Assembly (NCBI GenBank): GCA_905618895.1
Contig: CAJQTA010000001.1
Span: 1-64,000, forward strand
DNA from: an uncultured Candidatus Pelagibacter sp.
GTDB lineage: Bacteria > Pseudomonadota > Alphaproteobacteria > Pelagibacterales > Pelagibacteraceae
Direction: 5' to 3'
DNA: 64,000 nucleotides
The notes beneath the pieces are model-generated. The model worked only from the letters and a program-made list of their open reading frames with translations, had not been told where the DNA came from and ran no database searches. The position numbers were made by a program, and so were the translations under genes. Positions 1-64,000 of the stretch are shown here, one piece after another; within the stretch, counting starts at the first letter, position 1; each line of letters starts with the position of its first letter.

Positions 1-1
1 T

Positions 2-1036
2 GGTGAAGTCCTTGATAAAATCAATAAAGAGTATGTTGATGAAGTAGACCAGTCCAAAAGTATGGATGCTGCAATAAATGGATTACTACAATCTCTAGAT
101 CCCTACTCTGCATATATGACCCCTGAGAGTTTTGAAGGTATGCAAACTGAAACTAGTGGTAAGTTTGGTGGTCTTGGGATTGAGGTTGGTATGGAGTCAG
201 GTGTTGTAAAGGTAATCTCTCCTATAGATAATACACCAGCTTCAAGAGCGGGATTAAAAGCAGGAGACTATATTGTAAAAATTGACGGAGTGCAGGTGCA
301 AGGTAAATCATTAATGGATGCTGTTGATTTAATGAGAGGGCTTGTTGGATCCAGTATTGAATTAACCGTTAGAAGACGAGGTGTTAAAAAAGCAATAATC
401 TTTAATGTAACAAGAGAAATTATTCAGGTTCAGTCAGTTAAATCTGAACTCATTGATAATAATATTGGCTACATTAGGCTAACTTCTTTCAATGAAAATA
501 GTAGTAAACAAATTAAAGAGAAAGTTAAAAAACTAAATAAAAATAAAAATTTAAAAGCATACATTTTAGATTTAAGAAATAACCCTGGTGGTTTACTTTC
601 TCAGGCAATTAAAATTTCAGATTTCTTTTTAGAAAATGGTGAGATTGTATCAACTAAAAGTCGAACAATTTCAGAGAACAGAAAATGGTTTGCTAAAAAG
701 GGTGATATAACTGGAGGTAAGACACTAATAGTACTTATCAATTATGGTTCAGCTTCCGCATCAGAAATAGTTGCTGGTGCATTAAAAGATCACAAAAGAG
801 CAATTATACTTGGAGAGAATAGTTATGGAAAAGGTTCAGTTCAATCAATAATTCCTTTAAAAAATAGAGGTGCCATCAGATTAACAATTGCAAAATACTA
901 TTTACCATCAGGTAAATCTATTTCTAAAGTTGGTGTAACACCTGATATAGAAATAACGGAAGGTTCAGAGGATTTTAAATTGAACTCTGCAACAGATAAT
1001 CAACTAAAATTTGCTTTAAAGCTACTCAACGGATAA
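2..1036 (+). CDS. ctpA: C-terminal processing serine protease, 5' end cut by window
   Basis: Periplasmic tail-specific protease of family S41, which trims or degrades exported proteins. The frame is open from base 2, so the first in-window ATG at 62 is internal and the true start lies upstream. In order, there is an N-terminal helical part (DPYSAYM), a PDZ domain (GGLGIEVG to about TVRRRG) and the protease fold. The catalytic Ser is in NYGSASASE and the partner Lys in NSYGKGSVQ, the usual Ser-Lys dyad of CtpA. The gene ends with a TAA that directly abuts the ATG of rppH, so the two are probably co-transcribed. Family assignment is secure; only the N-terminal signal region is missing. Confidence 0.96.
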   Translation, partial: GEVLDKINKEYVDEVDQSKSMDAAINGLLQSLDPYSAYMTPESFEGMQTETSGKFGGLGIEVGMESGVVKVISPIDNTPASRAGLKAGDYIVKIDGVQVQGKSLMDAVDLMRGLVGSSIELTVRRRGVKKAIIFNVTREIIQVQSVKSELIDNNIGYIRLTSFNENSSKQIKEKVKKLNKNKNLKAYILDLRNNPGGLLSQAIKISDFFLENGEIVSTKSRTISENRKWFAKKGDITGGKTLIVLINYGSASASEIVAGALKDHKRAIILGENSYGKGSVQSIIPLKNRGAIRLTIAKYYLPSGKSISKVGVTPDIEITEGSEDFKLNSATDNQLKFALKLLNG

Positions 1037-1513
1037 ATGACAAACAAGTATACAAGTTTACCCCTTAGAAGTGGGGTTGGGATTGTTGTGTTGAACAAAG
1101 ATAATAAGGTCTTTGTTGCAAGAAGAATAGATAATCAAAAAAATTTTTGGCAAATGCCTCAAGGTGGCGTTGATGAGGGTGAAGATTATTTAGCTGCCGC
1201 TTATAGAGAATTAGAAGAAGAAACTAGTATAAAAAATGTAGAGCTAATAAAAGAACTTGATGGATTGATCTCTTACGAGCTACCTAAAAATTTACTAGGT
1301 GTGATCTGGGAAGGTAAATACAGAGGCCAAGAACAAAAATGGTTTGTAATGAGGTTTTTAGGGCAAGATAGTGAAATTAATATTAAAACTAAAAATCCAG
1401 AATTCTGTGAATGGAAGTGGATTGATCTTGAAAATATAACTGACTTAGTTGTAGACTTTAAATTACACGTGTATGAGGATGTTAAAAGAAAAGTTAATGA
1501 AATTCTTAATTAA
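1037..1513 (+). CDS. rppH: RNA pyrophosphohydrolase (Nudix)
   Basis: Nudix hydrolase of the RppH/NudH group, which removes pyrophosphate from 5'-triphosphate ends (mRNA decay) or splits dinucleoside polyphosphates. The 158 residues match the family length. The Nudix box lies at about residues 43-65 and keeps the metal-binding REL-EEE core. The Gly normally near its end is replaced (EEETSI), a tolerated change. The ATG follows the ctpA stop with no gap. The last 8 bases overlap the 3' end of atpC on the other strand, so there is no room for a classical terminator between these convergent genes. Confidence 0.93.
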   Translation: MTNKYTSLPLRSGVGIVVLNKDNKVFVARRIDNQKNFWQMPQGGVDEGEDYLAAAYRELEEETSIKNVELIKELDGLISYELPKNLLGVIWEGKYRGQEQKWFVMRFLGQDSEINIKTKNPEFCEWKWIDLENITDLVVDFKLHVYEDVKRKVNEILN

Positions 1514-1897
1514 GAGTTTTTAGTACATCAATTTTTTGATCCACTAAATATTTGTCTTGATCTGTAATTTCACTATTTGATGAGTGCACTTCTGCTTGCT
1601 TGAGTAATTCACTAATTTTATCTTTATCCATGTCTTTGATATTAAAAATAGAGCTGGTTAGTACTGATAGATTATTATTCTTAAACTCAACAATTCCATC
1701 TTCAACATAGTAATTTTCTTCCCCAGATTTAGAAAAGATTTTAATAACACCAGGTTTTAGAAATGAAATAATGGAAATATGGTCTCTTAAAATCCCCATT
1801 TCTCCTTCAAAAGCAGGTACAACAACTTCTGTTACATCTTCTTTTGAAAGAAAAGATCTCTCGGGGTTTACGATTTCTATCTTAAACTCTTCACTCA

Positions 1898-1898
<1 letters not shown>
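1506..1898 (-). CDS. atpC: F1F0 ATP synthase subunit epsilon
   Basis: Small regulatory subunit of the F1 rotor (130 residues). The N-terminal beta-sandwich with VVVPAFEGEMGILRDH is typical: in bacterial AtpC the same place reads PG-x-GE-x-G-x-L-x-x-H. It is the last gene of atpHAGDC, and its start abuts the stop of atpD (shared position 1898), implying coupled translation. No a, b or c subunit genes are in the window, so F0 is encoded elsewhere, as is common in alphaproteobacteria. Confidence 0.95.
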
Positions 1899-4194
<2,296 letters not shown>

Positions 4195-4197
4195 ATA

Positions 4198-5733
4198 TTA
4201 TGAATTTAAGTTTTTCTTAAGCTCCATTATTACTTCAACCAATAATTTTTCCGTATCTTCTTCAAGCTTGCCTGAGCTTAAAACAGATTCTAAAATTTCT
4301 GGTTTTTCAGATTTACATTTTTCAATAATTTTAGATTCAAACTCAGCAATATCTTTAAGTTCTACATCATCCAAGTAACCTTTAACCCCACAAAAAACTG
4401 AAATTACCTGTTCAGCAACTGTCATTGGAGAATATTGTTTTTGTTTTAGAAGTTCAGTTAATTTTGAACCTCTATTTAAAAGTTTTTGAGTTGACGCGTC
4501 TAAATCAGATCCAAATTGTGCAAAGGCAGCCATTTCTCTATATTGAGCAAGTTCAAGTTTCATTGAACCAGAAACTTTTTTCATTGCTTTTGTTTGTGCT
4601 GCAGATCCAACTCTAGAAACTGATAAACCTACGTTAATCGCTGGTCTAATTCCTTGGTTAAACAATTCTGTTTCAAGAAATATTTGTCCATCAGTAATTG
4701 AAATCACGTTGGTTGGAATAAACGCTGAAACGTCTCCACCTTGTGTTTCAATTATTGGAAGAGCTGTTAATGATCCCCCACCATGCTCATCGCTAAGCTT
4801 GGCAGCTCTTTCAAGCAATCTACTGTGTAAGTAAAATACATCCCCTGGGTAAGCTTCCCTTCCTGGAGGTCTTCTTAATAAAAGTGACATCTGTCTATAA
4901 GCTACAGCCTGTTTAGATAAATCATCATAAATGATTAATGCATGCATACCATTATCTCTATAAAATTCACCCATGGTACAGCCTGTATAAGGTGCCAAGA
5001 ATTGAAGTGGTGCCGCGTCTGAAGCCGTGGCAGCAACAATTGTTGTGTACTCCATTGCACCAGCTTCTTCTAAAGTTTTTTGGATTTGTCTAACTGTAGA
5101 TCTTTTTTGACCTATAGCTACATAGATACAATAAAGTTTTTGCTTCTCATCTCCAGATTCATTTATTTTTTTCTGATTAATAATTGCATCAATAGCAACT
5201 GCAGTTTTTCCTGTTTGCCTGTCACCAATAATTAACTCACGTTGTCCTCTTCCAACTGGAACTAGGCTATCAATTGATTTTAGACCTGTTTGCATTGGTT
5301 CACTAACAGATTGTCTTGGAATAATTCCAGGAGCTTTCACTTCAACTCTACTTCTTTTTGTTGCTTTATCTAAAGCACCCTTACCATCAATTGGATTTCC
5401 TAATCCATCAACAACTCTTCCTAATAATTCTTTTCCAACAGGTGTATCAACAATACTTCCTGTTCTTTTAACAACGTCACCTTCTTTAATTTTTCTATCA
5501 TCTCCAAAAATTACAACTCCAACATTCTCACTTTCTAAGTTTAGAGCCATTCCCTTTGATCCATCAGAAAATTCTACCATCTCTCCAGCTTGAACGTTGT
5601 CTAGTCCATATACTCTGGCAATACCATCTCCAACTGATAAAACTTGACCAACTTCAGTTACCTCAGCTTTGTCACCAAACTTTTTAATTTGCTCTTTTAA
5701 TATCTTTGTTACTTCTGATGGGTTTATATCCAT
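4198..5733 (-). CDS. atpA: F1F0 ATP synthase subunit alpha
   Basis: Non-catalytic nucleotide-binding subunit of F1 (511 residues). The P-loop GDRQTGKT is at residues 170-177, and the signature [17 protein letters not shown] follows in the second half. The N-terminal segment [16 protein letters not shown] matches the delta-binding helix of AtpA. The start is immediately after the atpH stop (no gap), consistent with coupled translation. Confidence 0.98.
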
Positions 5734-6291
5734 TTATGCCTCTATCATCCTATTTTCAATTTGTTGTAATTTATTTTTAATGGAGGTGTCCACCATTGTG
5801 CTTCCTACTTGCACAATCAAACCCCCAATTAAACTTGCGTCATGTTTGTAGTTTAATTTTATTTTTGAACTAAAGTTTTTAGTCAATTCTTCTTTTATGT
5901 TGTTAACTTCAATTTCAGTAAGATCTTTCGCAGAAGTCAATTCTGCTTTTAATTCACCTCTTTTAATTGAACATGTATCAACAAAGCTTTTTAAAATTTT
6001 TTCCACATAAAAAAATCTTCTCTTAGATATTAGAAAGCTTAAAAATTTTGTTAATAATTTATTTAATTTATATTGATCTGAAATTTTGTTTAAAGCATTA
6101 AGCTGATCTTCTTTATTGTTTGTTGGATCTTTGATTAAAGACTTAAAATCTTTACTTAAAGTGATTAAATTAATAATTGACACTGAATGGACTTCAATCT
6201 CACTTAACATATTAGCTTCTGTAGCTAATTCATAAAGTGCCAGAGAATATCTACCTGCAGATGTTTCAGAAAAACCTTTATTTTTGCTCAA
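5734..6291 (-). CDS. atpH: F1F0 ATP synthase subunit delta
   Basis: Peripheral-stalk subunit (OSCP/delta, 185 residues) that ties F1 to F0. The N-terminal six-helix domain starts with SAGRYSLALYELA and the C-terminal end has the conserved DASLIGGLIVQVGSTMVDTSIKNKL. The likely start is TTG (MSKNK), with an AAGGA-type ribosome site about 9 bases before it. This is the first gene of atpHAGDC. The 110-base gap upstream (6292-6401) must hold the operon promoter: on the - strand TTGAAG (6361-6366) and TTAATT (6339-6344) are 16 bases apart and are weak candidates for -35 and -10. Confidence 0.95.
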   Translation of the reverse strand: MSKNKGFSETSAGRYSLALYELATEANMLSEIEVHSVSIINLITLSKDFKSLIKDPTNNKEDQLNALNKISDQYKLNKLLTKFLSFLISKRRFFYVEKILKSFVDTCSIKRGELKAELTSAKDLTEIEVNNIKEELTKNFSSKIKLNYKHDASLIGGLIVQVGSTMVDTSIKNKLQQIENRMIEA

Positions 6292-6401
6292 TTTCTTGTT
6301 CCTTATAAATAATTGAAGATTTATTAAAATTCAGTTTTAATTAACATATGACCCTAAGCTCTTCAAGTCACACATTGTCTAAAAGTGTTATTTTTTGCCT
6401 A

Positions 6402-8357
6402 TTAATTGAAGTTTATTGGGTCAACATCAACTGTCAGTTTCATTCCATTGGAAAATTTGAATTTTTGGATTATTTTAGCTAATGAATTTTGAACTTTTAA
6501 AGATTTTCGCCCCCTAATTAAAAGCCTAACTCTGAACTTTCTTTTTAGTCTAAATATTGGAGCATTAACTGGACCAAGAACTCTTCCCTCCACTGAGTTT
6601 TCTATAAAAGTTTTAAATTTATAAGCTTCTTTTTCAAGTTCTCTTTCATTGGTACCTGTAATTATTAAGGCAATAAATCTTTGAAACGGTGGAAGATTAT
6701 TTTCTCTTCTAATTTCAAGCTCTTTATCTAAAAATATATCAGGATTTTTATTTGTAATGTCTGTAATCATCTTGGTATCTAAATTGTAAGTTTGAAAATA
6801 AACAGTAGCAGGTTTTCCTGTCCTTCCCGCTCTACCTGAAAGTTGATGATATAATTGTAAATTCTTTTCTGCACCTCTTAAATCATGACCTTGTGAAGAT
6901 AAATCAATATCAACAACAACAATGCAGTTTAAACTTGGAAAATGAAATCCTTTTGAAATTAATTGAGTTCCAATTAAAATTTGAATTTCATTATTTATAA
7001 TCTTTTCCAAAATATCTGCTGAACTTTTTTTGTTCATTGTATCGCTAGAAAATATAGTTGTTTTTTTAGTAGGAAAAATTTTTTTGACCTCTTCTGATAT
7101 CCTTTCAACTCCAGGTCCACTAAAAATAAAATCACATTTTCCTTCTTTAGAACAGTCTCTATCTAGTAAGGCTTTATATCCACAGTAGTGACATAATAAA
7201 TTTTTTTTATTTTTATGATACACCAAATTTATTGAACAATTTGGACATGAATAACTAGTAAAACATTTTTTACATAATACATGAGGTGAAAAACCTCTTC
7301 TATTTAAAAAAAATAAAACTTGATCTTTTTTTTCAAGATGAAATTTTACTTTTTCAATTGTTTCTTTTGAAATCCAGGATTGAGATTCTAATTTTGAATT
7401 ATTTAGATTAATTATTTCATACTTTGGCAAAGGTGCATTTAAATATCTTTGGTCAAGTTTTGATAAGCTATATTTGTCCTTTTTAATATTATCATAAGTT
7501 TCAATAGATGGGACAGCTGTAATTAAATTGATTGGGATATTTTCAAAGAATGCTCTTGAAATTGCCATATCTCTTGCATTGTAAGTTACTCCCTCATCTT
7601 GCTTATAAGATTGATCATGTTCTTCATCAACAATAATTAATCCTAATTTTTTAAAAGGTAAAAACAATGAGGACCGAGCACCGATTACAACTTTAATTTT
7701 ATCATTAGCAATTCCACTCCAAATAATTTCTTTATGTTTCTTTGTGATGCCTGAATGCCATACGGCTGGCTTGAATCCAAAAAATTCTATAAATTTATTT
7801 TGAAACTGCCCTGTTAATCCAATTTCTGGTAATAGAATTAACCCTTGAAAACCCTTGTTAATTATCTCTTTTAAAGCCTCAAAATAAACCATCGTTTTAC
7901 CCGATCCTGTTGTACCCTGCAAAACATGTACTCTAAATTTTTGATTAGAAATATTCATCTTTCTTAAGCAACTTTTTTGTTCTTTTGAAAGTTCAATTTT
8001 GTTTTGTTTAATATCAATTTTAAATTGCTCGTACACTTCACTTGAAATTTTTTCTATCGCGTTACTACTTAATAATAGAAGTTTTAAGGCCATACCTTTG
8101 GGGGTCATGTTGTATTCTGAAAACCAATTTAAAAACTTAATAGTATTTTTTTTTAAAGATGGAACATCTAGCTTTTTTGAAACTTTCTTAATTGCAAAAC
8201 TTTTATTGGTTTTTTTTTCAAACTCATCCCAAACTACTCCGGTAAGCTCAGATTTTCCAAATGGTACAACAACATAGTCACCCACTTTAAGCTTTAAATC
8301 AGAGTTATAAGTAAATGGGTGATTAAAAATATTGGGTATAAGAATCGGTACTTTCAT
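6402..8357 (-). CDS. priA: Primosomal replication-restart helicase PriA
   Basis: Superfamily 2 DNA helicase that reloads the replisome at stalled forks. Visible parts are the N-terminal 3'-DNA-binding domain (about 1-100), Walker A GTTGSGKT at 148-155, the DEEH box at about 244-247, the eight-cysteine zinc module (CKKCFTSYSCPNC ... CHYCGY ... CSKEGKC), the GPGVERISEE segment and the helicase C motif with QLSGRAGR. At 651 residues it is shorter than E. coli PriA (732) but has every module. It is the last conserved chromosomal gene before the accessory region; its start lies only 14 bases from the 21-base repeat at 8372. Confidence 0.95.
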   Translation of the reverse strand: MKVPILIPNIFNHPFTYNSDLKLKVGDYVVVPFGKSELTGVVWDEFEKKTNKSFAIKKVSKKLDVPSLKKNTIKFLNWFSEYNMTPKGMALKLLLLSSNAIEKISSEVYEQFKIDIKQNKIELSKEQKSCLRKMNISNQKFRVHVLQGTTGSGKTMVYFEALKEIINKGFQGLILLPEIGLTGQFQNKFIEFFGFKPAVWHSGITKKHKEIIWSGIANDKIKVVIGARSSLFLPFKKLGLIIVDEEHDQSYKQDEGVTYNARDMAISRAFFENIPINLITAVPSIETYDNIKKDKYSLSKLDQRYLNAPLPKYEIINLNNSKLESQSWISKETIEKVKFHLEKKDQVLFFLNRRGFSPHVLCKKCFTSYSCPNCSINLVYHKNKKNLLCHYCGYKALLDRDCSKEGKCDFIFSGPGVERISEEVKKIFPTKKTTIFSSDTMNKKSSADILEKIINNEIQILIGTQLISKGFHFPSLNCIVVVDIDLSSQGHDLRGAEKNLQLYHQLSGRAGRTGKPATVYFQTYNLDTKMITDITNKNPDIFLDKELEIRRENNLPPFQRFIALIITGTNERELEKEAYKFKTFIENSVEGRVLGPVNAPIFRLKRKFRVRLLIRGRKSLKVQNSLAKIIQKFKFSNGMKLTVDVDPINFN

Positions 8358-8371
8358 ATCTTCATACTATG

Positions 8372-8392
8372 AAAATACTTTAAGAGTGTATT
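8372..8392. repeat. Boundary repeat copy 1 (segment A, left)
   Basis: These 21 bases are identical to 13290-13310 and end with the 12-base core TAAGAGTGTATT (8381-8392), also found at 47244-47255 and 51789-51800 in the same orientation. Read on the - strand, the core encodes Ile-His-Ser-stop. The two 21-base copies enclose a 4.9 kb block of four genes. That it is a recombination site is inference. Confidence 0.75.
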
Positions 8393-8499
8393 GCTGTTTC
8401 TTTCAGCGCTCTAAAGTTATTGATCATCAATGTTAATACGCTGTTCATTTTGCTTTCTCTCACTGTATCAAGTGTTGCGCAGTGTGTACCTCCACCTTG
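8380..8499 (-). pseudogene. 3' fragment of an amidinotransferase gene
   Basis: Forty codons including the stop are open on the - strand. The first part reads QGGGTHCATLDTVRESK, almost the same as the active-site end of the intact amidinotransferase at 10388-11572 (GGGIHCATLDTVRESK). The DNA of 8451-8499 and 10411-10459 differs at 2 of 49 bases. After RESK the two diverge: this copy continues with about 22 different residues and ends NNFRALKETAIHS, the intact gene with LESYFD. It is therefore the tail of a related gene, not a simple copy. At 8496-8499 it joins a 23S rRNA fragment. The catalytic Cys is present but nothing upstream remains, so it cannot be functional. Confidence 0.85.
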
Positions 8500-8575
8500 A
8501 TAGGCTGGATGTGGAAGAGCAGTAATGCGTGTAGCTAACCAGTACTAATGGCTCAATTGTCTGATTATCTTTGTT
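8496..8575 (+). pseudogene. 3'-terminal fragment of a 23S rRNA gene
   Basis: The stretch TTGATAGGCTGGATGTGGAA and what follows (GCAGTAATGCG, AGCTAACCAGTACTAATGGC, ending near CTGATTATC) matches the conserved last 75-80 bases of bacterial 23S rRNA; E. coli has TTGATAGGCCGGGTGTGTAA, GCAGCGATGCG and AGCTAACCGGTACTAATGAA. Only this 3' end is present, with no 16S, 5S or tRNA nearby, so it is a relic. It begins inside the sequence CCACCTTGA, where it could have joined the amidinotransferase fragment through the shared TTGA. AT-rich sequence without a recognisable feature fills the space to 8626. Confidence 0.85.
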
Positions 8576-8625
8576 ATTTATTTAATTAGTCCATATTCAT
8601 TTATAAAAAAACTCTTTATTGTAAT

Positions 8626-9342
8626 TTATTTTATAGCTAAAATAATTTCAAAGCATATAAACTTTCCAATAACTGAAAAATCTTTAAAACCAGCTCTTTT
8701 AATCATTGATAAATTTCCTTTTGATGAAAAGGGGTCCAAAACCCCCTTTAAACTTTTTGTTTTTGAGTTTATTTCTCCATCTGTAAATCCCATAATTTTT
8801 TTCCATTCTTTATAAATTTCATTACTCATATCTTGTGTTCTTGCATCATAAGATCTTACTTTCTCTACGAAAAAAAAACCTCCACCCCAATTAAGGCTTT
8901 TGTAGATCTTATTTATAATTGATTGTCTATATTTTTGATTAATAAATTGCAGAGTATAAAAAGATAAAACAAAATCACTTTTTATAAATTTCAACTTATT
9001 TATATTTTTTTTTGTGTAAATAATATTTTTTAATTTATTTTTTTTTTTAGCAAAATTAATCATTTCAGAAACAACATCAATTGCATAAATTTTTAAACCT
9101 TTTTTATTTTTATGTCTTAAAGCAAGTTTTTTTGTATAGGAACCTGTTGAACAACCTAAATCATATACAACAGACTTATCTTTTATGAAATAGTCTGATA
9201 CCTCATTACACAACCACTGAAAATCTTTATAAAATGGAATTGATTTATTGATATGATAATCGAATAAAGGTGCAATCTTTTTAGAAAAAGACCATTCTTT
9301 ATTCTTTAAAATTATATTTTTATCTACTTTGGTTTTTTTCAC
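8626..9342 (-). CDS. SAM-dependent methyltransferase, CmoA-like
   Basis: Class I methyltransferase of 238 residues. The SAM-binding motif is VVYDLGCSTGSYT near residues 78-90, followed by IYAIDVVSEMI. The order of later blocks (SFYTLQFINQKYRQSIINKIY, LNWGGGFFFVEKV, MIKRAGFKDFSVI, CFEIILAIK) resembles CmoA, which makes carboxy-SAM for tRNA wobble uridine modification. The resemblance is in pattern, and the sequence is divergent and Lys-rich. Its neighbours (deacetylase, amidinotransferase, methyltransferase) suggest an accessory cassette, so a role in modifying a surface compound is also possible. It is the last gene of segment A. Confidence 0.75.
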   Translation of the reverse strand: MKKTKVDKNIILKNKEWSFSKKIAPLFDYHINKSIPFYKDFQWLCNEVSDYFIKDKSVVYDLGCSTGSYTKKLALRHKNKKGLKIYAIDVVSEMINFAKKKNKLKNIIYTKKNINKLKFIKSDFVLSFYTLQFINQKYRQSIINKIYKSLNWGGGFFFVEKVRSYDARTQDMSNEIYKEWKKIMGFTDGEINSKTKSLKGVLDPFSSKGNLSMIKRAGFKDFSVIGKFICFEIILAIK

Positions 9343-9406
9343 TTTAATTTTTATAATAAGTTATTTTATTAATTTTAAAAGTAATATTTTATGAATAAAT
9401 TTTTAA

Positions 9407-10381
9407 TTAAGTTTTAATTCTTGATTGTAAATTAATTTTTATAAATTTTAATATATTTACAGGATCTTCTCTTGCCATTTCTAGAGTAGAGTGATTTATT
9501 TTTAATCCATTTGAAGTTTTTGAGTGTGATCTGAATCCACACAATATTCCTAAATCTTTTAAAATCTTTAGACTATATTTGTTATATGAGTCTAAAGGGT
9601 GAGACATTGCTAATGGGTTTTTTTTTAAAATAAATCTTAAATAATCAAAATTTTTTTTATATTCTGCACTTTGTTTTTTCTTTGGTAGCGATGACATTCT
9701 ATAGGGATGTGAAAATGAATGCATCCCAATCATATGTCCTTTTTTGTTTAAGTTTATTAAATCTTTTTTATTTAACCAGGTATTCTTATAAAAATCTTTT
9801 ATATTTAATTTAAAATATAAAAAAAAATTTTCCATTATATTTTCAAATTTTTTTCTTGGATAGTGAATATCCCTAAGAAATTTATATTTTAGTTCTATTT
9901 CTGAATAAAAATCATATAAACTAGTTTCGTCATTATAGTATTTTTTAAATTTTTTTGATTCAAATATTTTTGGTTCAATATCAATATATTTAAAAAATTT
10001 ATCTATAAACTTTTTGTATGTCTTAAATTTTTTAACAATCAAAATCGAAAATATTTCACTTTTATCAAAGTTGTTAGGCAAGGTGTTACAATGTATGAAC
10101 CAAAAAGCTTTTAAATTAAACTTCTCGAGGACAGGCAAAGCTACTTTAATTTGACTCTTGAGCCCATCGTCAAATGTTAAACATATATGATTTTTTTTTA
10201 AATTACCTTTATTCAATCTACTGATCCATTCATCAGGATTTAAAATTCTTTTCCTACCTATAAAGTTAATTAATTTTGTAAGATTTTGAGAAGTTAGTGC
10301 TCCATAGCTCGCATTTTTGTTTTTTAAATCCTGGAATCTATGAAACATGATTCCATGAGCGAACTTAGATTGATACACCAT
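9407..10381 (-). CDS. Polysaccharide deacetylase family protein
   Basis: Carbohydrate esterase 4 (NodB-type) fold, 324 residues. The metal-binding first motif is ICLTFDDGLKS near residues 87-97, and the HxxxH motif is HSFSHP in MIGMHSFSHPYRM. Enzymes of this family remove N-acetyl or similar groups from sugars in polysaccharides, peptidoglycan or lipid-linked glycans. No signal peptide is visible, which favours a cytoplasmic substrate such as a nucleotide- or lipid-linked sugar. It lies 6 bases downstream of the amidinotransferase gene and probably shares its transcript. The substrate cannot be read from the sequence. Confidence 0.85.
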   Translation of the reverse strand: MVYQSKFAHGIMFHRFQDLKNKNASYGALTSQNLTKLINFIGRKRILNPDEWISRLNKGNLKKNHICLTFDDGLKSQIKVALPVLEKFNLKAFWFIHCNTLPNNFDKSEIFSILIVKKFKTYKKFIDKFFKYIDIEPKIFESKKFKKYYNDETSLYDFYSEIELKYKFLRDIHYPRKKFENIMENFFLYFKLNIKDFYKNTWLNKKDLINLNKKGHMIGMHSFSHPYRMSSLPKKKQSAEYKKNFDYLRFILKKNPLAMSHPLDSYNKYSLKILKDLGILCGFRSHSKTSNGLKINHSTLEMAREDPVNILKFIKINLQSRIKT

Positions 10382-10387
10382 TAATGT

Positions 10388-11572
10388 TTAATCGAAATAG
10401 CTTTCAAGCTTGCTTTCTCTCACTGTATCAAGTGTTGCACAGTGTATACCTCCACCTTGTGTATACATGTGTCTAAGAGATATAGGAACAACTTTATACT
10501 TTTTGCTTTCTAATAATTTAATTAATTTTTCTTGTCTTTTATCTACTAATACAGTTTCTTGATCAAAGGATAACAAGTTCATGCCCACCCATGGAGAAGA
10601 CATCTCTTCAATATTGGATGTAAAGCCCAGTTCTTTTAATTTATGAGCTATTGGATCTCTAATTTCTTTTTGAATTTTTAATTCAACTTCTGAAGTTGGC
10701 GCGACATCTTCAAAATAAATTTTGTCCCAATTTTTTAATAATGGGGGGCAATTTTTTTCAGTTACTCTTGCGCTGTTCATTAATATCTGACCTGGCTTTA
10801 ATGCCATTAAAGTAGAGTCTATATGACTAGATCTATATAAATCATTCGTTATGTGCACTTTGTACTCATCTCCCAAAACTGATTGTAACCATTTTGCTCC
10901 AAGGTAATTTCCTGAAGAAGATACCAAATATAAAAGATCTTTACCTAGCCTCAATGTATTAGCAGCTTCAAAAAGAATTTCTTTTTCAGCTAATTTATGA
11001 AGTTTTTCCAACCTTCCTTCGGTTAGATTTTTGTGCTTAACATCCTCAGAGGTTAGCTCTCGATTATCATGATCCTTAAAATATGGAAGTACAGCTTCAT
11101 AATCTAACTTTGGTTTTGGGCTTGCAATCCACTTAAAACCCTTTTCAAAATATTTATAAAAAATTTCATAAAATCCTGTAGTTTCATAATATCTGCTTGC
11201 ATAATATGAAGGGCTTTCAATTACACTATTTCCAACTACTAAATTTAAATCCCTGGCATTATAAAGGTTGTTGCTATTAGAATACCAAAATGGAGATGAG
11301 TAAATTTTTGAAAGATCATAAGCCTTTGGTCTATGAACTATAGCGCCCAAATCTTTTAAAGTTGCTGCAAGGCCATCTAAATCCTCTTCTATTTCATCAT
11401 ATAGCCACTGAGGACAAGCTTCTTTTGCAAGCTTAGTTGCTTGCTCAAGTTTTTTTTGATCTACTTCTTTATCTCTTTTCCAAGTAAGAGTTGCTGTGCT
11501 ATTTTTTCCCGTACCTACAATTATTTCTTTGATTTTATCCCATTCATTATGGGAATTAATTTTTTCAAACAT
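10388..11572 (-). CDS. Amidinotransferase (arginine:glycine amidinotransferase-like)
   Basis: Enzyme of the guanidino-group modifying family, which moves an amidino group from arginine to an amine acceptor. The C-terminal GGGIHCATLDT holds the catalytic Cys, and SSHIDSTLMALKPGQ holds the catalytic His-Asp region. The start is placed at the internal ATG (MFEKINSHNEWDKIKEIIVG), which gives 394 residues and leaves 14 bases after the preceding stop; a longer reading to 11632 would overlap that gene. It lies in segment A between a methyltransferase and a deacetylase. The acceptor is unknown: glycine, an amino sugar and an alkyl amine are all possible. A second, broken gene tail of this family is at 8380-8499. 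Confidence 0.85.
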   Translation of the reverse strand: MFEKINSHNEWDKIKEIIVGTGKNSTATLTWKRDKEVDQKKLEQATKLAKEACPQWLYDEIEEDLDGLAATLKDLGAIVHRPKAYDLSKIYSSPFWYSNSNNLYNARDLNLVVGNSVIESPSYYASRYYETTGFYEIFYKYFEKGFKWIASPKPKLDYEAVLPYFKDHDNRELTSEDVKHKNLTEGRLEKLHKLAEKEILFEAANTLRLGKDLLYLVSSSGNYLGAKWLQSVLGDEYKVHITNDLYRSSHIDSTLMALKPGQILMNSARVTEKNCPPLLKNWDKIYFEDVAPTSEVELKIQKEIRDPIAHKLKELGFTSNIEEMSSPWVGMNLLSFDQETVLVDKRQEKLIKLLESKKYKVVPISLRHMYTQGGGIHCATLDTVRESKLESYFD

Positions 11573-11586
11573 AATATATAATTTTT

Positions 11587-12795
11587 TTATTCTCCTTTGT
11601 GTGCAATAAAATCTACATGGCGCACGCCACAAGGACCTTTAAATAGTATTGAACATTTTTTTATATAATTATCAACATCATTTAAATTTTTACTATTTAC
11701 TATCTCTACTAATTGTTTTGACTCCAAGATAAAGTTTTTAAATTTATCTTTTAAATTATTGACAAATTTAACATTGTCGATTGAATTTAAAATATCATCA
11801 GATAATTCAAAAAATTCTTTAGTTTCTATTTTAGTTTTTGTATTACAGTTTGCAACATAAGATGCAAATTTGCTAAAATGGTTATTAAGAACACCAAGAT
11901 CATTTTCTATTGTTTTACTTTCAGAAATATCATCTTCTGTTTTCATCATCCAAAGTATTTCAGACAACACAGGAATATTTTTTACTTTTTCAAAATCTAC
12001 TTTACTTTTATTATAGTATGAATCTGTTAAAAGGAATTGAGGATAGGCTGGATATGCCGAGTAAAGCTTTAGTCCACAATCCCGCATCCATTTAGTCACT
12101 TCCTCTAAAGAAGGATCGTCTTGACTTTGGATAACCCATCTATCGTATATAATCTCATTTCTAGTTCTCGGCACTGCTGCCTGGCTTCTATCAATATCAT
12201 CTTTAAAAAGTATTTCAGAATTTTTAACAATTTCCTCATCATTGCTAGAAAATTTATACAACGCATACCTTTGTAACATATTCTGAAACCCTCCAGCTTT
12301 GTTTGGATCTCCAAAAATCAGATAGCCACCCTTTTTCAGGTAAGAGCTTATTTTTTTAAAAGCTTTTTCTTTTCCAGCAGTGTGTGAAAGAACACCCCTA
12401 CAATGCACTATATCATATAGTTTATTTTTTTCCTCATAATCAAAGATAGAGCTATTTACAAATTTGTGATCATCTAAATTTTTTGCTCTTAATTTAAAAA
12501 CCTCTTTAGCAATTCCTAAAGATTTGTCACTTAATTCAACCAAGGTACATTTTGCGCCCCAGTTAGCAAGAGATATAGTGTTGTGCCCAGTACCAGCTCC
12601 AAAGTCTATAAGCTCCGTATTAGAAAACATTTTAGGTGGAAATTTAAAGCATTCTCTGTAAGTTTTTTCGGTGTTTTTTGAAAATTCATTAAAACTTTTT
12701 TCATCTTTATGATGAAAATCTATGGATGGAACTTCAGTTTTGAAGGTATTTAGAGTCTCTTGCTCTGTTTTTTTTATAATATTTTGGTCACTCAT
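11587..12795 (-). CDS. SAM-dependent methyltransferase of unknown substrate
   Basis: Class I methyltransferase with the SAM motif ELIDFGAGTGHNTISLA near residues 63-79 and the acidic loop TLVELSDKSL. A post-motif block (IVHCRGVLSHTAGKEKAFKKISSYLKKGGYLIFGDP) fits the family. The C-terminal third (about 150 residues) is not recognised and looks helical. The start is at the internal ATG (MSDQNIIKKTEQ); upstream residues of the longer frame lie in AT-rich intergenic sequence and are hydrophobic without family support. It is the first gene of the four-gene block of segment A and probably acts with the amidinotransferase on one product. Confidence 0.75.
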   Translation of the reverse strand: MSDQNIIKKTEQETLNTFKTEVPSIDFHHKDEKSFNEFSKNTEKTYRECFKFPPKMFSNTELIDFGAGTGHNTISLANWGAKCTLVELSDKSLGIAKEVFKLRAKNLDDHKFVNSSIFDYEEKNKLYDIVHCRGVLSHTAGKEKAFKKISSYLKKGGYLIFGDPNKAGGFQNMLQRYALYKFSSNDEEIVKNSEILFKDDIDRSQAAVPRTRNEIIYDRWVIQSQDDPSLEEVTKWMRDCGLKLYSAYPAYPQFLLTDSYYNKSKVDFEKVKNIPVLSEILWMMKTEDDISESKTIENDLGVLNNHFSKFASYVANCNTKTKIETKEFFELSDDILNSIDNVKFVNNLKDKFKNFILESKQLVEIVNSKNLNDVDNYIKKCSILFKGPCGVRHVDFIAHKGE

Positions 12796-12948
12796 TATGG
12801 AAAGCCATGTTAAATTTTTCTGCGTTATGTCAAATTTTAGTATAAAAAGCAAGAACTATTGAAAAGTGTTATTAAATTATATAAAAATTTTCGATATTTT
12901 TTATAATAAAAAAAAGCCAGGATAATTGTACTAAAAATAAGCAAAAAA

Positions 12949-13032
12949 TCAAAAAACATAACCAAATAATAAAGCCATAAAAAAGCATGGAACTTCAACA
13001 GAAGCAAAATCCTTTTTTATTTCATCAGTCAT
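12949..13032 (-). CDS. Possible 27-residue membrane peptide
   Basis: An ATG preceded by a good ribosome site (AAAGGTGAAC, 5 bases away) opens a frame of 27 codons, MTDEIKKDFASVEVPC and then a hydrophobic tail (FFMALLFGYVF). The charged head with a short hydrophobic tail would suit a small membrane-associated peptide. No homology is recognised. The strong ribosome site is the only support, since a frame this short is expected by chance. The rest of the gap from 12796 to 12948 is AT-rich and I see nothing in it. Confidence 0.35.
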   Translation of the reverse strand: MTDEIKKDFASVEVPCFFMALLFGYVF

Positions 13033-13289
13033 AATAGTTCACCTTTCTTTAATTGTTAACGTTGGGTTTCTACAATTTATGAAACAGATAATTGAGAAGT
13101 TAACTAGACCCTAGAGTAATAACAGCAATACACTGCTGTACCATAAGCAAATTACAAACGAGTCAGTGATTGTACCATGAAACTCACTAACACTCTTGCA
13201 CACATACAGTTTCTAAATAGTGAATCAAAAGTGAACACCAATATAAAAGCTAGGTTTTACTAACGAACAGGAATCTATACGAATGATCT
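13033..13289. other. Gene-free gap inside segment A boundary
   Basis: The gap is AT-rich with no open frame of useful size on either strand. It holds the inverted pair CAGCAATACACTGCTG (13130-13145), a short hairpin that is not followed by a T run, and GAGT...ACTC repeats near 13167-13200. No tRNA or rRNA pattern is present. It separates the possible small peptide from the boundary repeat at 13290. Confidence 0.4.
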
Positions 13290-13310
13290 AAAATACTTTA
13301 AGAGTGTATT
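13290..13310. repeat. Boundary repeat copy 2 (segment A right)
   Basis: It is identical over 21 bases to 8372-8392 and in the same orientation. It contains the core TAAGAGTGTATT at 13299-13310, and on the - strand it supplies the last three codons and stop of the pilin fragment at 13298-13438. It marks the join between segment A and the pilus region. Confidence 0.75.
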
Positions 13311-13438
13311 TGTTTAACAGCATTAGCTTTTGCACTTGCTGTATACCCATTATAAGCAACCACACCTACTGCAGCAAGGATACCGATGATGGCTACAACG
13401 ACTAGGAGTTCTATTAGGGTGAAACCACTTCGTTTCAT
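13298..13438 (-). pseudogene. Truncated type IV pilin, N-terminal part only
   Basis: The 46-residue frame begins [19 protein letters not shown], a complete prepilin leader with the G/F cleavage site and the conserved hydrophobic helix, and ends [11 protein letters not shown]-stop. The intact pilin at 28656 continues at this point (KKNVIKQMHAQTLK), so this copy is cut off right after the helix. The codons for Ile-His-Ser-stop belong to the boundary repeat. A peptide this short could insert in the membrane but lacks the globular head, so I treat it as a remnant. Confidence 0.85.
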
Positions 13439-13447
13439 ACCAAACCT

Positions 13448-14044
13448 TTAATTTAAAATTTTCTTTTTAGCTTTTTTAAATTCTTCTTTTGAAATCACAC
13501 CATCATCTAAGAGTTTTTTGAGATCTTTTAATTTAGCAACAACATCTTTATCTTCTGATTTTTTTTTTGTTATTTTAGCTTTTTTCTTATTAGTAGTTGA
13601 GCTGATAGCATCTCCAATAAAACCAAGTGAAGCAAGCTTATCTTTCATTTCTGAATAGGACATTTTACTTTTAAATTGTGATTTGCTTTTTCCATCATTG
13701 ATACCATTTTTCCAAATTACTCTTCTTTTTCTTGCAAATATTTTACATTCTTTTTTGGTATATTTTTTGCATGCTGTGACTTCAGCGTGTCCTGCATTAT
13801 TCATACATCCGCCTCCAAAATTGTGGCTACAATAATAATAATATGAATTTGATCCATCTAAAGTTATCATAAATATACCTGGGTCTGCTTTTTGGCCTTT
13901 AACTTTTTTAAGTTTAATATAATTTTCAAAATTACTAATTACTTGATTACTAAGTTTTACCTCTCCTTCACCAGTGTAAGATTTAGAATAAGCATTTCCA
14001 CTCAACAATAAGCCCAGAACTACGATCCCTATAATTTTTTTCAT
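13448..14044 (-). CDS. Secreted protein with C-terminal SHOCT domain
   Basis: The protein has 198 residues with a clear signal peptide (MKKIIGIVVLGLLLSGNAYS, cleavage after YS). The middle has several Cys (YYYCSHNFGGGCMNNAG ... CKKYTKKECK), likely disulfides in the periplasm. The last 30 residues (VAKLKDLKKLLDDGVISKEEF) match the SHOCT pattern, a short oligomerisation helix pair. The signal peptide is nearly the same as those of the small proteins at 47618-49147, so it belongs to the same export family. The function of the middle is not recognised. Confidence 0.75.
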   Translation of the reverse strand: MKKIIGIVVLGLLLSGNAYSKSYTGEGEVKLSNQVISNFENYIKLKKVKGQKADPGIFMITLDGSNSYYYYCSHNFGGGCMNNAGHAEVTACKKYTKKECKIFARKRRVIWKNGINDGKSKSQFKSKMSYSEMKDKLASLGFIGDAISSTTNKKKAKITKKKSEDKDVVAKLKDLKKLLDDGVISKEEFKKAKKKILN

Positions 14045-14373
14045 AGATAAAGTTAGCTCAAAACTTAATAAATAAAACTATCAATATTTAATTGTAAATT
14101 TTTTTTGCAAAATAAGGATTATAGAAGCACGGTCCGGGGCACCGGGTAACAGAACGCCCCTTCACACTCTTCTATTACTCTTTATTTATATTGCTGGTTA
14201 ACTTTTAAATTGCTCTTGGTCGTACATATGTCGTAATTCAGTTGAATCATTCACGATTAAATAGAAGTCCTAACACATACCAATTGTCTCCATAGTAAAT
14301 GAGATAGCCATGAAGCTTGTAAGAAAATATGGTTAGATGGCCCAGTTAGCTGGACCACCCTACAAAATTTATA
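14045..14373. other. Gene-free gap with GC-rich hairpins
   Basis: The gap of 329 bases holds no supported frame. Against the AT-rich background a GC-rich block stands out: GGGGC (14136-14140) can pair with GCCCC (14156-14160) around a 15-base loop. A similar block (GGTACCGGGC ... GAACGACCTTC) is at 49253-49276. A second hairpin, GGCCCAG-TTAG-CTGGACC (14339-14356, one mismatch), lies just after the stop of the next gene and may end its transcript, though no T run follows on the - strand. Whether the first block is a small RNA is open. Confidence 0.5.
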
Positions 14374-14961
14374 TTAAAATAGATAACCTACTGAAAAGAA
14401 TGTTGCACTTGTATCTATGCCACCTATATCAGCATAATGAATAATTGAATATCTTGTATTACCACTTTCAATTCCACCTCCTAATAAAGCACCAGTTCCA
14501 GTTTTACTTGCTGTTGCTGCATATGAAGTTCCACCAATAGTTACATTTGCTTCTCCATCAATAGTTGATGAATGTATTCCAATTTTACCAAACAAACCTC
14601 CTGGACTACTAAAAACTGCAGAGATATCCAAACCATGTATATCATAAGACTCAGAAGCACTATCTGCACCTATTTTATAAGTTGCACCTGCACCTGATGT
14701 TTGAAAGTAACCCACTTCTACTCCTAAATTTGAAGCAATACCGTATTCACCAAATACTCTTCCTACAAAAGCTCCTTTATCATATTCTACCAATACTGTT
14801 GATCCTGACGCATTAGCTATTGCTTGAGCTGTTTTTTCAGCTTCAATTTCAATTGGTGTCCAACCCAATTCAACACCACCCCTAAACTGTCCTTCTTCTG
14901 CTGCATTAACAAAATTTGAAAAACCAAACATTAATAATGCTATGTAAATTATTTTTTTCAT
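14374..14961 (-). CDS. Outer membrane beta-barrel protein (OmpA-like barrel)
   Basis: The protein has 195 residues with a signal peptide (MKKIIYIALLMFGFSNFVNAA). The mature part alternates polar and hydrophobic residues in short strands (GAFVGRVFGEYGIASNLGVEVGYF, GLFGKIGIHSS, TGALLGGGIESG) and ends with FFSVGYLF, the C-terminal aromatic that the BAM machine recognises. This suits an eight-stranded barrel. Pore or adhesion function cannot be told apart. It stands alone between two gene-free gaps. Confidence 0.8.
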   Translation of the reverse strand: MKKIIYIALLMFGFSNFVNAAEEGQFRGGVELGWTPIEIEAEKTAQAIANASGSTVLVEYDKGAFVGRVFGEYGIASNLGVEVGYFQTSGAGATYKIGADSASESYDIHGLDISAVFSSPGGLFGKIGIHSSTIDGEANVTIGGTSYAATASKTGTGALLGGGIESGNTRYSIIHYADIGGIDTSATFFSVGYLF

Positions 14962-15178
14962 TTAATTTCCTTATTTTAATATATTCATTAAAAAGTTATC
15001 ATTTAAATGACAAAAAAAAACTACCGGAATTCAACTGTAAAATATCCATCAAAATATTAAAGTTTACTTAAGTAAAATTGCATCTCTATAAGAAAAATCC
15101 TTAATTGAATTGTGAATGTCGACCAAAAGCCCCTCAAATTTATGGACACGATAACTCTGGAATGCTAGGATTTTTGTA

Positions 15179-15589
15179 ATGAAAAAACTATTAATTTTAA
15201 TAATATTAATTCCATTATTATCTGCATGCTCTGGCACTGGAAGTAAAATTAAACCATCTATAGCATCATCAAGCAATGGAAATACAAATTTATATTTTAC
15301 TAGAGAAGGAGGATTTATGGGTGGTGGAATTTTAGCTAAAATAGAAGTTAATGGAAGAGAAATTGCTAGATTGGGCACAAAAGAAAGTATAACTCATAAT
15401 GTTTCTAGTAATTATAAAGTCAAGGTATCAGGTGCTGGAATTAATGGATTTACTATTGGTAAAGATTCGGCAGCTGGAACTAGTGATGGAAAAAATCATT
15501 TTTATATTATTTCAGTCAAACAAGGTCTTTTTTCAATGAGCTTTAAGATAAGTGAAACAACAGAGTCTGGGTTTAATCAATCTAATTAA
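15179..15589 (+). CDS. Small lipoprotein
   Basis: The protein has 136 residues with a type II signal peptide: hydrophobic stretch ILIILIPLLSAC with the lipobox LSAC, so Cys17 would be lipidated. After a Ser/Asn-rich linker a compact beta domain follows (LYFTREGGFMGGG, KIEVNGREIARLGTKES), reminiscent of the DUF2846 type of envelope lipoprotein, a weak pattern match. It is one of few + strand genes in this region. Its 3' end overlaps the truncated pilin at 15582 on the other strand. Confidence 0.75.
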   Translation: MKKLLILIILIPLLSACSGTGSKIKPSIASSSNGNTNLYFTREGGFMGGGILAKIEVNGREIARLGTKESITHNVSSNYKVKVSGAGINGFTIGKDSAAGTSDGKNHFYIISVKQGLFSMSFKISETTESGFNQSN

Positions 15590-15701
15590 TTTTTACACTA
15601 TCCCAATACCCATTATAAGCAACCACTCCTACTGCAGCTAAGATACTGATGATGGCTACTACGACTAGGAGCTCTATTAGGGTGAATGCTTTACGGTTCA
15701 T
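15582..15701 (-). pseudogene. Truncated type IV pilin, N-terminal part only
   Basis: The frame of 39 residues starts [19 protein letters not shown] with the prepilin leader and helix, reaches AYNGYW and then leaves the pilin pattern (DSVKIN-stop). The leader has Ala before Phe (KA/F) in place of the Gly usually needed by PilD. Its DNA is very close to the start of the pilins at 13298, 15792 and 28656, so it arose from one of these by recombination or deletion. Confidence 0.85.
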
Positions 15702-15791
15702 ATCCTTCTATTCTCTATTGTTACTGAGCCAATCTTTTTATTAAATCCTATCAATCATCTTTAGCTTATCCATTCATTAGCTTCTACAATT

Positions 15792-16307
15792 TTATTCTAT
15801 CGTTACTAAGTCAGTGAGATTTTGAAAATTATTATCTTGATCTAAATAGTAAGTTACAATTCTAAATGTATTAGCATTAATACTATCCAATTGAATAGCT
15901 CCAACACTCTCTTTTATCATCCAATTAGCTGCTTTTCCTTGTTCAAAATAACAAGATGCACAAACAGGTTTTGTTGTCATACCATATAAATTTTTCCAAC
16001 CTCCGTAATAAAAATGATCCTCAAAATAATTTATTGCTGAATTAGCATTAATGGGACAATTAAAATGACCCATTCTACCATGGGCATTTTCTCTAAATAT
16101 AATTTTATCGCTGGAATCTATTTCACATTTCATTATCTGTAATTGTACCCACTTTTTTAAATTATTGTGATTAGCTATAGTCCCATTTCTTTTAGCAGCA
16201 CCCGTATACCCATTATAAGCAACCACACCTACTGCAGCTAGAATACCGATGATTGCTACAACGACTAGCAATTCAATTAATGTAAAACCTTTATTTAATT
16301 TTTTCAT
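15792..16307 (-). CDS. Type IV pilin-like protein
   Basis: Full-size prepilin of 171 residues. The leader MKKLNKG is cut before [19 protein letters not shown], with Glu5 of the mature chain present. The head has Cys residues (KCEID, HFNCP, CASCYF) that could form the disulfide loop of pilins. The helix is nearly the same as in the main pilin at 28656, but the head is unrelated, so it may be an alternative pilin subunit. Its ATG overlaps the TGA of the small membrane gene at 16304 (ATGA), a sign of coupled translation. Confidence 0.88.
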   Translation of the reverse strand: MKKLNKGFTLIELLVVVAIIGILAAVGVVAYNGYTGAAKRNGTIANHNNLKKWVQLQIMKCEIDSSDKIIFRENAHGRMGHFNCPINANSAINYFEDHFYYGGWKNLYGMTTKPVCASCYFEQGKAANWMIKESVGAIQLDSINANTFRIVTYYLDQDNNFQNLTDLVTIE

Positions 16308-16477
16308 AGATTATTAATAAATATTAAAACTTTTGATGTAATTTTTATAAAAAGATACATAACAATAATTGAGCCAACAACTGCTAACCAAATATTAATT
16401 TTATAAAGAAATAAAATTACCCACAATGCTATTCCAAAAGCGGTGTTATAATAAATAAATTTAAATAATTTAGTCAT
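16304..16477 (-). CDS. Small membrane protein (57 residues) coupled to pilin
   Basis: The frame starts MTKLFKFIYYNTAFGIALW and has two hydrophobic segments (about residues 13-25 and 29-46), ending IFINNL. Its stop overlaps the start codon of the pilin at 15792 in an ATGA arrangement. No family is recognised. It could help insert or protect that pilin, by analogy with small accessory proteins next to pilin genes in other bacteria; this is inference from position only. Confidence 0.55.
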   Translation of the reverse strand: MTKLFKFIYYNTAFGIALWVILFLYKINIWLAVVGSIIVMYLFIKITSKVLIFINNL

Positions 16478-16479
16478 AA

Positions 16480-16548
16480 CTAACAGCCATTACTTATATC
16501 TGCTTTTTTATTAGTCTCAGTGATTTTAATTGTACAACTTGAATTCAT
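16480..16548 (-). pseudogene. C-terminal fragment of a type IV pilin
   Basis: The short frame reads NSSCTIKITETNKKADISNGC-stop, matching the end of the pilin at 27130 (DASCTIKITQTKKKPVSSSSC): a head strand with the disulfide Cys, a Lys-rich loop and the final Cys. No upstream pilin part is present, and an in-frame stop lies 6 bases before the ATG. It complements the N-terminal fragments elsewhere in the region. The gap from 16549 to 16742 holds nothing else that I can support. Confidence 0.75.
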
Positions 16549-16742
16549 TTTTTAGTTGCTGTAGTCTGTAGGATATGTCCGAACCCCCTCTTAGATGAAA
16601 ATCAGATATATTTTTATTCTCTTTTGCAAGGATATTAACTTTATCTATCATTACTAGATGTTAACCCTTTAAATTGAACAAAAAAACTGTTGAAATTTGT
16701 TATGTTATTTTGCTACCAGTATTATACGATAAAAAATACCTT

Positions 16743-17114
16743 ATGACTAATAACGCTGCAGAATATAAAACAGAAAAATATCTTCAAGAATTTTATGATC
16801 TTAGCAATACAACAGATATAAAAGGTTTCTATTATGAAACCAGATTGCATTCTGTAATAGTTTTAGAAATTTCCCTAGCAAGTTTTAATAAAAATCATCC
16901 TGTAAGTTTTGAATTTCTCTGTGAAACCATTCCAAAGAAATTGGGGAAAAGAACAACCATACAAACTATTTTAAACGAAGGTTTAAGAAAAGGTTATTTT
17001 ATAAAGACAATAAGTGAAAAAGATAAAAGAATAAAATTTTATACTCTAGAAAAAGATTCACTTAGTGTTATTGAAAAATGGTGGACTGATCGAAAAGAAT
17101 TTTCCACTACATGA
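16743..17114 (+). CDS. Winged-helix transcription regulator, MarR-like
   Basis: The protein has 123 residues from the ATG at 16743 (MTNNAAEYKTEKYLQEF); a longer reading from TTG at 16674 adds a hydrophobic stretch without family support. The core LGKRTTIQTILNEGLRKGYFIKTISEKDKRIKFYTL has the recognition helix followed by the basic wing, the pattern of MarR-type regulators. The C-terminal helix ends in KEFSTT. It faces away from the pilin genes and could control them or the autotransporter series to its right. Confidence 0.65.
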   Translation: MTNNAAEYKTEKYLQEFYDLSNTTDIKGFYYETRLHSVIVLEISLASFNKNHPVSFEFLCETIPKKLGKRTTIQTILNEGLRKGYFIKTISEKDKRIKFYTLEKDSLSVIEKWWTDRKEFSTT

Positions 17115-17116
17115 TT

Positions 17117-17224
17117 TTAAACTTTCAAAACAAAATTATATAAAAACTCTCCATATAAAAAATATATTAAACTACCTAAAATAATGTGTGGCCCAAAAGG
17201 TATTTGAGATTTAAGGTTTGTTTT
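17117..17224 (-). pseudogene. C-terminal fragment of a second prepilin peptidase gene
   Basis: The frame of 35 residues (KTNLKSQIPFGPHIILGSLI, then YFLYGEFLYNFVLKV) matches the end of the intact PilD at 45872 (TEIPFGPFIIVASLIYFAQGDLLYS). Shared points are IPFGP, II, SLIYF, G and LY at the same spacing. The upstream part with catalytic aspartates is missing and a stop codon precedes the fragment in frame. A second pilus-assembly locus once existed here or was brought in and lost. Confidence 0.82.
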
Positions 17225-17243
17225 TTATAAAGGTTTTGTTAAA

Positions 17244-19757
17244 TTAAAAGACTTTCTTTAATTTAACCATTGCTTCATCAATAGTATTTGGTTTCAATAC
17301 ATCTTGATTATTTAATTTAAAATCAATTTCAAAATCATTAATATTTTTACTAATCTTATACTCAGATCCTAGATTATCTGATCCATTTATTTTAAAAGCA
17401 TAGTTGGTTTTTTTGTTTGGTAAGTATCCAATCGTAATAATGATGTTATCTGTGTGTCCAGTTCCAAGAGCTTGATTACGCTCATATATTAAAAAGACAC
17501 TCAAACTATCAGGTAAAATTATATCTATACCCACTTCACCATTTACATTATGTAAAGCTCCTGAGTATAATTTTTCCTGAAAATCTAAAGTATTATCTGA
17601 AACATAAGTATATTTAAAATTAGAGGAACGACTTAAATCAGCCATATATTCTAATTTACCGTGTCTTTTTATAAAACAGGTTTTATTTTTCACACCTGGG
17701 CAAAAAGTAGATTTATTTGGGAAACCATCCACTACTCCCATCGCTGTTCTTAGTTTTAATGTTTGTATGTTTTGATCTTCGACTTTAATTGCACCAATAC
17801 CAGACTCTGTATATCCATCTAATATTGTGTACCCAACATCAGCTTGTATAGAAGGAATTAAAATAAAATTATTTTTTTTGATCTCATCTTTTGACTTAAC
17901 TGCCCCATACACTTGTCTACCATTTCTACTGGCTTTTATATGTTCGCCGTCTAAAACAGTTAGAATATCATACTTTAATTTACCAAAACCAATAACGATA
18001 TCCTCAGATTTTGTGTCATTTTCAATTGGGGTAGTAGAATAATAACTAAGGTTGAATGTATCAGTATCTATATTACTTCCTCCCATTCCAACATCGACAT
18101 TATTGTTACCGATTCTAAATGCCAATCCTTTTATTCCATTATTATCAGTAAATTTATCAGCTCCAAGTGTAATTGCTTCAGTGTCAATCTTTTTAAATGA
18201 AGAAATATTTGTGTCTCCTACTCTTCCAATTGCAATACTTCCTTCGCTCCAAAAAAAAATATCTTGTTGTTTATCTTCTGTCTTTTTTTCAAGAGATGCT
18301 TGACGTGCAGTTATTTTTTCTGGAAGTTTATCCATCCAAGAATTTAATAGTGAGTTATCTGATTTAATTGTAGTGGTAAAATTATTTAATTTTCTATTAT
18401 CTATATCTTTCTGACTAATAGTTATAGACCGACCATTTTCTACTTTTTTATTAACTGAAAGTATTCTGTCTGGAAGTTTTTTAACCCAGTAATTTAACAA
18501 TGGGTTATCAAGTTGAGTGGCAGTATTAAAATTAAAATCAATATTAAGATTTGATAAATTTTGATTATCTTTATTTCTTCTTATCCATTCTAAACGGTTT
18601 AAGGCACTTTTAGTTGAATGATCAATAGTTCTTTTAGCAATCATTATTTGCGCTTCTACAATTCCAGTTCTAATACTATTTTCTGTAATTGGAGGACATT
18701 TTCCTGCAATAATATTAAAAGGACAAACTAAATCATATTCTAAAACATCTTCATCTTCATCGTTCATCGTGTACATTTTTAAACCATTGGTGCTAAATGC
18801 AAGTCCACTTGGCTGTGGAGCACCACCACTTCCACTGTTGATGAATTCAACTGTACCATCTATTGTAAATGAAGAAGTAGAGAATGCCACACCAAGAGAA
18901 ACTTGAGTTATATCTCTAGGAAAATTGGTTCCTGCGTGATCAACAACCCAAAACCTTTTTCCATCTGGACTAAAATCAAATCCCTTGGCATTACCTACAG
19001 GAGTGATACTTGAACCTGGATCCTGAAGTCTTATTCCAGCATCTGTAACAATTGATATAGTGCTTAAATCATATGCAATTGATAATTGGTATTCTAATAA
19101 CCTTACATAATGATTTGAACCAGAGCCACCAAAAAGTACAAATAATTTTTTTCCATCATTGCTAAAGTCAAAACCTCTAAGCCTATTATTCCTTGAAGAA
19201 GCAGCAACAGTTCCAGCATTACTCCCATCTTGCAGATCATCATCATCAAGATTTGAAGTTGCATGTACAGCTGAACCTACAGGAAAATTACATGTTGAAA
19301 TATCGTAAGGTGAAGTTAAATCAAATCTAAATACTCTATCAGCGTTTGTATCATCTGAACCTGCATTCCCTCTGCCTACAAACAACATCATTCCATTATG
19401 AGAAAATTTTAAATCATGCATCCAATTTGTAGGACCATGTTCACTTGATCTATTACCCTCACCATTGTTCAAAATACATCTTTCACCATCACCTGCATAA
19501 GTTTTTGTAGAGACATCAAATGGTGTGCTTAAATTATATTCACTTACATGCGAAAAAACATCATCAGCTGAATTATCTGGTGATTGAGATAATATGAACA
19601 TTTTTGTTCCAGCAGGATTAAAATGAACACCACTTGGATCATTATTAGTGCCATCGGTAACTGCTGCCTTCTGTACAAAAGTGTGCATAGCTCCAAATGA
19701 ATTAGAGATCGGAAGTATAAATATTAAAATTAAAATAAAGTTTTTTATAAATTTCAT
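17244..19757 (-). CDS. Autotransporter-like protein with beta-propeller repeats
   Basis: The protein has about 837 residues from the ATG at MKFIKNFILILIFILPISNSFG, a signal peptide; a longer frame to 19811 would run into the preceding gene. The passenger (to about residue 340) has repeats of the type FSNDGKKLFVLF, a YVTN/lactonase-like propeller. After a helical linker comes WSEGSIAIGRVG, and the rest alternates in the manner of an autotransporter barrel (NIDTDTFNLSYYST, NGRQVYGAV), ending in Phe. It lies 4 bases after the paralog at 19762, so both share a transcript. The ligand is unknown. Confidence 0.8.
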   Translation of the reverse strand: MKFIKNFILILIFILPISNSFGAMHTFVQKAAVTDGTNNDPSGVHFNPAGTKMFILSQSPDNSADDVFSHVSEYNLSTPFDVSTKTYAGDGERCILNNGEGNRSSEHGPTNWMHDLKFSHNGMMLFVGRGNAGSDDTNADRVFRFDLTSPYDISTCNFPVGSAVHATSNLDDDDLQDGSNAGTVAASSRNNRLRGFDFSNDGKKLFVLFGGSGSNHYVRLLEYQLSIAYDLSTISIVTDAGIRLQDPGSSITPVGNAKGFDFSPDGKRFWVVDHAGTNFPRDITQVSLGVAFSTSSFTIDGTVEFINSGSGGAPQPSGLAFSTNGLKMYTMNDEDEDVLEYDLVCPFNIIAGKCPPITENSIRTGIVEAQIMIAKRTIDHSTKSALNRLEWIRRNKDNQNLSNLNIDFNFNTATQLDNPLLNYWVKKLPDRILSVNKKVENGRSITISQKDIDNRKLNNFTTTIKSDNSLLNSWMDKLPEKITARQASLEKKTEDKQQDIFFWSEGSIAIGRVGDTNISSFKKIDTEAITLGADKFTDNNGIKGLAFRIGNNNVDVGMGGSNIDTDTFNLSYYSTTPIENDTKSEDIVIGFGKLKYDILTVLDGEHIKASRNGRQVYGAVKSKDEIKKNNFILIPSIQADVGYTILDGYTESGIGAIKVEDQNIQTLKLRTAMGVVDGFPNKSTFCPGVKNKTCFIKRHGKLEYMADLSRSSNFKYTYVSDNTLDFQEKLYSGALHNVNGEVGIDIILPDSLSVFLIYERNQALGTGHTDNIIITIGYLPNKKTNYAFKINGSDNLGSEYKISKNINDFEIDFKLNNQDVLKPNTIDEAMVKLKKVF

Positions 19758-19761
19758 ATAA

Positions 19762-21921
19762 TTAAAATGTTGCTGACAATTCAATACCTGCACTATAGTC
19801 AGGTACTTCACTTAAAAAATTATAGTTAGAACTCATTTTAAAATCAAATTCATTTACGTTATTGGTTAATGATAAACTAGTTTTCTCAAAATTATTTACA
19901 TCAAATACAAATTTCATTTTATCAACTGGAACATACCCTACAGATAGATAAATGTCGTTACTATAACCTTTTCCATTAGTTTTAAATTTTTCAAAATTTC
20001 CAACTAATGACCATCCTGATATCGAAGTTACATCAACACCATAACCAATTCTAAAATTATGTTTTGACTTATTATCTACTTTATAATTATAAACTGTACT
20101 TTGGCTATTTAGATAATAAAACTCTGCATCTGATGATGAGCTTAAATCTGCAATATATTCTAATCGCCCATGATGATTAATAATTTCATCCTCTTCCTTA
20201 TCTGTATCTGTTTTGTCTAAAAGTATACCAAGTGTTGCTAATGCAGATTTAATATTTTGATCCTTATAAAGTAATACGTCTGTCAAACTGTTTACTGCAG
20301 TTGATTTTTCTCTAAAAGCTTTTAGTCTTGTGTATCCTAAATCTAATTTGATGCTGGGATTTAAATTTATGTCTTCATCAACTATTCTTTTTCCAAAATT
20401 AAATGATCCAAATATCTGTTGCCCTTCTCGGTCACCATTTAGGGTGTTACCAAAAGTAACTCTTTTTTGATCTACAACTAGCAAACTAACACCAATTAAT
20501 GCATCAGTAAAAACGTGATCATCTCTAAGTTTAGTGCCGTATAACGCTAAACTATAAGCATCTGTATCTAATTTGCTTCCTTTATATCCAATATCAACAT
20601 TATCTTTTCCATACTGAAAAACGTATCCATACATAGTGTTTCTATCTTCTTCTTTAATTCTATCTGCACCAATTGAGATAGCATAACTATGAAAATCTCT
20701 TGATGATGAAGTTGAAGATTTATTTTTCCCCAAGCTAACTCTACCTTCACTCCATTGAAACCAATCATCACTATCATAACTTCTATCAATTTCTTTTTTT
20801 GAGCTTTTAAGGGCACTAACTAATTTTGATATTTTTGTATTTGTAAAATCAATTTCTGCATTAAGATTTGATAGATTGTCTTTATTTTTATGTCTTCTTA
20901 ACCACTCCATTCGGTGAAAGATTGGAAGATTAATGTTTTGAATTATACGTTTTGATAATTCAACATTTGCTTCAATGATTGCTGTAACATCTTTATCATT
21001 AATAGGATCACAAGTAATTGTGCCAGCACAAGCTAAACTATATTCATAAATTACATTATCACCTGAACTAGATCCATCGTCTCCAGTAACATATAGTTTT
21101 GTAAAATTTGACGAAAATATAAATCCTCTCATATTTCCAGTTTGAGATACTATTGAATAAGATGTTTTAAGGGTAATTGAAGTAATGTTATATGGTGATG
21201 ACAATGAATACTTATTGATATCATCCCCACTATTTCCACCAACATATAAAAAATTTCCATCTGAACTAAGTTGTATATTTCTTAATGAACTTTCATCAGA
21301 CTGAATACTACCCGAACATTGTTGATTGGTCATGCTCGTAATATCCCAAGGTGTTGTTAAATCATATTGAGCTATTATATTATTACCTTCATTTCCAACA
21401 AATACACGAGTTCCATCTGGTTTAAAGCTTATACCTCTTGATTGTATACTTGTAGTACATCCGGCCCGTAGTGCTGTTCTTGCAGTCCAAGATAGAGTTG
21501 AGGTATTCCAGGGTGTAGATAAAGTAAACTGCTCTATAGAAACATTATTACCTGATGTTCCATCGCTTCGAATTACATACATTTCTGTTCCATCAGTTTT
21601 AAATACTATAGCGTGTGGGTTATTCATAACCTCTGTACCTCCACTTTCTTCTATTGTAAGTGGTGTGTCTGAAATTTTAACTGCAGTGCTAATATCAAAT
21701 GGTGTCGTTAAAGAATATTCTATAACTGATTGATCATCTTCGTCTTTATCATTAGTGACGTATACTCTTGTTCCATCAGGTTTTATGAATATACCCCTTA
21801 ATTCATCAATGTCAGAGGAAATATCTTTTGATTGCTTAAATTCTAAAAAAGCAAAAGAATTAGAATAAAATAAAGCTAAAAAACTAAATACAATAAATAA
21901 TATTTTGAAAAAACTTTTCAC
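19762..21921 (-). CDS. Autotransporter-like protein with beta-propeller repeats
   Basis: The likely start is GTG at 21921 (VKSFFKILFIVFSF, read as Met). The paralog remnant at 25396 has the same GTG-AAA start at the same distance from a shared upstream element, so the longer TTG reading to 21945 is less likely. There is a signal peptide, then a propeller with FKPDGTRVFVGN and similar repeats, a helical linker (RMEWLRRHKNKDNLSNLN), WFQWSEGRVSLGK, then a 12-strand type barrel ending LSATF. It has about 719 residues and is the first gene of a two-gene unit with 17244. Confidence 0.8.
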   Translation of the reverse strand: MKSFFKILFIVFSFLALFYSNSFAFLEFKQSKDISSDIDELRGIFIKPDGTRVYVTNDKDEDDQSVIEYSLTTPFDISTAVKISDTPLTIEESGGTEVMNNPHAIVFKTDGTEMYVIRSDGTSGNNVSIEQFTLSTPWNTSTLSWTARTALRAGCTTSIQSRGISFKPDGTRVFVGNEGNNIIAQYDLTTPWDITSMTNQQCSGSIQSDESSLRNIQLSSDGNFLYVGGNSGDDINKYSLSSPYNITSITLKTSYSIVSQTGNMRGFIFSSNFTKLYVTGDDGSSSGDNVIYEYSLACAGTITCDPINDKDVTAIIEANVELSKRIIQNINLPIFHRMEWLRRHKNKDNLSNLNAEIDFTNTKISKLVSALKSSKKEIDRSYDSDDWFQWSEGRVSLGKNKSSTSSSRDFHSYAISIGADRIKEEDRNTMYGYVFQYGKDNVDIGYKGSKLDTDAYSLALYGTKLRDDHVFTDALIGVSLLVVDQKRVTFGNTLNGDREGQQIFGSFNFGKRIVDEDINLNPSIKLDLGYTRLKAFREKSTAVNSLTDVLLYKDQNIKSALATLGILLDKTDTDKEEDEIINHHGRLEYIADLSSSSDAEFYYLNSQSTVYNYKVDNKSKHNFRIGYGVDVTSISGWSLVGNFEKFKTNGKGYSNDIYLSVGYVPVDKMKFVFDVNNFEKTSLSLTNNVNEFDFKMSSNYNFLSEVPDYSAGIELSATF

Positions 21922-21947
21922 GAGCGTAGAGTAATGAAAAGTCAATT

Positions 21948-21985
21948 AATACAACCGTATTAGTGCCCAAATCGAATTAAATTAT
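21948..21985 (-). promoter_or_regulatory. Shared upstream element, copy 1
   Basis: The + strand reads ACAACCGTATTAGTGCCCAA, then ATCGAATTAAAT. Copy 2 at 25651 has ACAACCATGTTAGTGCTCGA, then ATTGTACTAAAT. Both lie 27-29 bases upstream of a GTG start of an autotransporter gene. The further upstream sequence is also related (CTTGTCC... near 22018 and CTTGTCT... near 25718). It may be a promoter core, an operator or both. Confidence 0.55.
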
Positions 21986-22123
21986 TTATGCTATTAGTCA
22001 ATTTTAAAGCTTTTAAACTTGTCCTTCCATAATTGCCAAAAATGATTGGAAAAAACACCTAAATAAATCTTTTAATAAAATTATAATAAAGATTCTAAGA
22101 ATATTTAATGAAATTGAAAGTTA

Positions 22124-25100
22124 CTAAAATTTATTTGAAATTTTCAAGTTTACACCATAATCAGGGATTTGACTCATCAAGCTATAGTTTGATCCTAATT
22201 TGATATCAAAACCATTTATATTTTTAGATATATTTAGTCCTGTCGTTAGTTCATCAGAGCCATCTAAACTCATAGCATACTCTGTTTCACGTTGAGAAAT
22301 ATAATGAAAGCCAAACCTTACATTGTTTGTTTGTTGACTTTCACTACCTTGAATTCTTTTTAAAATACCTGTTAATTTTAAATGATCTTGTAGTTCATAG
22401 TTAAATCCCATTTCAGCAGTTAATAAATGTGTAGAATTTATACCTGTAGTATAAGCGTAAATCGTCGAGGTATCAGATACGTAATTCATTTTTGTATCTG
22501 ATGAATTACTAAAATCTAATCCATACTGAAATGAACCAAATGGTTTTAAAGAGCTATTAGAAAATTTAACAACATCATTAATCTCTAGGCCAATTGAAGC
22601 TAAGCCACTTTCAACAGTTTGTTTACCATATGTTAGTGCATCAGTACCAGTTTCAGTGTAGCCATCTAATTCAGTGTAGCCAAGATCAACTCGAGCTATT
22701 GGAGTTAAATTAAAGTCTTCTTTATTAACAGGCTTACCAGCGTAATTAATTGAACTAAATATTTGAGTTCCATTTCGAGATCCTGTTAAAGTATTTGCTC
22801 CACTTTTTCTAACTAGCTCATTTTCAGTTAAAACAACTCCAAATAATCCTTCAATAAAATTATTAGCGTTTAATGGTCTTGTTCTATAAACTGATAAATT
22901 ATAATTGTTACTATCAATACCTGTTCCACTAGTTCCAACTTCTGTATCACTTTGGCTAAATTGCATTGCAAAACCTAATAGATCATTATTGTTTAATTTT
23001 GTGTCAAAACCTAAAGCTAAACTCTGGACATCTATGTCTTTGGATGAAGAATTTTTATTATCTCCTACCTTTGTCATACTAACAGAGCCCTCACTCCATG
23101 ATGACCAATTTTTAGGAACATAGTCTGTTAAATAAACTTTTGATGCTGGGGTAACTTTTGCAAGAGATGTTAACATTGTATTTGTTAAATAAGTTTTTGA
23201 TGTTGGACTAACTGTTGCAAGAGATGTTAATACTTCATTTGTTAAATGAATTTTTGATGCTGGAATAAATTTTGCAAGAGTTGTTAACATTGAATTTCCA
23301 AAATCTAATTTTACATTATTTTTTGTAAAATCTTTGTTAATTCTATTCTGTCTTAAATATCTTAGTCGATCATTAATCAAACTTGTAAATCCACTTAGAG
23401 TATTTTTGGCCATCATATTTTGAGCATCAATACTTCCTGTAACATTTTTATCTGTTGTAGGGTCCACCATTGCTTTAATAGTAAAACTTAAAGCAGTTGT
23501 GGAACTTATTCCAGCATACGAGCCACTGCTACTATTATCAAAAGCAGTTGCATCTATTAAAACATAATATTCAGTTAGGCTATCAAAGTTTGATGATGGA
23601 TTAATTGTTATTTGAGATGTTCCAGACCCTGTTACTTGACCACTCGTTACACCAATAGTTTCAACAAGTACATCGCCTGAGGTTTTATAAATTTCTATGT
23701 CTCCAGTTTCAGCATCAACATTTTCACTAAAATTTAAAATAATATTTGCATCTCTTTCAACATCAGTTGCATCATCAGCTGGCACTGATGAGGTTAATGT
23801 GGGTACTGCATTAGTGGTTGTAAAACTTAAAGTAGTTTTAGAAGTCGGTATTCCAGCATAAGAGCCACTATCAACATCATCAAAAGCAGTATTAGGTATT
23901 AAGACATAATATTCAGTATTATTATCAAAGTCTGTTCCTGGATTAATCGTTATTTCAGTTGATCCATCTCCTGTTACTTTGCTGCCTGTTACATCAAATG
24001 TTTCAACGGTTGAATCATCTGATGTTTTATGAATTGTTATATTTCCACTTTCAACATTAACGATTTCACTGAAAGTAAGAACAATATTTGCATCAAGTGC
24101 AACACCAGTATCATCATCTTCTGGCACTGATGAGGTTAATGTGGGTATTGTATTAGTGGTTGTAAAACTTAAAGTAGTTTTAGAAGTCGGTATTCCAGCG
24201 TACGAGTTACTATCAACATCATCAAAAGCAGTACTAGGTATTAAGACATAATACTCAGTATTATCTTCAAAGTCTGTTCCTGGATTAATCGTTATTTCAG
24301 TTGATCCATTTCCTGTTACTTTGCTGCCTGTTACATCAAATGTTTCAACGGTTGAATCATCTGATGTTTTATGAATTGTTATATTTCCACTTTCAACATT
24401 AACGATTTCACTGAAAGTAAGAACAATATTTGCATTAATTGCAACACCAGTATCATCATCTTCTGGTACTGATGAACTTAATATTGGGTCAGTAAAACCT
24501 ATATCAAATGGAGCGTCTAAATCATATGAATATACATCGGCATCACTTCTAGCTGTCACAAACATCTTGGTTCCATCATTATTAAAAGCAATACCACTAA
24601 CAGTAGTAGTTTGACTTGCAACACTAAAACCACCTACAGAGCTTGCAGATGACACATCAAATGCTGCTGATAGCGTATATTCATATACCTTATTAGTTTG
24701 ATCACCTACCACAAACATCTTGGTTCCATCATTATTAAAAGCAATACCTCTAGGAGTATTATCTTGACCACTAATATCCTCACTATCTACAAAGCTTGCA
24801 GATGACACATCAAAGCCAGTTGTTAAAGTATATTCATTTACATCATCACCAGCATTACCTACCACAAACATCTTGGTTCCATCATTATTAAAAGCAATAC
24901 CTTGAGGATCAGTGTCTTGACCACTAATATCCTCACTATCTACAAAGCTTGCCTCTGAAATATCAAAAGGGTCATTAGGCATTTCATATTCATTTACATC
25001 ATCACCATTAGCACCTACCACAAACATCTTGGTTCCATCATTATTAAAAGCAAAACCCCTAGGAGCATTTTCTTGAGTTTTAACAATTTTTCTATCCTGA

Positions 25101-25390
25101 ATACTTCCAATACCAAGTGATATATCAAAGACAGAAGAGCTTAAATCATATTCCTCTACTCTATCAAAATTTGAAGAGGCACCACCACTAGGAGTACGAT
25201 TATGTAGCACAAACATCTTGGTTCCATTACCATTAAAAGCAATAGCTTGAGGTTTAATTTCAGTACCAGTACCTCCACCAGTGCCAACGCTAGCACTAGT
25301 AGGATTTGTTGGACCAGCTTGTGCTGAGTTAACAAAAGTTAGATTAAAAATTAAGAATATTGAGAATATTTTTTTTATAAAATTAAGCAT
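22124..25390 (-). CDS. Large autotransporter-like protein with Ig-like repeats
   Basis: The protein has 1088 residues and is the largest of the family. After a signal peptide (MLNFIKKIFSIFLIFNLTF, cut near AQA) come five propeller blades with AFNNDGTKMFVVG, then three Ig-like repeats of about 110 residues of the Big_5/SwmB type (each SSVPEDDDTGV, IVLTFSEIVNVESGNITI, TEYYVLIP.TAFDD, LSFTTTN). A segment with three short repeats (LTSLA.V.P.SK.YLT) precedes WSSWSEGSVSMTK and the C-terminal barrel, which ends LKISNKF. Repeats 1 and 2 are almost identical at DNA level. The protein most likely sits on the cell surface as an adhesin or binder. Confidence 0.82.
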   Translation of the reverse strand: MLNFIKKIFSIFLIFNLTFVNSAQAGPTNPTSASVGTGGGTGTEIKPQAIAFNGNGTKMFVLHNRTPSGGASSNFDRVEEYDLSSSVFDISLGIGSIQDRKIVKTQENAPRGFAFNNDGTKMFVVGANGDDVNEYEMPNDPFDISEASFVDSEDISGQDTDPQGIAFNNDGTKMFVVGNAGDDVNEYTLTTGFDVSSASFVDSEDISGQDNTPRGIAFNNDGTKMFVVGDQTNKVYEYTLSAAFDVSSASSVGGFSVASQTTTVSGIAFNNDGTKMFVTARSDADVYSYDLDAPFDIGFTDPILSSSVPEDDDTGVAINANIVLTFSEIVNVESGNITIHKTSDDSTVETFDVTGSKVTGNGSTEITINPGTDFEDNTEYYVLIPSTAFDDVDSNSYAGIPTSKTTLSFTTTNTIPTLTSSVPEDDDTGVALDANIVLTFSEIVNVESGNITIHKTSDDSTVETFDVTGSKVTGDGSTEITINPGTDFDNNTEYYVLIPNTAFDDVDSGSYAGIPTSKTTLSFTTTNAVPTLTSSVPADDATDVERDANIILNFSENVDAETGDIEIYKTSGDVLVETIGVTSGQVTGSGTSQITINPSSNFDSLTEYYVLIDATAFDNSSSGSYAGISSTTALSFTIKAMVDPTTDKNVTGSIDAQNMMAKNTLSGFTSLINDRLRYLRQNRINKDFTKNNVKLDFGNSMLTTLAKFIPASKIHLTNEVLTSLATVSPTSKTYLTNTMLTSLAKVTPASKVYLTDYVPKNWSSWSEGSVSMTKVGDNKNSSSKDIDVQSLALGFDTKLNNNDLLGFAMQFSQSDTEVGTSGTGIDSNNYNLSVYRTRPLNANNFIEGLFGVVLTENELVRKSGANTLTGSRNGTQIFSSINYAGKPVNKEDFNLTPIARVDLGYTELDGYTETGTDALTYGKQTVESGLASIGLEINDVVKFSNSSLKPFGSFQYGLDFSNSSDTKMNYVSDTSTIYAYTTGINSTHLLTAEMGFNYELQDHLKLTGILKRIQGSESQQTNNVRFGFHYISQRETEYAMSLDGSDELTTGLNISKNINGFDIKLGSNYSLMSQIPDYGVNLKISNKF

Positions 25391-25395
25391 ATTAA

Positions 25396-25623
25396 TTAAA
25401 ATTTATTTAATAGAGACAAGTTAGTATTATGCTGGCCACCACCTATTCCAGTTATAAATAATTTGGATCTATCATTGTTCCATGCAATACCTGTAGGGAA
25501 TGCATTTCTTGGTGATAGATCTAGCCTCTCACCATCACCGGCGTAAGTAACTCCAGCAAATGATTTAAAGCTAAATAAACAAATAAAAAATACTAAAAAA
25601 AATGCTTTTATAAAAAATTTCAC
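25396..25623 (-). pseudogene. Collapsed autotransporter gene (start joined to tail)
   Basis: The frame of 75 residues starts with GTG and a signal peptide (KFFIKAFFLVFFICLFSF), then one propeller blade start (GDGERLDLSPRNAFPTGIAWNN, which resembles the start of the protein at 17244). It ends abruptly with HNTNLSLLNKF-stop. That end matches the final residues of the autotransporter barrels (HNANLSLSSKF in the gene at 49306). The middle 600 or more residues are gone, so this is an in-frame deletion product. It cannot form a barrel; the upstream element at 25651 is intact. Confidence 0.75.
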
Positions 25624-25650
25624 TAGCTTAAATTAATGAATAAGAGATAA

Positions 25651-25687
25651 ATACAACCATGTTAGTGCTCGAATTGTACTAAATTTA
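25651..25687 (-). promoter_or_regulatory. Shared upstream element, copy 2
   Basis: It matches copy 1 (21948) in TACAACC, TTAGTGC, C(A/G)A and CTAAAT/ATTAAAT, at the same distance from the GTG start. It lies in the gap between the collapsed autotransporter and the divergent winged-helix regulator at 25784, so that regulator could bind it. That link is inference. Confidence 0.55.
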
Positions 25688-25783
25688 TTAGGTATAGCTT
25701 ATCTTTTTAAGCTTACTCCCTTGTCTCATTGACAACTGTCCATAATGGGTTCAAATATCTTGGTTTGTAATAAATTTTAAACT

Positions 25784-26773
25784 ATGAAAAATATCCCAAG
25801 TGTTTCCAATCAATTAGATAAAGAAAAACTTTTTGAAATTATTAATAAAAACTTTAGTAAATTAGCACCAGCATATTATACACTAATTACTACTTGGCTT
25901 GTTGATGCTTACAAAGTTTATAAGGGTATCGATAAGTTTATAATTTTAATTTATCTGATTAATAAAGACTTTATTTTCTATAGAAAAAATGGACTAATGG
26001 TTGATTATGATACATTTTATAAAGATAAATCATTAGAAATTCCAAATATTAACATCATTGATATTTCAAAAGATCTTCGAATTCCTAGAGAAAGTGTAAG
26101 AAGAAAGATAGAAATATTAAAAAAACAGGGTGTAATCAAAAAAAAGTGGAAAAAAAAAATCTTTGTAGATAGATCGGCATTTATAACAGCTAAAGCTGAT
26201 AAAACTCTAAAAAATCTTAGTATTTTAATTTTTAATTTTAGTGAAATATTAAACGATAAAGATAAAACTGATGAACCTTTTGGTGTAGATGAAATTTCAA
26301 AATCAATTAAAGAAAGCTTTTCTTTTTGTTGGTATCATTTTTATAAGTTTTTATTCACTTTTACTAATAATTGGAAAACATATACCAAAACTAAAGATTT
26401 AGAAACAGTATGTGTAGCATTCATTGTGCTAATTAATACTGTTCAAAATAAAATTTTTAAAAATAAAAATTTAAATAGAGAAAAATATCTTAAAGAATTA
26501 AAAAAATCTAATCATATTGGTATTAATGCATTTTCTATTGCTGATATATCAGGAATTCCGAGAGCAACGGTTGTTAGAAAATTAAAATTTTTAGTTAACA
26601 ATAATTTTTTGATAATTAATGAAAAAAAACTTTATACTTTTGGTTTAAGCACACAAAGTAAACAATACAAAGTGGTTTCTAAGTTACAGGATAAAAATAT
26701 GGTTTCTTTAAGTAATTTATTATACAGAATCTCTAATCAAATTAAAGCTAATCCAAAAAATAAATTAATATAG
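25784..26773 (+). CDS. Regulator with two winged-helix domains
   Basis: The protein has 329 residues. It has two similar DNA-binding units: DISKDLRIPRESVRRKIEIL-KKQGVIKKKWKKK near residues 94-128, and DISGIPRATVVRKLKFL-VNNNFLIINEKK near residues 254-284. Each is a helix-turn-helix with a following wing of the MarR/GntR type, arranged as an internal duplication. The middle part is rich in aromatic residues and unrecognised. It reads divergently from the autotransporter genes, across a gap that holds the shared element, and could be the regulator of that set. Confidence 0.7.
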   Translation: MKNIPSVSNQLDKEKLFEIINKNFSKLAPAYYTLITTWLVDAYKVYKGIDKFIILIYLINKDFIFYRKNGLMVDYDTFYKDKSLEIPNINIIDISKDLRIPRESVRRKIEILKKQGVIKKKWKKKIFVDRSAFITAKADKTLKNLSILIFNFSEILNDKDKTDEPFGVDEISKSIKESFSFCWYHFYKFLFTFTNNWKTYTKTKDLETVCVAFIVLINTVQNKIFKNKNLNREKYLKELKKSNHIGINAFSIADISGIPRATVVRKLKFLVNNNFLIINEKKLYTFGLSTQSKQYKVVSKLQDKNMVSLSNLLYRISNQIKANPKNKLI

Positions 26774-27043
26774 GAATTGTAACATCAATAGCTCCAATTG
26801 CTTTAGCCATTATTATGCTATGCTTAGGGGCCTCATTAACGGTAAGTGATTTTTCAAGAGTAATCAAAAATCCAAAAGGATTTTTTTATTGGTTTTATTT
26901 GTCAATTATTTATTTTACCTTTAGTTGCTTATCTACTTATTAGTATTTTAAAAGTTCCAACTGCAGCTTATGCTTTAATTATGATGATAACTTCTTTAAT
27001 TTTTGTTTTTATTTTAAGAAAGACTAATTTTAGTCAAAACTAA
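26774..27043 (+). pseudogene. Remnant of a Na+/bile-acid-type symporter gene
   Basis: The first frame reads GIVTSIAPIALAIIMLCLGA and on to NPKGFF, the start region of the bile acid:sodium symporter (BASS) family. After a run of seven T (26881-26887) the frame must shift by one base to continue IGFICQLFILPLVAYLL. Then PTAAYALIMMITSLIFVFIL follows, which looks like the end of the protein, so about two thirds of the usual 300 residues is deleted. It starts directly after the regulator stop. A short AT-rich gap without features follows to 27129. Confidence 0.72.
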
Positions 27044-27129
27044 TATTTTTTTAATGTCACTAGATGAACTTCAAACAAGTCAAAATATAAACAGAATCAA
27101 GAAAATTTAAATTATTTTATAGTCGATAA

Positions 27130-27556
27130 CTAGCAACTACTACTGGAAACTGGTTTTTTTTTTGTTTGAGTTATTTTTATTGTACAGCTTGCGTCACTAA
27201 TTTTAGTTGCAATAATAGTAAGAGTGTCGGCGACTGTTGTTTTAAAAGTGTATGCTTGTCCATCTAAATCATCTACACTATCAAATAAATTAGTAACTAT
27301 ATTTAATTGAGATGTGCTAATATAATATTCTCCATTATTAGATTTATATTCTTGCTCAGCTAAATAAATAGAGTTTAGTGTAATTTCAGCTTGTTTTTTT
27401 TTCTGCTGAAGTTTTGTATCCACTATAGGATACAACTCCTACTGCTGAAAGAATGCCGATAATGGCCACAACTACTAATAGTTCAATTAATGTAAAACCT
27501 TTTGAATTTTTTTTGTTATTAAAAAGTATTTGAGTTTTGATTAATTTAATGCACAT
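27130..27556 (-). pseudogene. Type IV pilin gene with a one-base frameshift
   Basis: The first frame (start ATG at 27556) has a 20-residue leader ending KNSKG, cut before [19 protein letters not shown], then [12 protein letters not shown] and a stop. The second frame resumes [20 protein letters not shown], a normal pilin head, and ends CTIKITQTKKKPVSSSSC. The shift falls in a run of nine A on the - strand (27394-27402); eight A would restore one frame. This may be a true mutation, a phase-variable tract or a sequencing error in a homopolymer. The start overlaps the protease gene by 16 bases. Confidence 0.8.
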
Positions 27557-28518
27557 TGCTGCTGACACATACCATCTGGGTTTCGTTCTTTACATTTATT
27601 ATAACACATAAAGTCAAATGCTAAACGTGGTTGACCAAAAACAGTTTTAACTGTTTTCATGGCTGCTATTTTTGTTTCAGCTGTCCAGCAACCCACATAA
27701 GCAGTTGCATTTTGTATTTTTTCTCCAAGTACTTCTGTCGAAACTTTCTTTGGCTCTTCTTCAGAATTTTTTATACTATTTGCTGAAGTAAAATTTTTAA
27801 GAATAGATGATTTAATCCCAAAATTTGTATTTTCTGGAATAACTCCATAAGACTCCATTGCATCTTTAAAATCTAGTTTGGCTACCGCAACTCCAACTAC
27901 ATCACCACTAGTATTAACAATCGGACCCCCACTATTACCTGGCTGAATTGCTGCATCAATTTGAACTAATGCATAATTATCTTGTGAACCAGCAAGTGCA
28001 CTAACAACTCCTTTTGTAACCTTTACAGAAGAGCTTACTGCTTTGCCAAAAGGATAACCTGCAACGTAAATATCATCTAATAATTTTGGATCTCTATTTG
28101 AAATATCAAATTTGTCTTTTGGTATTATATCTGTTTCAAGAAGTGCAAGATCATTTACTCTATCGTAAGCTAATATTTTAGCAGTTACTGTCTTACCAAA
28201 ATATTTGACTTTGGTAATATTACAATAATTAACTACATGATGGTTAGTAATCATATGACCTTCATCAGATATAAAGAAAGCTGTACCTGATCCAGTAAAA
28301 ATTTTATCGTCTAAAACTTTAACAATTTTTTTCGTATTAGTTCCTTCATCAATAGTCACTTTTGCTTTAACTTTTTTACATACAAAAACAACACTGTTAG
28401 AGTTAACTACACTTTCTGCTATTTTTTTTGATTTATTACACGATTTTAGATCAGCCTTGTAAACATGCTCGATCATACTTCCGTTTAAAAATAATAGTAA
28501 AGCTGTAACGATTTCCAT
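27541..28518 (-). CDS. Trypsin-like serine protease (DegP-type)
   Basis: The protein has 325 residues. The N-terminus has a hydrophobic export segment ([11 protein letters not shown]). The protease domain has the full triad: His in MITNHHVV, Asp in RVNDLALL and Ser in [11 protein letters not shown]. No PDZ domain follows; the C-terminal 70 residues are instead Cys-rich ([28 protein letters not shown]). It probably acts in the periplasm on misfolded or pilus-related proteins, judged from its place between pilin genes. Confidence 0.85.
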
Positions 28519-28567
28519 AATTGATTTACTGTACTACAAGCTATTACTAATTATTACTAAAATACGC

Positions 28568-28635
28568 TCATACTGGGCAATAATTAGAAACCACACCCAA
28601 GAGTTCTATTAAAGTAAACCCTTGGCTGTAGTACC
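28568..28635 (-). pseudogene. Short pilin N-terminal fragment
   Basis: The - strand frame reads [19 protein letters not shown]-stop. GFTLIELL is the pilin cleavage site and helix start; afterwards the sequence leaves the family. There is no start codon nearby in frame. It is the smallest of the pilin remnants and lies directly downstream of the main pilin gene. Confidence 0.6.
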
Positions 28636-28655
28636 TAATTTTAAAATATTATTTA

Positions 28656-29123
28656 TTATTCAATTGTAACAGTACCTTGTAGTTGATTAGCAGCAGTAGC
28701 ACATGCGGTAACCATACATGATTTAACCGTTATAACTTTGCCTGAACCATTGATACTTATTTGTCCTTCAACAAATGTTGTGCCTGATACTAACGCAGCA
28801 CCTTGAGTGTAAGGATTTTTATCTGTTGCATTAGCTATTAAGGCAGCTGCAGCAGTTACACCACCAGTAGCACTACTAATAGCAGCACAGTTTGCTGTTG
28901 CCGACCCAAATGCTTTACCTGTAGTGCCTTCTAAAGTACATTTTTGAGCTTCTGCAGCAGCATATTTTAATGTTTGGGCATGCATTTGTTTAATTACATT
29001 TTTCTTAGCAGATGCCGTGTATCCATTATAAGCAACAACACCTACTGCTGCTAAAATTCCTATAATTGCTACAACAACTAGCAATTCAATAAGTGTAAAA
29101 CCTTTATTTTTAATTTTTTTCAT
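28656..29123 (-). CDS. pilA: Type IV pilin, probable major subunit
   Basis: The protein has 155 residues. The leader MKKIKNKG is cut before [33 protein letters not shown]. The head is small and rich in Ala, Gly and Thr, with two Cys pairs (KCTLEG ... NCAAIS; CMVTAC), consistent with a compact major pilin. It stands alone with a 90-base upstream gap next to pilC-pilB, the usual place for the major subunit. Assignment as the major pilin is inferred from composition and position. Confidence 0.85.
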   Translation of the reverse strand: MKKIKNKGFTLIELLVVVAIIGILAAVGVVAYNGYTASAKKNVIKQMHAQTLKYAAAEAQKCTLEGTTGKAFGSATANCAAISSATGGVTAAAALIANATDKNPYTQGAALVSGTTFVEGQISINGSGKVITVKSCMVTACATAANQLQGTVTIE

Positions 29124-29212
29124 TAAATCCTTTTTAGTGTTTTATATTAATAATATTATGGAGATTATACTCAAAAAGGTCAATAAATTTTATCAAGCCT
29201 AATGACTAATAA

Positions 29213-30445
29213 TCACCCAATTATCGCACCAACGTTAAATATAGGCGCATACATAGCTAACATTAGACCACCAATAGTGATCCCCATAAATACGATCATT
29301 ATGGGCTCAATTAAGCTTGCAAGGTTGGCAACAGCCACATCAAATTCTTCTTCGTAGTATATGGCAATAGAGCCAAACATTTCATCCAAGCTTCCTGTTT
29401 GTTCACCCACTGCTATTAATTGACTAAAGGTTGTTGGGAATATTTTTTCTTTATTAAACAAATCCGTTAAACTTTCTCCTGAAAAAACTCCCTTCTTAAT
29501 TCTTTCTAATGCCTCAACAACAATTACATTGTCAGTTACTGATTTTGCAATATCTATACTCTCAATTAAATCAACCCCTGCTTGGTTAAGGTTTCCTAAA
29601 ACTAAGGATACTTTTGCTAAAATTGATTTTTGAATTAAATTTCCAAAAATAGGAAGCTTCATCATAATACGATGCCAATTTTTTCTCACTTCATAATTTT
29701 TTTTAATTAAAAATTTAAAACCAAATACAAAAGATATAATAAACATAAGTAAAAAAATTCCACCAGAAGAACGAACAAATTCACTCATAGACATAATAAC
29801 AGCTGTTGGTGTTGGTAGATCATCTGCCATACCCATGCCTTCATACATATCTACAAAAGTTGGTACAACATTCATTAACATAAAAACAGTTACTAAAATT
29901 GCAACTGAAAATAAAACACCTGGATAAAATAAAGCACTTTTAATTTGTGATTTAATTTTTTCTCTTTTCTCTAAATTGATTACTATTTTTTGTAAAAAAG
30001 TATCAAGTTTACCACTAGCCTCCCCTGCTTTGATTAAATTAACAACAACTGTATCAAAAATTTTCGAGTGTTTTTCAAAACATTTTGACAATGCATTTCC
30101 GGATTCTAAATCTTTTTTTATAGTTGAAATAACTTTTTTCATGGGAGGTCTTGATGTTTGACCTTCTAACATATCAAGAGTATTTAGAACAGGCAGTCCA
30201 GCTCTAAGCATAGTAGCAAACTGTTTACAAAAAATTAAAATTTCTTGTGGCTTTATTCCAGTGCCAAAACTAAAAGAAGTTTTTTCTTTTTTAATAACAA
30301 CTTTCTTTTTTTTAGCTTCCTTTAATTTTGTGATAATAACTTTTTTGTCTTTAAGTTTATGAGCAGCCTCTGCATTATTTAGGGCTTCAATTTCTCCCTC
30401 AACATATTTACCAAGAGCTATTCCTTTATATTCAAAATTTAACAT
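29213..30445 (-). CDS. pilC: Type IV pilus inner membrane platform protein PilC
   Basis: The protein has 410 residues and two GspF repeats, each with a cytoplasmic helical domain and membrane helices. Residues 78-200 start FCKQFATMLRAGLPVLNTLDML and GNALSKCFEKH; the second repeat has LGNLNQAGVDLIESIDIA and EQTGSLDEMF. Three membrane helices are visible (VLFSVAILVTVFMLMNV, FLLMFIISFVFGF, MIVFMGITIGGLMLAMY). It anchors PilB and PilT. Its start overlaps the pilB stop at 30445. Confidence 0.94.
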   Translation of the reverse strand: MLNFEYKGIALGKYVEGEIEALNNAEAAHKLKDKKVIITKLKEAKKKKVVIKKEKTSFSFGTGIKPQEILIFCKQFATMLRAGLPVLNTLDMLEGQTSRPPMKKVISTIKKDLESGNALSKCFEKHSKIFDTVVVNLIKAGEASGKLDTFLQKIVINLEKREKIKSQIKSALFYPGVLFSVAILVTVFMLMNVVPTFVDMYEGMGMADDLPTPTAVIMSMSEFVRSSGGIFLLMFIISFVFGFKFLIKKNYEVRKNWHRIMMKLPIFGNLIQKSILAKVSLVLGNLNQAGVDLIESIDIAKSVTDNVIVVEALERIKKGVFSGESLTDLFNKEKIFPTTFSQLIAVGEQTGSLDEMFGSIAIYYEEEFDVAVANLASLIEPIMIVFMGITIGGLMLAMYAPIFNVGAIIG

Positions 30446-32154
30446 TAGCTAGATTGTAAAACTCTTTCATATTCTGCAAATGAAAGATCACCACTTAACA
30501 ACATTTCTTGCCCCATATCCTGCATGGTCCTAAAACCATTTTTTTTAGCTATCGCATTTAATTCATTTTGTTGAAGGTTTGATAAAATCCCTGCTTTTAA
30601 TTCACTTTCAATTTCAAGAATTTCATAAATTCCCATTCTACCCTTGTAGCCAGAACCACCACATTCATCACAACCACCACCCTTATAAATTTTAGCTCTT
30701 GCTGATTGTTCTGGTAAAAATCCAATAGAATTTAGGAGTTTAGGAGTAATATTTTCATCAATTATACGGCATTCTAAGCATGTTTTTCGAGCTAAACGTT
30801 GTGCCATAATCAATGTTAAAGCTGCAGATATTAAATAGTTTGGGGTTCCCATATTTAATAAACGAGTAATAGAGCTTGGAGCATCATTAGTGTGAAGCGT
30901 ACTAAATACTAAGTGACCAGTTAAAGCAGCTTTCAAAGCGATATCTACTGTTGCCTTATCCCTGATCTCTCCAACCAAGATCACCTCCGGATCTTGACGC
31001 AAGAAAGATCTTAGTGCCTCCTCAAAAGTGTAACCAATTGCCTCTTTAATTTGTACCTGGCCAATTCCTTCCATTTCATATTCAACAGGATCCTCTGCTG
31101 TTAAAATGTTCATACCTGGCTTATTAATATGTTTTAAAACACTATAAAGAGTTGTTGTTTTACCACTCCCTGTTGGACCAGTAACAAGCACCATCCCTTG
31201 AGGTGATGAAATAGCTTTAGTTAATTTTTCTAAATCTTTAGCTTCAAAGCCAAGGTCAGCTAAAGCTTTGTCTCCTGCATCTTTATTTAATATACGCATT
31301 ACAACACGTTCTTTATTTTTTGTTGGTAAAACCGAAACCCTTAAATCAATTTCTTTTGTATCAGATTTAAATGTTGAAGCACCATCTTGAGGAACTCTTC
31401 GTTCTGCTATATCTAATTTGCTAATTATCTTAACTCTTGCAATAACCGCATCATAGTTTTCATGTAAAAACTTTGAATATTTATCTATCACTTTTAAAAT
31501 GCCATCTACTCTAAATCGTGTTTGTGCACTATTTCTAAAAGATTCTATATGAATATCACTTGCTCCCATATTGATAGCTTCAGTAATTAGTTTATTTCCA
31601 AAAACAATTACTTCTGAACCAACCTCAACTAACTCATCATTAGTTTTTTCAAGCTTTTCAACTTTTACATTTGCATCAGATATTTTTTTTGTTTCATTTT
31701 TTGTAAATCTTTCAATAAAAGAATTTATATTGCTTATGGATGCAGCATATAATTCTGGCTCCATCTTTGTCATTGTTTTTAAGTTTTTCATCAAACTTAA
31801 TTTTGATGCATCTGCTATTGCAATTTTTAAAACTCCACTGCCCATTTCAAATGGAACAAGTGAATTATCTTGAATATATCTGATATCAATAATTTTTTTA
31901 ATCTTTGGATCTATTACAGTTTTTTTTAAATCTATAATATCCATAGAATAGTTTGTTGATAAAATTTTTACTATCTTATCTTCATCAGTAAAATTTAATT
32001 CAAAAGCAGTTTCTAATTTTGATTTTCCTATTTCAGCGCTTGTATTATTAATCTTAGTCATTTGCTCAGTTGAAATGGATGAGCTCTCCATTAGCATATT
32101 TAAAATATTTTGTTCACTAGTGGCATCTAATTTAGTTTTGCTCATCTTATTCAA
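30445..32154 (-). CDS. pilB: Type IV pilus extension ATPase PilB
   Basis: The protein has 569 residues. It has an N-terminal MshEN-type domain, then the AAA-type motor with Walker A GPTGSGKTTT, Asp box DPVEYEMEGIGQVQI, Walker B SFLRQDPEVILVGEIRD and the His box STLHTND. The zinc site CLEC ... CDEC is present as in PilB/GspE. It drives pilin addition. The start overlaps the end of the secretin gene by 8 bases (32147-32154), so translation is coupled. Confidence 0.95.
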   Translation of the reverse strand: MNKMSKTKLDATSEQNILNMLMESSSISTEQMTKINNTSAEIGKSKLETAFELNFTDEDKIVKILSTNYSMDIIDLKKTVIDPKIKKIIDIRYIQDNSLVPFEMGSGVLKIAIADASKLSLMKNLKTMTKMEPELYAASISNINSFIERFTKNETKKISDANVKVEKLEKTNDELVEVGSEVIVFGNKLITEAINMGASDIHIESFRNSAQTRFRVDGILKVIDKYSKFLHENYDAVIARVKIISKLDIAERRVPQDGASTFKSDTKEIDLRVSVLPTKNKERVVMRILNKDAGDKALADLGFEAKDLEKLTKAISSPQGMVLVTGPTGSGKTTTLYSVLKHINKPGMNILTAEDPVEYEMEGIGQVQIKEAIGYTFEEALRSFLRQDPEVILVGEIRDKATVDIALKAALTGHLVFSTLHTNDAPSSITRLLNMGTPNYLISAALTLIMAQRLARKTCLECRIIDENITPKLLNSIGFLPEQSARAKIYKGGGCDECGGSGYKGRMGIYEILEIESELKAGILSNLQQNELNAIAKKNGFRTMQDMGQEMLLSGDLSFAEYERVLQSS

Positions 32155-33700
32155 TCACTCTAGGTGCAATAAAGATTAATAATTCGACTAATTCATCACT
32201 ATTATTTTTGCTTTTAAATAAGTTTCCAAATACCGGTATTTTGCTAACCCCTGGTGTTTTACTATTCGTATTGTTTGTGGTGTTCTTTTTAATACCACCA
32301 ATTACTACAATATCTCCATCACTTACTAAAAGTTTTGTGACAATTGAATTAGTTTTAATTCCTGGTTCGTCAGATCCAGCAACTGTTACCGGAGAGTCGT
32401 TATTGACCTTTATATCTAACAATACGTTGCCATCTCCTATTATGCTTGGGGTAACTGTTAAAGATAGTGCAGCTTCTTTGAATTCAGTAGTTGTTGTTCC
32501 ATCTGCTGTTGTTTGATAGGCAATTTGTGTTCCTTGAGTGATAGTTGCTTCCTGGTTATTTAATGTAAACACACTTGGTTGAGAAAGTGTTTTACTTAAA
32601 CCTAAAGACTCCAATGCCTCAATTTCAACTTTAAGAGCACGTGCTCCAATTTGTCGAAGTATTCCAATTCCACTTGTTCCAGAAATTCCTTGATTTGAAA
32701 TAGTTCCTGCCGCAGACCCTAAAGCTATATCTCCAGCAGTTGCTGCTGCATTTCCTCCAGATGTCATTCCTGAAATAGTAGTTGTTCCCTTAGCGCCTCT
32801 TTCACTTACACTCATCGCTCCAACTCTAGCACCTAATGCTTTTGCAAAAGTAGAAGTTGCATCAATTATAAATGCTTCAATTAAAACTTGTTTAGTTTTT
32901 ACATCAATTTCTCTTATAACTGCATCGATAGTATCGAGGTCTGGTTCGTGACCTCTAACAATTATTGATCTAGTAGTATCCTCTACTGTAATTGAAAGGT
33001 TAGACATAGTACTAGCACCCTCTGCACCTTGTGTTGCAAATAAAGCTTCTAGTGTAGTCTTTGCTTGAGTAGGACTAATATAATATAATCTAAATATTTC
33101 AGCTAAGATCGGCTCAACAGACTCTTCTAATTGAATTTTTTTCTTTAATACTTCCGCTCTTGCAGATTTTGCAGTTTCTTGTGCAGTTAATTTTTCAGGA
33201 GTATGAACTCTTATAATTCCATTAACAACATCAACATCAGCCACTAAAGTTTTCATATCTAACAAAGTTTGAAAAGCAACATCCCAACCAACATTATAAA
33301 TTTTAGCATTTACTGTGCCACTTACTTCATCCCCTACTAAAATATTTATATCTGCTATATCTGCCATCATTGACATCACATATTTAAAATCTAAGCCTTG
33401 AAAATTAATATTAACCATTTGTTTAAGGTGAGGGTATTCATCTGAAATATAGACATAATTTTTAACATTTTCAGTTGTTATCGTTTTACGTTTATCTTCT
33501 CTTGGTATGCTTGTGTCGTAAGGTTTAGGACCATCAATAACCTTCTTGTCCATATCGGCACGACCATCAACAATAATCTTAGCTGTATCAATTAAAGGTT
33601 TATCACCATGAACTGATTTTGGTTTTTGTCCAGGTGTTACACAAGATTGTAATAGAACGATAAATGATAGTGCTATTAAAATTTTAAAATATTTATTCAT
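32147..33700 (-). CDS. pilQ: Type IV pilus secretin (PilQ/MshL-like)
   Basis: The protein has 517 residues and is an outer membrane channel for the pilus. The signal peptide ends with a lipobox (IVLLQSC), suggesting a lipidated secretin of the MshL/BfpB kind. Then come the secretin N domains (INFQGLDFKYVMSMMADIADINILV), an N1 domain (RLYYISPTQAKTTLEAL) and the C-terminal barrel with LKVEIEALESLG, VFTLNNQEATI and IVVIGGIKKN. There is no AMIN domain, so it is shorter than classic PilQ. It is followed by pilB and preceded by pilP at a 3-base gap. Confidence 0.92.
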   Translation of the reverse strand: MNKYFKILIALSFIVLLQSCVTPGQKPKSVHGDKPLIDTAKIIVDGRADMDKKVIDGPKPYDTSIPREDKRKTITTENVKNYVYISDEYPHLKQMVNINFQGLDFKYVMSMMADIADINILVGDEVSGTVNAKIYNVGWDVAFQTLLDMKTLVADVDVVNGIIRVHTPEKLTAQETAKSARAEVLKKKIQLEESVEPILAEIFRLYYISPTQAKTTLEALFATQGAEGASTMSNLSITVEDTTRSIIVRGHEPDLDTIDAVIREIDVKTKQVLIEAFIIDATSTFAKALGARVGAMSVSERGAKGTTTISGMTSGGNAAATAGDIALGSAAGTISNQGISGTSGIGILRQIGARALKVEIEALESLGLSKTLSQPSVFTLNNQEATITQGTQIAYQTTADGTTTTEFKEAALSLTVTPSIIGDGNVLLDIKVNNDSPVTVAGSDEPGIKTNSIVTKLLVSDGDIVVIGGIKKNTTNNTNSKTPGVSKIPVFGNLFKSKNNSDELVELLIFIAPRVIE

Positions 33701-33703
33701 TTA

Positions 33704-34141
33704 CTATCCATCACTCGGTTTAATTATATTATTCATATAAACTTCAAAAAGATTATTTGCTCCATCTTGAACAATTACAAAATCAGAATAAATATTTCTT
33801 ATCATCGTGGTATCTGTAATCGCTTGATCTTCTTCATATTTATACGCTCCACCATCAGCAGCTGAAAAAACTGCTATTTGTTTGTTTTCACCTATAATTG
33901 TGCCAACCAATCTCATATTATTTAAAAGCCCATTATTTGAGCTTACCTCCGTATCTGTTCCACTTGCTTGATTTGTAGAACCAACTCCTCCTGCAAAAGG
34001 ATCAATTGCTGGCAACTCTTCATCATCTAAAGAAGAATGATCATCTGCTTTTAAATTTAACATTTGGAACTGACAAAGCATAATTGTCATTAAAAATATT
34101 AATATTTTTTTATTATTTATATTCATTTGGTAACCCCACAA
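33704..34141 (-). CDS. Type IV pilus assembly protein PilP-like
   Basis: The protein has 145 residues with an export signal (KKILIFLMTIMLCQFQML). The C-terminal half (MRLVGTIIGENKQIAVFSA, then VIVQDGANNLFEVYMNNI) matches the PilP beta-domain that links the inner membrane PilMNO complex to the secretin. The N-terminal acidic part is unstructured, as in PilP. Position between pilO and the secretin supports the call. The gene overlaps pilO by 29 bases. Confidence 0.8.
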   Translation of the reverse strand: MWGYQMNINNKKILIFLMTIMLCQFQMLNLKADDHSSLDDEELPAIDPFAGGVGSTNQASGTDTEVSSNNGLLNNMRLVGTIIGENKQIAVFSAADGGAYKYEEDQAITDTTMIRNIYSDFVIVQDGANNLFEVYMNNIIKPSDG

Positions 34142-34775
34142 TTGAAACAGTACCTTTTGATAGAATTTGTCCTTGAATTTCAGCTATCGTTGTAATTTCC
34201 TCCTTATCAAAATTAATAACTTTTTGAGATTTTGATAAAGCTCTTCTAAATTTAAGATAGCTTAAAAAATTTCCTTGTATCTCATACTCAACAGGAATTT
34301 TATAATACATCACATTTTGCCCGTCTTGATTTTCTGTTGTTTGTTCTGTGTTTTGATCTTGCCCATCTCCAGTAACAGCTTTTGGTTTACCTTTTTTAAG
34401 ATTAGTTATTGACAAACCATTGATTAACGCAAATTTGCTTATATTTTGATAAAGATCTTCAACTTCTTTTTTACTATGAAAAAGTTTACTATTTTTATCA
34501 TAGTCAGGTTCTAATTTTTTAACGGTTGCTGTTAAAGTACCAATATTATTTTTAAACTCTCCAATCTTTATTTTGTTTTCATTCATCAAACTAATTTGCT
34601 CTTCTTGTTGTTTTAATATCGGTGATACAAAAGCATAATAACCTATCAAAAAAATTAATACAGCAGCAAAACCAACACCAAATTTGATTAGAGTTTTTTT
34701 ATCACCCAAACCACCACTTTTAAGTTTTGCAAATATATCATTTAGATCTAAATCTTTTAAACTTGCTAAATCCAT
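34113..34775 (-). CDS. pilO: Type IV pilus assembly protein PilO
   Basis: The protein has 220 residues. One membrane helix is at about residues 32-50 (FGVGFAAVLIFLIGYYAFV), followed by a coiled coil (LKQQEEQISLMNENKIKIGE) and a ferredoxin-like domain (YYKIPVEYEIQGNFLSYLKF). This is the PilO architecture, and it pairs with PilN. Its start abuts the end of the pilM-pilN fusion (shared position 34775). Confidence 0.9.
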   Translation of the reverse strand: MDLASLKDLDLNDIFAKLKSGGLGDKKTLIKFGVGFAAVLIFLIGYYAFVSPILKQQEEQISLMNENKIKIGEFKNNIGTLTATVKKLEPDYDKNSKLFHSKKEVEDLYQNISKFALINGLSITNLKKGKPKAVTGDGQDQNTEQTTENQDGQNVMYYKIPVEYEIQGNFLSYLKFRRALSKSQKVINFDKEEITTIAEIQGQILSKGTVSIVGLPNEYK

Positions 34776-37078
34776 TATATCAATTTCAATTTACAATTAA
34801 TTGTAAATCCCTTTTTATTATTATTACCTGATGCTTGATCCCCAGTTTGATTTTTCATCGCAGCCAATGAGGCTTGTTCAATTAATGATTTTGCATTTAA
34901 ATTTGAAATAAAATTTAAAATATCTTGATCAGAAAAAGCAACCCCTTCAATAATTAAACTATCTTTTCCATCAAAAGTCATTTTCGTAAATTGTACTCTT
35001 TGAGGAACGCTCCTAGTTACTTGTGCTAATGATCTATAAGATCTTGCTTGATTTGAATTAACTAATTTTCCAAGATCCAATGCAAGCTGCATTTCTTTTC
35101 TTTTTTTTGCTAATTTTGAAAATTGAATATTCATTTTATCAAATTCCATTTGCACTTGATCAAATTCTATTAATTTATCTTTATTGCTACTAATCTGGAA
35201 AAATGAAAAGACTGTTAATATCAAATAAATACCTGCAATCGCACCTGCTGCACCTTTAAAAGCAAAACCAGATAAGAACTTTACCTTATTTTGCTGACGG
35301 ACAGCGTCTCTATTAGGTAATAAGTTTATATTTTTAACAGCAGTTACAAACTTATAATAACCAAATACATCTAATTTTCTGTAAGCTAAACCAAGTACTG
35401 ATGATAATGGTGATTGATTATCACCAGATATTTTTTCACTATTATAAGAAGGTATGCTTATACTTTGCAGGGGATCAAAGTTAATAAAATTTGTTGTTGG
35501 TAAATTCTTTTTAAATACCGGAAGTATAAATGAAATATTTTTTAGGCTAGAGACTACTTGAATAGATGTAATTTTATTTTCATATTTACTTTCATAATCG
35601 GTAATTGCTTGTTTAACTTGCATCGCATATCTTCTGATAACTGCGTCTGCCTCAGTTGAAAGTTGTTCACTTTTAATATCCTGAATATGTTCTTTTTCTT
35701 GAGGTCTTAAAAATATATCAGTAATTACAGGAATATTATTATGAATAATCATTACATAGTTTTCATCTGTACCTAATTCTAAAATAGCTGAATTTCCTTT
35801 ATTTGTAATAGATTTAAATTTTGTATTATCGTGTGCATTCTTTAAAGTAAAACAACGAACATCCATAATAACCGGATTAAGTCCAGCTTTTTTAGCAATA
35901 GATGAATAAGCATTTACATCAGCTAATTTTGAAGCAACAAATAAAATCTCCATTGTATTAGTTTTAGAATTTCTATTTATGATTTGATGAAAAATTGAAT
36001 AATCATTTAAGTTATCTGTAAGTTGAACTAGGTTGTCCCAAAGAGAATCTGTTTCAATCGCTTTCTGCAATTCATCATCTGTCATTAGTGGGCTGGTAAC
36101 TACTCTAATAATTGCACTAGTTACTGGAATCGATAATGCGACATTTTTTGAAGTAATTTTTGCATTAGACAAAGCTAATTTAATTTCTTCAGCCAAGTAA
36201 TCTTTGTGTTCTAAAAGGTTTTCACTGATCTTTTCTTGATCCAATAGACGATAAGAATATTTATCTAATATCCATTTTTCATCTTTATCTTGAGAGACTT
36301 GAGCAACTCTAATTACTTCTCTTGTCATATCTAAACCGGCTATTTCTTCACCAGCAACACTTAATTTACTAACTTTAGATTGAAAGAAGTTTTGAAAAAC
36401 TTTTTTTAACTTATTTTCTTTTGTTTTTTGATTTTTATCTTCTCCAGCTACCTCTTCACTGGTTGAGTTATTATTTTTGGATTTAGAAAATTTAAAATTT
36501 TTTAACTTTTCCAACATACTAATTGCTACGCCTTTTGTAGGTTCTTGCATAGCTACTTTGGATACCTCTGAAATAGGAGCTGCGCTAACAACATCATTAT
36601 TTTCTTTGGTTGTTGGAATAACTGAATCATTTTTGGGATTATTCTCCTGATTTTGCTCAATAACTTGTTCTTTAACTGGAATATTCTCATTTTTCTCTAA
36701 TTGAAGCTCATCAAACCACTTTTCCAATATTGGTATTGCTTCTTCAAGATTAGGTGTTCCTGATGAAGAGATCTTTTGTTTACCATCAATATATAGTCTT
36801 CCGACCCAATTTTTTGATTTTAACTCACCCTTATACTTGTCTTGTCTTATATATATATGTAAACGGCCATCTTTCTTGTGAATTACCTCGTGCTCACTCT
36901 TTTTATCAACTTTAGATTGTATTTCATCTTGATTGCCAATTATTTGTACATTATTAGGAGTATTTTCACCTTGAAGTTGATTTTCTTCAATGGTGCTTTT
37001 TTTTTCAGTATTTTTTTCCAACTGACTGTCTAAATTATCATTATTTTTTTCATCAATCATAATTTTATAAAAATACAC
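34775..37078 (-). CDS. PilM-PilN fusion protein with extra N-terminal domain
   Basis: The protein has 767 residues, three units in one chain. Residues about 75-135 (GRLHIYIRQDKYKGE, NWVGRLYIDGKQKISSSGT, EEAIPILEKWFDEL) form a small beta-alpha unit that resembles DNA-binding AP2/integrase arm domains by eye. Residues about 243-570 are an actin-like PilM domain (EIAGLDMTREVIRVAQV, ALSIPVTSAIIRVV). Residues about 600-767 are PilN: a short NLLPNRD motif, a membrane helix (AAGAIAGIYLILTVFSFF), a coiled coil and a ferredoxin-like end. In most bacteria pilM and pilN are separate. An alternative start is MIDEK at 37060. Confidence 0.85.
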   Translation of the reverse strand: MYFYKIMIDEKNNDNLDSQLEKNTEKKSTIEENQLQGENTPNNVQIIGNQDEIQSKVDKKSEHEVIHKKDGRLHIYIRQDKYKGELKSKNWVGRLYIDGKQKISSSGTPNLEEAIPILEKWFDELQLEKNENIPVKEQVIEQNQENNPKNDSVIPTTKENNDVVSAAPISEVSKVAMQEPTKGVAISMLEKLKNFKFSKSKNNNSTSEEVAGEDKNQKTKENKLKKVFQNFFQSKVSKLSVAGEEIAGLDMTREVIRVAQVSQDKDEKWILDKYSYRLLDQEKISENLLEHKDYLAEEIKLALSNAKITSKNVALSIPVTSAIIRVVTSPLMTDDELQKAIETDSLWDNLVQLTDNLNDYSIFHQIINRNSKTNTMEILFVASKLADVNAYSSIAKKAGLNPVIMDVRCFTLKNAHDNTKFKSITNKGNSAILELGTDENYVMIIHNNIPVITDIFLRPQEKEHIQDIKSEQLSTEADAVIRRYAMQVKQAITDYESKYENKITSIQVVSSLKNISFILPVFKKNLPTTNFINFDPLQSISIPSYNSEKISGDNQSPLSSVLGLAYRKLDVFGYYKFVTAVKNINLLPNRDAVRQQNKVKFLSGFAFKGAAGAIAGIYLILTVFSFFQISSNKDKLIEFDQVQMEFDKMNIQFSKLAKKRKEMQLALDLGKLVNSNQARSYRSLAQVTRSVPQRVQFTKMTFDGKDSLIIEGVAFSDQDILNFISNLNAKSLIEQASLAAMKNQTGDQASGNNNKKGFTINCKLKLI

Positions 37079-37084
37079 TTTTTT

Positions 37085-37418
37085 TCTAACACAAAAAAAC
37101 GAATCTCTAACACATCTCTAACACATCTCTAACACAAACTATAAAATTATCTATAATTTAATTATAATTTAGTGCTCAAATCAGGCTATTTATAAAAATA
37201 ATGTCAAAATGATCAATAAAATCAACATTTTTTATATAAGATGAAAATAAAGTAATTTTTTTAGTAAATTTTGTTGATTCTAACACAAAATAAATATTAA
37301 AATTGTGTTAGAGTTAAATTATTTTATAATATATTAAAATGTATGAAAAATATTGCATAAATCAACACTTTTAACAATTTAACAAATTTGTGTTAGAGTA
37401 ATCAGTATTTGTGTTAGA
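37085..37418. repeat. Array of eight 9-base repeats before the pilMN operon
   Basis: TCTAACACA occurs at 37085, 37106, 37117, 37128 and 37279; its reverse complement TGTGTTAGA is at 37304, 37389 and 37410. The copies at 37106, 37117 and 37128 form an 11-base tandem, 37085 to 37106 is 21 bases and 37389 to 37410 is also 21. The pair at 37279/37304 can form a 10-base stem. No gene lies in this 350-base gap (37079-37429). It may be a regulatory array or an RNA structure; function is not known. Confidence 0.85.
37169..37184 (-). promoter_or_regulatory. Shared upstream element, copy 3
   Basis: The + strand TTTAGTGCTCAAATC matches the core of the two elements before autotransporter genes (TTAGTGCYCRAAT). 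It lies inside the repeat array, about 90 bases upstream of the PilM-PilN start. Only the 13-base core is shared, so confidence is modest. Confidence 0.45.
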
Positions 37419-37429
37419 CTTTTTTGGCT

Positions 37430-40400
37430 TTAATAATTTTCTTTCCAACTTTCAAGTTGAACTGCTCCTGAAATTTCTTGTGCCTTAGATTTACCTGTAA
37501 TTAGGTTATCTTTTGCTGTAAATCCATCAATATTATTTTTAGCCTCTCCAGCTAGACCAATATATAGGTTATCACCCTGTTTTACAACTTTTGAGAGTAC
37601 TCCTTTACCCATATTCACATTAAGTAATGATTCACCACACTTTGTGTCATAGGCAGTTAAATAAGCATTACCTACCCCACATTTGTTATTTGTAGCACTT
37701 GGCTCGTATAACGGGAAATATACCCTATCTCTATCTACAGTTGGTTCAGAAGTTAATTTTTTTGCATTATCAAGGTCAACATACCAACCTAAATCAGTCC
37801 CAGATGGACATGTAGGTGCTGTTTTGCACATTGAAACATTACCGGTTGGATTAACCTCTACAAAATTTGGAAAGTTCACATCTTTTATACCATAAATTCT
37901 ATTTTGTATCTGACTTGATTGTGCTTGAAGCTTTTGGGTGTTTCCAGTTCCAAAATATAACCATAAATTGTTATCACTGTTGATTGTAACCTCTGGTCTT
38001 GTAAAAATATTCCTTCCATTTGCAGAAGTAGCTTCAGCTGTAAACAAAGTAGTTTGATGTATTTCTTTATCTGATGCATCGGAACGTATAATTGAATTAT
38101 AGGTAGAGCTATTTTGATCAGTATCCATAACAAAGTCCTCTGTTAAATCAATTTTAGTTATTTTACCCTCTAAGTCTGTTGCATAAATCAATGCTCCATT
38201 ATAATTTGCTTTATTAGTGCCATCTGCGGTAATGATACTTAAATCTGCAGGTAAAGAATTAACTACATCATTTTCCATTCTTGTAAATTTAACTGTACCA
38301 GAGCAAGAAATTCCTTGATCACATGGCCAAGGAGTATCAAATGTTATTTTTGAAATTCTAGATACAGTTCCATTGACAAGATAATCTATTATATGACCAA
38401 CAGGTGGATCAAACTCAACTATATGTGGCATTTCACCGTTTGCTGAATCATGTTTTATATTAGGATCCAAATGTGTGTGAACCTCAAGTACAGTATTGTT
38501 ATTAGTCAACTGTCCTTCCGCAGGAACCCTACTATACAAAGTGTAAAATCTATTGTCAGTGATTACATCTTTATCTTCTATATCAATTACTTTTAATACT
38601 TTTCCTTCATTTTCTAAATCTATTACAAATACAGCAGAGCCAACATTAGGATTAACAGCGCCATTGTATCCTCCACCAAAAACTGCAACCCATCTATCCT
38701 TACCATCAACTTTAATTCTAATAATTCTTGGAGTTGACCAGGTTTCTCCTAACTTGCTATAATCATATTCTGGAGCAACATTTCCAGCTACATAACCAAA
38801 TTCAAATTTACTCGCATTGACATCCCAATGTTCGACAAATTTATTAGTTTCATCATTGTTAAAAGCAAATAAGTGAGTAGGACTACTTGGATCTGTAACA
38901 TCAAGTGCAAACATACCTTTTCCACCTGCACCAAGCCCACTTAAAAGAATTGTTCGCCATCTTGGATTGTCTACGCCATCATTTGGAGTATCATCAAAAT
39001 AAATATCTTTAGCGACTGGAGAACCATCTATACCATAAATAGCATTTGTCGAATTAGCCTTGCTAGATGGGATCTTTTCGAGGACACCTAAAACATTTGG
39101 TGGAATATATCCCCATAACTCTTCACCATCTGATGCTTTAAATGCATGAAGAATACCATTATTGGCTCCAGCATAAATAATTTCTGCTCTATTAGCACAT
39201 GGTCCCCCACAAGTTGCTCCACTTTTAAAATTATTATAATTATTCTGCAATCTATAATATGAGTCTTTTTTCTGAGAATTAGCAGTATTATCATCAACTG
39301 CTGATGCTTCTGGATTTGCAACTACAATTAAATCAGAATGATAAATATCTGCAAGCTTATGTATAGACTCTGTTGTGTTATTATCTGCATCTTGATCATA
39401 AGTATCTATACCTCTAATAAAGTTTATTAAATTATCAACTTCGGTATCTGTTGGTGTTATATTAGGAAACATTTTTGATTTTAAAAGATCACTGTTAGCT
39501 GTTGTAAAATTATTTAAGCCAGTACCAATTTCTGGGGTCCATATATTTCTTGTAGATGAGGTTTTAGAATTTAATTTATCTGCAGCATCCCACAGAGCTG
39601 AACCAAAAGTACCATCAGTATTTAATTGATACTTTTTCAAACTTCCTTTCCATTGTTTGTCTGTTTCGTATTCAAATGTCGATTGATAGACAAAATTATT
39701 CCTACTTACATCTGACATTACTGCAGGAGTAGTAAAGGTTAGTCGACCTGAGATAGCTTGTTTAATTGCATCTGTTATTTTTGCAAGCAGTTCTGTTTCA
39801 TTTTCTGCATAAAGAGGGCTTGTAGTTCCTCCAGCAGTTGCTAGTGCAGAATAATTACTATTAGATCCACCTAAAGCATAACCTACAGCAAAAGTTTGAA
39901 TATTATCCACCCGCCTGATTTGATTAGCAACAGTAACTACTTCGTGGTTTGATGACCAATATCCATCACTTATTACTATTAAAAAATTTAAAGAACAGGT
40001 TAAATCCCAATTATCAACCACGCCACTTCTAAAATAATCTCTTGCAGTTCTCATAGCTCTAGCAAGGTTGGTTCCACCATTTGCACTAATACCATCTACA
40101 TTTGAATAAATGAATCGAGCTCCATTATTTGTAATTCCAACTCTTATATTGGCACTAGAACTCCATTCCATTAAACCAAAATTTGCTCCAGCTGTTAGAT
40201 TGGTATCAGAAACTATTTGCTTAATTACTTTCTTAGCACTAGACAATTTTGTTCCTGATTTTCCTCCAAATGTTGCTGTTTGAGTTAAACTAGTGTTAAA
40301 TTTTCTAGCAGTCTGATTAGTAAAATCTGCAACATAGATATTATCACTACTATCTATAAACATTCCATAAGGATTATAAAATGCAGACGTTCTAGAAAAT

Positions 40401-41233
40401 GATCCTTGTTTTGCTTGGTAAACTAAAGATGAATTAAATTTTTGTATTCTGTCATTATCTCGTTCTAAGACATATATATTTCCACTACTATCATAAGCTG
40501 CGTCTACGGGTCTATTAAAAGATCCATTCGCTGAAGATTGTGAAGTGCCAGCTGCGTTAACATAGGTAAGATTATTTCCAGATACTGTAAATTCAAAAAC
40601 TTTATGGTTATGATAAGATGCTACTAGCAGTCTATTTCCAGCACTATTTAAAGACATACCTATGGATAAATTGACACCACCAGCAACATTTTGATAGCCA
40701 GTTCGAGCTAAGTTACCTGTCGCAAGTGTTTCAATTGTATTGCCATAATGTCCAACAAAAACATAATTACTATTAACAGCAATTCCCCATGGTCTAAGGT
40801 AAGCAGTGAGACCACTACCAATACATTGACCAGTTAAACTAAGCTTTAAAACTCTATTGCCTTGCAGGTCTGCTAAATAAACTTGATCGTTAAAAATTAC
40901 AAATTGCCTTGCATATTTCCATTGATTACAACCAGATCCATAACCTCCAAAACTTCTAAGATATGTTCCTGCGCTATCAAAAACCTTAATTCTATTATTT
41001 GAATACTCCAAAACATAAACATTTCCTGAACTATCTGCTGCAACGTCTATCGGATATTGTGTTACTGTGTTACTGACTAATGTATCCCTCATACTTCCAG
41101 ACTTATCCAACATAATTAAAATGTTTGCTGGAATATCTGTGGTTCCAGTCCCTGGCGGAGGACTCTTAGCTTGTGCTTGAAAGCTAAATAAAAATAAGAA
41201 TAAAAAGATGATTACTGTTGAGAGTCTAGCCAT
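37430..41233 (-). CDS. pilY1: PilY1-like pilus tip/adhesin protein with NHL propeller
   Basis: The protein has 1267 residues with a signal peptide (STVIIFLFLFLFSFQAQA). A von Willebrand A domain starts with the metal site DKSGSMRDT near residue 43, but is interrupted at once by six or so NHL repeats (VAADSSGNVYVLEYSNNRIKVF, MFIDSSDNIYVADF) before it resumes with FGLMEWSSSANIRV. The PilY1 C-terminal propeller follows (IIYAGANNGILHAFKASDGEELWGYIPP; LLSGLGAGGKGMFALDVTD; VAVFGGGYNG). It probably sits at the pilus tip or cell surface and regulates retraction and adhesion. Its start overlaps the 41212 gene by 22 bases. Confidence 0.9.
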   Translation of the reverse strand: MARLSTVIIFLFLFLFSFQAQAKSPPPGTGTTDIPANILIMLDKSGSMRDTLVSNTVTQYPIDVAADSSGNVYVLEYSNNRIKVFDSAGTYLRSFGGYGSGCNQWKYARQFVIFNDQVYLADLQGNRVLKLSLTGQCIGSGLTAYLRPWGIAVNSNYVFVGHYGNTIETLATGNLARTGYQNVAGGVNLSIGMSLNSAGNRLLVASYHNHKVFEFTVSGNNLTYVNAAGTSQSSANGSFNRPVDAAYDSSGNIYVLERDNDRIQKFNSSLVYQAKQGSFSRTSAFYNPYGMFIDSSDNIYVADFTNQTARKFNTSLTQTATFGGKSGTKLSSAKKVIKQIVSDTNLTAGANFGLMEWSSSANIRVGITNNGARFIYSNVDGISANGGTNLARAMRTARDYFRSGVVDNWDLTCSLNFLIVISDGYWSSNHEVVTVANQIRRVDNIQTFAVGYALGGSNSNYSALATAGGTTSPLYAENETELLAKITDAIKQAISGRLTFTTPAVMSDVSRNNFVYQSTFEYETDKQWKGSLKKYQLNTDGTFGSALWDAADKLNSKTSSTRNIWTPEIGTGLNNFTTANSDLLKSKMFPNITPTDTEVDNLINFIRGIDTYDQDADNNTTESIHKLADIYHSDLIVVANPEASAVDDNTANSQKKDSYYRLQNNYNNFKSGATCGGPCANRAEIIYAGANNGILHAFKASDGEELWGYIPPNVLGVLEKIPSSKANSTNAIYGIDGSPVAKDIYFDDTPNDGVDNPRWRTILLSGLGAGGKGMFALDVTDPSSPTHLFAFNNDETNKFVEHWDVNASKFEFGYVAGNVAPEYDYSKLGETWSTPRIIRIKVDGKDRWVAVFGGGYNGAVNPNVGSAVFVIDLENEGKVLKVIDIEDKDVITDNRFYTLYSRVPAEGQLTNNNTVLEVHTHLDPNIKHDSANGEMPHIVEFDPPVGHIIDYLVNGTVSRISKITFDTPWPCDQGISCSGTVKFTRMENDVVNSLPADLSIITADGTNKANYNGALIYATDLEGKITKIDLTEDFVMDTDQNSSTYNSIIRSDASDKEIHQTTLFTAEATSANGRNIFTRPEVTINSDNNLWLYFGTGNTQKLQAQSSQIQNRIYGIKDVNFPNFVEVNPTGNVSMCKTAPTCPSGTDLGWYVDLDNAKKLTSEPTVDRDRVYFPLYEPSATNNKCGVGNAYLTAYDTKCGESLLNVNMGKGVLSKVVKQGDNLYIGLAGEAKNNIDGFTAKDNLITGKSKAQEISGAVQLESWKENY

Positions 41234-41736
41234 TCCCCCACCTTTGAATTATAATCTGCCATACCAACAGAGTAAAGTTTACTTACTATATTTATAATTT
41301 CTGCATGACCATCATGAATATCTGTTTTAATGTATTCAATACTATCATTTCCAGATTCCCAAACATAGCTGCCTCGCCATCTTGATTTTGGAACCCCTTC
41401 AGGAAGATTGAAACTACCATATTTACCCATAGCATAATCCATCAACTTACTATCCTCCATGTTAGGCCTATAAAGTTGAATTCTATTAAGTTTATTTTCT
41501 ATATATAAATGAATAACACTTGTTCCATATAAATTTTTATCGTTCTTACAAAGTTCCTGTATTGGAATAATTAATTCTTCTCCTCCAAAACGGTTAGACA
41601 TTACTACAGGTAAAAGTTCTTCAATTTTTACACTTTCTTTAGGACTTCCAAAATTTGTTATTTTAAAATTACAAGCTAATGCATTTACTTGCGCTAAGAG
41701 AAAAAATCCAAATATATAAACTATAAATTTATTCAT
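41212..41736 (-). CDS. Secreted protein of unknown function in minor pilin operon
   Basis: The protein has 174 residues with a signal peptide (MNKFIVYIFGFFLLAQVNALA). I do not recognise the mature part: mixed, with two Cys (CNFKI, ELCKN). It lies between the pilX-like gene (shared position 41736) and pilY1 (22-base overlap), so it is translated with them. It may be an assembly partner of PilY1. Confidence in it as a gene is high because of the tight overlaps. Confidence 0.85.
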   Translation of the reverse strand: MNKFIVYIFGFFLLAQVNALACNFKITNFGSPKESVKIEELLPVVMSNRFGGEELIIPIQELCKNDKNLYGTSVIHLYIENKLNRIQLYRPNMEDSKLMDYAMGKYGSFNLPEGVPKSRWRGSYVWESGNDSIEYIKTDIHDGHAEIINIVSKLYSVGMADYNSKVGEWLDSQQ

Positions 41737-42305
41737 TAATTTACCAAGGTTACCACGGCCTCTAAGGGAATTATAATATTACTTTGGGCGTTACAATTAT
41801 CTTTAGACTCATTACATCCACATGAATAAATCGTGTACAGCGTGTTATTTGTACCTGCTTTTTTTATAAATGCTGAATTATTACCACTACCACCCGGAGT
41901 ATAAGCTATAAAATATTCAAAACTATATTTGCTTAATCTTGTTGCTTCAACACCTGATGCAGTGACTACTTCATTCAATGATTTTCTTTCAGTGTGAAAT
42001 CCATTATTCGAACTTATTAAATTTGGAAAAAAAGATGCTTTACAAAATTTAAGTTTAGTATCTAAATTGTTTGGTGGTGTAGAAGAGAATTTTCTAACAT
42101 TTCCTACCATCCAATTCTTAGCAACAGAAATTCCACTTTCAGCAGCATAAAATGCCTGCTGGTTGCTATCTTTATCGTTATTAGCATTATGCTCATTAGA
42201 TGAAATTGTAACTAAGGTAGCTCCCATTATTGTCATAACAACCAATAATAACAATGCTAATGGAAGAGCAAATCCTTTTTCACTATGTTTAAATCTATTT
42301 CTCAT
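41736..42305 (-). CDS. pilX: Minor pilin-like protein PilX
   Basis: The protein has 189 residues. The N-terminal KGFALPLALLLLVVMTIMGATLV is a pilin-like helix with the G/F site and no Glu5, as in PilX proteins (PilX_N domain). DKDSNQQAFYAAESGISVAKNW is the family signature. Four Cys near the end (CGCNESKDNCN) can bind each other. It lies between pilW and pilY1 homologs, the usual order. Confidence 0.88.
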   Translation of the reverse strand: MRNRFKHSEKGFALPLALLLLVVMTIMGATLVTISSNEHNANNDKDSNQQAFYAAESGISVAKNWMVGNVRKFSSTPPNNLDTKLKFCKASFFPNLISSNNGFHTERKSLNEVVTASGVEATRLSKYSFEYFIAYTPGGSGNNSAFIKKAGTNNTLYTIYSCGCNESKDNCNAQSNIIIPLEAVVTLVN

Positions 42306-43129
42306 TAGTTATAAGTTGATGATACTCCAATACTAGTTCCTGTTTGTTCTGATATAGCAATATGTTTTGCTAAATTTCTTGTATGTACGCTTACAAAAAA
42401 AGTTTCACGATAATATTTATCATTAAATGTTAAGTCGTTTCCATAAGGCATTTCATGATTTCTAATTCTTGTTTCTTGGTCAGTGTTAAAAACTTCTTTA
42501 GCCGATTCAATTGTTAAATATATTTCGGCTTTATGAACCTTTTTCATATTAGCTTGCCCTAAATTATAACTACCCACCATTGTTCCTGATCCTTGGGCAT
42601 TTTCTACTGGCCCACAATAAGAACATACAGGATAAAGTTCATTTCCTTCCTTATCTTTGAAGACAACTTGAAAATCTACAATATTAGGAACAAACTCTAT
42701 GTTATCATATATAACCGTTCCAACTGTCACTGGGTTCATTACAACTTCTCTTGCAAGATACATTTTATTGCTATTTTGATATTTCATTGGGCGATAATAA
42801 ACTCTCATCCGATCATTTGGTGCTGTTGTATACCAAACTGCTAATTCATCTAAATTATCTAAAGATTTTTGACGAAGATTAATTAATTTTGTTTCAGGAC
42901 GTGAATCCCTTGTAAAATTTATATCTATATAGCCTGCGTTTCTCAAATCTCTTGCTATAACTGTAAGGGCATCTCTTGCTGAACTATTTATTGCAGCTTT
43001 TTGAGAAACTGATTTATATGATTTATTAAAATAATTATATGATGCAAATGCTGCAGCAATACTAATAGCACCGATTACAATTGACACCAAAAGTTCTGCT
43101 AAAGTAAATCCAGAGTTTCTAGTTTTCAT
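42305..43129 (-). CDS. pilW: Minor pilin PilW
   Basis: The protein has 274 residues. Leader MKTRNSG/FTLAELLVSIVIGAISIAAA with Glu5, followed by SARDALTVIARDLRNAGY, the pattern of PilW. Two Cys (CSYCGP) lie in the head. The gene overlaps pilV (4 bases) and abuts pilX. It primes pilus assembly with the other minor pilins. Confidence 0.88.
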   Translation of the reverse strand: MKTRNSGFTLAELLVSIVIGAISIAAAFASYNYFNKSYKSVSQKAAINSSARDALTVIARDLRNAGYIDINFTRDSRPETKLINLRQKSLDNLDELAVWYTTAPNDRMRVYYRPMKYQNSNKMYLAREVVMNPVTVGTVIYDNIEFVPNIVDFQVVFKDKEGNELYPVCSYCGPVENAQGSGTMVGSYNLGQANMKKVHKAEIYLTIESAKEVFNTDQETRIRNHEMPYGNDLTFNDKYYRETFFVSVHTRNLAKHIAISEQTGTSIGVSSTYN

Positions 43130-43587
43130 TTAACTACAACTCCTAAATATTTTTTTTGTTTACCTTTTCTAGTAAAAAAATTAACTTTTCCTGATGTATT
43201 GGTTCCAGAATTAACAAATATCTTTTTGGTATCAGAATTATCACATGGCATCTTTTTATCTTTATTGTTTATTCTAATTTGATTTTTTTCTTCAAGTCTA
43301 TTTCTCCATTTGTCTTGCATTTTTTGATAAAGATTTGAACCATTATTAAGACTATGAGAACACGTCTTTATAAAACCTCCATAACTAGTAACATTATCAG
43401 GATCACCGATCATATCCTCCATCACCATTTCAGATAAATAATTAAGTTTATTTTTTTCAGTTGCTCGATCCATAGAGTTAATTGAAAAGGCTGCAAGCTG
43501 CATTATGGCAATAAACCCGATCCCAATTACCACCATACAAACCATAGATTCTATTATTGAAATACCTCTGTTTGATTTAACCATCAA
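43126..43587 (-). CDS. pilV: Minor pilin PilV
   Basis: The protein has 153 residues. Leader with RG/ISIIESMVCMVVIGIGFIAIMQ; Glu5 is present. This matches the PilV/GspI N-terminus and the head is small. It overlaps the fimU-like gene by 11 bases and pilW by 4 bases, so the whole minor pilin set is a single translation-coupled unit. Confidence 0.86.
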   Translation of the reverse strand: MMVKSNRGISIIESMVCMVVIGIGFIAIMQLAAFSINSMDRATEKNKLNYLSEMVMEDMIGDPDNVTSYGGFIKTCSHSLNNGSNLYQKMQDKWRNRLEEKNQIRINNKDKKMPCDNSDTKKIFVNSGTNTSGKVNFFTRKGKQKKYLGVVVK

Positions 43588-44254
43588 TTTTCATCCAGTT
43601 TTTTTTCTTACTATATTTGAAAACCTTAATGTTTTGAAAGCGATCAAGTGTTATCATATATCTGTAATTATCATTTGAATTATACTTACAGCTATTATCA
43701 GATGTGTTTGATTTTGAACAAAATACAAAAGCATCAACTTTTTTACCTGTGGCCTCATCATTAACTTGAAAATTTTGATTTGGTCGATAATAAGCTATTG
43801 AACCATCTTTAGTTATACAAATAGCTGATCTCATAGGGTTATGATAGGCGCTTGGATAAACATTAACATTACTATTAGAAGCATTTACTCCAAAATCGTG
43901 ACTTGAATATTTTGACTCAATTGTAAAACCAGCCGTATCTGAAAAACCACAAGTAAAGGCCTGTTTATGAGAAGAATATGGCGAGCTGAAACCTTTGTAT
44001 ATTTGAAAAAATTTTTCAGAACTCATTGTAAAAACTTCCAATTGGTCATTTAAAAGAACTTGTACCATTCCATACTTACCGCTGGTAACTTCTGCTTTTC
44101 TCTCTTTTATAAAAGCAACAGTTTCATAGACTTCTTTTTTTACATTCCGGTCAGCAATCCAATTAGAAATATTTGGATAAGCAATTGCTGTGAATACTCC
44201 CATTACTGCAAGGACAACTAAAAGTTCTAATATGGTAAATGCATTTTTTTTCAT
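43577..44254 (-). CDS. fimU: Minor pilin FimU/GspH-like
   Basis: The protein has 225 residues. MKKNAFTILELLVVLAVMGVFTAIAYPNISNWIADRNVKKEVYETVAFIKERKAEV follows the GspH/FimU pattern, here with Ala before the first Phe (NA/F) in place of Gly. The head (CGFSDTAGFTIESK, ICITKDGSIAYYRPN) matches the GspH fold by its core strands. It starts the minor pilin series after the pilin at 44260. Confidence 0.85.
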   Translation of the reverse strand: MKKNAFTILELLVVLAVMGVFTAIAYPNISNWIADRNVKKEVYETVAFIKERKAEVTSGKYGMVQVLLNDQLEVFTMSSEKFFQIYKGFSSPYSSHKQAFTCGFSDTAGFTIESKYSSHDFGVNASNSNVNVYPSAYHNPMRSAICITKDGSIAYYRPNQNFQVNDEATGKKVDAFVFCSKSNTSDNSCKYNSNDNYRYMITLDRFQNIKVFKYSKKKNWMKIDG

Positions 44255-44259
44255 TTTAA

Positions 44260-44850
44260 TTACCAGGTTTTTCCTACACAGCTAAAATGATAACTTTCAT
44301 CGGGAAGCATAGATCCAATTATAATCCAAGCACCATAACCTTTGCTGCTACAAGCATTTTGACTAAAACTTCTTGAACCCATACTTTCATAGCTAATACA
44401 ATGATTGCCTGGTTTCATTGATTGATCTGCGCTAGGACGATTAGGACAACTTCCACCCATTGCATAAGGATTTTTGGTACTACTACCTGCAACAGTTTGT
44501 CCCTGAATTACATTTCTAAAATCAGATTTTCCAGCAAAATATAATTTGAAAGGAAAATACATGCTACCTACAGTATGCCAATCACTACTTTTGTTACAAG
44601 CTGCTGTCCAAGTTTTATTTTGGCTACCATATTTTAATGAAACACTATCTGAATAATTTATACATGTAGTAAGTATTGTTGTTTTTATAAAACCATGCAT
44701 TTCCTTATTTTGTGCTTTGATTGCTGCGATTTGAGCTATCTTTGTATATTTTGAATAACCAACAACACCTATTGTTGAAATAATTCCTATGATAGCAACA
44801 ACAACTAATAGTTCGATTAAAGTTAAACCTTTAACTATTTTTTTCGGCAT
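44260..44850 (-). CDS. Type IV pilin-like protein
   Basis: The start is placed at the ATG at 44850 (MPKKIVKG, cut before [19 protein letters not shown]), since this gives the short leader normal for PilD substrates; the longer frame to 44871 reads into pilT. It has 196 residues with Glu5, and at least six Cys in the head (TTCINY, AACNKS, GGSCPNR, HCISYE, ACSSKG, FSCVGK). The many Cys suggest a different head from the main pilin. It overlaps pilT by 20 bases. Confidence 0.87.
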   Translation of the reverse strand: MPKKIVKGLTLIELLVVVAIIGIISTIGVVGYSKYTKIAQIAAIKAQNKEMHGFIKTTILTTCINYSDSVSLKYGSQNKTWTAACNKSSDWHTVGSMYFPFKLYFAGKSDFRNVIQGQTVAGSSTKNPYAMGGSCPNRPSADQSMKPGNHCISYESMGSRSFSQNACSSKGYGAWIIIGSMLPDESYHFSCVGKTW

Positions 44851-45841
44851 TTGATATAACTCCGGTGCCAATTAATTCTTCAATTGATTTTTCCATCGTG
44901 ACCATTCCTTCACGTTGACCCGTTTGCATAACACTTGGAATTTGATGAATTTTTGCTTCACGAATTAAATTTTTAATAGGTGGATTACAAATCATAATTT
45001 CAAAAGCCCCGACTCTGCCTGAACCATCTTTCTTTTTGAATAACTTTTGAGTGACAACCATCTTTAAAGACTCTGCAAGTTGCGCTCTTATTTGACCCTG
45101 TTGTTCAGGTGGAAAAACATCAATAATTCTATTCACAGTATTAGGTGCACCACTTGTATGCAATGTTCCAAAAACTAAGTGACCTGTTTCTGCTGCAGTT
45201 AATGCCATACCTATAGTTTCAAGATCTCTAAGTTCACCAACAAGAATTACATCTGGATCTTCCCTTAAAGCTGCTTTTAATGCATGAGAAAAACTCTCTG
45301 TTTGTTTTCCAACTTCCCTTTGTGAAACTATACTTTTTTTATCTTTGTGAATAAATTCTACAGGATCTTCAATTGTAATTATATTGGCAGGTCTCGACTC
45401 GTTTATCTGATTAATAATTGCTGCTAAAGTTGTCGATTTTCCAGATCCTGTTGGACCTGTAACTAAAACCAAACCTTTATGAGCATCAAGTAAACTGAAC
45501 AATACTTGAGGAAGGTTTAAATCTTCCATTAGAGGGATTTTTGTCTCCACTCTTCTCAAAACAGCAGCTAAACCATTTAAAGTTTTAAAAAAATTTGCTC
45601 TAAATCTTAGCTCACCTAACATAATGGCAGTATCTAATTCGTTTTTTAACTCAAATTTTTTAACTTCAGCTTCTGAACAATTATTCTTTAATAATTCTTG
45701 TAAATCTTTATCTTCAACATGGCTGTTAGGTTCTATGACAATGTCTCCTAAAACTCTATAGGAAATATCTGAACCAGACCTTAAATGAAAATCAGAAATT
45801 TTTTTATTGGTTTTTGCAAGCTCTGAAATTTTATTTAACAT
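44831..45841 (-). CDS. pilT: Pilus retraction ATPase PilT
   Basis: The protein has 336 residues. Walker A GPTGSGKST starts at residue 129, Asp box EDPVEFIHKDKKSIVSQREVG, Walker B ALREDPDVILVGELRD, His box GTLHTSGA, then the retraction motif AQLAESLKMVVTQKLF. It removes pilin subunits from the base and so drives twitching or DNA uptake. It lies between pilD and the minor pilins. Confidence 0.95.
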   Translation of the reverse strand: MLNKISELAKTNKKISDFHLRSGSDISYRVLGDIVIEPNSHVEDKDLQELLKNNCSEAEVKKFELKNELDTAIMLGELRFRANFFKTLNGLAAVLRRVETKIPLMEDLNLPQVLFSLLDAHKGLVLVTGPTGSGKSTTLAAIINQINESRPANIITIEDPVEFIHKDKKSIVSQREVGKQTESFSHALKAALREDPDVILVGELRDLETIGMALTAAETGHLVFGTLHTSGAPNTVNRIIDVFPPEQQGQIRAQLAESLKMVVTQKLFKKKDGSGRVGAFEIMICNPPIKNLIREAKIHQIPSVMQTGQREGMVTMEKSIEELIGTGVISNAEKNS

Positions 45842-45871
45842 AATACTAATAGTACTATCTAATAATAAAAA

Positions 45872-46648
45872 TTAAACCAATATTAGACTATATAATAGAT
45901 CACCTTGGGCAAAATAAATTAGGCTGGCCACTATAATAAAGGGTCCAAAAGGAATTTCAGTTCTCATGGTTTTTTCTTTTTTTATTAATGATGGGACAAC
46001 AAAAATTAAACCCAAAATAGATGAAACAAAAAGAACAAAAGGTATAGATTGCCAACCAAATAATAAGCCAATACCAGCCATTAATTTTGCATCTCCTAAT
46101 CCCATGCCATCAATTTTTTTTATTACTTTGTATAAATAAATAATCAACCATATGCTTAGATACCCAACCATTCCACCAATGATAGATTGATTAATTTCAT
46201 GAATAAAACTTGTATTAAAATTTGGTAAAAAGTTTTTAAATAAAGCTATAGCCATAACACTAAAATTTAAACTGTCAGGAATAATAAAATTTTCAAGATC
46301 TATAAAAAATATTATTATGTAGATTAAACTTAAAACTGATAAAAAAATAATTGTTGAGAGATCGTTATAATTTAAATAAATCAATAAAAAAATAATCCCA
46401 GTAGCAATCTCAACAATAAAATATCTTAAAGAAATAACTTTCTTACATTTTCTACATTTTCCATTTAAAATTAAAAAAGAAATTAAAGGAAGATTATCAA
46501 ACCAATTTATTTTTTTTTTACATCTTGGGCAAAAAGATCGGCCACTTACAATCTGTTTATTTTTAGGTAAACGATATATGCAGACATTTGAAAAGCTCCC
46601 TAAACATGCTCCTAAAATAAAAATTAAGAATGAATTTAAAAAAATCAA
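45872..46648 (-). CDS. pilD: Prepilin peptidase PilD
   Basis: The protein has 258 residues and is an inner membrane aspartyl protease. The N-terminal zinc-type motif has CPRC ... CRKC (LPLISFLILNGKC between). The catalytic Asp are in FIDLENFIIPD and GMGLGDAKL. Seven or eight hydrophobic segments follow. It cleaves the leaders of the pilins and methylates the first residue. A broken C-terminal copy of a second such gene is at 17117. Upstream (46649-46765) is AT-rich without features. Confidence 0.94.
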   Translation of the reverse strand: MIFLNSFLIFILGACLGSFSNVCIYRLPKNKQIVSGRSFCPRCKKKINWFDNLPLISFLILNGKCRKCKKVISLRYFIVEIATGIIFLLIYLNYNDLSTIIFLSVLSLIYIIIFFIDLENFIIPDSLNFSVMAIALFKNFLPNFNTSFIHEINQSIIGGMVGYLSIWLIIYLYKVIKKIDGMGLGDAKLMAGIGLLFGWQSIPFVLFVSSILGLIFVVPSLIKKEKTMRTEIPFGPFIIVASLIYFAQGDLLYSLILV

Positions 46649-46765
46649 ATGATTAAATGTTTATATAAGCTACTAAACTTATAATGCTTTGGTAGCAATA
46701 ATTCATAAAAATAATACTATTCTCATACACTAAATTTAAATTGGGTGTATAAAGTTCTATCTTCA

Positions 46766-46990
46766 TTAACTATCCTTATCAGTTCTTTTAAGGATATTTT
46801 TAATTACTTCAGGTTTCCAAATATAATAAAAAATGTATGGTGCTAATGCTGGAACTAACCCAAACCATATCCATTCATCCCATCTAAAATTTTTGCTACC
46901 TCTTGCAAGTAAACCATTAGCCCAAACGAGATAGCCTACTAAAATTATCCATATAAATGACAAGGTTAAAAAAACTTTTAATTTTTTCAT
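46766..46990 (-). CDS. Small membrane protein of unknown function
   Basis: The protein has 74 residues. Two hydrophobic segments (VFLTLSFIWIILVGYLVWA and WIWFGLVPALAPYIFYYIW) with a charged C-terminal tail (NILKRTDKDS). No family is recognised. It is alone, downstream of the boundary repeat, and may form part of segment B's end. Confidence 0.6.
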   Translation of the reverse strand: MKKLKVFLTLSFIWIILVGYLVWANGLLARGSKNFRWDEWIWFGLVPALAPYIFYYIWKPEVIKNILKRTDKDS

Positions 46991-47042
46991 TTACTAAGAC
47001 TAACAAATCCTGAACCATGAGTCTAACTGCTAGAAGTAATAC

Positions 47043-47262
47043 AAAACAACAATACAGTCATTGAACAAGAAAAGAACAAGAGCATTTTCAGTTTTGGACC
47101 AAGAAAAGAACAAGAATTAAAAAAATAATGTTTTAATAAATGTGGAATACCAACGATTACAAAATTTAAGTAGTTTTTTAATAATTGATTATTATTGTTT
47201 GTACTAAAGGGTATTAGGATTTTATAAGATAATATGGGAGTTCTAAGAGTGTATTGTTCTTT
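47043..47262. repeat. Long direct repeat of lpd 3' flank, copy 1
   Basis: It pairs with 51586-51805 at a constant offset of 4543 bases. The two ends (AACAACAATACAGTCA at 47043-47060, and 47128-47262 with ACCAACGATTAC and GATAATATGGGA) match well, the middle poorly. It ends in the core TAAGAGTGTATT (47244-47255). The copy at 51586 is the natural 3' flank of lpd. The remainder of 46991-47042 and 47063-47127 has only short AAGAAAAGAACAAGA repeats. Confidence 0.8.
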
Positions 47263-47344
47263 TTTGAACCGCTCTACTTCTATTGATAAACATAACTTCT
47301 AAACACACTGTTTGCTTTCTTCTTTCCGCACCATGAATAAACCA
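47243..47344 (-). pseudogene. Gene-end fragment with Ile-His-Ser-stop
   Basis: The frame of 33 residues, closed upstream by a stop, ends EVMFINRSRAVQKRTIHS. Its last 20 residues share IN, RA and IHS-stop with the amidinotransferase tail at 8380 (LMINNFRALKETAIHS); the DNA of 47256-47310 and 8393-8450 also aligns loosely. It is the tail of an unknown gene. The following stretch to 47438 is AT-rich with nothing I can support. Confidence 0.5.
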
Positions 47345-47438
47345 TTAAACCAAATTTAATTCAAAAGTTTAATTTGTAATTCCAATACATTTACAAATCT
47401 ATTTCAATTCTTTTTTATGGTCAATTTATAAATTGATT

Positions 47439-47489
47439 TTAATTTCCTAACAACAAACTCAGAACCACGATTCCTAAAAGTTTTTTCAC
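47439..47489 (-). pseudogene. Signal peptide remnant of a small secreted protein gene
   Basis: GTG start and 16 codons (MKKLLGIVVLSLLLGN if GTG is read as Met), then TAA. It is the first part of the signal peptide shared by the genes at 13448, 47618, 48503 and 48917. The GTG overlaps the TGA of the 42-residue gene. All of the mature protein is missing. Confidence 0.7.
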
Positions 47490-47614
47490 TTATTTTTATC
47501 TTTTGAATAATAATACACCAAGAATATTATTGCAGGTATTGCAATAATAAGACCTGCTGCATTAGATGACACACCAAATATATTTTCGATTAATTCTCCT
47601 AAGGCGTGGAACAT
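47486..47614 (-). CDS. Small membrane protein (42 residues)
   Basis: The frame starts MFHALGELIENIFGVSSNAAG with one hydrophobic segment (AAGLIIAIPAIIFLVYYY) and a basic tail (SKDKNK). It begins 3 bases after the stop of the secreted protein gene at 47618. The topology (helix, membrane segment, Lys tail) is plausible for a single-pass protein. No homology is recognised. Confidence 0.55.
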   Translation of the reverse strand: MFHALGELIENIFGVSSNAAGLIIAIPAIIFLVYYYSKDKNK

Positions 47615-47617
47615 AAG

Positions 47618-48208
47618 CTAAAACTTCTTACTTTTGCTTCTATTGCATTCTCCAGTTTGAACTATTTTGTTGCTACCTCTACTTATCTCATAAATAATAG
47701 TTCCAGTATTACGATTCAGTTTCCATACGATTTTAATATCATCATGATAATAGTCTCCACCATACCAGGAACTAGATTCACGATAGTATCCTGTCTGACC
47801 ATCGACATGAGCTACAAATGTTTTGCTATCTGGCAAAAGAGTCAATCTATGAGGTGATATCATGCCTTGATCAGGGTTATTCATATAACAAGTTAGATTA
47901 ATCGGTACATTACTAATAGCGTTAGATCCACCCAGACAAACTGGTGTAACATTTTCCTTCATCCACTTATTTTGCTGACTTTGACTGCTGTTCAGATATT
48001 TCTTGAATTGAGATGTATTCATTTTCTTATTAAAAGTATTAGTCATACATTTACAGAATTTTTTTGCTTCTGAGCCATAATCATTATTAGCTTTTGCTGC
48101 ATAAATACATCCATTGCTCATATCCTTTAAAAGTTTTTTATCAACTTTTGCAAAAGCATTCCCACTCAACAACAAACCCAGAACTATGATCACTAGAAGT
48201 TTTTTCAT
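47618..48208 (-). CDS. Small secreted protein, Cys-containing
   Basis: The protein has 196 residues with a signal peptide (MKKLLVIIVLGLLLSGNAFA). The first mature half (GCIYAAKANNDYGSEAKKFCKCMTN) resembles the gene at 48212 around YCKC/FCKC, so these two are related. The second half (YYRESSSWYGGDYYHDDIKIVWKLNRNTGTIIYEIS) looks like a beta-domain. The function is unknown. It is the last full gene in a run of four with the same signal peptide. Confidence 0.75.
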   Translation of the reverse strand: MKKLLVIIVLGLLLSGNAFAKVDKKLLKDMSNGCIYAAKANNDYGSEAKKFCKCMTNTFNKKMNTSQFKKYLNSSQSQQNKWMKENVTPVCLGGSNAISNVPINLTCYMNNPDQGMISPHRLTLLPDSKTFVAHVDGQTGYYRESSSWYGGDYYHDDIKIVWKLNRNTGTIIYEISRGSNKIVQTGECNRSKSKKF

Positions 48209-48211
48209 CTA

Positions 48212-48502
48212 TTATTTAGCATTTTTGTATTTATTGCAGTGTACAGAGGCAAAGTTGATCTTCTTCATCATATGGGCATTGCCCTTCATTATAATTTTAT
48301 CAAATTTCTTATCAGTGTACTTATTGCTAATCATGGTAACTGCGCATTTGCAGTATTCGGCTGCTCTAGCTTGTGTATTTCCATTTGCTACCATTCCTTC
48401 ACGGCAAACTTCATATTCATAATTTGCTCGATTAGAACTTAATGCAAAACTTGTATTGCAAAATAATATTCCTAGGATTGTGATTGCTAAAAGTTTTTTC
48501 AT
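48212..48502 (-). CDS. Small secreted protein, Cys-containing
   Basis: The protein has 96 residues with a signal peptide (MKKLLAITILGILFCNTSFA). Mature part VCREGMVANGNTQARAAEYCKCAVTMISNKY with three Cys, related to the first half of the gene at 47618. It is 3 bases from that gene's start and abuts the gene at 48503, so the set is an operon. The likely place is the periplasm. Confidence 0.75.
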   Translation of the reverse strand: MKKLLAITILGILFCNTSFALSSNRANYEYEVCREGMVANGNTQARAAEYCKCAVTMISNKYTDKKFDKIIMKGNAHMMKKINFASVHCNKYKNAK

Positions 48503-48913
48503 TTAACTAAATTTACATTGCAAAAGTATTTTTCTTTTACTCTCACCCAGTATATCAACAATTGATTGAGTATTTTCTGAAATGTATACCTCATTTTTTA
48601 AGTCGAATTGAACATCGGGTGTTTTTCCATCTGTCACAATAATGTATCTATCTGTTTTAATTTTTATCGTATGTTTTACTAGTTTAAGCTGTCCATTTGG
48701 TAAGGTAAAACTTAGTATTGCAGTATCTCTTTTAAGATCTATTTCCCATGCCCAATCCTGAGAACCGTTTGCTTTAACATCTTGTTTGTAGTTTTTGTAT
48801 TCTTTAGGATTATAACAATTTGTTACTTTGATTTTATCCTTGTCAAACCATCCTGCAAAAGCAACTCCACTAAACAACAAGCTTAATACGATGACCCCTA
48901 AAATCTTTTTCAT
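48503..48913 (-). CDS. Small secreted protein
   Basis: The protein has 136 residues with a signal peptide (MKKILGVIVLSLLFSGVAFA). Mature part with two Cys (TNCYNPKEY, LLQCKFS) and short beta strands (WAWEIDLKRDTAILSF, DRYIIVTDGKTPDVQF). It does not match a family that I know. The start lies 3 bases after the stop of the gene at 48917. Confidence 0.72.
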   Translation of the reverse strand: MKKILGVIVLSLLFSGVAFAGWFDKDKIKVTNCYNPKEYKNYKQDVKANGSQDWAWEIDLKRDTAILSFTLPNGQLKLVKHTIKIKTDRYIIVTDGKTPDVQFDLKNEVYISENTQSIVDILGESKRKILLQCKFS

Positions 48914-48916
48914 CTT

Positions 48917-49147
48917 TTATCTTTCATTAAAAACCATACAGTATTCATCTGTATCAACTATTGTAAAACCTAAAGGACCTTGATCTACTTCCTCCATCAT
49001 TAAAGATTGCATACAATTAGTGTCTGCATATTCATACCAAATACCAATAAAAAATTCACACTCACCAGCAAAACATGTGGCCATGTCTGAATAAGCATTA
49101 CTACTTAAAAACAAACCCAGAACTATGATCCCTAAAAGTTTTTTCAT
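48917..49147 (-). CDS. Small secreted protein
   Basis: The protein has 76 residues with a signal peptide (MKKLLGIIVLGLFLSSNAYS). Mature part is acidic and has four Cys (ATCFAGECEFF, DTNCMQS, DEYCMVF), which suggests two disulfides. It is the first of four genes with the same signal peptide. The upstream gap at 49148-49305 holds a repeat and a GC-rich block. Confidence 0.7.
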   Translation of the reverse strand: MKKLLGIIVLGLFLSSNAYSDMATCFAGECEFFIGIWYEYADTNCMQSLMMEEVDQGPLGFTIVDTDEYCMVFNER

Positions 49148-49305
49148 GGTCCAACCCTACCAAACCTCTAATCAGGTGTCTAGGTGATGGAATGGCAGTT
49201 GGTTGTCTGTAATTCCAGTTGCCTGTTGCTTTGTGGGGGTAGCTTGATTCAGGGTACCGGGCTGATGGAACGACCTTCAATTTCTAGTTTTTTTAATATT
49301 GATAG
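49148..49305. other. Gap with a short repeat and a GC-rich block
   Basis: About 40 bases at 49152-49192 (CAACCCTACCAAA ... ATCAGGTGTCTAGGTGATGG) are nearly the same as 51539-51580, both lying just outside small or large secreted protein genes. The block GGGTACCGGGCTGATGGAAC at 49251-49276 resembles the GC-rich hairpin block at 14136-14163. No frame is supported. Confidence 0.55.
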
Positions 49306-51423
49306 TTAAAACTTACTGGATAGAGATAAGTTGGCATTATGATTTTCTTGATTGGAAAAATCATTTTCTAAATTAAACTCTAGGTCAAAACCATCTAACG
49401 CTTTAGAAATTTTAAAGTTTGAAGTCATATCTTCACTAAGATCAAGTGCTAACTCTGTTTCTTTTCTATATAAAAAGCCTGTTGATAATGTAAATTTATT
49501 AATAGAACCGTGGCCCTTAATTTGTTGTCTTTCGTAATCAGTGCTAATTGTTAACCCTTGGTCATGTTTAAAATCAAAACCAAGTCCTGCTGTGTATATA
49601 TCTCTATTTTTGTTATCAGCTTGATATTCAAAATCTTCACTGTCTGATACATAGCTTGTTACCACTTTAGAGTTTGAAGCAAACTCTTTACTGTATTCAA
49701 GGTTAATTCTAGATCTTACATTTGAATTTTCTAAATTAATATCTTCGTCTATTAATACTCCTAACGAAGCCATTAAAGATTTGATGTCTTGATCATTATA
49801 ACTAAGCGCTGCTTCACCATCTTCTGAATAACTATTAAGTGTCGTATAACTTCCATCAATACGACCCGTTGGGGTAATAATTGCATTACCATCCTCATAT
49901 TCTCTACCAAAATTAAGTGAACCAAAAACTTGTTTGCCTTCACGGTCACCTGTATTGGTGTTAGTGTTTCCTTCGTCTTTTCTCACAATATCGCTATCTA
50001 AATAACTAACTCCAAAAACATGTTTTAAAAAATTCTTGTCTTCTAAACTATTAATTCCATAAACAGATAAACTTAATGCATTTGTATCAACTGATGAACC
50101 ATAAGTTCCAACATCAACGTCAGTGTTACCCACTCTTAGAGCGACTCCTAATATTTTATCATCATCAATTTTTGTATCAACACCAACTGTTATACCAAGG
50201 CTATCAATATCTTGAGCAGAGCTTAAAGAGTTCTCACCAATTTTTCCAAAACTAATACTGCCCTCAGTCCATAATGCCCAATCTTCTGGTAAATTTTTTT
50301 GTAATTGTCTAAATTGTTGACTTAGGGTTTTTTTAGCGTGTGGAGAACTTACAACATTATTTGATATTTTATTTAATGTTTCATTTTGAAAGTTTAATTC
50401 AATTTTTTGAGCACTTTTATTGTCATCTTTAGCTCTTAAATTAGCTAATCTTTTTAATGCAGACTGGCTCGAGTCTTTGGCAAAATTTTTAGCAGTATTA
50501 ATTTGTGCATCTATTACACCTTTTACATCTTTATCTTTTAGTGGCGTATCACATGTTGATGAAGCGGTTACTTTAAAAGGACAGCTTAAAGTATATTCAT
50601 TTATATCATCACCATCATTACCTACCACAAACATCTTGGTACCATCATTATTAAAAGAAAGACCAGATGGAAGAAGATCTTGAGATGCAACACTAAAACT
50701 ATCTACAAAGCATGCAGTTGAAACATCAAACCCAGTTGTTAGAGTATATTCATTTATATCATCACCATCATTACCTACCACAAACATCTTGGTACCATCA
50801 TTATTAAAAGCAACGCCACCAGGTAAAGCCTCTTCACCTGCAACACTAAAACTATCTACAAAGCTTGCAGTTGAAACATCAAACCCAGTTGTTAAAGTAT
50901 ATTCATTTATATCATTACCAGCATTACCTACCACAAACATCTTGGTTCCATCATTATTAAAAGCGAGATCAGTGGCATTAACATCTTCAGTTGCAACACT
51001 AAAACTATCTACAGAGCTTGCAGTTGAGACATCAAAGGGAGTTGTTAATGTATATTCATTTACTTCATTATCATTAAAACCCATCACAAACATCTTGGTT
51101 CCATCATTATTAAAAGCAACTCCAGTAGGAACGGAATCTTCAGTTTTAACTCTAAAACCTCTTCCATTTCCATTAAAGTCATTGAAAGTTGCAGTTGAGA
51201 CATCAAAGGGAGTTGTTAATGTATATTCATTAACATCGTCACCAGTATTACCTATCACAAACATCTTGGTTCCATCATTATTAAAAACAACACCAGCAGA
51301 ATTAGCCTCTTGAGTTGAAACATCAAAACTATCTACAAAGGTTGCAGCAGCTTGTGCTGAGCTAACAAAAGTTAGATTGAAGATTAGAAATATTGAAAAT
51401 ATTTTCTTTAAATAATTTAACAT
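49306..51423 (-). CDS. Autotransporter-like protein with beta-propeller repeats
   Basis: The protein has 705 residues. The signal peptide (MLNYLKKIFSIFLIFNLTF, cut near AQA) is nearly the same as in the large paralog at 22124. Five propeller blades with AFNNDGTKMFVVGNDGDDINEYTL, then a helical linker, DWALWTEGSISFGKIG and a barrel that ends ANLSLSSKF. The DNA coding the blades is nearly identical to that in 22124 although the genes are 25 kb apart. It is the main gene of segment C. Confidence 0.82.
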   Translation of the reverse strand: MLNYLKKIFSIFLIFNLTFVSSAQAAATFVDSFDVSTQEANSAGVVFNNDGTKMFVIGNTGDDVNEYTLTTPFDVSTATFNDFNGNGRGFRVKTEDSVPTGVAFNNDGTKMFVMGFNDNEVNEYTLTTPFDVSTASSVDSFSVATEDVNATDLAFNNDGTKMFVVGNAGNDINEYTLTTGFDVSTASFVDSFSVAGEEALPGGVAFNNDGTKMFVVGNDGDDINEYTLTTGFDVSTACFVDSFSVASQDLLPSGLSFNNDGTKMFVVGNDGDDINEYTLSCPFKVTASSTCDTPLKDKDVKGVIDAQINTAKNFAKDSSQSALKRLANLRAKDDNKSAQKIELNFQNETLNKISNNVVSSPHAKKTLSQQFRQLQKNLPEDWALWTEGSISFGKIGENSLSSAQDIDSLGITVGVDTKIDDDKILGVALRVGNTDVDVGTYGSSVDTNALSLSVYGINSLEDKNFLKHVFGVSYLDSDIVRKDEGNTNTNTGDREGKQVFGSLNFGREYEDGNAIITPTGRIDGSYTTLNSYSEDGEAALSYNDQDIKSLMASLGVLIDEDINLENSNVRSRINLEYSKEFASNSKVVTSYVSDSEDFEYQADNKNRDIYTAGLGFDFKHDQGLTISTDYERQQIKGHGSINKFTLSTGFLYRKETELALDLSEDMTSNFKISKALDGFDLEFNLENDFSNQENHNANLSLSSKF

Positions 51424-51585
51424 TTGGCTTTTTATAATGAATAAATAACATAAATCATATTGGTTATTCTTCTTAATTGTTTAAGATTATAAAGATTTTT
51501 TAATAGTTATAACTGGCCAATACAAATGAAATCATAACCAAACCCTACCAAATCCAAAATCAGGTGTCTAGGTGATGGAACTAGT

Positions 51586-51805
51586 GAAAACAACAATACA
51601 GTCAATCACCATGATTTCACCATAGAGTTTTTTAGACATCGCCCATAAAATCACCATTAAATCCAAAGTAAATGTTTTAATAAATGAGGAATACCAACGA
51701 TTACAAAAATTTAAATAGTTTTCTAATAATTGATTATTAGCGTTGGTACTAAAAGATAATTTAAAAATCTTATAGGATAATATGGGACTAAGAGTGTATT
51801 GCTCT
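51586..51805. repeat. Long direct repeat of lpd 3' flank, copy 2
   Basis: It contains the last codons of lpd and its 3' flank, with the core TAAGAGTGTATT at 51789-51800. It pairs with 47043-47262. This copy looks like the original because it closes the intact lpd gene. The rest of the gap (51424-51585) has the short repeat described at 49152 and otherwise AT-rich sequence. Confidence 0.8.
51723..51740 (-). terminator. Possible lpd terminator hairpin
   Basis: CTAATAATTGATTATTAG is a perfect palindrome 48 bases downstream of the lpd stop. On the - strand it is followed by AAAACTATTTAAATTTTT, so the T run comes late and the stem is AT-only. A related but weaker stem exists in the other copy (47180-47193). 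This is a weak candidate for the end of the TCA-cycle transcript. Confidence 0.35.
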
Positions 51806-53188
51806 TTTATCTACTGATAAGGCTGCTTCTTTTACAGCTTCTGAGAATGTTGGATGCGCATGGCACGTTCTTGCAATATCTTCAGCGCTTGCACCAAACT
51901 CCATTGCAACTCCAATTTCACCAATTAATTCACCTGCATGGGGTCCAATAATATGCGCTCCTAAAACTATATCTGTTTTTTCATCAGCCAAAATTTTAAC
52001 AAAACCCTCTGCTTCATCAATTGCTTTAGCTCTTGAGTTTGCCATAAATGAAAATTTACCAATTTTATATTTTATATTTGCTTCTTTTAATTGTTCTTCA
52101 GTTTTTCCAATTGAAGCAACTTCTGGAGTTGTATAAACAACACCTGGAATAATATTATAATTTACATGTCCTGATTGTCCCACAATATTTTCTGCAACAG
52201 CAATACCTTCATCTTCAGCTTTGTGTGCTAACATTGGTCCATCTATTACATCACCAATTGCATAAACATTAGCTACATTTGTTTGAAAATTTTTATCTGT
52301 TTTAATTCTTTTCTTTTCATCTAACTCAACACCAATTGCATCTAAATTTAAATTATTAGTATTTGGTTTTCTACCAACAGATATAAGTACGACATCACAA
52401 TCAAAATTAATTTTTTTTCCATCTTTATCAGAAGTTGAAACGCTAGCACCATTAGTGTTTTTAGTTATTCCTTCTACTTTAGTTTGCATGTGAAAATTAA
52501 TTCCTTGTTTCTGTAAAATTTTCATAAACTCTGCAGATACTTCTCTATCCATTCCTGGTGTAATATGATCAAGAAATTCTACTACATGAACTTCAGCACC
52601 CAATCTAGACCAAACAGAGCCCATCTCTAATCCTATATATCCTCCACCAACTACAACCATTTTTTTCGGAACAATCTCTAAAGTTAATGCTCCAGTTGAA
52701 GAAACAATTATTTTTTCATCAAATTCAATTCCAGGTAATGAAACTGGAATTGATCCTGTACTAATGACAGTTTTTTCAGTTTCTATTACAGTTTCTTTTT
52801 TTTGATCATCTAAAATAGAAATTTTATTTGCTGATTTGAAGCGTCCTGTTCCTTTAAAATAAGTAACTTTATTTTTCTTAAATAAAAATTCTACACCTTT
52901 GGTTAGAACAGTTACTGCTTTATCTTTATTTTTCATCATTTTTTTGAGATTAAGTTTAACCTCACCAACCTCTATCCCAAGTTTAGAAAAGTTTTGTGCT
53001 TTATGATAATTCTCTGAGATATTTAATAAATTTTTAGAAGGTATACACCCAACATTTAAACAAGTGCCTCCTAATGATCCTCTAGATTCTATACATGCTG
53101 TTTTAAGACCCAATTGCGCCAATCTTATTGCACACACATAGCCGCCTGGACCTCCACCTATTACAACTGCTTGAAATTTTTCTGACAT
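51788..53188 (-). CDS. lpd: Dihydrolipoyl dehydrogenase (E3)
   Basis: The protein has 466 residues and reoxidises the lipoyl arms of 2-oxoacid dehydrogenase complexes. FAD motif GGGPGGYVCAIRLAQLG, redox pair Cys43 and Cys48 in GGTCLNVGCIPSK, NAD site VVVGGGYIGLEMGSVWSRLG, and the C-terminal catalytic HAHPTFSEAV. The last residues RAIHS and stop lie in the 12-base core shared with three other sites. It abuts sucB (no gap), so this E3 belongs to the 2-oxoglutarate complex operon. Confidence 0.97.
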   Translation of the reverse strand: MSEKFQAVVIGGGPGGYVCAIRLAQLGLKTACIESRGSLGGTCLNVGCIPSKNLLNISENYHKAQNFSKLGIEVGEVKLNLKKMMKNKDKAVTVLTKGVEFLFKKNKVTYFKGTGRFKSANKISILDDQKKETVIETEKTVISTGSIPVSLPGIEFDEKIIVSSTGALTLEIVPKKMVVVGGGYIGLEMGSVWSRLGAEVHVVEFLDHITPGMDREVSAEFMKILQKQGINFHMQTKVEGITKNTNGASVSTSDKDGKKINFDCDVVLISVGRKPNTNNLNLDAIGVELDEKKRIKTDKNFQTNVANVYAIGDVIDGPMLAHKAEDEGIAVAENIVGQSGHVNYNIIPGVVYTTPEVASIGKTEEQLKEANIKYKIGKFSFMANSRAKAIDEAEGFVKILADEKTDIVLGAHIIGPHAGELIGEIGVAMEFGASAEDIARTCHAHPTFSEAVKEAALSVDKRAIHS

Positions 53189-54472
53189 TTAAATATTTAA
53201 AAATAATCTTCTTGGATCTTCTAAATTCTCTTTTACCATTTTTAAGAATGAAACTGACTCTTTTCCATCTATAATTCTATGATCGTAAGATAAGGCAAGA
53301 TACATGATTGGCCTAATCTTAATTTCACCATCTACTACTATTGGTCTTTCAACTATATTGTGCATTCCCAGCACACCAGATTGAGGTAAGTTTAAAATTG
53401 GCGTAGATAACATTGAACCATAAACCCCTCCGTTACTAATGGTAAAAGTTCCGCCTTGAAGATCCTCAATTGTTAATTTTCCATCTTTTGCTTTTTCAGA
53501 AATAGTTTTTATACTTTTTTCAATATCTGCGAATGATAATTCGTCAGCATTTCTTAAAACTGGAACAACCAATCCCCTTTCAGTCCCTACTGCAAAACTT
53601 ATATTATAATAATTTTTATAAATAATTTCATCACCTTCAATTTCAGCATTAACAGATGGGAAATTTTTTAAAGCAACTATACAAGCTTTTACAAAAAATG
53701 ACATAAAGCCTAATTTAATTTCATATCTATTTTGAAAATCTTCTTGGTTTTCTTTTCTCATTTCCATTATATTTGTCATGTCAACTTCATTAAATGTAGT
53801 TAACAATGCAGCATTTTCCTGTGCTTGCTTTAATCTCTTTGCAATAGTTTGTCTTAGTCTGGTCATTTTAACTCTCTCTTCTTGACCATATTGAATTTTT
53901 CTTTCTGATGGATTGGGGCTTTCTCCCATCATACTAATTAAATCACCTTTTAGTATTCTTCCTTCTTTTCCAGACCCTTTAACTTTTTGTAAATCAATTT
54001 TATTTTCTACAACTATTTTTCTCACTGCTGGTGAAAGTTTTTCTTCACCTTGTGCTACTAGATCAGGTCCTTTTTCTTTTTTTACTTCTTCAGTTAATAC
54101 TAGAGGTTCTTCTTCAGACATTTTTTTTTCATCAAAAATCCTAGGTTCTTTTCTTTCAATCTCTAAATTAACAACATTATTTTCTTGCTCTTCTGGTTCA
54201 ATTTTTTTAACCTGTTTGTTTTCAGTCTGCTTGCTATTTTGACTAATAGAGCCTAGCAAAGCACCCACTTCAACTGTCTCTCCATCTTTTGATGCGATTT
54301 CAGTTAAAATTCCATCTATTGGTGAAGGTACCTCTAAATTAACTTTGTCAGTTTCTAACTCTACAATAGGTTCATCTACTTCAACGCTGTCTCCCTCATT
54401 TTTAAGCCATTTTGCGACCGTTGCTTCTGTAATACTTTCCCCTAAAACTGGTACTAAAATTTTTTCACTCAT
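53189..54472 (-). CDS. sucB: 2-Oxoglutarate dehydrogenase E2 (succinyltransferase)
   Basis: The protein has 427 residues. Lipoyl domain with the lipoylated Lys43 ([11 protein letters not shown]), a charged linker, E3-binding domain ([23 protein letters not shown]) at about 147-182, and the catalytic domain with His in [11 protein letters not shown] near the end. It transfers the succinyl group to CoA. The gene lies between sucA and lpd, 2 bases after sucA. Confidence 0.97.
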
Positions 54473-54474
54473 TA

Positions 54475-57393
54475 TTATTTAAAAACCTTATTAATAATTT
54501 CTTGTTGTTGGGAGATGTGTCTTTTCGCATATCCTGTTGCCGGAGATGCATCTGGACTTCTTCCTATATAAGAAATTTCCTCATTATTAGCTTTAATAGT
54601 ATCTAATGTCCATTGTATATAATCTCTCACTGAAAACCACGCCCCCATGTTTTTTGGCTCTTCTTGGCACCAATAAAATTTAGCATTTTTTGCATAAGGT
54701 TTCAGTTCTTTAACAAGAGTTTTTGCTGGAAATGGATATAATTGTTCTATCCTATACAATACAACATTATCTTTCTTTAATTTTTCCCTAGCATCTAACA
54801 AATCAAAATAAATTTTACCAGAGCACATTATTACTTTTTTTATTTCTGAACTTTTTTTTAATTTTATAAAACCTTTAATTTTTGGGTCAATTGCATGATC
54901 CCACAATATTCTATGAAATGAGTTATCTTTACTAAAATCTTCTAAGTTAGAAACACAATATTTGTTTCTTAGTAATGACTTCGGTGTCATCATAATCAAT
55001 GGTTTTCTAAAATCTCTGTGTATCTGTCGTCTTAAAGCATGAAAATAATTAGCAGGTGTTGTGCAGTTCATAACTTGCATATTATCATTTGAACACATTT
55101 GCAGAAATCTTTCTAATCTTGCTGATGAATGTTCTGGTCCTTGACCTTCATATCCGTGAGGTAAAAGCATAACAAGACCAGACGCTCTCGACCACTTTCT
55201 TTCTCCTGATGCAATAAATTGATCAATTACAACTTGAGCACCATTTGCAAAATCTCCAAATTGTGCCTCCCAAAGAGTAAGTGTATTTGGTTCTACTAAA
55301 CTATATCCATATTCAAAGCCTAGAACAGCTAACTCGGATAAAAAACTATCTACTATTTCAAATCTTTTTTGATTATTTGAAATATTATTTAAAGGAATAT
55401 AGCGTGAGTTATCTAGTTGATTTCTTAGAACGGAATGTCTTTGACTAAAGGTTCCTCTGCCAGAATCTTGACCAACCAATCTAACTGGGTACCCTTCTTC
55501 TAATAAGGATCCAAATGCCAAGGCCTCTGCTGTTGACCAATCTATGTTTGAACCTTTTTTAACTGACTCCTGCCTTGTGTTCAAAATTTTTATAATAGTT
55601 TTATGTAAATTTAACTCTGGTGGTAAAATATTAATCTTTTCAGATATTTTTAGAAGCTTGTTCGTATTTACTCCACTTACTCCTCTTTTGTCTTTTCCTT
55701 TTTCAGGTTTGTATGCAGACCAAGTACCCTCAAACCATTCAATCTTTGGTTTATAGTCTTTTGCATTTTTATATTGATCATCTAGTAAATCCTTAAATTT
55801 TTTAATACTATTATTTAATTCATCATTAGAAATTGTATTTTCATTTATCAGTTTATTTCCATAGACTTTTACTGGTGATGGATGTGATCTTATTTTTTTA
55901 TACATTAGTGGTTGAGTAAATGATGGTTCGTCACCTTCGTTATGACCAAATCTCCTATAGCAAATTAAATCAATAACAACGTCTCTATTAAACTTAAGTC
56001 TAAATTCAGATGCTATTCTTGCTGCATAAACTGCTGCTTCTGGGTCATCGCCATTAACATGTAAAATTGGTGCATCTACCATTTTGGCTACATCAGATGG
56101 ATAGGGGGATGATCGGGCAAATCTTGGACTTGTTGTAAAGCCTATCTGATTATTAATGATAATATGAATCGTTCCTCCAGTATTATGACCAGGTAAACCA
56201 GACATTGCAAAACACTCAGACACAACTCCTTGTCCAGCAAATGCAGCATCCCCATGAATTAAAATTGGTATAACTTTTTTTCTCTCTTTATCTTTATGAA
56301 AGAATTGTTTTGCTCTTGTTTGACCTAATACAACTGGATTAACCGCTTCTAGATGAGAGGGGTTATCTGTTAAACTTACGTGAACTGGATTGCCATCAAA
56401 CTCTCTATTAGAAGAGGCTCCTAAATGATATTTAACATCACCAGCTCCATCTTCAGAAGATGAGGTAAATTCCCCAGCGAATTCATTAAATATTCTTTTA
56501 TATGATTTTTGTAAAACATTTGCCAAAACATTAAGTCTTCCTCTGTGTGACATTCCAATTTTGACTTCTATAACATTAGATTGGCCACCAATTTTTATTA
56601 TTTGTTCCAATGCTGGAATTAAACTTTCTCCACCATCTAATCCAAATCTTTTAGTTCCAACATATTTTGTATGTAAAAATTTTTCAAAACCTTCTGCCTG
56701 AATTAATTTATTTAAAATTGCCTCTTTTCCATTTTTAGTAAATTGCAAAGCATCTTCTGATTTTTCAACTCTATCCCTAAGCCATTTTCTTTCAGTTGGA
56801 TTTGAAATATGCATATATTCATAGCCAATAGGTCCACAATAAGTTTTTTTTAAAAAACCTAGTATTTCTTTAACAGTTGCATTTTCTTTGTTTGCTACAC
56901 CATTTAAAAAAATTTTTTTATCATAATTTTTTTTCTTAAATCCATAGTGTTCTGGATGAAGTTCGTCTAAATATTCTGTTTTCAACATCCCTAATGGATC
57001 AAGTTTTGCTATTAAATGTCCCCTTTGTCTATAGGCTCTAATTAAAGCTACTGCACTAATAGAGTCTTTGTTTGCTTCTATTTGTATTTTATAATTATTT
57101 TGATTAGAAAAATTATTTTTTATATTTTCTTTATTTAATTTTTCATCTTCCTCAATTTTTTTTTGAATTTCATCTATGTCAATTTTGTTTTTTGCAGGAC
57201 TCCAAGATGGTCCATTAATTTCTTTAGCAATAATATCGAATTTATCTCCTATTTCTTCAAAATATTTTTTCCAGCTTTCATCTAAATCAGAATCTTTATT
57301 AATAAACTTTAGATACATTTGTTCTATAAAGGCACTATTAGATTTATTAAGAAATGAAGTTTTTTTATATTCGAGATTTTTTGATGATGACAT
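54475..57393 (-). CDS. sucA: 2-Oxoglutarate dehydrogenase E1
   Basis: The protein has 972 residues and is a thiamine-diphosphate enzyme. N-terminal E2-binding segment ([22 protein letters not shown]), His-containing [16 protein letters not shown], ThDP site [20 protein letters not shown] and later [13 protein letters not shown]. Length and order match bacterial SucA. A 34-base gap separates it from sucD. Confidence 0.97.
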
Positions 57394-57427
57394 CTATTTT
57401 TTTAATATAGTATTTGAATAATTTTTT

Positions 57428-58303
57428 TCAATTAGACAATTTATTAAATAGTGTTTTACCAAGCTCTGAGGGTGATTTAGCGATAGTAATTCCACATTCT
57501 TCCATTTTTTTTATCTTATCTTCAGCACCACCTTTTCCACCTGAAATTATGGCACCTGCATGCCCCATTCTTCTTCCAGGAGGAGCTGTTATTCCAGCAA
57601 TAAAACCAACAATTGGTTTCTTTATTCTGTGATTTTTTACAAATTCTGCAGCCTCTTCTTCTGATGATCCACCTATCTCTCCTATCATGAGAATAGATTT
57701 TGTTTGATCATCATTTAAAAACAAATCTAAACAGTCAATAAAATTGGTTCCATTAATTGGGTCACCACCAATTCCTATACATGTTGATTGACCTAATTCA
57801 TTTTCAGTTGTTTGTGCAACAGCTTCATACGTTAATGTACCTGATCTTGAGACTATTCCGACAGATCCTTTTTTATGAATATTTCCAGGCATTATTCCAA
57901 TTTTACATTCATCTGGAGTAATTATTCCAGGGCAATTTGGTCCTATTAATCTACTTTTTGAATCTTCTAATTTTTGTTTAACTCTAAGCATATCTTGAAT
58001 TGGTATACCTTCGGTAATGCATACTATAAGTTCAACTGAAGCCTCTATTGCTTCAATTATTGCGGCTGCTGCAAATTTTGCTGGAACATAAATCATTGTT
58101 GCGTCAGCACCAACTTCTTGTTTGGCTTCTTTTACAGTATTAAACACTGGACGATCAAGATGTTTTTGACCTCCTTTTTTTGGAGTAACCCCACCAACAA
58201 GATTAGTTCCATATTCTATTGCTTGTTTAGAGTGAAATTCACCATGTTTACCCGTAAATCCTTGGCATATAACTTTTGTATTTTTATCAATTAAAACAGA
58301 CAT
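57428..58303 (-). CDS. sucD: Succinyl-CoA ligase subunit alpha
   Basis: The protein has 291 residues. CoA-binding Rossmann region ([21 protein letters not shown]), [15 protein letters not shown], and the phosphorylated His in [12 protein letters not shown]. With SucC it makes ATP or GTP from succinyl-CoA. It starts 1 base after the sucC stop. Confidence 0.97.
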
Positions 58304-58304
58304 A

Positions 58305-59465
58305 TTATTTTATAGCCTCTACTATTTTTTTAGCAGCGTCATCTAAGTTTTCTGCTGAAATTAATTTTAATCCTGAGTTATCTAATATCTCTTTTCCCTC
58401 TTTAAAATTAGTTCCAGCAAGTCTAACTACTAGAGGAACGCTTATATTCATTTCTTTTGCTGCATCAACAACTCCTTGTGCAAGCACATCACATCTCATT
58501 ATTCCACCAAAAATATTTATTAAAATTCCTTTAACATTTTTGTCTGAAAGAATTATCTTTAATGCAGCTGAAACCTTTTCTTTTGAAGCGCCACCACCAA
58601 CGTCTAAAAAATTAGCTGGCTCTTTTCCATAGAGCTTAATTATATCCATAGTAGCCATTGCTAGTCCTGCGCCGTTAACCATACAGCCAATACTTCCATC
58701 TAATTTTATATAGGCAAGATCATGTTTGCTTGCCTCAATTTCTGTGGGATCTTCTTCGTTTAAATCTCTTAACTGCATAATTTCTGGATGTTTAAATAAT
58801 GCATTAGAGTCAAAATTTACTTTTGCATCCAGACAGATTATTTTTTTTTCCTTAGTTAAAATTAAAGGATTAACCTCAACCATGTTGGCATCTGTACTAA
58901 TAAACATTTGATATACTGATTTAATTAGTGATATTGCTTGTTTTTTTGCATCATTACTTAAATTAAAAATTTCAATTATTTTTTCACAATCTGCATCTGA
59001 AATCTCTTCAACTATTTCAACTTTTGTTGTTATAATTTTTTCCGGTGTTTTATTGGCTACTTCTTCAATATCCATTCCACCTTGATCACTTGATATAAAT
59101 GCAATTTTTGAACTTGCTCTATCAACAAGACAAGAAAGATAAAATTCTTTGTCTATATTTGAAGATTCTTCAACATATAATCTCTTAACTTCTCTACCCT
59201 CAGGACCAGTTTGATGTGTCACAAGAGTTTTGCCCAACAGTTCTTTGGCTGCAACACTTAATTCCTCCAGTGTATTTAAAATTTTTACTCCTCCAGCCTT
59301 ACCTCTTCCACCTGCGTGGATTTGTGCTTTCAAAACAAATTTTTCAGTTTTTAGTAATTTTGATTTTTCAACCAACTCGTCTACCGTAAAAGCAAAAACT
59401 CCATTGGGAACTATTGCGCCATATTTTTTTAAAATTTGCTTAGCTTGATGCTCATGAATGTTCAT
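58305..59465 (-). CDS. sucC: Succinyl-CoA ligase subunit beta
   Basis: The protein has 386 residues. ATP-grasp N-terminus ([22 protein letters not shown]), [15 protein letters not shown], and the C-terminal CoA ligase part with [17 protein letters not shown]. Normal length. Placed between mdh (2-base gap) and sucD. Confidence 0.97.
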
Positions 59466-59467
59466 TA

Positions 59468-60430
59468 TTACTTAGAAAGATCTGGATCTATCTTGGAGGC
59501 CGATTCCCATAGTGCTTTAACAGCATCGATAGAGTTCATAAATTCTTTTTTTTCTTTTTCGTCTAAATCTATCTGTTCTATTTTTTCAACACCATTTTTT
59601 CCAATTATTACGGGTACACCAGCATAAACATTATCAACTCCATATTCTCCATTTAAATGAACTGCACATGGAAGTAATTTTTTTTCATCTTTTAAATATG
59701 CTTCTGCCATTTGAACTCCTGATGCAGCTGGCGCATAAAATGCTGAACCTTTTTCTAAATATTTAACAATTTCACCACCACCATCTCTGGTTCTTTGATT
59801 AATCTCCTCTAGCCTCTCAGATGAGATTTTTCCTTCTTTTACTAAATCTAGAAGTGGTTTTCCTGAAACTTTTGTAAATCTTGGCAAGGGAACCATTGTG
59901 TCTCCATGACCACCCATCACTATTGCTTCAATTTCTTTTACTGGAACATCTAATTCTAATGACAAAAATAATTTAAATCTTGAACTATCCAAAATTCCAG
60001 CCATTCCAACTACTTTGTTTGCAGGAAGACCCGAGAATTTTTGAAATGCCATTACCATAACATCTAGTGGATTTGTAATACATATAACAAAAGCATTCGG
60101 GGCATTTTTTTTAATACCTTCTGCTACCTGCTTGATAATTTTTAAATTAATACCTAGTAAATCATCTCTAGTCATTCCCGGTTTTCTTGGTACGCCCGCT
60201 GTTATTATAATTACGTCTGAATCTTTAATATCTTCATAGTTATCTGTCCCTGAAAACCTTACATTAAAACCATCTACAGATGATGATTGAGCAATATCTA
60301 GAGCCTTTCCTTTAGCTATTCCACTTGCAACATCAAACAATACCACCTCATTAGCCACTTCTTTTGTGCCTATTAAATGTGCTAAAGTTCCACCTATCTG
60401 ACCCGCTCCTATTAGAGATATTTTTTTCAT
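59468..60430 (-). CDS. mdh: Malate dehydrogenase
   Basis: The protein has 320 residues of the LDH-like MDH type common in alphaproteobacteria. NAD site [12 protein letters not shown], substrate loop [13 protein letters not shown] with the Arg residues that select malate, and catalytic His in [10 protein letters not shown]. It catalyses malate to oxaloacetate in the cytoplasm. Directly followed by sucC. Confidence 0.97.
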
Positions 60431-60438
60431 AAGTTTTC

Positions 60439-61932
60439 TTATTTCATTGTTGGCATGACAAATTCTGCATTAGATCTTATTCCAGAAGGCCATCTTGATG
60501 TTACAGTTTTAAGTTTTGTATAAAATTTAATTCCTTCAGCTCCATGCATCGCACTATCTCCAAATAATGATCTCTTCCATCCACCAAAACTATGAAATGC
60601 CATTGGAACTGGTATTGGAACATTAATTCCAACCATACCAACTTGAATTTTGCTTGCAAATGTTCGACCTGCATCTCCGTCTCTAGTGTAAATGCTTACT
60701 CCATTTCCATACTCATGATCATTAATCAACTTAGTTGCTTCTTCAAAAGTTTTTACTCTTATTACAGATAAAACTGGTCCAAATATTTCTTCTTTATAAA
60801 TTCTCATATCTTTTTGAACATGATCAAATAAACATCCCCCTAAAAAAAAACCGTTCTCATATCCTTGAAGTTTTATATTTCTTCCATCAACAACTAATTT
60901 GGCTCCTTCTTTAACACCAATATCAACATAACCTTTTACTTTTTCTAAGTGCTCTTTAGTTACTAGTGGACCCATCTCAGATGTTTTATCCATCCCTGGT
61001 CCTACTTTTAACGCTTCCGCTTTTTTTGATAGACGTGAAACTAATTCATCACCAATATCTCCTACGGCAACAGCAACTGATTGTGCCATACATCTTTCTC
61101 CTGCCGATCCATATGCTGCACCCATTAATCCGTTGACTGCACCATCAAGATCACAATCAGGCATAACAACTAAATGGTTTTTTGCTCCACCTAGTGCTTG
61201 AACTCTTTTTTCGTTTTTTGCAGAATTTTCATAAATATATTTTGCAATTGGAGTTGAGCCTACAAAACTTACAGCTTTAACATCTTTATTTGTTAAGATT
61301 GCATCAACTGACTCTTTATCTCCATTAACAACATTAAAAACACCATCTGGTAGTCCAGCCTCTTTTAGCAGTTCAGCTAATCTTAATGGGCATGATGGGT
61401 CTTTTTCTGATGGTTTTAAAATGAATGTGTTTCCGCACGCAATGGCAATAGGAAACATCCACATAGGTACCATTGCTGGAAAATTAAAAGGTGTTATACC
61501 CGCTACTACTCCGAGTGGTTGGCGCATTGACCAACTATCAACATTTGTTCCAACATTTTCAGAAAATTCTCCTTTAAGTAAATGTGGAATTCCACATGCA
61601 AACTCAACCACCTCCAGTCCTCTTGTTAAAGAACCTTTGGCATCTTCATAAACTTTTCCATGTTCTGAAACTATTAATTTTGTAAGCTCATCAGAATTTT
61701 TTTCGATCAATTCTTTAAATTTAAACATCACTCTTGCTCTTTGAAGGGGAGGTTTTAATGACCAAGTTTCGAAAGCTTTTTTTGCTACATCCACAGCTTG
61801 ATCAAGATCAATTTTACTAGCCAATCTTACTTCTGATTCTTGCTCACCTGTAGCTGGATTAAAAATTTTACTTTTTCTATCAGAAGAACCTGAAATTAGC
61901 TTTCCGCCTACAAAATGTTCTAATAAATTCAT
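60439..61932 (-). CDS. mmsA: Methylmalonate-semialdehyde dehydrogenase (CoA-acylating)
   Basis: The protein has 497 residues of the aldehyde dehydrogenase family. Motifs [30 protein letters not shown], the [19 protein letters not shown] site and the catalytic Cys in [11 protein letters not shown], a context typical of MmsA. It turns methylmalonate or malonate semialdehyde into propionyl- or acetyl-CoA (valine and inositol breakdown). Its position inside the TCA-cycle run is unusual but its product would feed that cycle. Confidence 0.93.
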
Positions 61933-61989
61933 GAATACGATCTTTTAGATCATAATATAATATTAGTCTATTATTATTAAGAAAATTAA

Positions 61990-62769
61990 TTAAAGATTGC
62001 TAGTAGCTAGCATTTTTTTTAATTCAGCAATGGCTTTTGCTGGGTTTAATCCTTTTGGACAAGCATTGGTACAATTCATAATAGTATGACACCTATATAG
62101 TTTTAGTTCATCAGCTACTTTTTTTAATCTCTCTTTTCTTTCATCATCTCTACTATCTACTATCCACCTATAAGCTTGAAGCAAAACTGCAGGACCTAAA
62201 AATTTATCCTCATTCCACCAATAGCTTGGGCAAGAAGTAGAACAACACGCACACATTATACATTCATAAGCCCCGTCTAATTTCGCTCTATCTTTTTTTG
62301 ATTGAATAATTTCTGTAGTTTCAACTTTTGTATTTGTTTTCAACCAAGGCTCAATTGATTCGTATTGTTTATACAATCCACTTAAGTCCCCAATTAAATC
62401 TTTTTTAACTTTTAGATGAGGTAGTGGATAAATATTTATATCTCCTTCAATTTCTGAATGAGGTTTTGTACATGCTAAACCATTTTTACCATCCATATTC
62501 ATTGCGCAAGATCCACAAACACCATGTGCACAAGATCTCCGATAAGCCAATGATGGGTCAATTTCGTTTTTAATCTTATTTAAAATATCTAATACTTTTG
62601 AAGGACAGTTATCCATATCAACTTCATAAGTATCCTCTCTTGGATTTTCTCCATTTGAGGGATCCCATCTATAAACATTTACTTTTCTGATATTTTTTGA
62701 TCCAGTTTTATCTTGATAATAGATACCTTTTTGAACTTCTGAATTTTTAGGTAAATTTATTTGAACCAC
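61990..62769 (-). CDS. sdhB: Succinate dehydrogenase iron-sulfur subunit
   Basis: The protein has 259 residues. 2Fe-2S ligands in [21 protein letters not shown], then [13 protein letters not shown] and [17 protein letters not shown] for the 4Fe-4S and 3Fe-4S centres. It passes electrons from SdhA to quinone. Its start overlaps the sdhA stop (position 62769). A 57-base gap to mmsA holds nothing clear. Confidence 0.97.
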
Positions 62770-64000
62770 TAGTAAACTCTTTCTTGTGGTGGAAAGTATT
62801 GAACTTCATTTGTTAAAGTTGTTTTAGTAACTGGTCTATAACCAATTTTTGAATCTTTTCCATTGCACCAAGCAATAGTGTGTTGCATAAATTTTTCATC
62901 GTCTCTTTTTGGGAAATCTTCTCTTGCATGTGCGCCTCTGCTCTCTTGTCTATTATAAGCAGAATCCACTGTTGTAATTGCTTGTCTTATCAAGTTATCA
63001 AACTCCAATGTTTCCACTAAATCAGTGTTAAAAACAAGTGACCTATCTTTTACAGAAATTGATTCCATTCCATCGTATGCTTTTCTAACATCATCAACAC
63101 CCTCTTTAAGTGTTTTTTCTGTTCTAAAAACAGCACACTTTGATTGCATAGTTTTTTGCATTGAAAGTCTAAGCTCTGCAGTACTATTTTCACCATTAGA
63201 ATTTCTTAATTTATCAAATCTTTCTAAACATTTTTCTGTTTCAGTCTCTCCTATATCTTCATGTGGGGTTCCTGGTTTTACAAGTTCTGCAGCTCTTCTA
63301 GCTGCGGCTCTTCCAAATACAACTAGGTCAATTAAAGAATTAGACCCCAATCTATTCGCTCCATGAACAGAAACGCAGGCAGCCTCACCAATTGCCATTA
63401 ATCCTGTAACTGTTTCAGAATCATTTCCTGTTAATACTTCAGCTTTATAGTTTGTTGGGATACCTCCCATATTGTAATGAACAGTGGGAACTACTGGTAT
63501 TGGCTCTTTAGTTACATCAACATTTGCAAATAATCTTGCTGCTTCAGTTATTCCTGGAAGTCTACTTTCAATAATACTTTTGTCTAAATGACTTAAGTGT
63601 AAGTGAACATGATCCTGTTCTTTACCCACACCTCTTCCTTCATTAATCTCAATTGACATTGATCTACTTACTACATCTCTAGATGCTAAGTCTTTAGCTT
63701 TTGGTGCATAACGCTCCATAAATCTTTCACCTTTTGAATTAACTAAATAGCCACCTTCTCCTCTAACACCTTCAGAAATTAAAGTTCCATGTCCATAAAT
63801 TCCTGTTGGATGAAATTGTACAAATTCCATATCTTGTAATGGTAAACCTGCTCTTAAAACCATTGCATTTCCATCTCCAGTACAAGTGTGTGCTGAAGTT
63901 GCAGAATAATAAGCTTTTCCATAACCACCTGTTGCAATTATTGTGCTGTGAGCTCTAAATCTATGAATTGTTCCATCATTTAAATTCCAAGCAATAAGAC
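62769..64000 (-). CDS. sdhA: Succinate dehydrogenase flavoprotein subunit, 5' end cut
   Basis: The frame stays open to the window edge; in-window ATG codons are internal. Visible parts: [54 protein letters not shown], the substrate site [33 protein letters not shown] and the C-terminal [17 protein letters not shown]. This is the standard SdhA order. The FAD-linking His region lies upstream of the window. Confidence 0.96.

Follow-up and report, generated by a model that had tools for sequence, protein, structure and literature searches.

A fused PilM-PilN pilus platform protein of many SAR11 bacteria carries an additional N-terminal domain, and our analysis suggests that this domain is a sequence-specific binder of double-stranded DNA that acts on an array of eight short sites ahead of its own gene, with several chains bridging the two site clusters and exerting negative autoregulation on the pilMNOPQBCA operon. 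We put the probability of this reading at roughly two in three. Binding of the domain to the array is strongly supported by sequence comparison, and the platform probably controls its own operon; we infer the direction of this control (repression being likelier than activation), together with the looping, the repression and the coupling to assembly state that the proposed circuit would involve. The gene was found in a 64-kb window, the whole stretch of DNA analyzed, from an uncultured Candidatus Pelagibacter sp. (SAR11; assembly GCA_905618895.1, contig CAJQTA010000001.1).

The PilM-PilN fusion and its operon

A first-pass annotation of this DNA had described a single frame of 767 residues comprising an N-terminal unit, PilM and PilN. 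Our analysis confirmed this architecture and placed the gene, for which no strand had been given, on the minus strand, the plus strand over 34775-37078 being full of stops. The 767-codon open frame at 34775-37078 counts from a GTG at 37078, from which PilMN residues are numbered throughout. The true start is probably the ATG at 37060, which we prefer because it matches the start in close relatives (MIDEKDNNN in L109). The features of the gene and its operon are as follows.

28656..34775 (-): remaining operon genes after pilMN, i.e., pilO, pilP, pilQ, pilB, pilC and the major pilin gene (ORFs; Pfam)
34775..37060 (-): pilMN fusion gene, 761 aa from the ATG at 37060, stop at 34775
36893..37060 (-): residues 7-62, an acidic N-terminal tail; predicted to be disordered, unconserved (10-31% identity)
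36701..36892 (-): residues 63-126, the predicted DNA-binding domain resembling an integrase arm; beta-beta-beta-alpha with a basic sheet (+6) and an acidic helix (-4)
36350..36700 (-): residues 127-243, a flexible linker of low complexity; predicted to be disordered, unconserved
35324..36349 (-): PilM actin-like part, residues about 244-585 (PF11104 and PDB matches)
35315..35332 (-): NINLLP, the PilN NLLP motif, within the same chain as PilM; invariant in the alignment
35198..35254 (-): single transmembrane helix, residues 609-627 (hydropathy; helix also in the model)
34778..35323 (-): residues about 586-767, the PilN part, including its periplasmic ferredoxin-like domain (PF05137)

Residues 248-449 matched PilM_2 (PF11104) with an E value of 1.5e-16 (60.7 bits against a cut-off of 27), and the PilM part matched the PilM structure PDB 3jc8 (E 9.8e-17). 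Membership in PilN is evident by a profile match at residues 684-764 (PF05137; E 7.9e-12, 45.5 bits against a cut-off of 22.8), by the NLLP motif, which in PilN is the site bound by PilM, and by one transmembrane helix. The AlphaFold2 model of full-length PilMN was of low confidence (mean pLDDT 58) and was used for domain order alone. The PilM-PilN fusion was present in 111 of 300 genus genomes, about half of them without the N-terminal domain, and it was intact in relatives of the window. The fusion emphasized by the first-pass annotation is real, yet it is not special to this gene, as domain-less SAR11 relatives have the same fusion; alone it is ordinary for SAR11, and the N-terminal domain is the new element. 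A distant, domain-less PilMN-like fusion of 590-596 aa with 24-25% identity was also seen in four genomes (L010 in G012, and G098, G113 and G287) and is perhaps part of a second pilus system.

The genes from pilMN to the major pilin gene overlap or nearly so, which places them in one operon; the PilP call comes from a sub-threshold T2SSC match alone (Pfam). Upstream of pilMN lie pilY1, pilX-, pilW- and pilV-like genes, fimT, pilT and pilD. The PilY1-like protein (37430-41233) has NHL repeats and a von Willebrand A domain ahead of the PilY1 propeller, and the PilB-type ATPase (30445-32154) carries an MshEN domain, a binder of cyclic-di-GMP in other bacteria.

A conserved N-terminal domain related to integrase arms

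Residues about 63-126 make up a unit that is independent and highly conserved. In comparisons of the window with the second domain-bearing clade, identity was 83-95% in the domain, compared to 53-57% in PilM, 40-50% in PilN and 10-31% in the tail and linker. Identical amino acids shared identical codons about 50-66% of the time in the domain, about as often as in PilM, and recent transfer was consequently rejected as the cause of its near-identity. Because the domain is near-identical in amino acids while its synonymous sites have diverged, the data indicate that the N-terminal domain is under strong, long-standing purifying selection. Such constraint is as expected for a surface tied to eight fixed DNA sites.

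An AlphaFold2 model of the domain, built from 12 sequences, showed three main beta strands and a C-terminal helix with a mean pLDDT of 87, i.e., the three strands and one helix of the arm-binding (AB) domains of tyrosine recombinases (PMC8138268). Invariant residues of its sheet include HIYVR and WVGR. Matches to PDB folds were not significant (best E 0.24); the weak ones were to double-stranded RNA-binding domains (dsRBDs) in PDB and to integrase and homing endonuclease among viral models. No Pfam family matched the region even at E 10, including the arm-domain models of clan CL0081, and no significant Pfam, PHROG or PDB family was found, the match to PHROG 17986 being weak (E 0.0012). It has been reported that Pfam overlooks the AB domain in some integrases (PMC8138268). 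Since formal family matches fail, assignment to the arm-binding class rests on homology to integrase N termini. The first-pass annotation had likened the unit to an integrase arm or an AP2 domain; the AP2 identity was rejected, there being no Pfam AP2 match, while the resemblance to an integrase arm was borne out by its closest cellular relatives outside PilMN.

These relatives, the closest outside PilMN and a small phage protein, are the N-terminal domains of two SAR11 tyrosine recombinases. The single diverged non-PilMN match was a 425-residue tyrosine recombinase that begins with the domain (L072 in G138) and in which Phage_integrase (PF00589) scored above cut-off; the second (L194 in G361) is 69% identical to it. 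The integrase domain shares 58% identity with the window's domain over the alignment. Such integrases are rare, with 2 among roughly 700 genomes searched, and each apparently constitutes an islet of an integrase gene alone, inserted in tRNA-Leu (CAA): approximately 1.4 kb comprising the 5' half of tRNA-Leu, about 110 bp, the integrase gene and the intact tRNA-Leu (CAA). As judged from these sequences, the PilMN domain shares ancestry with the arm-binding domain of tyrosine recombinases, with recruitment from an integrase as the likely direction. Like the AB domains of the lambda Int and Tn916 Int type, the domain is N-terminal in the two SAR11 integrases, consists of three strands and a helix, and is accompanied by multiple short repeats near the gene, 11 bp apart or multiples thereof. 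Unlike them, the copy in PilMN has no Pfam AB match, is detached from a recombinase and heads a pilus platform protein; it is followed by PilM and PilN alone, and the catalytic domain of tyrosine recombinases is absent.

The domain also occurs in a protein of approximately 115 residues, with a C-terminal membrane helix, encoded by IMG/VR phage contigs (L189-L193). No array above control was found on these contigs, and the small phage protein might act on the host pil array. No named phage record with the domain or the integrase was found. Among 230 sampled genomes of Alphaproteobacteria, the window's own alone has the domain. A bin labelled Gammaproteobacteria (L185) contains a SAR11-type domain and is probably a mis-binned contig.

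A phased array of sites that accompanies the domain

The gap between pilY1 and pilMN (37079-37429, approximately 340 bp) contains 8 copies of TCTAACACA. The first-pass annotation had pointed to a repeat array just upstream, and the array is real: all 8 copies in the 64-kb window fall at 37085-37418, compared with 0.67 by chance. Its elements are as follows.

37085..37093 (+): copy of TCTAACACA in the proximal cluster
37106..37114 (+): proximal copy, part of the 11-bp direct repeat
37117..37125 (+): proximal copy, part of the 11-bp direct repeat
37128..37136 (+): proximal copy, part of the 11-bp direct repeat
37215..37226 (-): conserved GTTGATTTTATT element lying between the two clusters; similar copy near 37355-37366
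37279..37287 (+): copy in the distal cluster, in opposite orientation to the three that follow
37304..37312 (-): distal copy
37389..37397 (-): distal copy
37410..37418 (-): distal copy

A logo of 655 sites reads CTCTAACACAAA. Pattern searches, the method used for all genome-wide motif counts, covered six whole genomes and showed the array to be the only cluster of TCTAACACAA, with stray single sites at the level of a reversed-pattern control. The GTTGATTTTATT element is present twice within the array region of most relatives and has an IHF-type look by eye; it is possibly the site of a bending protein. One HU/IHF-family gene was seen in the window's own genome. A consensus promoter scan of the gap performed no better than shuffles, and the position of the pilMN promoter is not secure; in relatives, a TTGACC-18-TATA-like pattern was observed by eye directly in front of the proximal cluster.

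Most of 94 upstream regions from different genera share a conserved eight-site plan, in which sites lie 21 bp apart, followed by a step of approximately 86 bp, an inversion at 24-25 or 34-35 bp, a long gap, and steps of approximately 22 and 21 bp. Distances between same-strand sites follow a 10.7-bp period (R 0.81), as do inverted distances (R 0.79). In 54 less redundant arrays, the long gap took values of 115-118, 125-130, 136-139, 148-153 or 161 bp and none between, a quantization reached in 0 of 5000 simulations even with each distinct value counted once. Because spacings shift in whole helical turns, the sites would be bound by protein as DNA; the presence of both site orientations and the period indicate binding to one face of double-stranded DNA, spanning the two clusters.

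We surveyed the same 300 genus genomes for the domain and for motif pairs. The domain was found in 61 and motif pairs in 57, all of which carry the domain. Paired sites were present in 56 of the 59 genomes with domain-bearing PilMN and in none of the 52 with domain-less PilMN (Fisher 1.7e-28 among PilMN genomes, a value that shared descent inflates). Of the three exceptions, G167 and G227 combine diverged domains with arrays of variant sites, for example TGTAACACAA, and in the third (G276) the sequence is cut by a contig end. The fourth domain-positive, motif-negative genome is G138, where the domain is on the integrase rather than PilMN. When 24 domain-less pilMN genes were checked (23 with upstream sequence, L253 being truncated at a contig end), no exact site was detected; one gene had a single upstream site with one mismatch. 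In a single-cell genome (L166), a domain-bearing PilMN lacks both tail and array and starts with MKREHEV beside the neighboring gene; this may be an assembly chimera or a real deletion. In a tree of the PilM-PilN core, whose rooting is unsure owing to long branches, domain-bearing sequences fall into two deep clades, one of which has a domain-less clade as its neighbor, suggesting at least about two joint gains or losses of domain and array.

The att regions of the two integrases contain closely similar sites. Their 110 bp include CTCTTACACTA or CTCTTACATAA, followed 11 bp on by TCTTACACAAA, plus an inverted TTAACACAA-like copy; these sites are one base from the pilMN motif and repeat the 11-bp step of the window's 37106-37136. 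The near-identical motif is TCTTACACAA, and the two att regions contain 3-4 sites that differ from the array motif by no more than two mismatches, in excess of chance (P 0.004 and 0.0005). The pairing of this domain with nearly identical sites in two unrelated settings is our strongest argument that the domain reads these sites. Altogether, co-occurrence, phasing and the att-region motifs indirectly support that the domain binds repeated arm-type sites, and the link between the N-terminal unit and the upstream array, raised as speculation in the first-pass annotation, has gained from all three.

A proposed autoregulatory circuit and its alternatives

In the circuit that we propose, the domain would reside in the cytoplasm on a flexible tether of approximately 120 residues from the inner-membrane PilM-PilN part and would bind the phased (C)TCTAACACAA sites ahead of its own gene. 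Several chains would occupy the distal and proximal clusters on one helix face, probably bridging them, to form a loop over the pilMNOPQBCA promoter; given the TTGACC-18-TATA-like pattern in relatives, protein bound at the proximal cluster would act as a roadblock. Platform protein not engaged in pilus building would thereby repress its own operon, and engagement with PilO, PilP and the motor would alter the availability of PilMN for DNA. Because pilMN is the first gene of the operon, negative feedback via unengaged platform protein is the simplest circuit. A more far-reaching form, which we consider possible but doubtful, is that a phased nucleoprotein array anchors the locus to the base of the working pilus, so that expression would read the assembly state without a separate sensor or regulator.

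Precedents exist for parts of this arrangement. Arm-bearing integrases located at tRNA genes act as repressors of their own promoter, and IntS of KplE1, an integrase-type binder, acts at sites overlapping its own promoter (PMC2951348), as PilMN may do; in contrast to IntS, PilMN is a component of a membrane machine rather than a soluble recombinase, and its array is no recombination site. Transmembrane transcription regulators such as ToxR, CadC and Rsp are common and mostly combine a helix-turn-helix with a sensor (PMC10269533). PilMN has their layout on prediction, with a putative DNA-binding domain and a transmembrane helix in one chain, but its partner is a structural pilus part and its DNA domain is integrase-like. 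In type II secretion, the single-chain functional equivalent of PilM plus PilN is GspL, and PilMN has been called a GspL orthologue (PMC4471445). Both comprise a cytoplasmic actin-like part, one transmembrane helix and a periplasmic ferredoxin-like part, whereas SAR11 PilMN has the predicted DNA-binding domain in front. In the open-access literature, where a failure to find is weak evidence of absence, we found no SAR11 PilMN, no DNA-binding PilM, no integrase-derived pilus regulator, and no platform protein of a pilus that has both a DNA-binding domain and an operator of its own. We know of no GspL or PilM with a DNA-binding domain in front. PilMN may be a membrane-tethered autoregulator built of parts not known together before.

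An unlikely alternative is that the array serves as a tether rather than an operator. The domain would then pin the pil locus to the membrane where the pilus machine sits, with the effect that platform proteins are both made and inserted at the place of pilus assembly, or that the positions of chromosome and pilus are linked. It would account for a membrane-anchored putative binder with long flexible linkers, for one locus per genome, and for phased sites in numbers beyond the needs of a simple operator. However, the array accompanies pilMN and is located in the promoter region of that gene, a position that autoregulation explains without more. The distance to dnaA is also not fixed (323 kb in G320 versus 96 kb in G426), which disfavors a chromosome anchor near the origin.

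We consider it very improbable that domain and array are merely linked neighbors inherited together, with another protein bound to the array. Tight linkage makes co-inheritance easy, and the tree needs about two joint events; on the other hand, two integrases in an unrelated genomic place combine the same domain with near-identical att motifs, the domain is under extreme constraint, and domain-less PilMN genomes are devoid of paired sites. Binding of the domain to leader RNA merits scarcely any weight: the fold resembles dsRBDs in weak PDB matches and the proximal sites may fall in the leader, but sites occur in both orientations and well upstream, the 10.7-bp period fits double-stranded B-DNA, and no Rfam family was found in the gap. 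Least credible is a role in DNA uptake, a link raised as speculation in the first-pass annotation, in which the domain would bind incoming DNA and the motif would serve as an uptake sequence, since, although type IV pili mediate DNA uptake in other bacteria, the domain is on the cytoplasmic side with PilN as the periplasmic part, and in six genomes the motif forms one cluster per genome with strays at control level instead of being scattered, on which basis an uptake sequence system was rejected.

If the autoregulatory reading is correct, a part of the pilus machine would regulate its own operon, and assembly state would be coupled directly to gene expression in SAR11, a group with small genomes that is among the most abundant of ocean bacteria. 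The host would also have taken over an integrase domain of a mobile element together with its DNA sites, in a clean case of such recruitment, and the domain and array offer a ready-made protein-DNA pair open to testing.
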